A DNA stretch of 38,450 nt from an uncultured bacterium (GTDB lineage: Bacteria > Patescibacteriota > Minisyncoccia > Moranbacterales > UBA2206). The stretch spans positions 1 to 38,450 of the forward strand of contig CAIMLT010000027.1 in assembly GCA_903842445.1 (NCBI GenBank), in the 5' to 3' direction. Below the pieces are notes generated by a model. That model ran no database searches. It had not been told where the DNA came from and saw only the letters and a program-made list of their open reading frames with translations. The position numbers were made by a program, and so were the translations under genes. Below, one piece after another: positions 1 to 38,450 of the stretch. Position 1 is the first letter of the stretch; each line of letters opens with the position of its first letter.

Positions 1-29
1 AACTATATTAGCGAGTTTTCCATTTCTTG

Positions 30-2657
30 TCAATAGATACAATTTTTGAGTAATTCCCGCTGGATTTTCAACTTCTCTTGATATTCCTTCAATTTCACCT
101 TATTCGCTACAATAACCTCTTTTGGTGCACTTTTTACGAAATTGCTATTTTTAAAAAGCGCCTCAATTTTTGTGATTAATCCATCAAAATTGGTTATTTC
201 TTTTTCCAGTCTCGCTTTTTCCTTCTCTACATCGATAAGATCTGAGATTGCCAAAGTTAGTTTAATATTTTTTCCCACAATCGCAATCCCCTTTGCGCTG
301 CTCTTTAGCACAATTTCAATTTTTATTCGAGCCATTTTCTCAAGTATTTCCTTATTTTCAATTTTTTTGGCAAAAACTTGGATCGTTTTGCCCGGATCGA
401 TATGATAGCTGGTTCTGATGTTTCTGATTTTTGTAACAACTTGTTTTAAATTATCAAACTCCAGCTTGGCCTTTTTATCAAGAAGATCATTGTCTGCCAC
501 CGGCCATTTTTCAACCATCAAAATTTTTCTACCTTGAAAAAAATCCTGCCAAATTTTTTCAGTCACAAAGGGCGCAAAAGGATGAGATAACTTTAGGATT
601 TTATCCAAAACATATCCTAAAATTTTTGAATTCTTTTCTGCCTTATTTATTTCAAGGTACCAATCCGCAAAATCATTCCAAACAAATTTTTGTAATTTTT
701 CTCCAGCCATCGAAAATCTATAATTCTCAAGGTCTTTGGTTATTTCACCTGAGACATTGTTCAGGTTAGAAACTATCCAACGATCTGCCAAGGATTTTAT
801 GTCTTTTTTGTTTATTTTTTCAATAAAATTAAAATCCGCGTAAGCCATCGCCGAGTAACGATAGATGTTCCAAATTTTTGTAACATAATTTCGAAAAGAT
901 TCAATTTTTTCTTCTGAAATCCGAACATCATTTCCGGGAGTGGAACCGAGAAGAATGGCCATGCGAACGGCGTCAGCTCCATAAATGCTTATCATATCCA
1001 AAGGATCGATTCCATTGCCTTTGGATTTTGACATCTTCTTGCCAAATTTATCCAGAACCAAGCCATGCAGATATACCTTCTCAAAAGGAATTTCTTTCAT
1101 CGCAAAAGAAGACATAAGGATCATCCGAGAAACCCAGAGAGTTAAGATATCATAGCCGGTTTCCAAAACTTGCATCGGGTGAAACCTTGCTAAATCCCCA
1201 GTTTTTATTATTCTATCAGATTTACCCGCCGAAGCTTTGGCGAAGGAGTGCCAACCCAGCGTAGAAAATGTCCACATTCCAGAAGAAAACCAAGTGTCCA
1301 GAGAATCTGGGTCTTGCTTCCAGCCCTTACCTTTTGGCGCAATTTCTCCAACATAAATATCTTTACTCTTATACCAAACTGGAATTTTATGTCCAAACCA
1401 AATCTGACGCGAGATGCACCAGTCGTGCAAATTATTCATCCAATCAAGATAGGATTTCGTAAAGCGAAAAGGGATAAATTCGATTTTTTTCTTTTTAACC
1501 ACTTCAATCGCTTTATCTTTTAGCGATTTATTCCCTAGCTTTTTTAAGGGTTTATTAACATTAACAAACCATTGTTTGGACGGAAGCGGTTCAATGGTCG
1601 TCGCGCAACGGTAACAAACAGATAAATTATTTTCTATATCATCTTCTTTTTCAATTAAGCTATCTTCTTTTAGTCTGCTAACCACTAGCTCACGAGTGCG
1701 CAGGGCCGTCTTTCCGGAAAATTCGCCAAAATCTTTTTTGATATTTCCGTCTTCATCTATTACTTTTACTTTTTCCAACTTATTATCCTCAGCCATTTTC
1801 CAATCTATCATTGAATGTGCTGGCGTAACTCCTAGCGCACCCGTTCCAAAATTAGCATCAACATTTCGATCGGAAATAATTTTTATCTTGAGAGCGATGC
1901 CACAAAAAAATCCTTCAAATTCTTGCCCGATATATTTTTTATAGCGCGCATCTTTTGGATTAACGGCGACCGCCGTGTCTCCCAATTTAGTTTCCGGACG
2001 AGTAGTTGAAATGCTGATTGGAAAATTTTTCCAATAACGAAAAGTATATAATTTTGTTTTTTGCTCCTTATATTCAACTTCGTCGTCAGCTAGAGTTGAT
2101 TTGCACCTTGGACACCAGTTAACAATTCGCTCCCCCCGATAAATCGCACCGGCTTCATGCATTTCCACAAACATCCTCGTAACAGCTTTTTGTCTTTCGT
2201 CGTCCAGAGTAAATGCCTCTCGCGACCAATCAAGAGATGCTCCCATTTTTCTGGTTTGGTTCAGAATTGTTTTTTGCGTAACGCGCAAAAATTTCCAAAC
2301 TTCTTTCAAAAATTTATCCCGACCGAGATCATGACGGGTAATATTTTTTTCTTTTAGGAGTTTTTTTTCAACTACGTTTTGCGTTGCAATCGCGGCGTGA
2401 TCAGTGCCTGGAATCCAAAGCGCGCGATAACCTTTCATTCGATGAAAACGAATAAGCAAATCTTCAATGGCGAGCATTGAAGAGTGTCCAAGATGAAGTT
2501 TGTCCGTGATATTTGGCGGCGGAAGAACAATCGAATACGCCTTAGCATTTTTGGGCAATTTTAAATTATCCGGATTAAAAAATCCGCTTTTTTCCCAAAG
2601 CGCATAAATTTTATCTTCGTATTTTTGGGGTTCGTAGGTTTTTGGGATTTCTGGCAT
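30..2657 (-). CDS. valS: Valyl-tRNA synthetase (ValRS)
   Basis: Charges tRNA-Val with valine in the cytoplasm. This is a class Ia synthetase of 875 aa, near the usual family length. The HIGH-type signature is HLGH at residues 55-58, preceded by PPPNIT. The KMSKS loop appears as KKMSKSKGN near residue 542. The WCISRQIWFGHKIP block after the editing domain is typical of ValRS, and the last ~65 residues form the Lys/Glu-rich coiled-coil arm. The ATG lies 1 base after the pheT stop, so it is the last gene of pheS-pheT-valS and probably translationally coupled; no Shine-Dalgarno site is visible. One oddity is an extra stretch of about 14 residues (HSFAKASAGKSDRI, ~468-481) after FSTLGW, which coincides with a DNA repeat (see 1221-1248). 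The downstream end is too close to the window edge to see a terminator. Confidence 0.97.
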   Translation of the reverse strand: MPEIPKTYEPQKYEDKIYALWEKSGFFNPDNLKLPKNAKAYSIVLPPPNITDKLHLGHSSMLAIEDLLIRFHRMKGYRALWIPGTDHAAIATQNVVEKKLLKEKNITRHDLGRDKFLKEVWKFLRVTQKTILNQTRKMGASLDWSREAFTLDDERQKAVTRMFVEMHEAGAIYRGERIVNWCPRCKSTLADDEVEYKEQKTKLYTFRYWKNFPISISTTRPETKLGDTAVAVNPKDARYKKYIGQEFEGFFCGIALKIKIISDRNVDANFGTGALGVTPAHSMIDWKMAEDNKLEKVKVIDEDGNIKKDFGEFSGKTALRTRELVVSRLKEDSLIEKEDDIENNLSVCYRCATTIEPLPSKQWFVNVNKPLKKLGNKSLKDKAIEVVKKKKIEFIPFRFTKSYLDWMNNLHDWCISRQIWFGHKIPVWYKSKDIYVGEIAPKGKGWKQDPDSLDTWFSSGMWTFSTLGWHSFAKASAGKSDRIIKTGDLARFHPMQVLETGYDILTLWVSRMILMSSFAMKEIPFEKVYLHGLVLDKFGKKMSKSKGNGIDPLDMISIYGADAVRMAILLGSTPGNDVRISEEKIESFRNYVTKIWNIYRYSAMAYADFNFIEKINKKDIKSLADRWIVSNLNNVSGEITKDLENYRFSMAGEKLQKFVWNDFADWYLEINKAEKNSKILGYVLDKILKLSHPFAPFVTEKIWQDFFQGRKILMVEKWPVADNDLLDKKAKLEFDNLKQVVTKIRNIRTSYHIDPGKTIQVFAKKIENKEILEKMARIKIEIVLKSSAKGIAIVGKNIKLTLAISDLIDVEKEKARLEKEITNFDGLITKIEALFKNSNFVKSAPKEVIVANKVKLKEYQEKLKIQRELLKNCIY
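1221..1248 (-). repeat. Palindromic repeat inserted in valS (read as SFAKASAG)
   Basis: The plus strand contains an imperfect palindrome, CGCCGAAGCTTTGGCG, followed by AAGGAG. A 23-base core (CCGCCGAAG...GAAGGAG) matches part of the pheT element at 2956-3016 with three differences. It is translated in frame as SFAKASAG within valS, at a point where ValRS proteins normally have a short loop. This resembles the protein-coding palindromic elements known from Rickettsia. Assignment to a repeat family is inferred from the copies in this window. Confidence 0.7.
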
Positions 2658-2658
2658 A

Positions 2659-5064
2659 TTATTTTCTCACTTCCACTTTCAAATCATTTTCCAGTTTCGA
2701 AACTATTTTTTTCATCACCGCGTCAATTTCCACGCTTTCGAGTGTTTTGTCTTTGGCGCCAAGTTCAATTCTGATTGCTAAACTTTTTTTGGCTTCGAAA
2801 TAATCAAAAAGCGAAACGGAATAAATCAGTTCTCCACCGGCTTTCCTGACTGTGCCTTCAATTTCGGCATAACTCACATTTTCCGGAATAATCATCGAGA
2901 TGTCTCTGGTCACAATCGGGAACTTGCCGATAGATTTATATTCAAGAATATTTTCCTTCGGCCCGCCGACTTGTCCGCCGAAGTTCTGACGAAGGAGGAA
3001 GCCTTGGCGAAGGAGGCGCAGTGTTTCCAAATTTATTTCTGCCACCGCCAATCGTTTGTTAATTTTATAACTCGAAAGCACGGACTGATTAACTTCTCCA
3101 ATAAAACCAATAACTTTTCCATCCGCGGTAATTTTTGCAGTTCTATTTGGATTCATAAACGTGCCAGGGGTTTTTATTTCTAAAAATTCTGCATTTTTCA
3201 CATTCAGCACTTCAAGTGCATCTTCCACTGCGCCTTTAAGATCATAAAAAGTTTCTGAATTTTGGTCTTTTTCCAAAACTTTCGCCAAAATTAAGTTTCG
3301 CTCCTCAATAAGATTGTTGTTTTTTATAGAGTAGCACTTGCCGATTTCAAAAATTCCAAAATTAGAATAATTTCTTAGATTATCTTTTATGTTTTTTAAA
3401 ATATTTGGCAGCATACTGAGTCGCGCATAAGCTTGCTCGGGATTCATGGGATTTAGAAGTTCAAAATGATTTTCCGCACCTATTCCCAATTTTTTAAGAT
3501 CATCTTCTCCATAAAAAGAATAATTATACACCTCGTCAAAACCAAGTCCAACAAGAATGTCTTGCAATTTTCGCTCAAAGAAAACCTGCTTATTTATTTT
3601 AGCTGGCAAAACCTCCGCTAAAATCGGTCGTGGAGAGATCTTTTCATAACCCCAGATGCGTCCAATGTCTTCAATCAAATCTTCTTGAGTTTTAAGGTCT
3701 AGGCGATAAGTTGGAATTTCGCATTCAATTAGCTTACCATTTTTTGTTTTAATCCCTAATAAACTTAGAATATTTATAATTTCTTTTTCTGATACTTTTT
3801 CGCCCAAAAGACTTTTAACATATTCTAGGTCAAGTTTAATTGTCAATGGTTTTATTTTCTTTGGATAGACATCAATGATTCCTTCCAGCTTGCCATCGGC
3901 AGTATGTTCCAAAATTTCAATCACTCGAACCATTGCCTTTTCCGTGAGATTCGGGTCAAGATCTTTCTCAAAACGATCAGACGAATCAGTCCTCAGATTA
4001 AGCGCTGCTCTGGTTCTTCTGATATTAATCGCCTCAAAACTCGCTGCTTCAAGCACAATTGTTTTGGTGTTTTCTGAAATTCCAGAATCTTTCCCGCCCA
4101 TAATCCCAGCCAGTGCCAGTGGAGTTTTTCCATTTGTAATTAGCAAATTATTTTTAGTAAGTTTTATTTTGTTTCCATCAAGCAATATCAATTTTTCATT
4201 TTTCGTCGCTCTTCTAACTACGATTTGACTCTTAGTTTGATTTTCTCTAATTACATTAAAATCAAAAGCATGGAGGGGTTGTCCAAGTTCCAGCATCACA
4301 TAATTGGTTGCGTCCACTACATTATTAATTGGCCGCAAACCGCAAGTTTCCAGCCTTTCTTTCAGCCATTTTGGAGATTCTTTGATCGTGATATTTTCCA
4401 TAACTGCCCCAATATACCTTTTGCATAAATCATTGTCTTTAATTTCCACTTTCAATTTCTGACTTTTTTTCGTCGGCAAGATTAATTCATCAAAAGCATA
4501 TGAGAATTTCTTTTTTTCCAAAACAGAAAGTTCTCTTGCGACGCCGACATGGCTCAAAATATCATGTGCGCGATCAGGCAAAACTTTAATTTCTAAGGTT
4601 GTATCGCTTGAGCCTAAATATTTTATAACCGGTTCGCCGACTTTTGCCTTCTTATCTAGAATTAAAATTCCATCATGATTTTTCCCGAGTCCCAGCTCGT
4701 CTTCTGCGCAAAGCATTCCAAAAGATTTTTCGCCCCTAATTTCAGCTTCTTTTATCTCTAGTCCATTTGGTAAATTCGTCCCAACTGTCGCCACTGGAAC
4801 TTTTTGACCGACCGCAATATTTTTTGCGCCACAGACAATTTGCAGTTTTTTATCACCAATATTGACTTTAGTAACTTGCAATCTGTCGGCATCAGGATGT
4901 TTTTCAATTTCCAAAATTTCCCCGACAACCACACCGTCCAATTTCTTTCCATTTTTCTCCAAACTCTCAATCTCAAACGAATGCATCGTCAAAAGCTCCG
5001 CCGCTTTTTCCGGCGATAATTTTGTGCCTGATAATTCTTTGAGCCAACTAAATGAATATTTCAT
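2659..5064 (-). CDS. pheT: Phenylalanyl-tRNA synthetase beta subunit
   Basis: Forms the alpha2-beta2 PheRS with PheS and charges tRNA-Phe. It is 801 aa, the normal length. Domains in order: an EMAP/tRNA-binding domain in the first ~150 residues (VVGEILEIEKHPDADRLQVT), the B3/B4 editing region, B5, the catalytic-like core, and a C-terminal FDX-ACB anticodon-binding domain (KFPIVTRDISMIIPENVSY...). The ATG is 3 bases after the pheS stop and no Shine-Dalgarno is visible. One oddity is an extra segment, RLLRQGFLLRQNFGGQVGG, around residues 682-702 ahead of the FDX-ACB domain. It is encoded by the same repeat family found in valS but read in a different frame. Confidence 0.97.
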   Translation of the reverse strand: MKYSFSWLKELSGTKLSPEKAAELLTMHSFEIESLEKNGKKLDGVVVGEILEIEKHPDADRLQVTKVNIGDKKLQIVCGAKNIAVGQKVPVATVGTNLPNGLEIKEAEIRGEKSFGMLCAEDELGLGKNHDGILILDKKAKVGEPVIKYLGSSDTTLEIKVLPDRAHDILSHVGVARELSVLEKKKFSYAFDELILPTKKSQKLKVEIKDNDLCKRYIGAVMENITIKESPKWLKERLETCGLRPINNVVDATNYVMLELGQPLHAFDFNVIRENQTKSQIVVRRATKNEKLILLDGNKIKLTKNNLLITNGKTPLALAGIMGGKDSGISENTKTIVLEAASFEAINIRRTRAALNLRTDSSDRFEKDLDPNLTEKAMVRVIEILEHTADGKLEGIIDVYPKKIKPLTIKLDLEYVKSLLGEKVSEKEIINILSLLGIKTKNGKLIECEIPTYRLDLKTQEDLIEDIGRIWGYEKISPRPILAEVLPAKINKQVFFERKLQDILVGLGFDEVYNYSFYGEDDLKKLGIGAENHFELLNPMNPEQAYARLSMLPNILKNIKDNLRNYSNFGIFEIGKCYSIKNNNLIEERNLILAKVLEKDQNSETFYDLKGAVEDALEVLNVKNAEFLEIKTPGTFMNPNRTAKITADGKVIGFIGEVNQSVLSSYKINKRLAVAEINLETLRLLRQGFLLRQNFGGQVGGPKENILEYKSIGKFPIVTRDISMIIPENVSYAEIEGTVRKAGGELIYSVSLFDYFEAKKSLAIRIELGAKDKTLESVEIDAVMKKIVSKLENDLKVEVRK
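2956..3016 (-). repeat. Tandem palindromic repeat inserted in pheT
   Basis: Two partial copies lie side by side on the plus strand: CCGCCGAAGTTCTGACGAAGGAG, then GAAGCCTTGGCGAAGGAG. The first matches the valS element at 20 of 23 positions. On the coding strand the unit is read as LLRQGF/LLRQNFGGQ, whereas the valS copy is read as SFAKASAG. Conservation is therefore at the DNA level, not the protein level. The insert lies in a linker before the FDX-ACB domain. Confidence 0.72.
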
Positions 5065-5067
5065 AAT

Positions 5068-6099
5068 TTAAAATTGTCTAATAAATCGCAAATCACCTGA
5101 ATGAAAAAGCCGACAATCATCGATCTTGTATTTCATCATTGCCAAGCGTTCCAAACCAAAACCCCATGCAAAGCCTGTGTATTCATTCCTTTTATATCCA
5201 ACAGCTTCAAACACATTTTGATTAACCATTCCTGCGCCGCCAAGTTCCAGCCATTTATTATATTTGCAAGCACGACAACCAGTGCCACCGCAAACTGTGC
5301 AAGAAATATCAAACTCAAAACTTGGCTCAGTAAAAGGAAAATAACTTGGGCGTAATCTGACTTTAATTTCTTGTCCAAAAAATTGCGAGAAAAAATCTTG
5401 AGCCACTTGTTTCAGATGTCCGACATTGATATTTTTTCCAACAACTAAAGCCTCGAATTGATAGAAAGTATGATCGTGCGTCGTATCGGTTGCTTCACGG
5501 CGAAAACATTTCCCTGGAACAATAATCCGAAAAGGTGGCGTATGCGTTTGCATATATCTTGCTTGCACCGCCGAAGTTTGACTTCGCATTGATAATTTTT
5601 CTTTTCCTGCTTCTTGCTTTAACCAAAAAGTGTCCTGCATATCACGTGCTGAGTGATCTTTCGGCATATTTAATGCATCGAAATTATAGAACTCGGTTTC
5701 AATCTCCGGGCCATCGGCAATTTCATATCCCATGCTGGTAAAAATATCTTCAATGTCTCGCCGGACAATGGAAATTGGGTTTAGATGTCCTATGTCTTTT
5801 TTCTTTCCAGGAATTGTCACGTCGATTTTTTCTTTTTCTGTGCTTGGTCCAGTTTTCGACAAATCAACTTTTTTTCCATTGATGATTGCTAAAATTTCCA
5901 ACTTTGTTTTATTGGCCAAATCTCCGATTTGCTTTCTCTCTTCCGGCGCCAAATTTTTCAGATTTTTCAAGAATCCCACAAACTCACTTTTTCGCCCTAA
6001 ATACTTTTTCTCCAAATCAAAAAGCATGTCGCTATTTTTGACTTTCTCAATTTCCTCCAAAACTTGCTTTTTTATCTCTTCGATTTTAGTTTTTAACAT
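5068..6099 (-). CDS. pheS: Phenylalanyl-tRNA synthetase alpha subunit
   Basis: Catalytic alpha subunit of PheRS (343 aa, normal length). It has an N-terminal coiled coil (residues ~1-90), then the class II core with QDTFWL, the motif-2-like FRIIVPGKCFRRE, and the C-terminal GFAWGFGLERLAMMKYKI motif 3. It includes the CxxCGGxGCxxC zinc-knuckle insert (CTVCGGTGCRAC) found in many bacterial PheS proteins. It is first in the pheS-pheT-valS operon. The ATG at 6099 sits exactly 7 bases after a good -10 box, so the mRNA is predicted to be leaderless; there is no room for a Shine-Dalgarno site. Confidence 0.97.
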   Translation of the reverse strand: MLKTKIEEIKKQVLEEIEKVKNSDMLFDLEKKYLGRKSEFVGFLKNLKNLAPEERKQIGDLANKTKLEILAIINGKKVDLSKTGPSTEKEKIDVTIPGKKKDIGHLNPISIVRRDIEDIFTSMGYEIADGPEIETEFYNFDALNMPKDHSARDMQDTFWLKQEAGKEKLSMRSQTSAVQARYMQTHTPPFRIIVPGKCFRREATDTTHDHTFYQFEALVVGKNINVGHLKQVAQDFFSQFFGQEIKVRLRPSYFPFTEPSFEFDISCTVCGGTGCRACKYNKWLELGGAGMVNQNVFEAVGYKRNEYTGFAWGFGLERLAMMKYKIDDCRLFHSGDLRFIRQF

Positions 6100-6134
6100 A
6101 GTTTCATTCTAGCTTCAAAACCTTGAAAAGTCAA
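6099..6134 (-). promoter_or_regulatory. pheS promoter, predicted leaderless
   Basis: On the minus strand there is -35 TTGACT (6129-6134), a 17-bp spacer, and -10 TAGAAT (6106-6111). Six bases then precede the ATG. Start-site geometry puts +1 at 6099, the A of the start codon. The -35 hexamer lies inside the U-tract of the preceding terminator. Confidence 0.75.
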
Positions 6135-6163
6135 AAGCGGCGAAACGTAATACGCTTCGCCGC
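6129..6163 (-). terminator. Rho-independent terminator of the secDF operon
   Basis: On the minus strand an 11-bp stem (GCGGCGAAGCG pairing with CGTTTCGCCGC, one G-U pair) and a 5-base loop are followed by TTTTGACTTTT. It lies just past the stop of the 48-aa zinc-ribbon gene. Its U-tract also supplies the -35 box of pheS. Confidence 0.8.
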
Positions 6164-6169
6164 GTAACC

Positions 6170-6316
6170 CTAGCGACGAGGTTTTTTTCTAACTACCACC
6201 CAGCCTCTCCCTCGACAGGAGAGACAACCCTTGCCTCCGCACTTAGCGCATTCGCGCGCATGCGGTTTCCTCATGGATTCACCACCAAGAGGACTTTCTT
6301 TTTTTTCCTTCCGCAT
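6170..6316 (-). CDS. 48-aa DnaJ-like zinc-ribbon protein
   Basis: Hand translation of the minus strand gives a 48-aa protein with an uninterrupted frame from ATG 6316 to TAG 6170-6172. It contains CAKCGGKGCLSCRGRGW at residues ~24-40: two CxxC pairs with the CxGxG spacing of the DnaJ central zinc-binding repeat. This single repeat should bind one zinc. The flanks are basic (RKPHAR before, VVVRKKPRR after), suggesting RNA, DNA or membrane-surface binding. A strong Shine-Dalgarno site (AAGGAGGGGG) precedes the ATG by 5 bases. It lies 35 bases after the 101-aa gene and just before the terminator, so it ends the secD-secF operon. The function is unknown; a DnaJ-like cofactor role is only a guess. 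Confidence 0.8.
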   Translation of the reverse strand: MRKEKKESPLGGESMRKPHARECAKCGGKGCLSCRGRGWVVVRKKPRR

Positions 6317-6321
6317 TTCTT

Positions 6322-6332
6322 CCCCCTCCTTT
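6322..6332 (-). promoter_or_regulatory. Strong Shine-Dalgarno of the 48-aa gene
   Basis: The minus-strand sequence AAAGGAGGGGG lies 5 bases before the ATG at 6316. It is one of only three GGAGG-type ribosome binding sites I can find in the window, and it decides the start codon of this short gene. Confidence 0.8.
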
Positions 6333-6351
6333 TTTAAATATCCAACCTATC

Positions 6352-6657
6352 TCACAACATCATTCTTTTTTTCGCTATATCATACTGCTCCTGCGAAATC
6401 TGTCCGCTTTTTCGCATCATTTCCATTGCTGAGAGCAATTTATCTTTATTTTCCGGTTTCAAAAATTCCTGCATCATTTTGGCTTTTTCTTGCAGACTCA
6501 TCCTCTCCATTCTTTTCATTGCCAAACGTTGAAGCATATTCATCTTTGGCGAGTCATCATCTTTTTTCTTGTCATCAGCTTTCACGGAATCATCTTTTGC
6601 AACTGCGCCATTTTGATCATCGCTTTGTTGACTATTTTTTTTAAACGGATTCCACAT
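6352..6657 (-). CDS. Met-rich, charged 101-aa protein (SecF-linked)
   Basis: I do not recognise a named family. The N-terminal ~38 residues are polar and acidic/lysine-rich (KDDSVKADDKKKDDDSPK), which looks disordered. The C-terminal ~60 residues are helical and unusually rich in methionine (MNMLQRLAMKRMERMS, SAMEMMRKSG, KKRMML). The last ~28 residues resemble the SHOCT helical hairpin (KLLSAMEMMRKSGQISQEQYDIAKKRMM). No signal peptide or membrane segment is visible. The ATG follows the secF stop by 4 bases, so it is almost certainly co-transcribed and possibly coupled. Methionine-rich helices bind hydrophobic segments in SRP and some chaperones, so a role near the translocon is conceivable, but this is inference. 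Confidence 0.75.
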   Translation of the reverse strand: MWNPFKKNSQQSDDQNGAVAKDDSVKADDKKKDDDSPKMNMLQRLAMKRMERMSLQEKAKMMQEFLKPENKDKLLSAMEMMRKSGQISQEQYDIAKKRMML

Positions 6658-6661
6658 AACT

Positions 6662-7558
6662 TTATTTTTTAATTTGTGAATTATAACTTGTTACTAAGAG
6701 TGCTGAAGCAATAAAAATCGAAGAATACGTTCCAAAAGTGATTCCAACTAAAAGCGCCAAGGAAAAATATTTAATTGATTCCCCTCCAAAAATATAAATA
6801 GCAAGAAGTGTGATGATCACCGTAAGCGAAGTATTAATTGAGCGCACCAATGTTTCATTAAGACTGCGATTGACGATTTCTGGAAATTTTTCCTTGGATG
6901 AACTGCGTTGCAGATTTTCTCTTGTCCGGTCATAAACCACAATCGTGTCGTGTACTGAAAAACCCAAAATTGTGAGAAGGGCTGCGACAAATGGCACGCC
7001 AACTTCCACGCCCCAAAAATGTCCGAGGATTGAAAAAACTCCGACTGTAATGAGAACATCGTGAATAAGCGCAATCACAGCGCCAGCGCCATATTTCCAA
7101 GAAGCCACCGGATGAGAAACGCGCCGAAAAGCCCAAGCAACATAGGCCATAATCCCAAGAATGGCCCAAAAAATCGCCATTAGTGATTTAGTTTTTAATT
7201 CATTAGAAACAGAAGCATTGGCATAGTCTGTTCTGAGATTTTTTGAATCTGGATATTTTTCCGCCAAAGTAGCGAGAACAGTTTGATTAATATTATCATC
7301 CTCAGAGGCATAACGGATAAGCACAGAATTATTTCCTGTCGATTGCAATGTGAGACTCTTGAGGTTTAAATCCTTCAAAACATTTTCTAATTCTTGATTG
7401 GCCGGAAGATTGTTTTCAAATTTCACTTCCATTAAAGTTCCACCAGTAAAATCAATGCCGTATTTTAGTCCCCAAGTAAAAAGCGCCACAACACAAAGCA
7501 CTGTCAGTGTTATGGAAAAAATATAAGCATATTTAGTTTTAGAAATAATATTAAACAT
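6662..7558 (-). CDS. secF: Protein translocase subunit SecF
   Basis: Partner of SecD in the proton-driven motor that assists Sec translocation (298 aa). It has an N-terminal membrane helix, then the D1-type motif GLKYGIDFTGGTLMEVKF, a short periplasmic domain and five further membrane segments. The conserved block VPFVAALLTILGFSVHDTIVVYDRTREN is also present. I chose ATG 7558 (MFNIISKTKYAY). A longer frame from 7603 would add MPRNWIPAFAGMTH, which is only the translation of a palindromic repeat. Upstream lies a 107-base gap to secD containing that repeat. No Shine-Dalgarno or clear promoter is visible, so read-through from secD is likely. Confidence 0.95.
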   Translation of the reverse strand: MFNIISKTKYAYIFSITLTVLCVVALFTWGLKYGIDFTGGTLMEVKFENNLPANQELENVLKDLNLKSLTLQSTGNNSVLIRYASEDDNINQTVLATLAEKYPDSKNLRTDYANASVSNELKTKSLMAIFWAILGIMAYVAWAFRRVSHPVASWKYGAGAVIALIHDVLITVGVFSILGHFWGVEVGVPFVAALLTILGFSVHDTIVVYDRTRENLQRSSSKEKFPEIVNRSLNETLVRSINTSLTVIITLLAIYIFGGESIKYFSLALLVGITFGTYSSIFIASALLVTSYNSQIKK

Positions 7559-7563
7559 AATAT

Positions 7564-7592
7564 GTGTCATTCCCGCGAAGGCGGGAATCCAG
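7564..7592. repeat. dRS3-like 20-bp palindrome, copy 1
   Basis: ATTCCC-N8-GGGAAT at 7569-7588 sits within the 29-base unit GTGTCATTCCCGCGAAGGCGGG(AATCCAG). A second copy at 9397-9425 differs at one position. The pattern matches the dRS3 type of repeat described in Neisseria and a widespread repeat whose translation is WIPAFAGMT. It lies between secD and secF. Confidence 0.8.
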
Positions 7593-7665
7593 TTTCTAGG
7601 CAAGATTGATATAACGCATTCACGATTTAAGCAAGCCTTATAAAAAAATATTTAACTTAAAAAAA

Positions 7666-9354
7666 TTACTTTGAATCTTCTATTTTTTTCACACCCACCA
7701 GCCACATCTTATTTTCAATCCAACTTCCCAAAACAAATCGTAAAATTGTTCTAGTGATGACCACCGCCGTGAACATTGAAGCCAGCACTCCAATAATTAG
7801 CGTAACAGCAAAACCTTTCACAAATCCAGTTCCCATTTCAACCAAAATTAACGCCGTAATAATTGATGACATATTTCCATCCAGAATTGACGTCCAAGCT
7901 CTTTTAAACCCTTCCTCAATCGCACTTAAAATATTGCGCCCTTTACGCACCTCTTCTTTAGTTCTCTCAAAAATCAAAATATTTGCATCCACCGCCATTC
8001 CGATTGAAAGAACAAAGCCAGCGATTCCTGGAAGAGTCAGTGTGATTTGCCAAGGCGTGAATCCAGATAATTTAAAAATAGTTATCATAAGAGCAGAATA
8101 AATCAAAAGAGAGAATGAAGCAATCAGTCCCAGGAAGCGATAATAAAGCAACATAAAAATAATCACCAGAAGTAACCCAATCATTCCCGCTTTCAAGCTT
8201 TTTTCAAGAGACACTTGCCCTAGCGTTGCTTCCACTGATTGTTGACCAACCAAACTGATTGGCACTGGTAGAGCGCCTTCGTTTAATCTTTTGACTAGAT
8301 CTTTTGCTTCTTCGATAGTATAATTCCCCGTTACTACCGCTTCCCCATTTAAAATTTCGCTTTGCACGGTTGGCGCAGTAATGATTTCTCCATCCAAATA
8401 TATCGCCACTCGCTTCCCTATATTTTTCTTGGTAACTTCAGCAAATAATTTCGTACCTTCATCATCAAATTTCAAAGACACTTCTGGTTCGGACAATCCC
8501 TGACTCTTAAATTGCACACTAGCACTTTCAAGATTTTTACCGGAAAGTCCCGTTGAAACAAAATCCATCTTGGGTTGTGGCTGAGTCATCTTGGAAAACA
8601 AAATATGCGCGCTTTTAAATTCTTGTTCATCCCCCTCGCCTCTGACTTCAATTCTTTTGATTATATGCCAACCAAAAGAAGTTTCGACAAGATTAGGAAA
8701 AACCTCGCCATCTTTCAAATCTTTATTAAAAATTACATCTTCATATTCGGCCACAAAAGAACCTTTTTTTTGAAAATCATATTCTCCGCCATTATCTTTT
8801 GATCCAGGATCTTGGCTATTATCTTTAGCCAGTTGCGCGAAATCCTCACCTGCCAAAACTTTTTTTAAAACTTCTTCCGCTTTAGCTTTATTTTTTTCAT
8901 TTGTGCTAGTGATAAGTTCCTCCGGGATTTTTTCTGCTTCAGCTTGTTTTTCTTCTTTGAACTCCAAGAATGGCGTTTCGCTGATCATTTTTTTGGCCTC
9001 ATTGATATCTTTGACACCAGCCAACTCAACAACCAATCGCTGCTCTCCGCCGGATTTTGTAGTGTAAACTACCGGTTCAGCTACACCAAAAGCATTCACG
9101 CGCCGTTCAATCACATCTTGCACGGCCTGCATCGCTTCGGCTGTTTTCGCGCCATCTACTTGGCTCGTGTCAGCTTTATACTCAAGATGGATTCCACCTT
9201 GCAAATCCAGACCAAGGTTTATTTTCGGCTTATTCAGAAAATCAAAAAGACGCGGTACTTTCGAAACCGCCTGCGGATAAGCAATAAGTCCAGCGAAAAT
9301 CGCCAAAACGATCACTAGGCTAAATTTTAATCTAAGTTTTTGCCTGTTACTCAT
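7666..9354 (-). CDS. secD: Protein translocase SecD with inserted parvulin domain
   Basis: Motor subunit of SecDF (562 aa). It has TM1 (residues 11-28), the GLDLQGGIHLEY motif (48-59), the first half of the P1 domain to EFKEE (~135), then an insert. SecD sequence resumes at FVSTGLSGKNL (~265) and runs through ITAPTV and ALPVPI to five C-terminal membrane helices with GFVLSIGMAVDANILIFERTKEE. The insert (~136-256) has parvulin hallmarks: LAGEDFAQLAKDNSQDPGS, NGGEYDFQKKGSFVAEYE and SFGWHIIKR. The strand that normally opens a parvulin, SAHILF, instead comes last (~248-253) after a short turn. This suggests a circularly permuted PPIase acting outside the cytoplasmic membrane on emerging chains. 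The promoter is predicted to give a leaderless mRNA. Confidence 0.95.
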   Translation of the reverse strand: MSNRQKLRLKFSLVIVLAIFAGLIAYPQAVSKVPRLFDFLNKPKINLGLDLQGGIHLEYKADTSQVDGAKTAEAMQAVQDVIERRVNAFGVAEPVVYTTKSGGEQRLVVELAGVKDINEAKKMISETPFLEFKEEKQAEAEKIPEELITSTNEKNKAKAEEVLKKVLAGEDFAQLAKDNSQDPGSKDNGGEYDFQKKGSFVAEYEDVIFNKDLKDGEVFPNLVETSFGWHIIKRIEVRGEGDEQEFKSAHILFSKMTQPQPKMDFVSTGLSGKNLESASVQFKSQGLSEPEVSLKFDDEGTKLFAEVTKKNIGKRVAIYLDGEIITAPTVQSEILNGEAVVTGNYTIEEAKDLVKRLNEGALPVPISLVGQQSVEATLGQVSLEKSLKAGMIGLLLVIIFMLLYYRFLGLIASFSLLIYSALMITIFKLSGFTPWQITLTLPGIAGFVLSIGMAVDANILIFERTKEEVRKGRNILSAIEEGFKRAWTSILDGNMSSIITALILVEMGTGFVKGFAVTLIIGVLASMFTAVVITRTILRFVLGSWIENKMWLVGVKKIEDSK

Positions 9355-9389
9355 AAATTCTATTCTACCCGAAACTCAAAGTTTGGCAA
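9355..9389 (-). promoter_or_regulatory. secD promoter, predicted leaderless
   Basis: On the minus strand there is -35 TTGCCA (9384-9389), a 16-bp spacer, and -10 TAGAAT (9362-9367). Seven bases follow before the ATG at 9354. Predicted +1 is 9354-9355, at the start codon. No Shine-Dalgarno site is present. Confidence 0.6.
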
Positions 9390-9396
9390 TAGACCA

Positions 9397-9589
9397 GTGT
9401 CATTCCCGCAAAGGCGGGAATCCAGGTTCCACCAATTTTGAACTCTAAAAAATCGAACTGCGAGTTTGACAAACTCTCTATTTTAGTGGGTCTTGAATTT
9501 TAATAATTCATTTTTTCTCTATTTTAAGACCGAGGTACCCAGATCTCCACCGGAGCTTATCCTCGTGAAAACTGTGGCGAGGATGACAC
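9397..9589. mobile_element. MITE-like palindromic element with dRS3-like end
   Basis: A non-coding segment of ~193 bases fills the gap between secD and the Nudix gene. It starts GTGTCATTCCCG and ends CGAGGATGACAC, so the ends form an inverted repeat (GTGTCATyC). The left end is the second copy of the 29-base repeat also found at 7564-7592. Inside are nested palindromes: GAGTTTGACAAACTC, GGTCTT/AAGACC and ATCCTCG/CGAGGAT. No transposase is encoded. It resembles a non-autonomous element or REP-type cluster; mobility is inferred. Confidence 0.5.
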
Positions 9590-9608
9590 AAAAAATAATT
9601 CCTTACTT

Positions 9609-10079
9609 TTAAATTTCCATTAAAAACTTATTTGCTCTTTCCAAAACTTTTTTTGAATTCAAATTACTTACGCGATTATACGCTTGATTATATTCCATCC
9701 AGACATAATCTCTGTGTTCGTCAGATAAAACAATCTCATGCGTATTTGTTTCTGTTAGATAATAATAAACTTTTTTGAAAATCCACCAACCACGTCCGAC
9801 CTTCCTTCTTTTTTCTTTTTCTTCATTTTTTGCTACATAAAAATATTTTTCTTGACCGAAAAAACCCGGTTTAATTTTCAAATCAGTTATTCCGGTTTCC
9901 TCTTTGGCTTCTCGAAAAAGCGTTTCTTCATCTGTTTCATCATTTTCGCCATGCCCTTTAATAAAACCCCAATGCCCACCAAGATAACGCAAAAGCAGGA
10001 ACTTAATTTTCCCATTTTCTCTTCTAAATGCCACCGCTCCAATTGATTTCTCAAAACTTAAAATTGTATTCATTCTCAT
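9609..10079 (-). CDS. Nudix hydrolase (Ap4A-hydrolase-like)
   Basis: Hydrolyses nucleoside-diphosphate-linked substrates; the substrate is not certain. A complete Nudix box GX5EX7REUXEEXGU is readable (GHGENDETDEETLFREAKEETGI, split here as GHGENDETDEE and TLFREAKEETGI). The surrounding layout (SIGAVAFRRENGKIKFLLLRYLGGHWGFIKGHGE and a late YYLTE strand) is like bis(5'-nucleosyl)-tetraphosphatases. The chosen ATG at 10079 overlaps the secA TGA as ATGA, which implies translational coupling; MNTILSF at 10073 is an alternative. About 156 aa. The pairing with secA is unexplained. Confidence 0.85.
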   Translation of the reverse strand: MRMNTILSFEKSIGAVAFRRENGKIKFLLLRYLGGHWGFIKGHGENDETDEETLFREAKEETGITDLKIKPGFFGQEKYFYVAKNEEKEKRRKVGRGWWIFKKVYYYLTETNTHEIVLSDEHRDYVWMEYNQAYNRVSNLNSKKVLERANKFLMEI

Positions 10080-12715
10080 TTGCCACAACACTTTTTATAC
10101 TTTTTACCACTCCCGCACAGGCATGGATCATTTCTTCCAATTTTATCAGTGTTAGTAATTGGTTTTTGCTTTGGCGCTTCACGCACTTCTCCGTCTTGAA
10201 TTTCTCGCGCCGAACCAAATGATTCAACTTCTCCTGCTCCGCTAAAATTAAGATTCTTTTCTGGAATAGCCGATTTCGTCTCAACCACCGGAGCAGCGGA
10301 AACACGAAAAATCGTATGTGTGATCGTTGATTTGATATTTTCCATTAGATAAGAAAACATTGAAAACGCTTCCCTTTTATATTCAACCAATGGATCTCTT
10401 TGTCCATAACCGCGAAGACCAATACCTTCCCGCAGATAATCGATTTCATCAAGATGACTCATCCACATCACATCAATTGTTTGCAACGCGATACTTCTTT
10501 CTAGCGAACGCATATTAACCTCGCCCAATTCCTGCTCCTTGTGATTATAGGCTTCCTTGGCAATACCAGCCAAATACTCAGTTGCTCCACCAATCAGCTC
10601 TGCCGTATTTTTATTTCGATCCGTCGCAATTTCTTTTAATTTATTCTGCGCTTCATTAGAAAGCAGAACCATGCTTTGGATATTCTCCACAATCTTCTCC
10701 GCTTCCAGATTTCCATTTTCCGCAGTAAGACTTCCCGAAACGGCTCTTTCAATTTCTTCGCGAATATTGTCCATAATTTCCGGCTTAATATTTGTCGCTT
10801 CGAGAACTACGCGTCTTTTTTTATAAAGAATCTCACGTTGCTTGTTCATCACGTCATCATAATCCAAAATATGCTTTCTAATATCAAAATTGAAGCCTTC
10901 GATTTTTGATTGAGCGTTTTCAATTGTGCGAGAAATAATCGGATTTTGAATTGGCTGATCCTCTGGAAGTCCCAGCCTTGTCATAAGGCTAATAAGATTA
11001 TCACCTCCAAAACGACGCATAAGTTCGTCTTCCAGAGAAACAAAAAATTGTGAGGCTCCAGGATCGCCCTGTCGTCCAGCGCGACCGCGAAGCTGATTAT
11101 CAATTCTCCGTGCTTCGTGCCGTTCTGTTCCCAAAATAAATAATCCACCAAGTTCGCGCGCACCTTCACCAAGCTTAATGTCCGTTCCGCGACCCGCCAT
11201 ATTCGTCGCGATCGTCACTGAACCAACGTGTCCGGCTTTCGCCACAATTTGCGCCTCCCTTTCATGGTTTTTAGCATTAAGAACTTCATGCGGAACACCT
11301 GATTTCAAAAGCAAGGCACTCAGATATTCTGATTTTTCAACTGCAATCGTTCCCACAAGAATCGGCTGACCAAACTTATTCACTTCTTTAATTTTTTCCA
11401 CAATCGCATTAAATTTACCTTTCTCTGATTTATAAACCACATCGGAAATATCTTTGCGCACCGCTGGTTTGTTGGTCGGAATTTCCATCACATCCATTTT
11501 ATATACTTTAAAAAATTCTTCCGCTGATGTTGAAGCTGTTCCGGTCATCCCAGAAATTTTTTGATACATACGAAAATAATTTTGGAAAGTAATTGTCGCA
11601 AGAGTTTTTGATTCTTTTTGCACACGCACACCTTCTTTTGCTTCAATCGCTTGATGCAAACCTTCGCTATATCTTCTTCCGGGCATCAATCGTCCAGTAA
11701 AATCATCAACAATAATCACTTCCCCATCCTTGACAACATAATCACGATCAAGTTGAAAAATTACCTGTGCCTTGAGTGCTTGTTCAAGATGATGAACGTA
11801 GGTGATTTTTCCGGCTTCATAAATATTACCAACGTTGAGCCACGACTCGATTTTAGCCACGCCACTTTCAGTAATCGTTACGGATTTTGTTTTTTCTTCA
11901 ACGGTATAGTCTTCTTCTATCTTTAATCTCGGAACAAGCATAGCAAATTGCTCATACATTTTGGTTGATTCGCTATCAGCCGCCGAAATAATAAGTGGTG
12001 TTCTAGCTTCATCGATAAGAATCGAATCGACTTCATCAACGATTACATAATTCAATTCACGCTGGGCCATATGCTCTAAAGATGGCACCATATTGTCGCG
12101 TAAATAGTCAAAACCAAATTCATTGTTCGTGCCATAAGTAATGTCCGCCACATAGGCTTCGCGTCGTAAGATCGGCACCAAATTTTCCATCTCAACGCTC
12201 ACTTCATCATCATCTTCTATTTTCGGCTGATACATATATGACGCGTCGTGGATAATGCAAGCGGTTGAGATTCCTAAAAAATACAAAATTCCACCCATCC
12301 AATTGCAATCGCGCTTGGCCAGATAGTCATTAACGGTTACCAAATGCACACCCTTGCCAGTGAGTGCATTGAGATACATCGGCAAAAGAGAAGTATGCGT
12401 CTTGCCTTCGCCGGTTTTCATTTCCGCAATCTTGCCTTGATGAAGCACGATTCCACCCATTAACTGAACATCAAACAACCTTTTCCCATCAACACGCTTA
12501 ACTGTTTCCCGCATAACCGCAAAAGCTTCCGGAAGAAGTTCATCAAGCGTCTCTTTTTTGGCAATTCGTTTTTTAAATTCGCTGGTTTTGGCCCGCAACT
12601 CATCGTCAGAAAGTTTAACCATCTGACTCTCGAGCGCATTAATTTTTTCAATAAGCGGCTTCAACTTTCCAACCTCCTTTTCATTGGAACCGAATAATTT
12701 TTTGAAAATTGACAT
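10076..12715 (-). CDS. secA: Preprotein translocase ATPase SecA
   Basis: The ATPase that pushes preproteins through SecYEG (879 aa, typical). Walker A is MKTGEGKTHTSLLP, Walker B is NYVIVDEVDSILIDEARTPL, and the C-terminal helicase-like motif VTIATNMAGRGTDIKLG is present. It ends with the SEC-C zinc motif (NDPCLCGSGKKYKKCC), which binds SecB or the ribosome in other bacteria. The ATG at 12715 lies 41 bases after the tyrS stop, with no Shine-Dalgarno and only weak promoter candidates. It may be read through from tyrS. It ends in TGA, which shows that UGA is a stop codon in this genome. Confidence 0.97.
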   Translation of the reverse strand: MSIFKKLFGSNEKEVGKLKPLIEKINALESQMVKLSDDELRAKTSEFKKRIAKKETLDELLPEAFAVMRETVKRVDGKRLFDVQLMGGIVLHQGKIAEMKTGEGKTHTSLLPMYLNALTGKGVHLVTVNDYLAKRDCNWMGGILYFLGISTACIIHDASYMYQPKIEDDDEVSVEMENLVPILRREAYVADITYGTNNEFGFDYLRDNMVPSLEHMAQRELNYVIVDEVDSILIDEARTPLIISAADSESTKMYEQFAMLVPRLKIEEDYTVEEKTKSVTITESGVAKIESWLNVGNIYEAGKITYVHHLEQALKAQVIFQLDRDYVVKDGEVIIVDDFTGRLMPGRRYSEGLHQAIEAKEGVRVQKESKTLATITFQNYFRMYQKISGMTGTASTSAEEFFKVYKMDVMEIPTNKPAVRKDISDVVYKSEKGKFNAIVEKIKEVNKFGQPILVGTIAVEKSEYLSALLLKSGVPHEVLNAKNHEREAQIVAKAGHVGSVTIATNMAGRGTDIKLGEGARELGGLFILGTERHEARRIDNQLRGRAGRQGDPGASQFFVSLEDELMRRFGGDNLISLMTRLGLPEDQPIQNPIISRTIENAQSKIEGFNFDIRKHILDYDDVMNKQREILYKKRRVVLEATNIKPEIMDNIREEIERAVSGSLTAENGNLEAEKIVENIQSMVLLSNEAQNKLKEIATDRNKNTAELIGGATEYLAGIAKEAYNHKEQELGEVNMRSLERSIALQTIDVMWMSHLDEIDYLREGIGLRGYGQRDPLVEYKREAFSMFSYLMENIKSTITHTIFRVSAAPVVETKSAIPEKNLNFSGAGEVESFGSAREIQDGEVREAPKQKPITNTDKIGRNDPCLCGSGKKYKKCCGK

Positions 12716-12756
12716 ATGTAATTTTTCTAATTTTATATAGCTGTTATTAACATGAG

Positions 12757-13971
12757 CTATTGACTAATTTTAATCCTCCTAAACTCCCGCTTCCCCGCCT
12801 TCAAAATCTTTCCATTAAAACTTTTATCCAATTTTAACTGCCAATCATGTATTATCTCATTATCCACTTTTATTCCGCCTTGGTCAATCTTTCTTCTGGC
12901 ATCAGTTTTACTTGTCGCTAATTTATTTTTTACCAGCACATTAATGAGTTCTTCCCCGCTTGAAACCTTAATTTCAGAAATTTCCGTCGGCAATTCTTTT
13001 TTGGAAAAAACTTGCTCAAAATGTTTTTGCGCCATCTCCGCCGCATTTTCACCTTTTATAGTTTTCACGATTTCAAAGGCCATTTTCTTTTTAAAAATCA
13101 TCGGATTTTCACCTTTTTCCATTGCCATTTTTATTTTTTCAATCTCTTTCATCGACACCATAGTCAGAAGTTCAAATCCAGAAAGAATATGCTGGTCAGA
13201 ATAGGACATTGCTTTTCCAAACATATCCGCTGGACTATCCGCCAGATTAATTCCATTGCCTTTGGTTTTGCTCATCGTCCGCCCATCCGGCGCATCCATC
13301 ATTTTATTGGTGCGCACAAACTTTTCTTTGCCCAAATAACTCCCAATCAAATCGCGTCCAACCAGCATATTGAAAGTTTGGTCTGTTCCGCCAATCTCCA
13401 TATCAACTTCCATCGCCACTCCGTCATAACCTTGCATAAGCGGATAGATAAATTCATGAAGGCGAATCGGATCGCCCTCTTTTATTCTCCGTTCAAACAT
13501 ATCACGCTCGAGCATTCTTTGCACTGTGATACTCGACATTAATTTTATGAGATCATTTAGTTTCAATTTGGAGAGCCACTTATAGTTTCGTTCAAATCGC
13601 ACTGGATTTTCTCCCCCAAAATCAATAAGCTGTGAAGCTTGTTTTTTCCAGCCAGACATATTTTTTTCAATATCTTCGTCCGTGAGCATTTTTCTGGTTG
13701 TGTCCTTGTCCGGATCGCCAACTTTGGCCGTATAATCTCCAATCAAGAAGATAACCTCGTGTCCCAGTTTTTGAAGAATTCCAAGCGCACGAATTCCCAT
13801 CGCATGACCGACATGAAGATATGGTCCAGTCGGATCAAAACCCTGATAGATTTTGAGTCGCTCTCCTGACATCAGTTTTTTGCGAAAAGCTTCCTTGGAA
13901 GGATAAATCGCTTCAACTCCACGCTCCAAAAATTCATCAATTAGTTTTTTGTCTTTTAGTACTTTTGACAT
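12757..13971 (-). CDS. tyrS: Tyrosyl-tRNA synthetase
   Basis: Charges tRNA-Tyr (404 aa). It shows the class Ic HIGH-type motif as GFDPTGPYLHVGHAMG (residues ~41-56) and a KMSKS-type loop as TMSKTKGNG. The C-terminal S4 RNA-binding domain (ELINVLVKNKLATSKTDARRKIDQGGIKVDNE) is complete. It belongs to the longer TyrRS type with a continuous insertion after the HIGH motif. It has its own promoter at 14006-14034 directly after the terminator of the 74-aa gene. The predicted leader is about 28 bases and contains no Shine-Dalgarno. Confidence 0.96.
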   Translation of the reverse strand: MSKVLKDKKLIDEFLERGVEAIYPSKEAFRKKLMSGERLKIYQGFDPTGPYLHVGHAMGIRALGILQKLGHEVIFLIGDYTAKVGDPDKDTTRKMLTDEDIEKNMSGWKKQASQLIDFGGENPVRFERNYKWLSKLKLNDLIKLMSSITVQRMLERDMFERRIKEGDPIRLHEFIYPLMQGYDGVAMEVDMEIGGTDQTFNMLVGRDLIGSYLGKEKFVRTNKMMDAPDGRTMSKTKGNGINLADSPADMFGKAMSYSDQHILSGFELLTMVSMKEIEKIKMAMEKGENPMIFKKKMAFEIVKTIKGENAAEMAQKHFEQVFSKKELPTEISEIKVSSGEELINVLVKNKLATSKTDARRKIDQGGIKVDNEIIHDWQLKLDKSFNGKILKAGKREFRRIKISQ

Positions 13972-14005
13972 AAAATTGCTCTAATATAAATTAGCTTACC
14001 ACCTA

Positions 14006-14034
14006 AATTTAGCACTAAAACAAGCTGATTGCAA
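14006..14034 (-). promoter_or_regulatory. tyrS promoter
   Basis: On the minus strand there is -35 TTGCAA (14029-14034), a 17-bp spacer ending TGC (extended -10), and -10 TAAATT (14006-14011). Predicted +1 is near 13999, giving a 28-base leader. The -35 abuts the U-tract of the upstream terminator. Confidence 0.6.
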
Positions 14035-14077
14035 GAAAAAAGACAGGGCTAGCGCGTCTTTGACGTTCTAGCCCTGT
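14034..14077 (-). terminator. Rho-independent terminator after the 74-aa gene
   Basis: A perfect 10-bp stem (ACAGGGCTAG at 14043-14052 with CTAGCCCTGT at 14068-14077) has an inner CGTC/GACG pairing. On the minus strand it is followed by CTTTTTTC. It lies 16 bases past the stop of the 74-aa gene. Confidence 0.9.
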
Positions 14078-14092
14078 TAATGCAAACGATAA

Positions 14093-14317
14093 TCAATGAA
14101 TGTATATTTCAATTTTTTCACCTGATAGCACCGGCTCAATCGCCTTGAGCAATTTTTTTTGTAAGCCATCCGAAGAAAGTCGATTAGGATCATTTGCTTG
14201 ACGAGCAATCTCACTTTTCAACTCTGGACTTTGTAAGAGTTGCATAATCAAACTTTTAGTTCCATTTGCTCCGGAAATGACTACCCAGCAGATTTCGCGT
14301 GTAATATGGATTATCAT
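14093..14317 (-). CDS. Uncharacterised 74-aa protein
   Basis: I do not recognise this family. It begins with a short hydrophobic stretch (MIIHITREICWVVISGANGTKSLIM) and then has a helical, polar region (LLQSPELKSEIARQANDPNRLSSDGLQKKLLKAIEPVLSGEKIEIYIH). No zinc, nucleotide-binding or clear membrane motif is visible. The strong Shine-Dalgarno GGGAGGG lies 5 bases before the ATG, and the gene is followed immediately by a strong terminator. It therefore forms a single-gene transcription unit or a tail of the mini-ORF unit upstream. Gene status rests on this framing signal, not on homology. Confidence 0.7.
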   Translation of the reverse strand: MIIHITREICWVVISGANGTKSLIMQLLQSPELKSEIARQANDPNRLSSDGLQKKLLKAIEPVLSGEKIEIYIH

Positions 14318-14322
14318 TTTTA

Positions 14323-14329
14323 CCCTCCC
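14323..14329 (-). promoter_or_regulatory. Strong Shine-Dalgarno of the 74-aa gene
   Basis: The minus-strand sequence GGGAGGG lies 5 bases before the ATG at 14317. It supports translation of this orphan gene and is one of only three such sites in the window. Confidence 0.75.
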
Positions 14330-14361
14330 AAATTTTATGGTTAGCTTAATAAAAGAACAAA

Positions 14362-14394
14362 AATAAAAAAAACCGCCACGTTGGCGGTTTTTGG
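14362..14394 (-). terminator. Terminator after the 34-aa mini-ORF
   Basis: The stem AACCGCCA (14371-14378) / TGGCGGTT (14382-14389) has a CGT loop and A/T runs on both sides. On the minus strand it ends in TTTTTTTTATTTTTG. It can work in both directions, but only minus-strand genes are nearby. Confidence 0.88.
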
Positions 14395-14418
14395 TTTATT
14401 TCGAAGGATTTTATTTCA

Positions 14419-14523
14419 CTATCTCATCTTCGCTTCAAGCCAAAATTCGCCAACATAAAGTCGAGACCCGGATCCGGAACATGAATACCAAAGATTGGTT
14501 TTAACTTGAAAATTTAGGCTCAT
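14419..14523 (-). CDS. Candidate 34-aa small protein
   Basis: A short minus-strand frame runs from ATG 14523 to TAG 14419-14421. The peptide starts MSLNFQVKTNLWYSCSGSGS and continues RLYVGEFWLEAKMR. It is rich in aromatic residues (two Trp, two Tyr, two Phe) with a Ser/Gly turn in the middle, as in a small beta hairpin. It is preceded by a five-codon frame (MRTVL, ATG at 14537) whose TGA overlaps its ATG, which could couple translation. A dedicated promoter (14551-14578) and terminator (14362-14394) frame it precisely. No function or family is recognised. The alternative is that this unit is a non-coding RNA. Confidence 0.5.
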   Translation of the reverse strand: MSLNFQVKTNLWYSCSGSGSRLYVGEFWLEAKMR

Positions 14524-14550
14524 AAAACTGTCCGCATTATTTACACTAAG

Positions 14551-14578
14551 ATTTTAGCACGATTCTATTTTTTGGCAA
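14551..14578 (-). promoter_or_regulatory. Promoter of the 34-aa mini-ORF unit
   Basis: On the minus strand there is -35 TTGCCA (14573-14578), a 16-bp spacer ending TGC, and -10 TAAAAT (14551-14556). Predicted +1 is near 14544. It starts 8 bases after the alaS stop and points away from alaS. Confidence 0.65.
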
Positions 14579-14585
14579 GCGCGTA

Positions 14586-16427
14586 TTATTCCACCACCGC
14601 CTTGATTCTTCTCACTCCAGCAGAAGAACTTTCTTCTTTCTTGATTTTAAATACACCTTTAATATCACCAGTATTTTCCACATGCGGACCGCCGCAAATT
14701 TCCTTCGAATATCCTTCAATAGAATAGACTTTAACTTTGTCGCCATATTTATGCCCGAACTCGCCTTCCGCGCCAGCATTTTTTGCCTCTTCCGGTGTCA
14801 TCTCCTCCATCACTACTTCTGTTTTTGATTCAATCGCACCGTTCACAAAATCCTCAACCGCCTTTTTCTGCTCCTCAGTCATTTTGTCCGGATGCGAAAA
14901 ATCAAACCTAAGCCTTTCGCCATTGATGTTAGATCCTTTTTGATGGACATGATTGCCAAGAATTTTTCTGAGTCCAGCCAACATCAAATGCGCGACAGTA
15001 TGCAATTGCGTTGTTTCTTCTTTATTGTCAGCTAGTCCGCCTTTGAACATTCCGACTGAAGCCGTGCGAGAAAGTTCTTGATGCTGCTTTAATTTTTCAT
15101 TAAATTTACTTTCAATTTTCGTTCTTTTATCATTGTCTATACCAATGTTTGCTTTTTCTAATTCTTCAAAAACCATTTCTATTGGAAACCCATAAGTCTG
15201 ATATAAATTAAACATCATGTTAGCTGTATCATCATTTGGATATAAATTCGCTTGTTGTAATTCGTCGCCAACTTTTCTATTTATATAATTTCCTTCTGGG
15301 TTGCTTAAATATTTCTCAAATTCCTTCAATCCATTTTCCAAAGTCTTTCTAAATTTATTTTCCTCTTCTTCCAAAATATTAAAAACTTTTTCACCTAGAA
15401 TTTCTGGATAAATTTCACCATAAATTTTTTGAACGACTTTCGCGATTTCAATCGTAAAATTGTTTTTAATCCCAAGAAGATGTCCTTGGCGAATCGCACG
15501 ACGAATGAGGCGACGCAAGATGTAACCGCGCTCCGTATTTGATGGGCTGACGCCATCGGCAATAATAAAAGCGCTGGCTTTGATATGATCGGAAATAATC
15601 CGCATCGCTTTTTTAATCTCCGGACTTTCATCATATTTCTTACCGGATAATTCTTCAATTTTTTGGATTATCGGCCAAAAAAGTTCGGTTCGATAATTGT
15701 CAGAAAATCCATTTAGTGCAGCCAAAACTCGCTCCAGTCCCATTCCTGTGTCCACGTTTTGTTTCTCCAGCTTCTCATATTTACCTTCGGCGTTCTTATT
15801 GAATTCCATAAAAACATCATTCCAAATTTCCACCCACAAATCATTGTCATCATTGAAACTTTCCGGAACCTTATCTAAATCTCCAACCCAATAGAACATT
15901 TCTGTGTCGCCACCACAAGGCCCGGTAATTCCAGCCGGTCCCCACCAATTATTTTTCTTCGGCAATTTCGCGATTTTCTTTTCCGGCATTCCCAAATTTT
16001 TCCAAATATTATATGCCTCTTCATCGAAAGAAGCGTCCACGTCTCCTTCGAAAACTGAACAGGCTAGCCTTTTTTTATCAAGCCCGAGCCATTCAGGTGA
16101 AGTCAAAAATTCGAAGCTCCAAGAAATCGCTTCTTTTTTGAAATAATCACCAAGCGACCAATTTCCGAGCATCTCAAAAAAAGTGTGATGAGTTGTATCG
16201 CCCACTTCGTCAATATCGCCAGTTCGAATGCACTTTTGGGCGTCCGTTAGTCTTTTTCCAAGTGGATGCTTTTCACCCATCAGATATGGCACCAGCGGAT
16301 GCATTCCGGAATTAATAAAAAGCGTTGTTGGATCGTTTTCCGGAACTAAAGGAGACGACGGAATAATGGCATGTTCCTTGCTTTTAAAAAAATCCAGATA
16401 TTTTTGTCTAAGTTCTTTGGCTATCAT
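14586..16427 (-). CDS. alaS: Alanyl-tRNA synthetase, short form without C-Ala
   Basis: Charges tRNA-Ala and edits mischarged tRNA (613 aa; most bacterial AlaRS are ~870 aa). The class II catalytic core is at the N terminus (FFKSKEHAIIPSSPLVPENDPTTLFINSGM). The editing domain is complete, with zinc ligands in HTVAH and CGGPH (CxxxH). The protein stops at ..SSSAGVRRIKAVVE, exactly where the linker to the dimerisation and C-Ala (DHHA1) domains would start. The clean stop and following promoter argue for a natural short form rather than a recent truncation. Only weak promoter or ribosome-site candidates lie upstream (GGGGAT before ATG). Confidence 0.96.
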   Translation of the reverse strand: MIAKELRQKYLDFFKSKEHAIIPSSPLVPENDPTTLFINSGMHPLVPYLMGEKHPLGKRLTDAQKCIRTGDIDEVGDTTHHTFFEMLGNWSLGDYFKKEAISWSFEFLTSPEWLGLDKKRLACSVFEGDVDASFDEEAYNIWKNLGMPEKKIAKLPKKNNWWGPAGITGPCGGDTEMFYWVGDLDKVPESFNDDNDLWVEIWNDVFMEFNKNAEGKYEKLEKQNVDTGMGLERVLAALNGFSDNYRTELFWPIIQKIEELSGKKYDESPEIKKAMRIISDHIKASAFIIADGVSPSNTERGYILRRLIRRAIRQGHLLGIKNNFTIEIAKVVQKIYGEIYPEILGEKVFNILEEEENKFRKTLENGLKEFEKYLSNPEGNYINRKVGDELQQANLYPNDDTANMMFNLYQTYGFPIEMVFEELEKANIGIDNDKRTKIESKFNEKLKQHQELSRTASVGMFKGGLADNKEETTQLHTVAHLMLAGLRKILGNHVHQKGSNINGERLRFDFSHPDKMTEEQKKAVEDFVNGAIESKTEVVMEEMTPEEAKNAGAEGEFGHKYGDKVKVYSIEGYSKEICGGPHVENTGDIKGVFKIKKEESSSAGVRRIKAVVE

Positions 16428-16500
16428 ATGTTTATCATCCCCACAAAAACGGGAACTTTAGTCTTTTTAAATTAGCTTCACACAACCATAATAACCACAA

Positions 16501-16528
16501 AAAGACAAAAGATCAACCGTTGTTGATC
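16501..16528 (-). terminator. Terminator of the long HTH-ATPase-mnmA operon
   Basis: A perfect 7-bp stem GATCAAC/GTTGATC with a four-base loop (16511-16528) is followed on the minus strand by TTTTGTCTTTTT. It lies ~70 bases past the stop of the 84-aa gene and ends the operon before alaS. Confidence 0.8.
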
Positions 16529-16597
16529 ACTGCCTCATTGCATGTATTCGTAACCTTCTTAATCACTTCTTTAAAGTTAATGACTATTCTGGCTTTT

Positions 16598-16852
16598 TTA
16601 AATTCCCGTATATTCTGAACGTGCGATATTTTCTCCAACTTTTTTTACAATGCCATCCTTATCGGAAGAGCTAAATCTATTACTAACGCTGTCTAAATGT
16701 CCCCTTAGCCCACGCAAAATTCTTGAAATATCCCCGTCAAGATCTTTTTCCAATGAATGCAATCCTTCAGAAATTTTTCTCTTCTCATCTTCGTCTATAA
16801 TCTTATCACCCAAGACCTTAAACACTATTTCTTCTAATTTTGATTCAAGCAT
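16598..16852 (-). CDS. Uncharacterised 84-aa helical protein
   Basis: No family recognised. The sequence is helical and charged (MLESKLEEIVFKVLGDKIIDEDEKRKISEGLHSLEKDLDGD...), with a central basic stretch RILRGLRGHLDSVSNRF. No membrane segment or cysteine motif is present. It follows the 96-aa gene by 18 bases and is last in the operon that starts at the HTH regulator. No Shine-Dalgarno is visible. A second open frame runs past its stop codon to the terminator (16513-16638), so a frameshift or sequencing indel near the 3' end cannot be excluded. Confidence 0.6.
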   Translation of the reverse strand: MLESKLEEIVFKVLGDKIIDEDEKRKISEGLHSLEKDLDGDISRILRGLRGHLDSVSNRFSSSDKDGIVKKVGENIARSEYTGI

Positions 16853-16870
16853 ATTATTTAATTTTAAAAA

Positions 16871-17161
16871 TTAAAGCAAATTCAACTTTTTTTTGAGACG
16901 CTTAGCTTCTTCTTCTTTTGTTGAAATCTCTCTCAAAACAATCTCGTACCGACCGTTCTTGCTGTTCAAATAAAGCCTGATCCTTTCGCCATCTTGTTTC
17001 AATTTTCTGATTTCTGCATCCAGTTGATTTTTTTCATTAGTCAATTTTCGCGTATCAGAATCCAAAATCAAAAGTTCCATTTGTACTCGTCTTTTCTGAC
17101 TTTCTTTGGCGGCATCATCCGCACTAGCATTGCCATTACCAGAATAATTTCCCATATGCAT
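16871..17161 (-). CDS. Uncharacterised 96-aa coiled-coil protein
   Basis: No family recognised. After a polar, Gly/Asn-rich start (MHMGNYSGNGNASADDAAKE) the rest is a long heptad-like helix (LDSDTRKLTNEKNQLDAEIRKLKQD and ISTKEEEAKRLKKKLNLL). It probably dimerises as a coiled coil. The ATG is 15 bases after the mnmA stop, so it belongs to the same operon. An alternative start is MGNYSG two codons later. No signal peptide is visible. The role is unknown. Confidence 0.7.
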   Translation of the reverse strand: MHMGNYSGNGNASADDAAKESQKRRVQMELLILDSDTRKLTNEKNQLDAEIRKLKQDGERIRLYLNSKNGRYEIVLREISTKEEEAKRLKKKLNLL

Positions 17162-17176
17162 ATATTTTTCTCAAAA

Positions 17177-18241
17177 CTATTTAATTATCCCGCCACCTAA
17201 AATTCTCTTATTTTTTCCATAAAAAACCACGGACTGCCCCGGTGAAACTGCTTTTTGCGGAACTGCAAATTCCAACAAGCAAATTCTCTGGTTTTTGCTG
17301 TCTTTAATTATAGCACGGACAAGCAGATTGTGATAACGCGTTCGCACAAAAACAGCAAGAGGTAACTTTGGCGAAACACCATCAACCCAGACCACATCTT
17401 CCACTTCAATTTTTTTTTGAGTGCTTGCCGGATGACTTAAATCATTCGTAACTATGAGTGTATTTTTTTCCAAATCCTTGGAAATTACAAAATATGGTCC
17501 TTTTCCTCCAATTTCAATCCCCTTTCTTTGTCCAATCGTGTAAAGAGAAAGACCTCTGTGTTCGCCAAGCACCCTACCATCCATGTCAACAGTTTTGCCT
17601 TTTTTTAATTTTATCTTTCTCCTTAAAAATTCTTCCAATTTTCCATTCGCCATAAAACAAACATCTTGCGAATCATCCTTGTCAAACACCGGTAGCTGGA
17701 ACTTTTCTGCTAATCTCCGCACATCCACTTTTTGATATTCCCCAAGCGGAAAGATAGTCCGAGACAACTGTTCTTGTCCAAGACGATAAAGAAAATAGGC
17801 TTGATCTTTTTTTTCGTCACTGCCGGGAAATAATCGATAATTCATTTTCCCACCAATCTTGCTTTTCTTGATTCTGGCATAATGCCCGGTCGCCATCAAT
17901 TCAATTCCCCTTTTCTTGGCCGTTTCAAAGAGTAATTTGAATTTCATTTTTTCATTGCAAAAGACACAAGGGTTAGGAGTTTTCCCTTGCGCATAATCGT
18001 CAAAAAAATATCCAATAACAGTTTTTTCAAACTCAGTTCGTGCATCAATAACTATTAGTGGGATATCCAAAATATTACAGATGACCCTTGCATCATTCAA
18101 GGCTTTTTTGTTTTTTTCCACACCCTTTAAAAAGCGTAAAAAAACTGCGCTGACCGCGTAGCCCTTATCTTTAAGCAAGGCACAAGAAACTGAAGAATCC
18201 ACCCCACCGGATATTCCAACCAATACTTTTTTTTGTTCCAT
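17177..18241 (-). CDS. mnmA: tRNA 2-thiouridylase MnmA
   Basis: Inserts sulfur at position 2 of the wobble uridine in tRNAs for Lys, Glu and Gln (354 aa, normal). It has the N-type ATP pyrophosphatase P-loop GISGGVDSSVSCALL (residues 9-23). The first catalytic cysteine is in TPNPCVFCNEKMKF, and the second is in SQDVCFM, before the LYTIGQRKG motif. The C-terminal beta-barrel is present (VRTRYHNLLVRA, KAVSPGQSVVFY). It starts 8 bases after the 50-aa membrane peptide gene and lies inside the VirD4-like operon. The promoter is presumably far upstream. Confidence 0.97.
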   Translation of the reverse strand: MEQKKVLVGISGGVDSSVSCALLKDKGYAVSAVFLRFLKGVEKNKKALNDARVICNILDIPLIVIDARTEFEKTVIGYFFDDYAQGKTPNPCVFCNEKMKFKLLFETAKKRGIELMATGHYARIKKSKIGGKMNYRLFPGSDEKKDQAYFLYRLGQEQLSRTIFPLGEYQKVDVRRLAEKFQLPVFDKDDSQDVCFMANGKLEEFLRRKIKLKKGKTVDMDGRVLGEHRGLSLYTIGQRKGIEIGGKGPYFVISKDLEKNTLIVTNDLSHPASTQKKIEVEDVVWVDGVSPKLPLAVFVRTRYHNLLVRAIIKDSKNQRICLLEFAVPQKAVSPGQSVVFYGKNKRILGGGIIK

Positions 18242-18249
18242 GATTATTG

Positions 18250-18402
18250 CTAAAATCTTTGCTCCGGATTAAACGCCTTAGATTCTAGAGAATTTTTTAT
18301 GACTTTATCTCCCACGGCCAAAGCAAACCAAGCCACCAGAAAACTCAAGAGAAAAATTAAAATCAACGCCAAACTAGAAGAAATTTTTTGCTTTAAATCC
18401 AT
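18250..18402 (-). CDS. 50-aa single-pass membrane peptide
   Basis: Hand translation gives an open frame from ATG 18402 to TAG 18250-18252. A short basic N terminus (MDLKQKISS) is followed by one hydrophobic segment (SLALILIFLLSFLVAWFALAV, residues ~10-30) and a polar tail (GDKVIKNSLESKAFNPEQRF). The basic residues before the helix predict an N-in orientation with the tail outside. The ATG is 2 bases after the stop of the VirD4-like ATPase and its stop is 8 bases before mnmA. The gene therefore fills the gap exactly, which is the best evidence that it is real. It may be an accessory subunit of the neighbouring ATPase; no family is recognised. Confidence 0.75.
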   Translation of the reverse strand: MDLKQKISSSLALILIFLLSFLVAWFALAVGDKVIKNSLESKAFNPEQRF

Positions 18403-18404
18403 TT

Positions 18405-20306
18405 TTATGGTTTATAACTTTTATTATTCTTGCTTGTGCTTAATAAGCTCCTGATTTCCTCCTTGTTTAGATTTAGATCTTTTCTTGATCCCTTAAATTT
18501 TTTGGGCGCCATATAGGCTATCTGCTTAAGGCTAACTTTTCCATCATCCGCGATAAGACCCACTGAAGTCGAATTCTGAATTTCTGCTCGAATTGTTGGT
18601 TGCGTTTGAATATTGCTTCTAACTTCACTGTTTAAGGAAGGATTATTTTGTATCTGCGCTTTCGCTCTAGCTCTTTGATAATCACGCAAACATTCTCTGC
18701 AAAAAGTTTTTCGGTTTGGATCGGGACGAAATGGCACGGTTATTTTTTCCTCACAAGTCGAGCAAGAAGCTTCAAACAACTCCAATGGTTGTTTGGTTTT
18801 CTCCATCGCAACTTCTTCTCTTTTTTGTTCTCTGTCTTGAGATGCTAAAGTTTGTCCCCGCTTTTCTTCTGTTGGCTCAGCTGTTCGCCTATTTTTTTCA
18901 ACTACTGATTGATTTAGATCTGGGAAACTCTTTTCTGGTTTTGGCTGTTTTTCATTTTTTACGTAGCTATCTTCCTTCTGATCCCCAGCTGGAGCAAATT
19001 CATCAAACTCCAAGCCAACATCCATGCCACTCCAACGTGCAATCTTTTCCACCACTTCCTGACGTGATTTACCATAGCGTTCTCGAGAAACCGCAATAAC
19101 TTTTTCTTCTCCGGAAATTGTGTCCGAAATATCTGCAGGTGGTAAGGTTCGCGCGGAAAAAGCATCACCCGAAATGCCATCAATCATCAGTTTTAAATAA
19201 ATATCATATTTGGAAAGATTGACAATATCATTCATAAGAAATATCGGATCAAATTCTTTTTCCAAATGCTCCGCATCTTCCGCCCCCACTCTAAAAGAAA
19301 GAAGCGTTCCAACATTGCCAAAAATCGCATCCTTAACCGTAGCGTTACCATCGAAAACCAATTGATTGATATATTGATGCGCTAAAATAAGACACAAGCG
19401 ATATTTCCTGGCTTCAGAAAGAATATTCGCGAAAGATTCTGTGGCAAAATTTTGAAATTCATCCACATAGAGATAAAAATCTTTGCGTTCTTGTTCGGGA
19501 ATATCCACGCGACTCATTGCCGCCAATTGAATCTTGGTAATAATCATCCCGCCGAGAAGCCGCATCGCATCTTCACCAATCCTTCCTTTCGAAAGATTAA
19601 CAATCAAAATTTTCTGATTATCCATAATCTCGCGCATATCAATCGTTGATTTTGGTTGTCCGATAATGTGTCGAACGAGTGTATAGGACAAAAATTGCCC
19701 AACCTTATTTTGAATCGCCGCCACCGCTTCTTTGCGAAATTTGTCTTCCCATTTATCAAACTCATTGATCCAAAAAGCCTTTACCACAGGATCTTTGATT
19801 TTAGTATAAACCCGCTTGCGATAATCTTTATCCGACATCATCCTATTCACACCGAGAAGCGTCGATCCCGGATAATCCAAAAGTGCCAAAATTGCATTAT
19901 TTAAAATATATTCCATCCGCGAGCTCCAAACATCAGGCCAAATCTTTTTAAAAACTCCCATCATACCGGAAGCCACTAAATTCTTTTTATCTTCATCCAC
20001 CGCCTCCAAAATATTAAACGCGACCGGAAATTCAATATCAGCCGGATTGAAATAGACCACGTCATTAATCCGGCTTGGTGGAATGACTCGAAGCATTTTT
20101 TCCGCAAACTCACCGTGCGGATCAACCACGCAAACTCCTTTGCCATTGCGAACATCCTGAATCGCCATATTTTCCAGAAGATTGGATTTGCCCATACCGG
20201 TTTTTCCAATGATATACATATGGCGGCGGCGATCATCTTCTTTGATTCCAAAAATTCGTTCTTGATTGCGAAAATTTGTTTTGGCAAAAAAATTTATATT
20301 AGACAT
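18405..20306 (-). CDS. VirD4/TraG-like DNA-translocating ATPase
   Basis: P-loop ATPase of the type IV secretion coupling/HerA class (633 aa). The N terminus goes straight into the motor: DDRRRHMYIIGKTGMGKSNLL (Walker A ~34-41), VVDPHGEF, and Walker B FYLYVDEFQNFA. It has no membrane helices of its own. The C-terminal third is a polar linker, then a four-cysteine zinc finger (CSTCEEKITVPF...FCREC), then a conserved-looking tail (VSLKQIAYMAPKKFKG). The gene before it encodes a membrane protein that ends with the N-terminal hallmark of the same family, so the two look like one protein split into two genes. Transport of DNA across or along the membrane is inferred. Confidence 0.88.
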   Translation of the reverse strand: MSNINFFAKTNFRNQERIFGIKEDDRRRHMYIIGKTGMGKSNLLENMAIQDVRNGKGVCVVDPHGEFAEKMLRVIPPSRINDVVYFNPADIEFPVAFNILEAVDEDKKNLVASGMMGVFKKIWPDVWSSRMEYILNNAILALLDYPGSTLLGVNRMMSDKDYRKRVYTKIKDPVVKAFWINEFDKWEDKFRKEAVAAIQNKVGQFLSYTLVRHIIGQPKSTIDMREIMDNQKILIVNLSKGRIGEDAMRLLGGMIITKIQLAAMSRVDIPEQERKDFYLYVDEFQNFATESFANILSEARKYRLCLILAHQYINQLVFDGNATVKDAIFGNVGTLLSFRVGAEDAEHLEKEFDPIFLMNDIVNLSKYDIYLKLMIDGISGDAFSARTLPPADISDTISGEEKVIAVSRERYGKSRQEVVEKIARWSGMDVGLEFDEFAPAGDQKEDSYVKNEKQPKPEKSFPDLNQSVVEKNRRTAEPTEEKRGQTLASQDREQKREEVAMEKTKQPLELFEASCSTCEEKITVPFRPDPNRKTFCRECLRDYQRARAKAQIQNNPSLNSEVRSNIQTQPTIRAEIQNSTSVGLIADDGKVSLKQIAYMAPKKFKGSRKDLNLNKEEIRSLLSTSKNNKSYKP

Positions 20307-20321
20307 TTTGTAAAGTATTAA

Positions 20322-21599
20322 TTATTCAATGGGCAAATTAGACGGAGCCACTCCAAGTTTTGAAGTGGTCTGAGTGAGCGCATGAGATTTGACAGAAATA
20401 TCCGGAAAGTGAAACATTGTGGCCAGCTCTTTTGTTGACAGCAAAATATTAACGCCATCCGTATTTCTCTTGCGATATCTGTCATAAATTTTTCTTTTAC
20501 GAAAAGCGGCGATTTTTTCCGTAAAAAATATTATCCCATAAGTTTTACTAATATCTTCTGGTTTAATTTGATTCATATTTAAATCATTGAACTGCTTGAG
20601 TGCGCCAATAAAAGTTCCCACGAAAGATTTATCAAAACCCTCTCTTTTTCCCAAATAAATCATTCGCATTTTAGTTTTGAAAAAATTCTTGCCCAAATTT
20701 TCTTCCACTGCTTTCAAAACATCTCTTTCCATTGGAGAAAGTCGTGTGTCGAGTGGTTGCTCATCTTTTTTAGCAGCTACAGTTTTAAATTCAGGCGGTT
20801 TAAATAATCCGGCAAAAATATTTGCAAAAACATCCATAATGTCTGTCAAAAATCTTCCGCCAGATTCCGCTGCCGGTTTGCCCTTTAATTTATCTGATAA
20901 AGCCTTTCCACCTTTAATTGATTCGCCCTCGAAGACTGGCACAAGAACATATTGCAACCAAATATGTTGCCCCGGACCCAATGTTCCCAAGGCTTCCACC
21001 ATCGCCGCCATCGGATCAATCATTTCCCCCGTAATACTCTCTTCAAATTGATCATAAGTTTTGATTGGATAATACGGATCAGATTGAACAAATGTGAAAT
21101 CCGCTCCCCAAAGATCCCAATCTTTATTAGGAATAACCTTAGGAAATTTATTGTAATAATCCTCCACTTCCAAAATTTGTGCCTCAGGATATTGAGCATA
21201 AATTTGTGACTCAACCATATTGCGATATTTTTTCAACAGCCGAATATAATAATGCACACGACCTTCTTCACTGACCAATTCCACGCCAAAAGTATCTTGC
21301 CGATATGCCCCTTTCACCCAAATGTCAAAAGTATTATGCGTTGACCAGACACCCGTCAAACCTGTATAAAAATTCTCCATCGGCTTTGGACCTCGTTCAA
21401 CATCACGCGGAGGAATCACTTCAAGCATTGTCCATTTGTAACTTGCATTCCAAGAATTGTCTGAATAAAAAGCAACGTAATCCCCCCAAATAATCTTAAA
21501 AATATACCAAAAAGGTATGGGCAGAATTATCCACCAAAAAGAAGAGAAGATATTCCCAAAGCTACTCAAGATATCAAAAGTATTGGCAGAACTGCTCAT
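20322..21599 (-). CDS. Membrane-anchored partner of the VirD4-like ATPase
   Basis: A 425-aa protein with a hydrophobic N-terminal anchor (FWWIILPIPFWYIFKIIWG, residues ~21-39) and a large soluble domain. It ends with STKELATMFHFPDISVKSHA and GVAPSNLP. This NTEELATLfHfP...NLP signature normally stands immediately ahead of the P-loop domain in single-chain VirD4/VirB4-like ATPases. Here that ATPase is the next gene, 15 bases on. I infer a two-subunit form with this protein as the membrane part. No Shine-Dalgarno is visible. It follows the HTH regulator by 57 bases with no clear terminator, so it is probably in the same operon. Confidence 0.8.
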   Translation of the reverse strand: MSSSANTFDILSSFGNIFSSFWWIILPIPFWYIFKIIWGDYVAFYSDNSWNASYKWTMLEVIPPRDVERGPKPMENFYTGLTGVWSTHNTFDIWVKGAYRQDTFGVELVSEEGRVHYYIRLLKKYRNMVESQIYAQYPEAQILEVEDYYNKFPKVIPNKDWDLWGADFTFVQSDPYYPIKTYDQFEESITGEMIDPMAAMVEALGTLGPGQHIWLQYVLVPVFEGESIKGGKALSDKLKGKPAAESGGRFLTDIMDVFANIFAGLFKPPEFKTVAAKKDEQPLDTRLSPMERDVLKAVEENLGKNFFKTKMRMIYLGKREGFDKSFVGTFIGALKQFNDLNMNQIKPEDISKTYGIIFFTEKIAAFRKRKIYDRYRKRNTDGVNILLSTKELATMFHFPDISVKSHALTQTTSKLGVAPSNLPIE

Positions 21600-21656
21600 T
21601 GTGCTTTTTATTTTAGAAAAATATAGAAAATTAATCAGAGCTTGCCCACATTGAGG

Positions 21657-22724
21657 CTATGTATTATTCTTCAATCTATATCCATTGCCCACTTTTTCAA
21701 AATCCTTACCGCTCAAGTTAATCATGATAGTGGTTCTTTTAACTTTTCGCACCTCAAAAACTTTTTTAATAATATCTTCTCGATCGAGTGGTTTTTCACT
21801 TTTTTCCAAAATGGTCCTCAAGACATCCTTAACGGCTCCACCTGAATAACCCCATTCGCTAAGCGCATAAATTCCCCTTCCAATAAGCACGAATCTCACA
21901 TCCTTAATTAGCTCATTATGAATTGTCTGCGGATGAACTTTCTTAGTCCCTAATTTATATTTTTCGATTAACATTGCAATTTGGGTAAAATGTAAAGGTT
22001 TTTTTTCTTCCTTCAAAATCAAATAAATTTTTTCTCGACTGCCTTTTGGACTAACTTCCGGCCAATGTCGCATACCCCATTTTCCAAATTTATTCTTTTT
22101 AATATTGAAAAGAACACTCAAATAACTCAGGATTTCTTTTTTGGATAGTTCTCCGATGAGTAAGGCTAATTCATGTGAAATTTCATCATCACTGAGAAGA
22201 TTCTTGTTTTTTAAAAATAATGCCTCTGCTTCCCCTGAGACTTTTCGAACTTTCCCCAAGACGTCTTGTGAATTCATCCAAGCCTTTTCAATTTTATTTT
22301 TTTCCGAAACCACCTTTATTTTGGTAGAATGATAGACCAAAAACCGAACAGCATTTTCTTCGTTTCGCAATCCGCACAAATTAAACTCTGTTAAAATGTT
22401 TTCCTCCTTGATTATACCATACTTTTTTTCAACTGCAAAAAATAGTTGGCTCTCAACTCTTTGAAAATCCGCTTCTTCACATTTCTTGCTAATAATCTTC
22501 TTAGCATCGGAAATAATCTGCCTTACACGTTCTCTGGTAATATTGTAATCAGAACCTATCTTTTCCAAGGTTTGTACGGAAAAATCATCAATCAATCCAA
22601 AGCGTTTCTTTAGGATAGTTTTTGCTCTCTCAGGCAAGTTGGAAAGAATTTTTTCCGCCACAATGAAAAAAGAGCCATTTTCTATTTCTCGTGGCACACT
22701 TTTTGAATTTACCCGTTGATTCAT
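21657..22724 (-). CDS. Sigma-region-4/HARE-HTH-like regulator
   Basis: A 355-aa protein that combines two transcription-type modules. Residues ~28-80 read as sigma-70 region 4 (ILSNLPERAKTILKKRFGL, then ITRERVRQIISDAKKII, the helix-turn-helix that contacts the -35 box). Residues ~228-290 look like a HARE-HTH/RNA-polymerase-delta winged helix (REKIYLILKEEKKPLHFTQIA ... GRGIYALSEWGY). A second winged-helix-like segment follows (~296-352). No sigma region 2 is present, so it is not a standard sigma factor. It has a weak Shine-Dalgarno (AAAGGA) and a divergent promoter whose -35 overlaps that of dprA. It may regulate its own operon. Confidence 0.8.
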   Translation of the reverse strand: MNQRVNSKSVPREIENGSFFIVAEKILSNLPERAKTILKKRFGLIDDFSVQTLEKIGSDYNITRERVRQIISDAKKIISKKCEEADFQRVESQLFFAVEKKYGIIKEENILTEFNLCGLRNEENAVRFLVYHSTKIKVVSEKNKIEKAWMNSQDVLGKVRKVSGEAEALFLKNKNLLSDDEISHELALLIGELSKKEILSYLSVLFNIKKNKFGKWGMRHWPEVSPKGSREKIYLILKEEKKPLHFTQIAMLIEKYKLGTKKVHPQTIHNELIKDVRFVLIGRGIYALSEWGYSGGAVKDVLRTILEKSEKPLDREDIIKKVFEVRKVKRTTIMINLSGKDFEKVGNGYRLKNNT

Positions 22725-22765
22725 CTTTTTTATCCTTTAAATTAAGTTATTTTTGACTTCCAGAA

Positions 22766-22795
22766 ATACTAGCACACATTCAATAAATTTGTCAA
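22766..22795 (-). promoter_or_regulatory. Promoter of the HTH-ATPase-mnmA operon
   Basis: On the minus strand there is consensus -35 TTGACA (22790-22795), an 18-bp spacer ending TGC, and -10 TAGTAT (22766-22771). Predicted +1 is near 22759, giving a 35-base leader. The -35 occupies the same bases as the -35 of the divergent dprA promoter. Confidence 0.7.
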
Positions 22796-22817
22796 GATTG
22801 TAACCCCATGCTACTCT
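22789..22817 (+). promoter_or_regulatory. dprA promoter, predicted leaderless
   Basis: On the plus strand there is -35 TTGTCA (22789-22794), a 17-bp spacer ending TGC, and -10 TACTCT (22812-22817). Six bases then precede ATG 22824. Predicted +1 is the A of the ATG. Confidence 0.65.
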
Positions 22818-22823
22818 TTGAAA

Positions 22824-23903
22824 ATGAAATATCTCCACGCACTAAATAAAATAGAAGGGGTTGGCTCGCAAAAAATAAAGATACTACTTGCCACCCTTGG
22901 AACGGCCGAAAACATCTGGCAAGCAGATTTAGCAACTCTCAGGAAAGTTTTGGGCGGAGACAAGCTACCAGAAAAAATTTTTTTTGAAAAACAAAACATC
23001 GATCCGGAAGCTGAATGGGAAAAGCTGAAAAAAGATGAAATTAATGTAATTGATTTCATGAGCCCAAATTATCCCAAACTCTTAAAGCAAATTCACAACC
23101 CGCCTTTCATCATTTATACTCGCGGAAAATTAATTTTTGACGAAATTCCAGCTATTGCCATTGTTGGTTCACGAAAATTTTCCACCTACGGAGAGCAATT
23201 AGCTAATACTTTTGCTCGCGACTTAGCCAGAGCTGGTTTTGCAATTGTAAGCGGATTGGCGCTTGGAATTGATGCTATCGCTCATTCAGGCACGCTTAAA
23301 GTTAAGGGCAAAACAATCTCAGTTTTGGGCAGCGGTATTGATGATGACAGTATTTATCCTCGTGCTAATTTTCATCTTGCAAAAGAAATTATTAAGAATG
23401 GCGGACTTCTTATGAGCGATTATGCACCAGGAACGCCTGCCACCAGACTAACTTTTCCAGCTAGAAACCGACTAATTGCAGGCCTATCCCTTGGCACGCT
23501 AGTAGTGGAAGCTAGCGAGAAAAGTGGCGCACTCATTACTGCTCGAATGGCGCTAGAAAGCAATCGCGAAGTTTTTGCCATTCCCGGATCAATTTTTTCT
23601 CCCACTTCCATCGGCACCAATAATTTAATTAAATCCGGTGCCAAAATAGCTGCTTGTGTCCAAGATATTCTGGAAGAGTTTAACTTCCCGCAAGCATCCG
23701 AAACAAAACAAGCCGTGCTTAAACTACCGGAGAATAAAGAAGAAGAAGCTCTTCTCGCCATCCTTTGTGATGTCCCCATTCATATTGACAATATCGCTAA
23801 GCGCTCAGACCTAACAGTCTCAACAATTTCAGCAACTCTTATGATGATGGAAATTAAAGGCTGGGTCAAAAATCTCGGTGGACAAAATTATATTCTCTTG
23901 TAA
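22824..23903 (+). CDS. dprA: DNA-processing protein DprA
   Basis: Loads RecA on incoming single-stranded DNA during natural transformation (359 aa). An N-terminal SAM/helix-hairpin-helix-like region (LNKIEGVGSQKIKILLA) is followed by the Rossmann-fold DprA core (AIVGSRKFSTYGEQLA, VSGLALGIDAIAHSGTL, GIDDDSIYPRANFHLA, FPARNRLIAGLS). It ends with a C-terminal winged helix (DLTVSTISATLMMMEIKGWVKNL). I chose ATG 22824 because it coincides with the predicted transcription start; an in-frame TTG two codons earlier would lie between the -10 and +1. It is followed by topA, a common pairing, with a second promoter between them. Confidence 0.96.
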   Translation: MKYLHALNKIEGVGSQKIKILLATLGTAENIWQADLATLRKVLGGDKLPEKIFFEKQNIDPEAEWEKLKKDEINVIDFMSPNYPKLLKQIHNPPFIIYTRGKLIFDEIPAIAIVGSRKFSTYGEQLANTFARDLARAGFAIVSGLALGIDAIAHSGTLKVKGKTISVLGSGIDDDSIYPRANFHLAKEIIKNGGLLMSDYAPGTPATRLTFPARNRLIAGLSLGTLVVEASEKSGALITARMALESNREVFAIPGSIFSPTSIGTNNLIKSGAKIAACVQDILEEFNFPQASETKQAVLKLPENKEEEALLAILCDVPIHIDNIAKRSDLTVSTISATLMMMEIKGWVKNLGGQNYILL

Positions 23904-23909
23904 TAAAGT

Positions 23910-23938
23910 TTGGAGAAAATTTAATTCTGGTTTATGAT
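23910..23938 (+). promoter_or_regulatory. topA promoter
   Basis: On the plus strand there is -35 TTGGAG (23910-23915), a 17-bp spacer, and -10 TATGAT (23933-23938). Predicted +1 is near 23945, with a 31-base leader lacking a Shine-Dalgarno. It lies in the 72-base gap after dprA. Confidence 0.5.
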
Positions 23939-23975
23939 AGCAATGGATGCTTAATTCTTATTACTTCCACAAATT

Positions 23976-26234
23976 ATGAAACTAATCATTGTTGAGTCAC
24001 CAACTAAAGCTAAAACGATTACCAAATTTTTGGATAAAAGCTATGTGGTGAAATCTAGTTATGGCCACATCCGCGACTTGCCACAAAAAGAAATGGGCAT
24101 TGATATTGAGCATGATTTTGCTCCGCAATATGTCATTCCCAATAAAGTTGCAGATCGCGTTTCTGAGCTGAAAAAATTAGCCAAAAAAGCCGATGGAGTA
24201 ATTCTTGCAACTGACGAAGACCGTGAAGGAGAAGCCATCTCATGGCACCTTGCCACGGCGCTAGAATTAGACAAGCATTTCAAGGGCAAAAAAATTTCGC
24301 GCATTGTTTTTCATGAAATTACAAAAACCGCCATCGAAAAAGCCCTCGCCACCCCTCGTGAATTAGATCTGAATTTAGTTGATGCGCAACAAGCTAGACG
24401 CATCCTTGATCGCTTAGTTGGCTATGAACTCTCTCCTTTTCTTTGGAAAAAAATTCGTCGAGGCCTTAGCGCTGGACGCGTTCAGTCTATGGCGCTACGC
24501 ATTATTGTCGAACGAGAAAAAGAAATTGAAAAATTTAAAGCGGAAAATTATTGGAGAATAAACCTAACCTTAAAAACTAAGACTGGCAATAAAGACTCGG
24601 CGTTCCCCGCCGAACTAGTCAAAAAGAATAACGAAAAAATCGACGCAATCACAACTCTAAAACTTTTTACCGGAGATTATAAAATTAAAAAAACCATTCT
24701 CTCAAAAGAAAAATCTGCCAAAGAAATAATTGCCGATCTGGAAAAATGTAGCTATGAAGTTACAACCATTTCCAAAAGAGAAACCACCAAGACTCCACCA
24801 TCGCCGTTCACCACTTCAACTCTGCAACAATCTGCAATCAATAGCTTGGGCTTCAGCTCCAAGCAAACAATGGTTTTAGCCCAAAAGCTCTATGAGCAAG
24901 GTCACATAACCTACATGAGGACAGATAGTCTCAATCTTTCTCTTGAATCATTAATTTCCGCTCAAAAAACAATCCAAAAATTATTCGGAAAAAACTTTGC
25001 CCTTAAAAGTCCACGCTATTTTAAAAATAAATCCAAAGGAGCGCAAGAAGCCCACGAAGCCATACGACCAGCCTATCCGGAAAAAACACCAGAAGATTTA
25101 AAAGAAAAATTAGAAGCAGGACAATACAAACTTTACAAATTGATTTGGAATCGAATGATTGCATCTCAAATGGAATGCGCCATTTTTAATTCTGTGAAAG
25201 CCGATATTTCTGCGACAAGTAAAGCTGGAAAAAATATCTACGCACTTAGTGCGAGCGGATCAACCTTGACATTCGAAGGTTATCTGAAAGTTTACGCCGA
25301 CAAAAAATCAACGCTAACCGACACGCTTTTGCCCTCAATGGAAACTGGCGACACACTGGAATTGGTCAGCGCCAACACCGAAGACAAAACAACCACTCAG
25401 CCTCCTCGCTATAATGAAGCGACTCTTGTGAAAGTCTTAGAAGAAAATGGCATAGGCCGCCCTTCAACTTATGCACCAACAATTTCCACAATTATCGAGA
25501 GAAAATATGTTGATAAGAATGAAGAAAAACGCATTTTTCCTCTGGAAATTGGCACACTTGTCAGTGATGTGCTTGTAGCGCATTTTCCTCAAATCGTCGA
25601 TATCACTTTCACTGCAACACTGGAAAAAGATTTTGACGAAATCGCCGAGGGAACAAAAAAATGGGTGCCTATCATTAAAGATTTCTATGAACCTTTTCAT
25701 GAAAACCTAAAAACTAAAACCAAAGAAGTTAAAAAAGAAGAATTCCAAGAAAAACTGGATAAGAATTGTCCTGACTGTGGCGGCGATCTGATCATGAAAT
25801 TCGGACGTTTTGGAAAATTTATTGCTTGCTCAAATTATCCGAATTGTCGCTACACTGAAAAAACTGGAGCAGAGAAAAAGATTGAGGAAGAGTTTTCGGA
25901 AGAAACTTGTGATAAATGTGGCGCAAAAATGGCCGTAAAGCGTGGAAAATTTGGCATGTTCCTTGGTTGTTCCAAATACCCTGATTGCAAAAACATCAAA
26001 CGCATTGAAAATAAAACAGGAATCAAATGTCCCAAATGCAAAACTGGCGATATTGTTGAAAGAAAATCCAAAAAAGGCCGACTATTCTTTGGTTGCAATA
26101 CCTATCCAGCTTGTGATTTTTCTGTTTGGAATAAGCCCAATGGTGAAACTTGTCCAAACTGCAATTCGCTTTTGCTTTTTGCCGCCAAAGGAAAGATCAA
26201 ATGCTCTAACAAAGAATGCGCTTTTGAAAAATAG
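23976..26234 (+). CDS. topA: DNA topoisomerase I
   Basis: Type IA topoisomerase that relaxes negative supercoils (752 aa). The TOPRIM domain starts at once (LIIVESPTKAKTITKFL, then ATDEDREGEAISWHL). The RRGLSAGRVQSMALRIIVERE motif follows. The catalytic tyrosine is in HITYMRTDSLNLS (~residue 310). The C terminus carries four topoisomerase zinc-finger repeats, each with four cysteines (first CPDCGGDL...CSNYPNC, last CPNCNSLL...CSNKEC). The set of zinc fingers is complete, so this is a full-length enzyme in contrast to the shortened proteins elsewhere in the window. It is followed 27 bases later by relA/spoT. Confidence 0.97.
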   Translation: MKLIIVESPTKAKTITKFLDKSYVVKSSYGHIRDLPQKEMGIDIEHDFAPQYVIPNKVADRVSELKKLAKKADGVILATDEDREGEAISWHLATALELDKHFKGKKISRIVFHEITKTAIEKALATPRELDLNLVDAQQARRILDRLVGYELSPFLWKKIRRGLSAGRVQSMALRIIVEREKEIEKFKAENYWRINLTLKTKTGNKDSAFPAELVKKNNEKIDAITTLKLFTGDYKIKKTILSKEKSAKEIIADLEKCSYEVTTISKRETTKTPPSPFTTSTLQQSAINSLGFSSKQTMVLAQKLYEQGHITYMRTDSLNLSLESLISAQKTIQKLFGKNFALKSPRYFKNKSKGAQEAHEAIRPAYPEKTPEDLKEKLEAGQYKLYKLIWNRMIASQMECAIFNSVKADISATSKAGKNIYALSASGSTLTFEGYLKVYADKKSTLTDTLLPSMETGDTLELVSANTEDKTTTQPPRYNEATLVKVLEENGIGRPSTYAPTISTIIERKYVDKNEEKRIFPLEIGTLVSDVLVAHFPQIVDITFTATLEKDFDEIAEGTKKWVPIIKDFYEPFHENLKTKTKEVKKEEFQEKLDKNCPDCGGDLIMKFGRFGKFIACSNYPNCRYTEKTGAEKKIEEEFSEETCDKCGAKMAVKRGKFGMFLGCSKYPDCKNIKRIENKTGIKCPKCKTGDIVERKSKKGRLFFGCNTYPACDFSVWNKPNGETCPNCNSLLLFAAKGKIKCSNKECAFEK

Positions 26235-26261
26235 TTATGAAAAAACTAAAAAACAAAAACT

Positions 26262-27758
26262 ATGCCAATTGAAGAAAATATCACCATTGAAGATGTTTTA
26301 AAAAATGTTAAGTTTAATTTGGAATTCAAAAAAGAAGCATTTATTCGTAGTGCCTACGCTCTAGCAGAAAAGGCTCACTTGGGACAAAAAAGAAAATCCG
26401 GCAAAGATGATTACATACAACATCCACTCCATACAGCTCTTAACCTAGCCAGAATCGGACTAGGTCTAAAAACTATTACGGCTGGACTTTTGCACGATGT
26501 TCCAGAAGATACACCAGTAACTCTAAAGGAGCTCGAGCATAAATTTGGCAAAGAAATTGCCTACATGGTTGACGGCGTTACTAAGTTAGGAAAAATAAAA
26601 CTCCGCGGAACGAAGGAAGATATCTACTTAGAAAATTTACGAAAAATGTTTCTGGCAATGGCATCAGACATTAGGGTTGTTCTCATAAAGCTAGCTGATC
26701 GTCTGCATAATATGGAGACGCTTCAGCACCTCCCACCAGACAAACAGCAGCGCATTGCGCTAGAAACAATGGAAGTTTTTGTTCCAATCGCCAATCGCTT
26801 GGGAATTGGAGAGATTAAAGTCAGTCTAGAAGATTTGTCTTTCAAATATCTCGACTCGAAAAACTTTTTCGCGACAGAAAGATTAGTCACGACTGAATAT
26901 GGACAAAGAAAAAAATTCATTGACAAGATGGTTATTGAACTAAGAAAAGAGCTGACCAAAGAAGGTATCGACGTTCTGAACATTTTTGGTCGAACCAAAC
27001 ATATCCATAGCCTTTATCAGAAATTAAAGCGCCACGATATGGATATCAATAAGGTTTATGATCTTCTTGGCATTCGAATCATCGTGCCAGAAATGGCCAA
27101 CTGCTATGAAACTCTGGGAATTGTGCACAAAAAATACCGCCCACTTGTCGGTCGCATCAAAGATTATATTTCACTTCCCAAACCTAATGGTTATCAATCA
27201 ATCCATACTACCATTTTTGGTCCGGAAAGAATTTTTTTGGAAGTACAAATTCGCACCAAAAAAATGGATGATGAGGCCGAATATGGTATTGCTTCTCATT
27301 GGATTTATTCAGAGAAAAAAAGAAAAATGAAGAACTTTTTTCTCAAGAGCAAACACGCTGTTCCGGACGAAGAGTTAACTTGGGTTAAACAACTGCGCGA
27401 ATGGCAAAACGAACTCGGCAAAGATGACGCCGAATTCGCAGAAGGCCTCAAAATTGATTTTTTTAAAAATCATATTTTCGCTTTCACTCCATTGGGAGAT
27501 ATTATCGATCTCCCTGAAGATGCTACGCCAATTGATTTTGCATATCAAGTGCATGGTGAAGTTGGCAATCGAGCTATTGGAGCCAAAGCCAATGGTAAAA
27601 TGATAACATTGGATCATAAAATTCAAAATGGCGAAGTGATTGAAATCCTAACTACGCGCGACAGAAAAAACCCCAGCCGCGATTGGCTAAAATTTGTCCG
27701 CACATCACTGGCCAAAAGCCAGATTAGAAAGTATTTGAAAAAAGAAGGATTGCTCTAG
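26262..27758 (+). CDS. RelA/SpoT (p)ppGpp synthetase-hydrolase, short form
   Basis: Makes and/or degrades (p)ppGpp (498 aa versus ~730 for full RelA/SpoT/Rel). The N-terminal HD hydrolase domain keeps the HDxxED motif (LLHDVPEDT), with H..HP metal ligands ahead. The synthetase domain keeps GRTKHIHSLYQK, YDLLGIRIIV, KDYISLPKPNGYQSIHT and EVQIRTKKMDDEAEYGIASHW. The TGS domain (IFAFTPLGDIIDLPEDATPIDFAY) is the last complete domain. The helical, zinc-finger and ACT parts that sense the ribosome are missing. It is probably bifunctional by motif content. It lies downstream of topA, likely on the same transcript. Confidence 0.94.
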   Translation: MPIEENITIEDVLKNVKFNLEFKKEAFIRSAYALAEKAHLGQKRKSGKDDYIQHPLHTALNLARIGLGLKTITAGLLHDVPEDTPVTLKELEHKFGKEIAYMVDGVTKLGKIKLRGTKEDIYLENLRKMFLAMASDIRVVLIKLADRLHNMETLQHLPPDKQQRIALETMEVFVPIANRLGIGEIKVSLEDLSFKYLDSKNFFATERLVTTEYGQRKKFIDKMVIELRKELTKEGIDVLNIFGRTKHIHSLYQKLKRHDMDINKVYDLLGIRIIVPEMANCYETLGIVHKKYRPLVGRIKDYISLPKPNGYQSIHTTIFGPERIFLEVQIRTKKMDDEAEYGIASHWIYSEKKRKMKNFFLKSKHAVPDEELTWVKQLREWQNELGKDDAEFAEGLKIDFFKNHIFAFTPLGDIIDLPEDATPIDFAYQVHGEVGNRAIGAKANGKMITLDHKIQNGEVIEILTTRDRKNPSRDWLKFVRTSLAKSQIRKYLKKEGLL

Positions 27759-27905
27759 CAATTATTTAAATATATCTAAGAATTTGAAAGTGGCAACAAT
27801 TCCAGCTAAAGCTTATTTTTCAGACTTTTCAATATCAAAAATTTGTAAATAATATCGATAGCCATTCCTTTTTTCATAATTATTATTTTATAAGTTACTA
27901 CTAAT

Positions 27906-28877
27906 CTACCTCCCAATCCGTTCGATGTTCTCGGCGATACTGCGTAATTCTTCATTGGAATAAAACTCAATCACAATTTTTCCGCCAACGCCGGATTTTT
28001 GGAGTTTTACTTTTGTATTCAAGACTTGCGATAAATTATCTTCCAGCGCTTTTTGTTCAGGATCAACACTCACCACGCGCTTGTGTGTTCGCACCGAAAT
28101 TTCTTTAGTTTTGTTTTCCGTCTGACGAACAGTGAGACCACTTTTTAGGATCAATTCATATAGAGCTTTTTGCTTTTCTGGATTTTCAATGGCAAGAATT
28201 GCCTTGGCATGACCCTCAGTAATTTTTCCTTCCATTAGCGCTTTTTGAATTTCCACCGGTAAATTTAAAAGTCTTAATTTATTTGCAACCGCAGAACGAC
28301 TTTTGCCCATCTTTTGAGCCGTTTCCTCTTGTCCTAAATCAAAATCGTCCATCAGCTTCTGATATGATCTTGCCTCTTCCAAGGGATTTAAATCGTGCCG
28401 TTGAATATTTTCAATAATCGCTAGTTCCAATTTTTGCTGCTCGGTTACATCGCGCACAATCACCGGCACTTTCAAAAGTCCGGCGAGCTTTGCTGCCTGA
28501 AAGCGTCTTTCCCCAGCAATAATTTCATATTTTTCCCCATTAAGACTAACGACAATCGGCTGAATGATGCCATGCTCTTTAATCGAATTAGAGAGTTCTT
28601 GCAACTTTATTTCATCAAAATGAAAACGTGGCTGATGTGGATTGGGAGAAATTTTATTGATCTCAATTTCCCTATCCTCAAGAAGCTTTGGCACAGTTGC
28701 AATTAAACTATTCGCAGAGAGAACGTCTGAGACTTTTTCTGCCCGAGAACCGAAATAATTAAAATCCGCCTCTGGTTTAGTGATCTTATTCTCAGCCTCA
28801 TCAGCATTAGTACTGATTGGCTTTCTTTGCGGGATGAGTGATGATAATCCCCTCCCAAGTCCATAGTTTTGTGCCAT
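27906..28877 (-). CDS. parB: Chromosome partitioning protein ParB
   Basis: CTP-dependent DNA clamp that loads at parS and works with ParA in chromosome segregation (323 aa). It starts with the typical MAQNYGLGRGLSSLIP. The CTP-binding N domain has IEINKISPNPHQPRFHFDE and the GERRFQAAKLAGL (GERRxRA) motif. The helix-turn-helix follows (QEETAQKMGKSRSAVANKLRLLNLP). The C-terminal dimer domain (VVIEFYSNEE-like KIVIEFYSNEELRSIAENI) is present. It lies 10 bases after parA. The gene is convergent with relA/spoT; the 147-base gap shows no clear terminator. Confidence 0.96.
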   Translation of the reverse strand: MAQNYGLGRGLSSLIPQRKPISTNADEAENKITKPEADFNYFGSRAEKVSDVLSANSLIATVPKLLEDREIEINKISPNPHQPRFHFDEIKLQELSNSIKEHGIIQPIVVSLNGEKYEIIAGERRFQAAKLAGLLKVPVIVRDVTEQQKLELAIIENIQRHDLNPLEEARSYQKLMDDFDLGQEETAQKMGKSRSAVANKLRLLNLPVEIQKALMEGKITEGHAKAILAIENPEKQKALYELILKSGLTVRQTENKTKEISVRTHKRVVSVDPEQKALEDNLSQVLNTKVKLQKSGVGGKIVIEFYSNEELRSIAENIERIGR

Positions 28878-28887
28878 TTTTTTATTA

Positions 28888-29676
28888 TTAAACTGAAAAC
28901 TTTTTAATATCTTTTTTTTCTAAATTAATCACTTCTTTGGCAAAATTCTTATACGACCGCGCACCACGCGAAAAAGCATCAAAACCCAGAATTGACTTGC
29001 CAAAACCGGGAGCTTCGGCGAGACGCACACTACGCGGGATGACACTTTCAAAAACATGCCCCGGAAAATGATCTTGCACTTCTTTGACAACTTGTCTGGC
29101 TAGGCGATTTCGCCGATCATACATCGTGAGAAGCGCGCCCATAATTTTGAGATTTGGCTGCAAGTTTTCTCTGACTAGGGTAATCGTGTTTAAGAGTTGA
29201 CTCAATCCTTCCAAAGCAAAATATTCCGTCTGCACTGGAATAATAATTTCATCACTGGCCACAAGTCCATTAATCGTAAGCAATCCAAGACTTGGCGGCG
29301 AATCTATGATGATATAATCATAATTTGTCCGAATTTCTCGCAGAACATTATACAGCCTAAATTCCCGATTATCCATATGCACGAGCTCAATCCCTGCGCC
29401 TGCCAGATCTTGTGAAGAAGGAATCAAATCGTGCCCCAATGTTTCCGTGTGTATAATGAGTTTAGATGGATGCTCACCCAAGATCATTGAGTGATAGAGA
29501 CTTTTTTCAATTGTGCGGATATCAAAACCTAGACCTGACGAAGCATTGCCTTGCGGATCAAGATCAACAAGAAGCACAAATTTTCCCGCTGACGCCAAAT
29601 AGGTTGCAAGGTTAATAGCTGAGGTGGTTTTTCCCACTCCGCCCTTTTGGTTGACTAATGAAATTATTTTTGCCAT
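28888..29676 (-). CDS. parA: Chromosome partitioning ATPase ParA (Soj)
   Basis: Walker-type ATPase that moves ParB-parS complexes over the nucleoid (262 aa). The deviant Walker A KGGVGKTTSAINLA is at residues ~10-23. Walker A' is LLVDLDPQGNASSGLG and Walker B is DYIIIDSPPSLGLLT. I chose ATG 29676 (MAKIISLVNQKGG); an in-frame TTG two codons earlier is less likely. It is first in parA-parB. A good promoter (TTGGAT-17-TATAAT) leaves a leader of about 7 bases, too short for a Shine-Dalgarno. Confidence 0.97.
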   Translation of the reverse strand: MAKIISLVNQKGGVGKTTSAINLATYLASAGKFVLLVDLDPQGNASSGLGFDIRTIEKSLYHSMILGEHPSKLIIHTETLGHDLIPSSQDLAGAGIELVHMDNREFRLYNVLREIRTNYDYIIIDSPPSLGLLTINGLVASDEIIIPVQTEYFALEGLSQLLNTITLVRENLQPNLKIMGALLTMYDRRNRLARQVVKEVQDHFPGHVFESVIPRSVRLAEAPGFGKSILGFDAFSRGARSYKNFAKEVINLEKKDIKKFSV

Positions 29677-29697
29677 AATCAATAAGTGAATTATACT
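29670..29697 (+). promoter_or_regulatory. tRNA-Leu promoter
   Basis: On the plus strand there is -35 TTGCCA (29670-29675), a 16-bp spacer, and -10 TATACT (29692-29697). Predicted +1 is near 29704, 28 bases before the mature tRNA 5' end. The -35 overlaps the parA start codon region. Confidence 0.6.
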
Positions 29698-29718
29698 ACA
29701 AGTTTAGTTTAAATCCAA
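29690..29718 (-). promoter_or_regulatory. parAB promoter
   Basis: On the minus strand there is -35 TTGGAT (29713-29718), a 17-bp spacer, and -10 TATAAT (29690-29695, perfect consensus). Predicted +1 is near 29683, 7 bases before the parA ATG. The -10 overlaps the -10 of the tRNA-Leu promoter on the other strand. Confidence 0.7.
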
Positions 29719-29731
29719 ATAATTGAATTAT

Positions 29732-29818
29732 GCCTCGGTGGCGGAATTGGTATACGCGCGCGACTCAAAATCGCGTGGGAGTAATCCCATGAGAGTTCAA
29801 GTCTCTCCCGAGGCACCA
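29732..29818 (+). tRNA. tRNA-Leu (anticodon CAA)
   Basis: An 87-base gene including an encoded CCA end. Acceptor stem GCCTCGG pairs with CCGAGGC, followed by ACCA. The D-arm contains TGGCGGAATTGGTA. The anticodon arm is CGCGA-CTCAAAA-TCGCG, giving anticodon CAA. A long class II variable arm (GGGA/TCCC) is present, as expected for tRNA-Leu. The T-arm is GAGAG-TTCAAGT-CTCTC. It has its own promoter upstream and a terminator 8 bases downstream. Confidence 0.97.
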
Positions 29819-29825
29819 ATGTAGC

Positions 29826-29851
29826 AAAAAACTCCCTTCTGGGAGTTTTTT
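29826..29851 (+). terminator. tRNA-Leu terminator (bidirectional)
   Basis: AAAAAACTCCC-TTCT-GGGAGTTTTTT is a perfect stem with T-runs on both strands. It ends the tRNA-Leu transcript on the plus strand. It can also stop the convergent rpsU-yqeY operon on the minus strand. Confidence 0.92.
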
Positions 29852-29929
29852 GTATATCATTTAAATTGATTACTTAATCTTCAAAATATCCAAAGCAAAG
29901 CTCTCTTGTATCTAAGATTGAGAAATTTC

Positions 29930-30382
29930 CTATTTCCCCAACTCCTCCTCAGCCAATTTCTTAACGAGATTGCCGTCAGCTTGGCCTTTCAGTTTTCCCA
30001 TGGCTAGACCCATTACTTTCCCAATGTCAGCCATTCCAGTGGCGCCAACTTGGACAATCACCGCCTTCACGGTTTCACGCACAGTCGCCTCGTCAAGTTG
30101 GGCAGGAAGATAGGCTGCAAGAATTGCAATTTCTTGATTTTCTTTTTCCACGAGATCTTGCCGCCCTCCTGTTGCGTATTGCGCTGAGGCATCTTTTCTT
30201 TGTTTCACTGCTTTTCCAATCACTTCCAACACTTCTTCATCAGAAAGACCTGTTTCGCGTTTTTGCTTTTCGATTTCAACATTTTTCACCATCGAGTCAA
30301 GCATGCGAAGCGTATCTCTCTTTGCAGTATCCCCGGCTTTCATCGCCACTTTCAGATCATCAAGTATTGTTTGTTTTAACAT
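29930..30382 (-). CDS. YqeY-like (GatB/YqeY domain) protein
   Basis: A 150-aa protein matching the YqeY family, which shares the tRNA-binding tail domain of GatB. Recognisable parts are the start MLKQTILDDLKVAMKAGDTAKRDTLRML and the end TGMADIGKVMGLAMGKLKGQADGNLVKKL. The exact biochemical role is not known; the domain is linked to tRNA-dependent amidation or tRNA binding. It follows rpsU by 13 bases, a gene pair that is common in bacteria. No Shine-Dalgarno is visible. Confidence 0.93.
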   Translation of the reverse strand: MLKQTILDDLKVAMKAGDTAKRDTLRMLDSMVKNVEIEKQKRETGLSDEEVLEVIGKAVKQRKDASAQYATGGRQDLVEKENQEIAILAAYLPAQLDEATVRETVKAVIVQVGATGMADIGKVMGLAMGKLKGQADGNLVKKLAEEELGK

Positions 30383-30395
30383 AAATTTTATAAAA

Positions 30396-30650
30396 TTATT
30401 TGATCAATTTCTTTTTGACATTTTTGAAGTTTTGATCATCAAATTTTCCCATTTTTTTGAGCTTGTTCACAACTTTGCGAACTTTAACTTTATACATCGC
30501 ACCAGCACGAAGCTCTCTTTTGCTTTTTTCATCCTGTCGAAAACGAACTTTCCGCGCACGCATCAAAACTCCACTCTGTTGAATGCGACGACTAAAACGC
30601 CTAATTAGGCTTTCTGGCGATTCGCGTTCCTTCTTTTTTACTTCGATCAT
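30396..30650 (-). CDS. rpsU: Ribosomal protein bS21
   Basis: Small-subunit protein near the 3' end of 16S rRNA (84 aa, slightly longer than the usual ~70). It starts MIEVKKKERESPESLIRRFSRRIQQSGVL and continues with basic helices (RARKVRFRQDEKSKRELRAG). The C-terminal ~25 residues (VNKLKKMGKFDDQNFKNVKKK) extend beyond the usual end. It has a perfect AAGGAGGT ribosome binding site 5 bases before the ATG, unlike nearly all its neighbours. This matters because bS21 sits next to the anti-Shine-Dalgarno. A TTGACA -35 lies at 30698-30703, but the matching -10 is weak. Confidence 0.95.
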   Translation of the reverse strand: MIEVKKKERESPESLIRRFSRRIQQSGVLMRARKVRFRQDEKSKRELRAGAMYKVKVRKVVNKLKKMGKFDDQNFKNVKKKLIK

Positions 30651-30655
30651 AATAA

Positions 30656-30663
30656 ACCTCCTT
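30656..30663 (-). promoter_or_regulatory. Perfect Shine-Dalgarno of rpsU
   Basis: AAGGAGGT on the minus strand lies 5 bases before the rpsU ATG. It is exceptional in this window, where most genes have no recognisable ribosome binding site. Confidence 0.85.
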
Positions 30664-30705
30664 TCTTGTTTTAATAAAAAATTACAAAACTAGAAATTGT
30701 CAATC

Positions 30706-31062
30706 TTAACAATCTGCCCAGGGACGAATATTCTCATAAAGTCGAACTCCACCGAGAAGATGCATATGCAGATGCGAAACCTCTTGTCCACCCCATTCTC
30801 CGACCCGAGTTAATAGTTTATACCCTTTTGGCGAAATGTCAAAGTCAATGGCAATTTTCTTAGCAACCAAAACCATCCTGCCAGCTAGTTCAACGTCCTT
30901 CTCGCCCAGATCATTCATGCTCTCAATATGTCTTTTTGGAATAATCAGAATATGCACTGGAGCAAGTGGTCGCACATCCTTGAAGGCTAAAATATCCTCA
31001 TCCTCATAAACAACCCCCGCGGATATTTCTTTTTTGATAATTTTGCAAAATATGCATTCCAT
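30706..31062 (-). CDS. HIT-family nucleotide hydrolase
   Basis: Histidine-triad protein that hydrolyses nucleoside phosphoramidates or similar (118 aa from the chosen start). It opens with MECIFCKIIKKEISAGVVYEDE and ends with the catalytic triad HLHMHLLGG; the GGQEVSHLHMH layout is like HinT. The cysteine pair CxxC at the start fits a zinc site. I chose ATG 31062. A longer start at 31080 would add MADEEN, but those codons overlap a palindromic repeat (31074-31112). It follows hisS by ~66 bases and precedes rpsU by 55. Confidence 0.93.
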   Translation of the reverse strand: MECIFCKIIKKEISAGVVYEDEDILAFKDVRPLAPVHILIIPKRHIESMNDLGEKDVELAGRMVLVAKKIAIDFDISPKGYKLLTRVGEWGGQEVSHLHMHLLGGVRLYENIRPWADC

Positions 31063-31073
31063 ATTTTCTTCGT

Positions 31074-31112
31074 CCGCCATAGTCCGCCCCGGGCGGACGA
31101 AGGAGGATCTGA
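31074..31112 (-). repeat. Palindromic repeat at the 5' end of the HIT gene
   Basis: On the plus strand CCGCC-ATAGTCCGCCCCGGGCGG-ACGAAGGAG contains the perfect palindrome GTCCGCCCGGGGCGGAC-type core (GTCCGCC...GGCGGAC). It ends in the same CGAAGGAG as the valS and pheT elements. It supplies an alternative ATG and five codons (MADEEN) in frame with the HIT gene. Confidence 0.6.
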
Positions 31113-31128
31113 ATTAAATTAGTTTTTA

Positions 31129-32538
31129 TTATACAATCGGCTCATCGTGATCATGATTATGATATACAACAACATTGTCTGTTTTTAATTTTTTCTTGAT
31201 TATATCAACCAACTTTTCCATACTAACTGTCTCTTGGACGCCAGTAGTCATATTCTTTATTATTACTGTTCCATCTAGCGTTTCTTTTTGTCCCAAAATT
31301 AAAGTCAATTCAACACCCAAACGGTTGGCAATTTTTAATTGTGATTTCAAGCTTCCTCGACCGAAACTTTCCGCCGTTAAAATTCCATTTTTTTCCAGTT
31401 CAGAAAATAAGCGCAAACTCTTTTTCTTGGCAAGACCTCCAAGTTGGGCCAAAAATACGCGTGGCTTCATCGGGCGATATGCTTTAGCTTGGACTCTTTT
31501 CATCTCAGCTATAACACGTTCCAGACCAATCGCGAAACCAATTGCGGGAGTATCTTCTCCTCCCATGATTTTCATTAATTTGTCATAACGTCCACCTCCG
31601 CCTAAGGAATATTTCTTACCTTCCTCCGAGCCAGACCAAATTTCAAAAACAGTTTTCGTATAATAGTCCAAACCACGAACCAGACGCGGATTTATGGTAT
31701 AAGGTAAGTCAAGCTCATCCAAATATTCCAAAAGTGTTTTAAAATGCACGCGACAATCATCACAAAGATGATCAACTGCCTGAGGCGCAGTAGCCGCAAC
31801 TTGAGCGCATTTATCTTCCTTGCAATCCAAGACACGCATCGGATTAATTTCCAATCTTCTCTTGCAATCTTGACAAAGCTTTGTCTTTTTTGATTCCAAA
31901 TAATTTACCAAGAGATTGTTATAATCTTTTTTGCAAGCGCTACAGCCGATTGAATTAACTTGAATCTGAATTGATTTAAGCCCGAGACAATGAGTCAGGC
32001 GATGTGCCATCTGAATAATTTGGGCATCCAAAATTGGATCATCTTCTCCAAAAGCATCGAAGTTAGCTTGATGATGCTCGCGATATCTCCCTTCTTGCGG
32101 ACGATCATAACGATAAACCGGACCTATGGAAAAAAGCTTTATTGGTTTTGCCAATGTGTACATTCCATGCTGGATAAAGCTGCGACAAATTCCAGCCGTC
32201 ATTTCCGGACGAAGTGCCACCTTATCTCCACCGCGAGTGGTAAAGGCATACATCTCTTTTTCCACAATATCAGTACCCCCTCCGATGTTTCGCGTAAATA
32301 AGTTTGCGAATTCCAAAAGTGGCGTGTCTATTCGAGAAAATCCATAATCACGCGCCAGTCTTTCTGAAACTCTCCTTGCCTGTTCCCAGTAAGCCTGATC
32401 TTCTGGCAGAGAATCCCTCATCCCACGTAAACTTTGCAACACCAGTGGCTCATCTTTTGGCTTTTCTATTTTCTGCTTTTTGGAAAATTTTTTAATTGTT
32501 TCATTTTCCTTGACCGCGTTCTTCTTAGCTTTAAGCAT
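31129..32538 (-). CDS. hisS: Histidyl-tRNA synthetase
   Basis: Class II synthetase for histidine (469 aa from the chosen ATG). The core motifs are LRGMRDSLPEDQAYWEQ, motif 2 RYDRPQEGRYREHHQANFDAFG (split here as RYDRPQEGRYREHHQ and ANFDAFG), and the HisRS-specific RGLDYYTKTVFEIW. The C-terminal anticodon domain is present (RVFLAQLGGLAKKKSLRLFSELE). There is a Lys-rich N-terminal extension of ~33 residues. A TTG- or ATG-type start at 32589 would overlap lepB, so I prefer ATG 32538, 31 bases after the lepB stop. Two CxxC pairs in the insertion (GCSACKKDY, CQDCKRR), plus CDDC, suggest a zinc site in the insertion domain. Confidence 0.95.
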   Translation of the reverse strand: MLKAKKNAVKENETIKKFSKKQKIEKPKDEPLVLQSLRGMRDSLPEDQAYWEQARRVSERLARDYGFSRIDTPLLEFANLFTRNIGGGTDIVEKEMYAFTTRGGDKVALRPEMTAGICRSFIQHGMYTLAKPIKLFSIGPVYRYDRPQEGRYREHHQANFDAFGEDDPILDAQIIQMAHRLTHCLGLKSIQIQVNSIGCSACKKDYNNLLVNYLESKKTKLCQDCKRRLEINPMRVLDCKEDKCAQVAATAPQAVDHLCDDCRVHFKTLLEYLDELDLPYTINPRLVRGLDYYTKTVFEIWSGSEEGKKYSLGGGGRYDKLMKIMGGEDTPAIGFAIGLERVIAEMKRVQAKAYRPMKPRVFLAQLGGLAKKKSLRLFSELEKNGILTAESFGRGSLKSQLKIANRLGVELTLILGQKETLDGTVIIKNMTTGVQETVSMEKLVDIIKKKLKTDNVVVYHNHDHDEPIV

Positions 32539-32569
32539 ATGGGAATTAGAAATAAAAAAATTAATACCC

Positions 32570-33217
32570 TCAAAATACCGAGATTTCATTTAATGGCCAA
32601 GCACGGAAAAGCACCTCGCCAATTATATCATCACTAGTTATTGCCCCCCAAACACGAGAATCGGAACTAAATGCTCGATTATCACCCATCACAAAATATT
32701 CATCTTCACCAAGCGCCATCACCAAATTCCCCGTAGTTTTTAATCCATTTTCAATATAGGTGCTTTCATCCGGAGAGAAACCGGCTGGATTTTCCTTGTT
32801 AAAAATCTTATATCCACCATCTTTTATTTCAATTCTTTCTCCCGGTAAGCCAATAATTCTTTTGATAAAAAATTTACTCGGATCTTTAGGATAACGAAAA
32901 ACAACTACTTTTTGTCTGGTAATTTCACGAAATGCCCCCACTGAAAAAAATTTGATATTGCTAAGCGCCACTGTTGTTTTTTTATAACCAAACTCATTCA
33001 CAATCAAATATTGTCCGTTTTCAAAATTCGGTTCCATCGATGCACCTTGAACAAAGAAAGGCTGAAAAAGAAACATCCGAATTGGCACAATAATAACGAA
33101 GGCAAGAAAAATAATTTTAATTATTTCCAGCACAAAACCACCAACACCAACATAATCTTCTTTTAGAGATTTTTGCATATTTTGATAAAATTCACCATCT
33201 CTCTCGTCATTTTTCAT
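32570..33217 (-). CDS. lepB: Signal peptidase I
   Basis: Membrane-bound serine protease (S26A) that removes signal peptides from secreted proteins (215 aa). One N-terminal membrane segment (VLEIIKIIFLAFVIIVPIRMFLF) is followed by the Ser motif VQGASMEPNFENGQYLIV and the Lys motif FFIKRIIGLPGERIEI. Box E (DEYFVMGDNRAFSSDSRVWG) is also present. ATG 33217 is preferred over an in-frame TTG at 33247. Its promoter lies in a palindromic divergent region shared with the LCP gene. It heads lepB-hisS and possibly the HIT gene. Confidence 0.95.
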   Translation of the reverse strand: MKNDERDGEFYQNMQKSLKEDYVGVGGFVLEIIKIIFLAFVIIVPIRMFLFQPFFVQGASMEPNFENGQYLIVNEFGYKKTTVALSNIKFFSVGAFREITRQKVVVFRYPKDPSKFFIKRIIGLPGERIEIKDGGYKIFNKENPAGFSPDESTYIENGLKTTGNLVMALGEDEYFVMGDNRAFSSDSRVWGAITSDDIIGEVLFRAWPLNEISVF

Positions 33218-33261
33218 AAAAAGTTGATTTAAGCCCGTAATTCTCAACCCCGAACACTTTC

Positions 33262-33290
33262 AGCATAGCAGAAAATTATCCATTTGGCAA
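33262..33290 (-). promoter_or_regulatory. lepB promoter
   Basis: On the minus strand there is -35 TTGCCA (33285-33290), a 17-bp spacer ending TGC, and -10 TATGCT (33262-33267). Predicted +1 is near 33255, 38 bases before ATG 33217. Confidence 0.65.
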
Positions 33291-33325
33291 GTCAAATTTT
33301 GACCTCTGTAAAGCCAAAATTTGAC
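33291..33325. promoter_or_regulatory. Inverted repeat between divergent lepB and LCP genes
   Basis: The perfect 11-bp arms GTCAAATTTTG (33291-33301) and CAAAATTTGAC (33315-33325) are separated by 13 bases. The left arm is itself nearly palindromic (GTCAAATTTTGAC). The right arm contains the -35 of the LCP promoter and the left arm touches the lepB -35. It could be an operator binding a dimeric regulator. Confidence 0.45.
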
Positions 33326-33349
33326 GACAAAAGATTATACGATTATGAT
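33321..33349 (+). promoter_or_regulatory. LCP-gene promoter
   Basis: On the plus strand there is -35 TTGACG (33321-33326), a 17-bp spacer, and -10 TATGAT (33344-33349). Predicted +1 is near 33356, giving a 27-base leader without a Shine-Dalgarno. Confidence 0.65.
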
Positions 33350-33382
33350 TAAATAAACTCGTATTGCTTTTCGAAAAAAATA

Positions 33383-34852
33383 ATGCAACTAAAAAAGATA
33401 TCAATAAAAATAATTCTCTGGTTACTAGTCATCATTTTTCTTGGCGCAATCGCCTATGGAGTCTTTTTCCTGTATAAATTAAATTCTTTTAGTAATAAAA
33501 TCAATATCTACCAAAAGTCAGAAAGCCTTTTTGATACAATCGCTTCTGTTGCTCAAATTGCCAAAAACAATCCAGCAGAACTAAAAAATACCAACGACGA
33601 AAGAATCAATATTCTTCTCTTGGGTGTAGCTGGAAAAGGCAAGCCCGGACAAAACCTAACGGATACAATCATGATTGCCAATATTAACCTAAAAACGAAT
33701 CAGGTTGCACTTCTTTCTCTGCCTCGTGATTTGCATGTTACCATCCCAGATTCCGATTGGCAAACAAAAATAAACGCTATCTATCAAGCTGGATTAAAAA
33801 ATATAAAAAATGAAAACGAAGCTATTGAACCACTTCTAAAAACTGTAAAAAACATCACCTCCTTGGATATTCATTATTATGCTGTTCTCAATTTTGACGG
33901 ATTTCAAAAGATAATTGATGCAATTGGGGGAATAAATATTGCCAACGAAAGAAACATTTATGACACACGCTATCCCGGACCAAATTATAGCTATGAAACG
34001 TTCGACCTCAAAAAGGGTTTTCAGCATCTAACCGGCGACCTCGCTCTCAAATATGCCCGGGAACGCCATGATGACCCAGAGGGAGACTTTGGCAGAGCAA
34101 AAAGACAGCAACAAATAATCCAAGCTACAAAAAATAAGATTTTTTCCACCAGCACCTTATTTGATGTCTTCTCTCTAAATAAACTTTTCGATGCTTTAGG
34201 CGAAAACATTAAAACCAATCTGACATCCAGGGAATTGGAAGGTTTTTTTGAGCTAAGTAAAAAGCTAGACACAGATAACATCATAAACGCCACAGTAGAT
34301 GCCTGGAATAAGGATAGTCTCCTCAAGGTTTCCCATATTTTCTATGGTGAAACGCGAGCCTTTATTCTCATCCCTCGCGTGGGAAATTTCAGTGAAATTC
34401 ATGATCTAGCCCAAAATATTTTTGATTTAAATAAACTGAAAAGACGCCGAGAAGAAATCACTAAAGAAAACGCCCTAGTTGCACTTATCAACAAAAGCGG
34501 TGATAATACTATTGTCGCCAAAATTCAAAAACTGCTCAGCGAAAATTTGGTCTATAAAAAAGTAATAATCATAAATGACCCGGCAACAAATTTAGAAGAT
34601 ATTACTAATGTCTATGATTCCAACTCCGGCACACAACCCTTCACGCTCGATGAAATTGCCACTCGCCTTCCAGCTAAAGTTTTTTATACTCTGCCGGATG
34701 AATATAAAAAGATAACTGAAAAAAAATCGCCAGATATTACCCTAGTCATTGGCAAAGATTTAATCGAAAAATACAATATGCCGGAAGATTCAATTGAAGA
34801 TTTAAAAAAAGCTCAAGACGATCAGGACTATTTAAATATGCAAAATAAATAA
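33383..34852 (+). CDS. LytR-CpsA-Psr (LCP) family cell-wall ligase
   Basis: Probable phosphotransferase that attaches glycopolymers to the cell wall (489 aa). One N-terminal membrane anchor (IKIILWLLVIIFLGAIAYGVFFLY) is present. The LCP domain follows: RINILLLGVAGKGKPGQNLTD, the SLPRDLHV arginine motif, INAIYQAG, and ALKYARERHDDPEGDFGRA with the second set of arginines. A C-terminal LytR_C-like domain follows (NALVALINKSGDNTIVAKIQKLL). The active domain lies outside the membrane. It is divergent from lepB and 7 bases ahead of pth, so probably co-transcribed with it. Confidence 0.93.
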   Translation: MQLKKISIKIILWLLVIIFLGAIAYGVFFLYKLNSFSNKINIYQKSESLFDTIASVAQIAKNNPAELKNTNDERINILLLGVAGKGKPGQNLTDTIMIANINLKTNQVALLSLPRDLHVTIPDSDWQTKINAIYQAGLKNIKNENEAIEPLLKTVKNITSLDIHYYAVLNFDGFQKIIDAIGGINIANERNIYDTRYPGPNYSYETFDLKKGFQHLTGDLALKYARERHDDPEGDFGRAKRQQQIIQATKNKIFSTSTLFDVFSLNKLFDALGENIKTNLTSRELEGFFELSKKLDTDNIINATVDAWNKDSLLKVSHIFYGETRAFILIPRVGNFSEIHDLAQNIFDLNKLKRRREEITKENALVALINKSGDNTIVAKIQKLLSENLVYKKVIIINDPATNLEDITNVYDSNSGTQPFTLDEIATRLPAKVFYTLPDEYKKITEKKSPDITLVIGKDLIEKYNMPEDSIEDLKKAQDDQDYLNMQNK

Positions 34853-34859
34853 AAAATTT

Positions 34860-35405
34860 ATGAAACTAATAATTGGACTGGGAAATCCTGGTCAAAAGTA
34901 TGAAACGACAAGGCACAATCTTGGCTTTATTTTTCTTGATAAATTGCGCGCGCTATGGTCTTTTCCTAGTTTTAGATTAGAAAAAAAATTTGACGCAGAA
35001 ATCTCTCAAGGAGAATTTAATGGCAAAAAAATTATCCTCGCCAAACCGCAAAATTTCATGAATCTGTCCGGTGAAGCGGTCAAAAAAATTATGACTTTTT
35101 ATAAAATCGATGCCGGAGATTTATTGATTATTCACGATGATATTGACATTTCTTGTGGAAAATTTAAACTCGCGAATGATTCAACTTCTGCCGGACACAA
35201 CGGGGTGCAAAATATCATTGACCGCTTGGGCACAAAAAAATTCGCTCGCTTGCGAATTGGGGTTAAAAATGAAAATGCGGATGAAACCGAAAACCAGATA
35301 GAAGTCAGTGATTTTGTTTTGGGAAAATTGACAAGCGGAGAGCTCGAAAAAATAACCGCGACGGAAAGATTAGTTTTAGAAGAAGTAGAAAAAATTATTT
35401 CCTAG
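34860..35405 (+). CDS. pth: Peptidyl-tRNA hydrolase
   Basis: Releases tRNA from stalled peptidyl-tRNA (181 aa). All family motifs are visible: LIIGLGNPGQKYETTRHNLGF with the catalytic His of TRHN (~residue 20), KPQNFMNLSGEAV, LLIIHDDIDISCGKFKL and SAGHNGVQNII. It starts 7 bases after the LCP gene with no Shine-Dalgarno. Its 3' end touches a structured antisense-strand RNA candidate (35405-35577). The only nearby plus-strand terminator is the palindrome at 35614-35690. Confidence 0.96.
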   Translation: MKLIIGLGNPGQKYETTRHNLGFIFLDKLRALWSFPSFRLEKKFDAEISQGEFNGKKIILAKPQNFMNLSGEAVKKIMTFYKIDAGDLLIIHDDIDISCGKFKLANDSTSAGHNGVQNIIDRLGTKKFARLRIGVKNENADETENQIEVSDFVLGKLTSGELEKITATERLVLEEVEKIIS

Positions 35406-35577
35406 CTTTTGATTTCCAAGGTTTCGTACGCAAGATTGTATCCTTTTTAGAATTATCTAAGAAAAATACTTTTGACTTACTCGCGAAAACTAAGGAGGGT
35501 GTTTTCACTTTCAAACTTACGCACGAAACTTTGAAAAACAACTTGAAAAAATGACAAATTTTCAAAAATAACACTAA
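35405..35577 (-). ncRNA. Candidate structured ncRNA with anti-SD-like loop
   Basis: This ~170-base minus-strand region has no gene but folds well by eye. P1 pairs 35512-35533 with 35417-35438 (20 of 22 positions, two G-U). P2 is GUGAAAAC/GCGAAAAC-complement, 8 bp (35501-35508 with 35483-35490). Its 10-base loop is ACCCUCCUUA. P3 pairs 35456-35469 with 35438-35451 (13 of 14) and has a UAAU loop. A 5' hairpin UUGAAAA/UUUUCAA precedes P1. Together they form a three-way junction. A near-consensus promoter (35584-35612) lies directly upstream. The 3' end is uncertain; there is a U-run past 35400 but no classic terminator. It does not match 6S, SRP, tmRNA or RNase P signatures that I know. Confidence 0.5.
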
Positions 35578-35583
35578 CTGGAT

Positions 35584-35612
35584 AGTATAGCATTAAACTT
35601 GATTTTTGTCAA
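35584..35612 (-). promoter_or_regulatory. Strong promoter of the ncRNA candidate
   Basis: On the minus strand there is consensus -35 TTGACA (35607-35612), a 17-bp spacer ending TGC, and -10 TATACT (35584-35589). This is the best promoter match in the window. Predicted +1 is near 35577, with no protein gene downstream on this strand before pth antisense. Confidence 0.75.
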
Positions 35613-35613
35613 A

Positions 35614-35690
35614 CAAAAAAGCCAGGGTGGCTTAAAAAAGACCTACTTAGAATTCAAAAAACCACCCGGCTTTCGCAAGGTGGCTTTTTG
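35614..35690. terminator. Nested palindrome, bidirectional terminator region
   Basis: Two scales of pairing are visible. Locally, AAGCCA-GGG-TGGCTT (35619-35633) is followed on the minus strand by TTTTTTG, and CCACC/GGTGG (35662-35683) by CTTTTTG on the plus strand. Over the full length, AAAAAGCCA pairs with TGGCTTTTT and GGGTGG with CCACCC. It separates convergent pth (plus) and the P-loop kinase (minus). Confidence 0.65.
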
Positions 35691-35710
35691 CCATTTTTTT
35701 ACAGTAAAGT

Positions 35711-36274
35711 TTATTTTGAAATCTTTTCCATCATATCATCAGTCTGTTTTTTTAGCTCTTCTGCTGTTCCATTATTGTTCATTGTGAACTCGGCATTTCT
35801 GCCAATTTCATGAATAGAAAGCTCCGTCAGCCTTCCTTCTTCTTCGAGGAATTGTTCAAGCGTTGCATCCGCCTCACCTTCTTTTTCTTTGCGCATCTTT
35901 GTTCTTTCATAACGAATCTTCAAATCGGCTGTTACATAGACAAGATAGAAATTCTCGCGATACTTCTTTTGGAATGGCTCGACATCTCCATGCATTCTGA
36001 TTCCATCAGCAATGATCAAATCGGCATCACTCTTTTCCATGTCTTGAATCAAAGAATCAATAATCACCGAAGGGCCATAACCCTCCTTGAGCACCAAAGC
36101 TAACTTTACCAAATTATCACGCGTTACCGGAAGATGTAAATCCTCCAGTGTTCGGCGCAAAATCTTGGAAGTTCCAAAGTGCACTGCACCATACTTTTCC
36201 AATAAATAATCAGAAACAGTGCCTTTGCCAGCTCCTTTTTCGCCAATTAGACCAATAATTATTTTTCTTTTCAT
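35711..36274 (-). CDS. P-loop nucleotide kinase-like protein
   Basis: A 187-aa kinase-like protein. It starts with the P-loop IIGLIGEKGAGKGTVSDYL (GxxGAGKGT, residues ~9-17). It has a LIIADGIRMHGDVEPF strand with an Asp-Gly-Ile-Arg motif and a lid-like basic segment (RYERTKMRKEKEG). The pattern fits the adenylate-kinase/dephospho-CoA-kinase/dNMP-kinase superfamily. I cannot fix the substrate; the archaeal UPF0200 group is another possibility. No Shine-Dalgarno or clear promoter is visible. It lies between the rplA terminator and the palindrome at 35614-35690. Confidence 0.75.
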   Translation of the reverse strand: MKRKIIIGLIGEKGAGKGTVSDYLLEKYGAVHFGTSKILRRTLEDLHLPVTRDNLVKLALVLKEGYGPSVIIDSLIQDMEKSDADLIIADGIRMHGDVEPFQKKYRENFYLVYVTADLKIRYERTKMRKEKEGEADATLEQFLEEEGRLTELSIHEIGRNAEFTMNNNGTAEELKKQTDDMMEKISK

Positions 36275-36307
36275 GCTAGTTTTTATTTACTATTAGAAAC
36301 TAAAAGC

Positions 36308-36338
36308 AAAAAATCCCAGTATTAAACTGAAAGATTTT
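36308..36338 (-). terminator. Terminator of secE-nusG-rplK-rplA
   Basis: On the minus strand AAAATC...CAGT-TTAAT-ACTG..GATTTT forms an imperfect stem (two-base bulge). It is followed by TTTTTTGC. It lies 13 bases after the rplA stop. Confidence 0.7.
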
Positions 36339-36350
36339 GCTAAAACAGAT

Positions 36351-37040
36351 TTAGACTGCGATCTTAAAACCTACTCCCATTGTTGAACAAATGGAAACAG
36401 TTTTTATTAATTTTCCCTTAAGACTAGCTGGTTTCACCTTTTCTACGCTTTCCAAGAATGCTTTAATATTTTCCAAAAGCTTTTCGTCAGTAAAGGATAA
36501 TTTACCGACAACTTGATGGATATTTCCAGAATTATCAGTTTTGTAGGCTGCGCGACCTTTTTTGAGCGCATCTACCGTTTCTTTGATTTTTGTCGTTACG
36601 GTTTCTGTTTTCGGATTTGGCATAAGCCCTTTAGGTCCGAGAATTTTTGCAACAACAGCCAATTTTGGCATCATTTCCGGCGTTGCAACCAGAACATCAA
36701 AACCACCATCGTCAGAAAAAATCTTACCGCTCTTAATTCTTTCAATGAGTTCTTCTCCGCCAAAAATTTCTGCTCCAGCTTTTTTTGCTTCATCAAGACT
36801 AGTAGAAGTGATAACCGCAACTTTCTTGTTTTTGCCCGTGCCATGCGGCAAAGAAACAGCGCTGCGAATTTGCTGATCAGTTTTTTTCGGATCAATTCCA
36901 GTTTTAACATGCACCTCAACTGATTCGTCAAACTTGGCAATTTTATTATCCCGAACAAGCTGCATTACTTCTTCCAAAGAATATATTTTTTCCCGATCTA
37001 GCTTCTCCACTAGGGCGCGATACTTTTTTCCGTGTGTCAT
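36351..37040 (-). CDS. rplA: Ribosomal protein uL1
   Basis: L1-stalk protein of the 50S subunit (229 aa from the chosen start). MTHGKKYRALVEKLDREKIYSLEEV is the usual opening. Core motifs are FDESVEVHVKTGIDPKKTDQQIR, SLPHGTGK, and VAKILGPKGLMPNPKTETVT with KKGRAAYKTDNSGNIH after it. A longer frame from 37079 would add 13 residues (MGDLKSRYYHKNY) with no family support, so I use ATG 37040. L1 often represses its own operon by binding the mRNA; no obvious mimic of the rRNA site was found by eye. Confidence 0.96.
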   Translation of the reverse strand: MTHGKKYRALVEKLDREKIYSLEEVMQLVRDNKIAKFDESVEVHVKTGIDPKKTDQQIRSAVSLPHGTGKNKKVAVITSTSLDEAKKAGAEIFGGEELIERIKSGKIFSDDGGFDVLVATPEMMPKLAVVAKILGPKGLMPNPKTETVTTKIKETVDALKKGRAAYKTDNSGNIHQVVGKLSFTDEKLLENIKAFLESVEKVKPASLKGKLIKTVSICSTMGVGFKIAV

Positions 37041-37107
37041 ATAATTTTTGTGGTAATAGCGACTTTTTAAATCTCCCACTAATTAAAAAATTAAACAAAT
37101 ATACTAA

Positions 37108-37533
37108 TTATCCTTCAATCTTCACGCCCATGCTTCTTGCAGTTCCGGCAATAATTTTTTCTGCCGCTTCCACGTCATTCGCGTTAAGATCTGACATTTT
37201 TTTCTCAGCAATTTCTCGCAGCTTTGCTACAGTAATTTTGCCAACCTTATCTTTTAACGGATTGCCTGCTCCTTTTTCTACACCAGCCGCTTTTCTAAGC
37301 AAATCTGATGCTGGAGGAGTTTTCAAAACAAAGTCAAAACTTCTGTCTTCATAAATCGTAATTTCAGCCGGGATAATATCGCCCATCTTATCTTTTGTCG
37401 CGTCATTAAACTTAGCACAAAAATCACCAATATTAATTCCGTGCTGACCCAAGGCTGGTCCGACTGGAGGCGCTGGATTTGCTTTTCCTGCTTGAATTTG
37501 CAACTTAACCACTGTTTTAATTTTCTTTGCCAT
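37108..37533 (-). CDS. rplK: Ribosomal protein uL11
   Basis: GTPase-centre protein of the 50S subunit (141 aa from ATG 37533, the standard length). It begins [20 protein letters not shown], followed by [19 protein letters not shown], and ends with the C-terminal rRNA-binding domain ([24 protein letters not shown]). A longer frame from 37605 would overlap nusG and add 24 unsupported residues. It sits between nusG (19 bases upstream) and rplA (67 bases downstream), the standard order. Confidence 0.97.
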
Positions 37534-37552
37534 AATTGTAATACTAATAAAA

Positions 37553-38098
37553 TTATAATTTATGAATCTGCAGAAAGTCGAGCTCCACTGGTGTTTCTCG
37601 GCCAAAAATAGAAACCAAAACTTTTACTCGGCCTTTTTCTTCATCCACTTCGTTTACCTTACCATCGAATTCCTTAAATGGTCCGTCAATGATTTTTACC
37701 ATATCTCCTGTTTTTACATCGATTTTATATTTCGGCTCATCTACTCCCATCCGTTTTTTAAGCATTTCGATTTCTTTTGGATCAACCGGAGTTGGTGTTG
37801 TGCCAAGACCAATAAAACCAGTAACATTTGGAGTATTTCGAACAACATACCAAGAAGCATCAGTAACAATCATATCAACAAGCACGTATCCAGGATAGAT
37901 TCGCTCTTCAATTACCGTTCTCTTACCAGCCTTAATCTTAATTTTCTTTTCAATCGGCACCATCACATCAAAGATAAACTCCTGCATATCCATTGATTCA
38001 ATTCTTTGTTTTAAGTTACGCGACACATTGTCCTCATAGCCTGAATAGGTATGGAGCACATACCAAGATCTTCCGTGATGTTGTGATTGTTTTGCCAT
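37553..38098 (-). CDS. nusG: Transcription elongation/antitermination factor NusG
   Basis: Binds RNA polymerase and links it to the ribosome or Rho (181 aa). The NGN domain starts at [23 protein letters not shown] and includes [28 protein letters not shown]. The C-terminal KOW domain is complete ([22 protein letters not shown] ... [11 protein letters not shown]). It follows secE by 33 bases in the usual secE-nusG-rplK-rplA order. No Shine-Dalgarno is visible. Confidence 0.97.
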
Positions 38099-38131
38099 TG
38101 TTTTTAGAAACTAAAACTAATTAAAAATTGC

Positions 38132-38323
38132 TTATTTCAATATAAATGTCTTCAAGAGATATTCAAAAATAAAATCTAAACCACCCAAAAAAAATGACAA
38201 AACCAAGCTAATTCCAATCACCGTCAAAGTATAATTGATAGTTTGCTTTTTTGTGGGCCAATTAACTTTTTGCAATTCTGCTTTAGCTTCTTTTAAGAAT
38301 TGGGCGATTTTGTTCATAACCAT
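38132..38323 (-). CDS. secE: Preprotein translocase subunit SecE
   Basis: Small clamp subunit of SecYEG (63 aa, the short bacterial type). It has an amphipathic start (FLKEAKAELQKVNWPTKKQTINYTLTVIG) with the conserved VxWPt motif. One membrane helix follows (VIGISLVLSFFLGGLDFIFEYLL). Two in-frame ATGs exist, 38323 and 38317 (MNKIAQF); neither has a Shine-Dalgarno. Directly upstream is a stem-loop and a strong promoter, so it heads the secE-nusG-rplK-rplA operon. Confidence 0.94.
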   Translation of the reverse strand: MVMNKIAQFLKEAKAELQKVNWPTKKQTINYTLTVIGISLVLSFFLGGLDFIFEYLLKTFILK

Positions 38324-38338
38324 TTTTTAAGCTTTTTT

Positions 38339-38361
38339 AAAAGCCCTTTGGGGCTTTTTTA
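38339..38361 (-). promoter_or_regulatory. 5'-proximal hairpin in the secE-nusG leader
   Basis: AAAAAGCCC-TTT-GGGGCTTTTT can fold on either strand. On the minus strand it starts about 5 bases after the predicted +1 (38366) and ends 16 bases before the secE ATG. It therefore occupies most of the leader. It could stabilise the mRNA or act as an attenuator. On the plus strand it has the better T-run, but I see no plus-strand gene for it to end. Confidence 0.55.
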
Positions 38362-38372
38362 TAGTGTCTTCA

Positions 38373-38401
38373 TCGTATATTATTTTTGATTTTTTGTCAA
38401 A
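38373..38401 (-). promoter_or_regulatory. secE-nusG-rplK-rplA promoter
   Basis: On the minus strand there is consensus -35 TTGACA (38396-38401), a 17-bp spacer, and -10 TACGAT (38373-38378). Predicted +1 is near 38366. It is the only good promoter for this operon within the window. Confidence 0.65.
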
Positions 38402-38450
38402 TATGCAAAATCACAAAGCTCAGTTTAATAGATATATCAACAAAGTTCTT

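Follow-up and report, generated by a model that had tools for sequence, protein, structure and literature searches.

A conserved extended Shine-Dalgarno sequence at rpsU in the Moranbacterales and its possible role in feedback control by bS21

Why does rpsU, the gene for ribosomal protein bS21, carry an extended Shine-Dalgarno (SD) sequence in a genome where SDs are rare, and could this place the gene under the control of its own product? The question is raised by a stretch of 38,450 nucleotides (referred to here as the window), which is contig C27 of a metagenome-assembled genome (MAG) of Candidatus Moraniibacteriota (Patescibacteria). The MAG comprises 979 kb in 102 contigs, and its nearest named relatives are Candidatus Moraniibacteriota / Moranbacteria. 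The original prediction, made from the window, was that hardly any gene has an SD apart from rpsU and two small orphan genes, that rpsU may keep a strong SD for the reason it does in Bacteroidetes, where bS21 helps hide the anti-SD, and that bS21 levels may regulate rpsU together with the two orphans.

The rpsU gene (30396..30650, minus strand) codes for 84 residues. The predicted protein matches Pfam Ribosomal_S21 (PF01165) only below threshold (16.3 bits for a cut-off of 27, E 0.008); an order-level profile matches PDB bS21 chains with E values of 2e-5 to 5e-5, and an orthologue is present as a single copy per genome in 35 of 37 relatives. Judged by the order profile, the orthologues and an AlphaFold model, the product is probably a diverged bS21. 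The structural modelling envisaged with the original prediction yields four helices at fair confidence (mean pLDDT 81), with Tyr53 in a predicted third helix (residues 44–67) that is followed by a C-terminal helix (residues 72–83). The yqeY gene (GatB/YqeY family; 29930..30382, minus strand; Pfam YqeY, 1e-47) lies 13 nt downstream of rpsU and lacks an SD (-0.7 kcal/mol), and a HIT-family (HinT-like) gene (30706..31080, minus strand; Pfam HIT, 1.6e-24) lies upstream and has no GGAGG-type SD. Directly upstream of the HIT gene start is a GC-rich perfect palindrome (near GTCCGCCCCGGGCGGAC, 31082–31098), which occurs once in a 380-kb sample of the genome.

A simple ORF rule supplied the gene starts, which were scored by their pairing energy with the 16S tail, and positions too far 5′ of a start to serve as an SD were used as mock sites. 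The scoring is validated by E. coli, in which ribosomal-protein, tuf, nusG, rpoA and secY genes average -7.8 kcal/mol against -4.0 kcal/mol for mock sites. Thirty-six starts were scored in the window. The rpsU start is preceded by AGAAAGGAGGT (30656..30666, minus strand), located 5 nt (TTATT) ahead of the ATG, which is a perfect 11-nt complement of the 16S 3′ tail ACCUCCUUUCU and scores -18.2 kcal/mol. As the strongest mock site reaches -10.1 kcal/mol, rpsU alone is well clear of chance within the window. The predicted distribution of SDs in the window was correct in its particulars: the only other GGAGG-type sites are those of the orphan genes of 48 and 74 codons, an HTH (HTH/sigma-like) gene carries AAAGGA (-5.8 kcal/mol), and nusG, rplK, rplA, pheT, parB and pth have no SD (+1.1 to -1.6 kcal/mol).

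The 48-aa orphan (6170..6316, minus strand) has AAAAAAGGAGGGGG at 6322–6335, which at -12.7 kcal/mol is marginal relative to mock sites. Its product resembles a detached DnaJ-type zinc finger with CxxCxGxG repeats and is lineage-specific, there is no orthologue in the genus, and matches in relatives are DnaJ zinc fingers only; the lack of a genus orthologue led us to reject it as a conserved co-regulated gene. The 74-aa gene (14093..14317, minus strand) has a moderate SD, GGGAGGG, at 14323–14329 (-10.7 kcal/mol, near chance). Diverged homologues in two congeners (37–39% identity) both keep an SD (-11.6 and -9.3 kcal/mol), and this gene may therefore belong to the extended-SD set described below.

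Genome-scale counts were taken from 380 kb of the 979-kb MAG (307 genes) and supplemented by genome-wide pattern searches. The predicted rarity of SDs is evident in this sample, with 23 genes at or below -7 kcal/mol versus 42 mock sites, and most other sampled genomes of the order are similar. G004 is an exception, and the genome-wide counts for the GC-rich member G030, where the ORF rule yields many false ORFs, are uninformative. Across genomes of the order, 86 ribosomal-protein, tuf, nusG, rpoA and secY genes average -3.0 kcal/mol against -4.3 kcal/mol for mock sites, with a minimum of -7.7 kcal/mol. We compared rpsU with about 27 other ribosomal-protein genes plus rpsR, and rpsU is the only one found with an extended SD. 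Since none of the other translation genes tested falls below -7.7 kcal/mol and rpsR lacks an SD in nearly all of 30 relatives, rpsU is an exception among them; it was rightly predicted to be among the few keepers of a strong SD, and is the sole ribosomal-protein gene found to do so in every order member examined. Autoregulation of rpsR (bS18) through an SD, as in some Bacteroidia, was considered and rejected, because no rpsR SD is present in 30 relatives save at one uncertain start (-9.2 kcal/mol). Nor do SDs mark high expression among translation genes, given that EF-Tu, L7/L12 and the other tested ribosomal-protein genes have none.

The rpsU SD is a real, order-wide element. We assembled 110 rpsU loci with 81 distinct leaders from 30 relatives and 80 named genomes of the order (with some overlap), and all 110 have an extended SD at or below -13 kcal/mol, with a median of -18.3 kcal/mol compared to near -3.5 kcal/mol for mock windows. 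The complement to the 16S tail spans 10–12 bp. Leader columns facing C1543, C1539, C1538, C1536 and C1535 of the tail have G in 80–81 of the 81 leaders, and those facing a tail U have A or a wobble G in 74–81 of the 81, the share of G rising to a fifth. The element is thus conserved as a pairing and not as a string of letters, a pattern that indicates selection on the RNA helix, and the pairing columns imply that mature 16S rRNA extends to base 1543–1544 or beyond. Outside the 11-nt helix, which is kept, the leader is unconserved within the order. Folding of the leader leaves the SD about half unpaired, with no hint that a strong hairpin masks it. Every 16S gene of the order that could be read contains ATCACCTCCTTTCTA and ends in ...ATCACCTCCTTTCTAGGGAG, including those of two congeners (L003 and L010); the anti-SD ACCUCCUUUCUA, with the intact CCUCC on which the original prediction depended, is present in congeners and throughout the order. 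The source MAG itself has no 16S contig, a common situation in MAGs.

The claim that rpsU and the two orphans are nearly alone in having SDs holds for the window but not for the genome, in which HU (-22.9 kcal/mol), a VirB2-like pilin (-16.8 kcal/mol) and several small genes also have strong sites. AAGGAGG occurs 3–12 nt before an ATG at 25 sites in the source genome, versus 11 for the reversed pattern, and about ten of the 25 resemble true starts, among them rpsU, HU, the VirB2-like pilin and small genes. In 37 relatives there are about 109 GAAAGGAGGT-ATG sites and about 13 of the reversed pattern, and extended-SD sites are enriched throughout the class. Recurrent products are HU, type IV pilins (PilA), VirB2/TrbC-like pilins, Hsp20, mechanosensitive-channel proteins, Lys-rich histone-like proteins and GlsB/SPW/DUF378 small membrane proteins. 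The HU site is present in 29 of 29 relatives and is conserved as strictly as that of rpsU, and the HU, pilin, Hsp20 and mechanosensitive-channel SDs, mostly GGAGGTG, equal or exceed it in strength. The lineage therefore has a small set of extended-SD genes of which rpsU is the sole ribosomal-protein member found, and its conserved companions, HU, pilins, Hsp20 and mechanosensitive channels, lie outside the window and are not the two orphans originally proposed. Many of the recurrent strong-SD genes of the relatives encode surface or stress proteins. One extended SD of -23 kcal/mol (L134, position 938; G000:C61:920-941) precedes the ATG of an ORF of a mere seven codons, possibly a leader peptide, or else the SD serves another start.

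The rpsU SD differs from the others in its register. A G that would pair with C1533 after GGAGGT is found at none of the 110 rpsU loci of the order (1 of 81 leaders in the register fit), whereas HU has it at 29 of 29 sites, and the remaining extended-SD genes at 71 of 90. The GGT-only register of rpsU is almost confined to the order among the rpsU genes compared, as 26 of 28 from other Patescibacteria classes have the GGTG register.

A second feature of the order lies in bS21. Tyr53 is invariant in all 110 proteins and is located in the third helix, two residues past an Ala that is likewise invariant, just as Tyr54 of Flavobacterium johnsoniae follows Ala52 (PDB 7jil; ...KAAY54IQ in F. johnsoniae, ...GAMY53KV in the order). 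By this alignment we take Tyr53 to be the counterpart of Tyr54, with an uncertainty of one residue in register, since anchoring on the loop that precedes helix 3 places the two tyrosines one residue apart. In F. johnsoniae Tyr54 stacks on A1534 and directs the 16S tail into a pocket of the platform (PMC9976891). We infer that the missing G at rpsU is linked to Tyr53 at A1534, the neighbour of C1533, and avoidance of C1533 may keep rpsU translation dependent on the absence of bS21. Position 53 is Arg or Lys in other Patescibacteria classes, with Tyr in 0 of 28, and in the class's other orders 2 of 18 bS21 proteins carry the Tyr and 1 of 18 rpsU genes a strong SD; the Tyr is thus found with the GGT-only extended SD across the order and hardly elsewhere in the phylum. 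The two Tyr-containing proteins from other orders (L391 and L398) belong to genomes without an rpsU SD, and are counter-examples to a strict link.

We consider it reasonably probable, by analogy with the Flavobacterium system, that the extended SD places rpsU under feedback control by bS21. In complete ribosomes bS21, aided by Tyr53, would pin the 16S tail to the 30S platform, leaving the anti-SD largely unavailable, and most genes would initiate without it. A 30S subunit lacking bS21, either new or damaged, would have a free tail that binds the rpsU leader strongly, and bS21 would be made until the shortage is over. The HU, pilin, Hsp20 and channel SDs would either pair with this free tail as well or bind tightly enough to dislodge a tail that is held, and rpsU alone skips the pairing with C1533, possibly leaving its translation reliant on the absence of bS21. 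Several points argue against such autoregulation: HU and pilin genes have SDs that equal or surpass that of rpsU, two bS21 proteins of other orders have the Tyr where rpsU has no SD, most rpsU genes of other classes have a strong SD where bS21 has no Tyr, and the register of Tyr53 is uncertain by one residue.

The main rival, which we regard as possible though somewhat unlikely, is that a strong SD is a mere booster for a few highly expressed and mostly single-gene messages (bS21, HU, pilins, Hsp20), with a free anti-SD and no feedback from bS21. It accommodates the extended SDs shared by HU (29 of 29), PilA, VirB2-like pilins and Hsp20, as well as the other classes, in which a strong rpsU SD occurs without the Tyr and the sampled genomes otherwise make moderate use of SDs. 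However, EF-Tu, L7/L12 and all the other tested ribosomal-protein genes are highly expressed yet have no SD, most genes are SD-depleted rather than neutral, and a booster leaves unexplained why G faces C1533 so consistently at HU and most other extended-SD sites and never at rpsU.

A second alternative is that the rpsU SD is an ancestral Patescibacteria feature not yet lost and without present regulatory meaning. That 26 of 28 rpsU genes of other classes have a strong SD, although their bS21 lacks the Tyr, does indicate that the SD itself may be ancestral, but its persistence as a relic is improbable: in the other orders of the class it has largely disappeared (present in 1 of 18 and absent in 17 of 18; L388-L405), the leader around it has turned over within the order while the 11-nt helix stayed, and the order has GGT plus a non-G in place of GGTG. 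A chance match of a purine-rich, AT-rich leader, the range in which both window orphans nearly fall, is refuted for rpsU by 81 distinct leaders that all reach -13 kcal/mol when 2 of 80 mock windows do, and by the roughly 109 to 13 excess of GAAAGGAGGT-ATG over its reversal in the 37 relatives.

Feedback control by bS21 can be extended to a more speculative proposal, which we hold to be doubtful as a whole: that bS21 occupancy of the 30S subunit could be an order-wide switch. Complete ribosomes would read the SD-less housekeeping genes, and those lacking bS21 would read the extended-SD set (rpsU, HU, type IV and VirB2-like pilins, Hsp20 and mechanosensitive channels), with rpsU, its SD cut short at A1534, alone being strictly bS21-sensitive, and with the Tyr and extended rpsU SD being convergent with Bacteroidia. 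The register rule, by which G opposite C1533 is never found at rpsU and always at HU, constitutes a precise prediction on the freeing of the 16S tail. The phylum also presents a natural experiment, with three groups that differ in SD and Tyr.

Ribosomes specialised through bS21 are among the clearest examples of heterogeneity in bacterial ribosomes, and a published survey reports them from Bacteroidota and Chlorobia alone (PMC9976891). In F. johnsoniae bS21, bS18 and bS6 hold the 16S tail, and ribosomes lacking bS21 translate the extended-SD rpsU faster, which creates a feedback loop; rpsU autoregulation has been demonstrated in this species, and sequence comparison has led to its inference throughout Bacteroidota and Chlorobia (PMC9976891). 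Searches of the literature on Patescibacteria/CPR SDs and on Moranbacteria translation initiation gave no report of bS21 autoregulation for Patescibacteria. The system described here is likely a known kind of regulation in a new phylum, and the same pairing of features with the same Tyr in Patescibacteria points to convergence.

In common with the Bacteroidota and Chlorobia, the order combines an SD-poor genome, an intact anti-SD and an rpsU SD that is below -13 kcal/mol and the strongest among the ribosomal-protein genes tested, and, as in Bacteroidia, the third helix of bS21 has a Tyr at the Tyr54 position. It differs in belonging to an unrelated phylum, in excluding the base opposite C1533 from the rpsU SD, and in having a bS21 with a longer C-terminus (84 aa versus 64). 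Having rpsU as the sole strong-SD gene is typical of Flavobacteriales and not of all Bacteroidia, and Chlorobia are without a Tyr54-type residue (PMC9976891); unlike in Flavobacteriales, rpsU in this order shares strong SDs with HU, pilins, Hsp20 and channels. Other Patescibacteria classes share the strong rpsU SD (26 of 28) but differ by the GGTG register (26 of 28) and by having no Tyr53 (0 of 28). Long SD–anti-SD helices are also common to Staphylococcus aureus, where they are described as general (PMC13009471), whereas here they are restricted to about ten of ~1000 genes.
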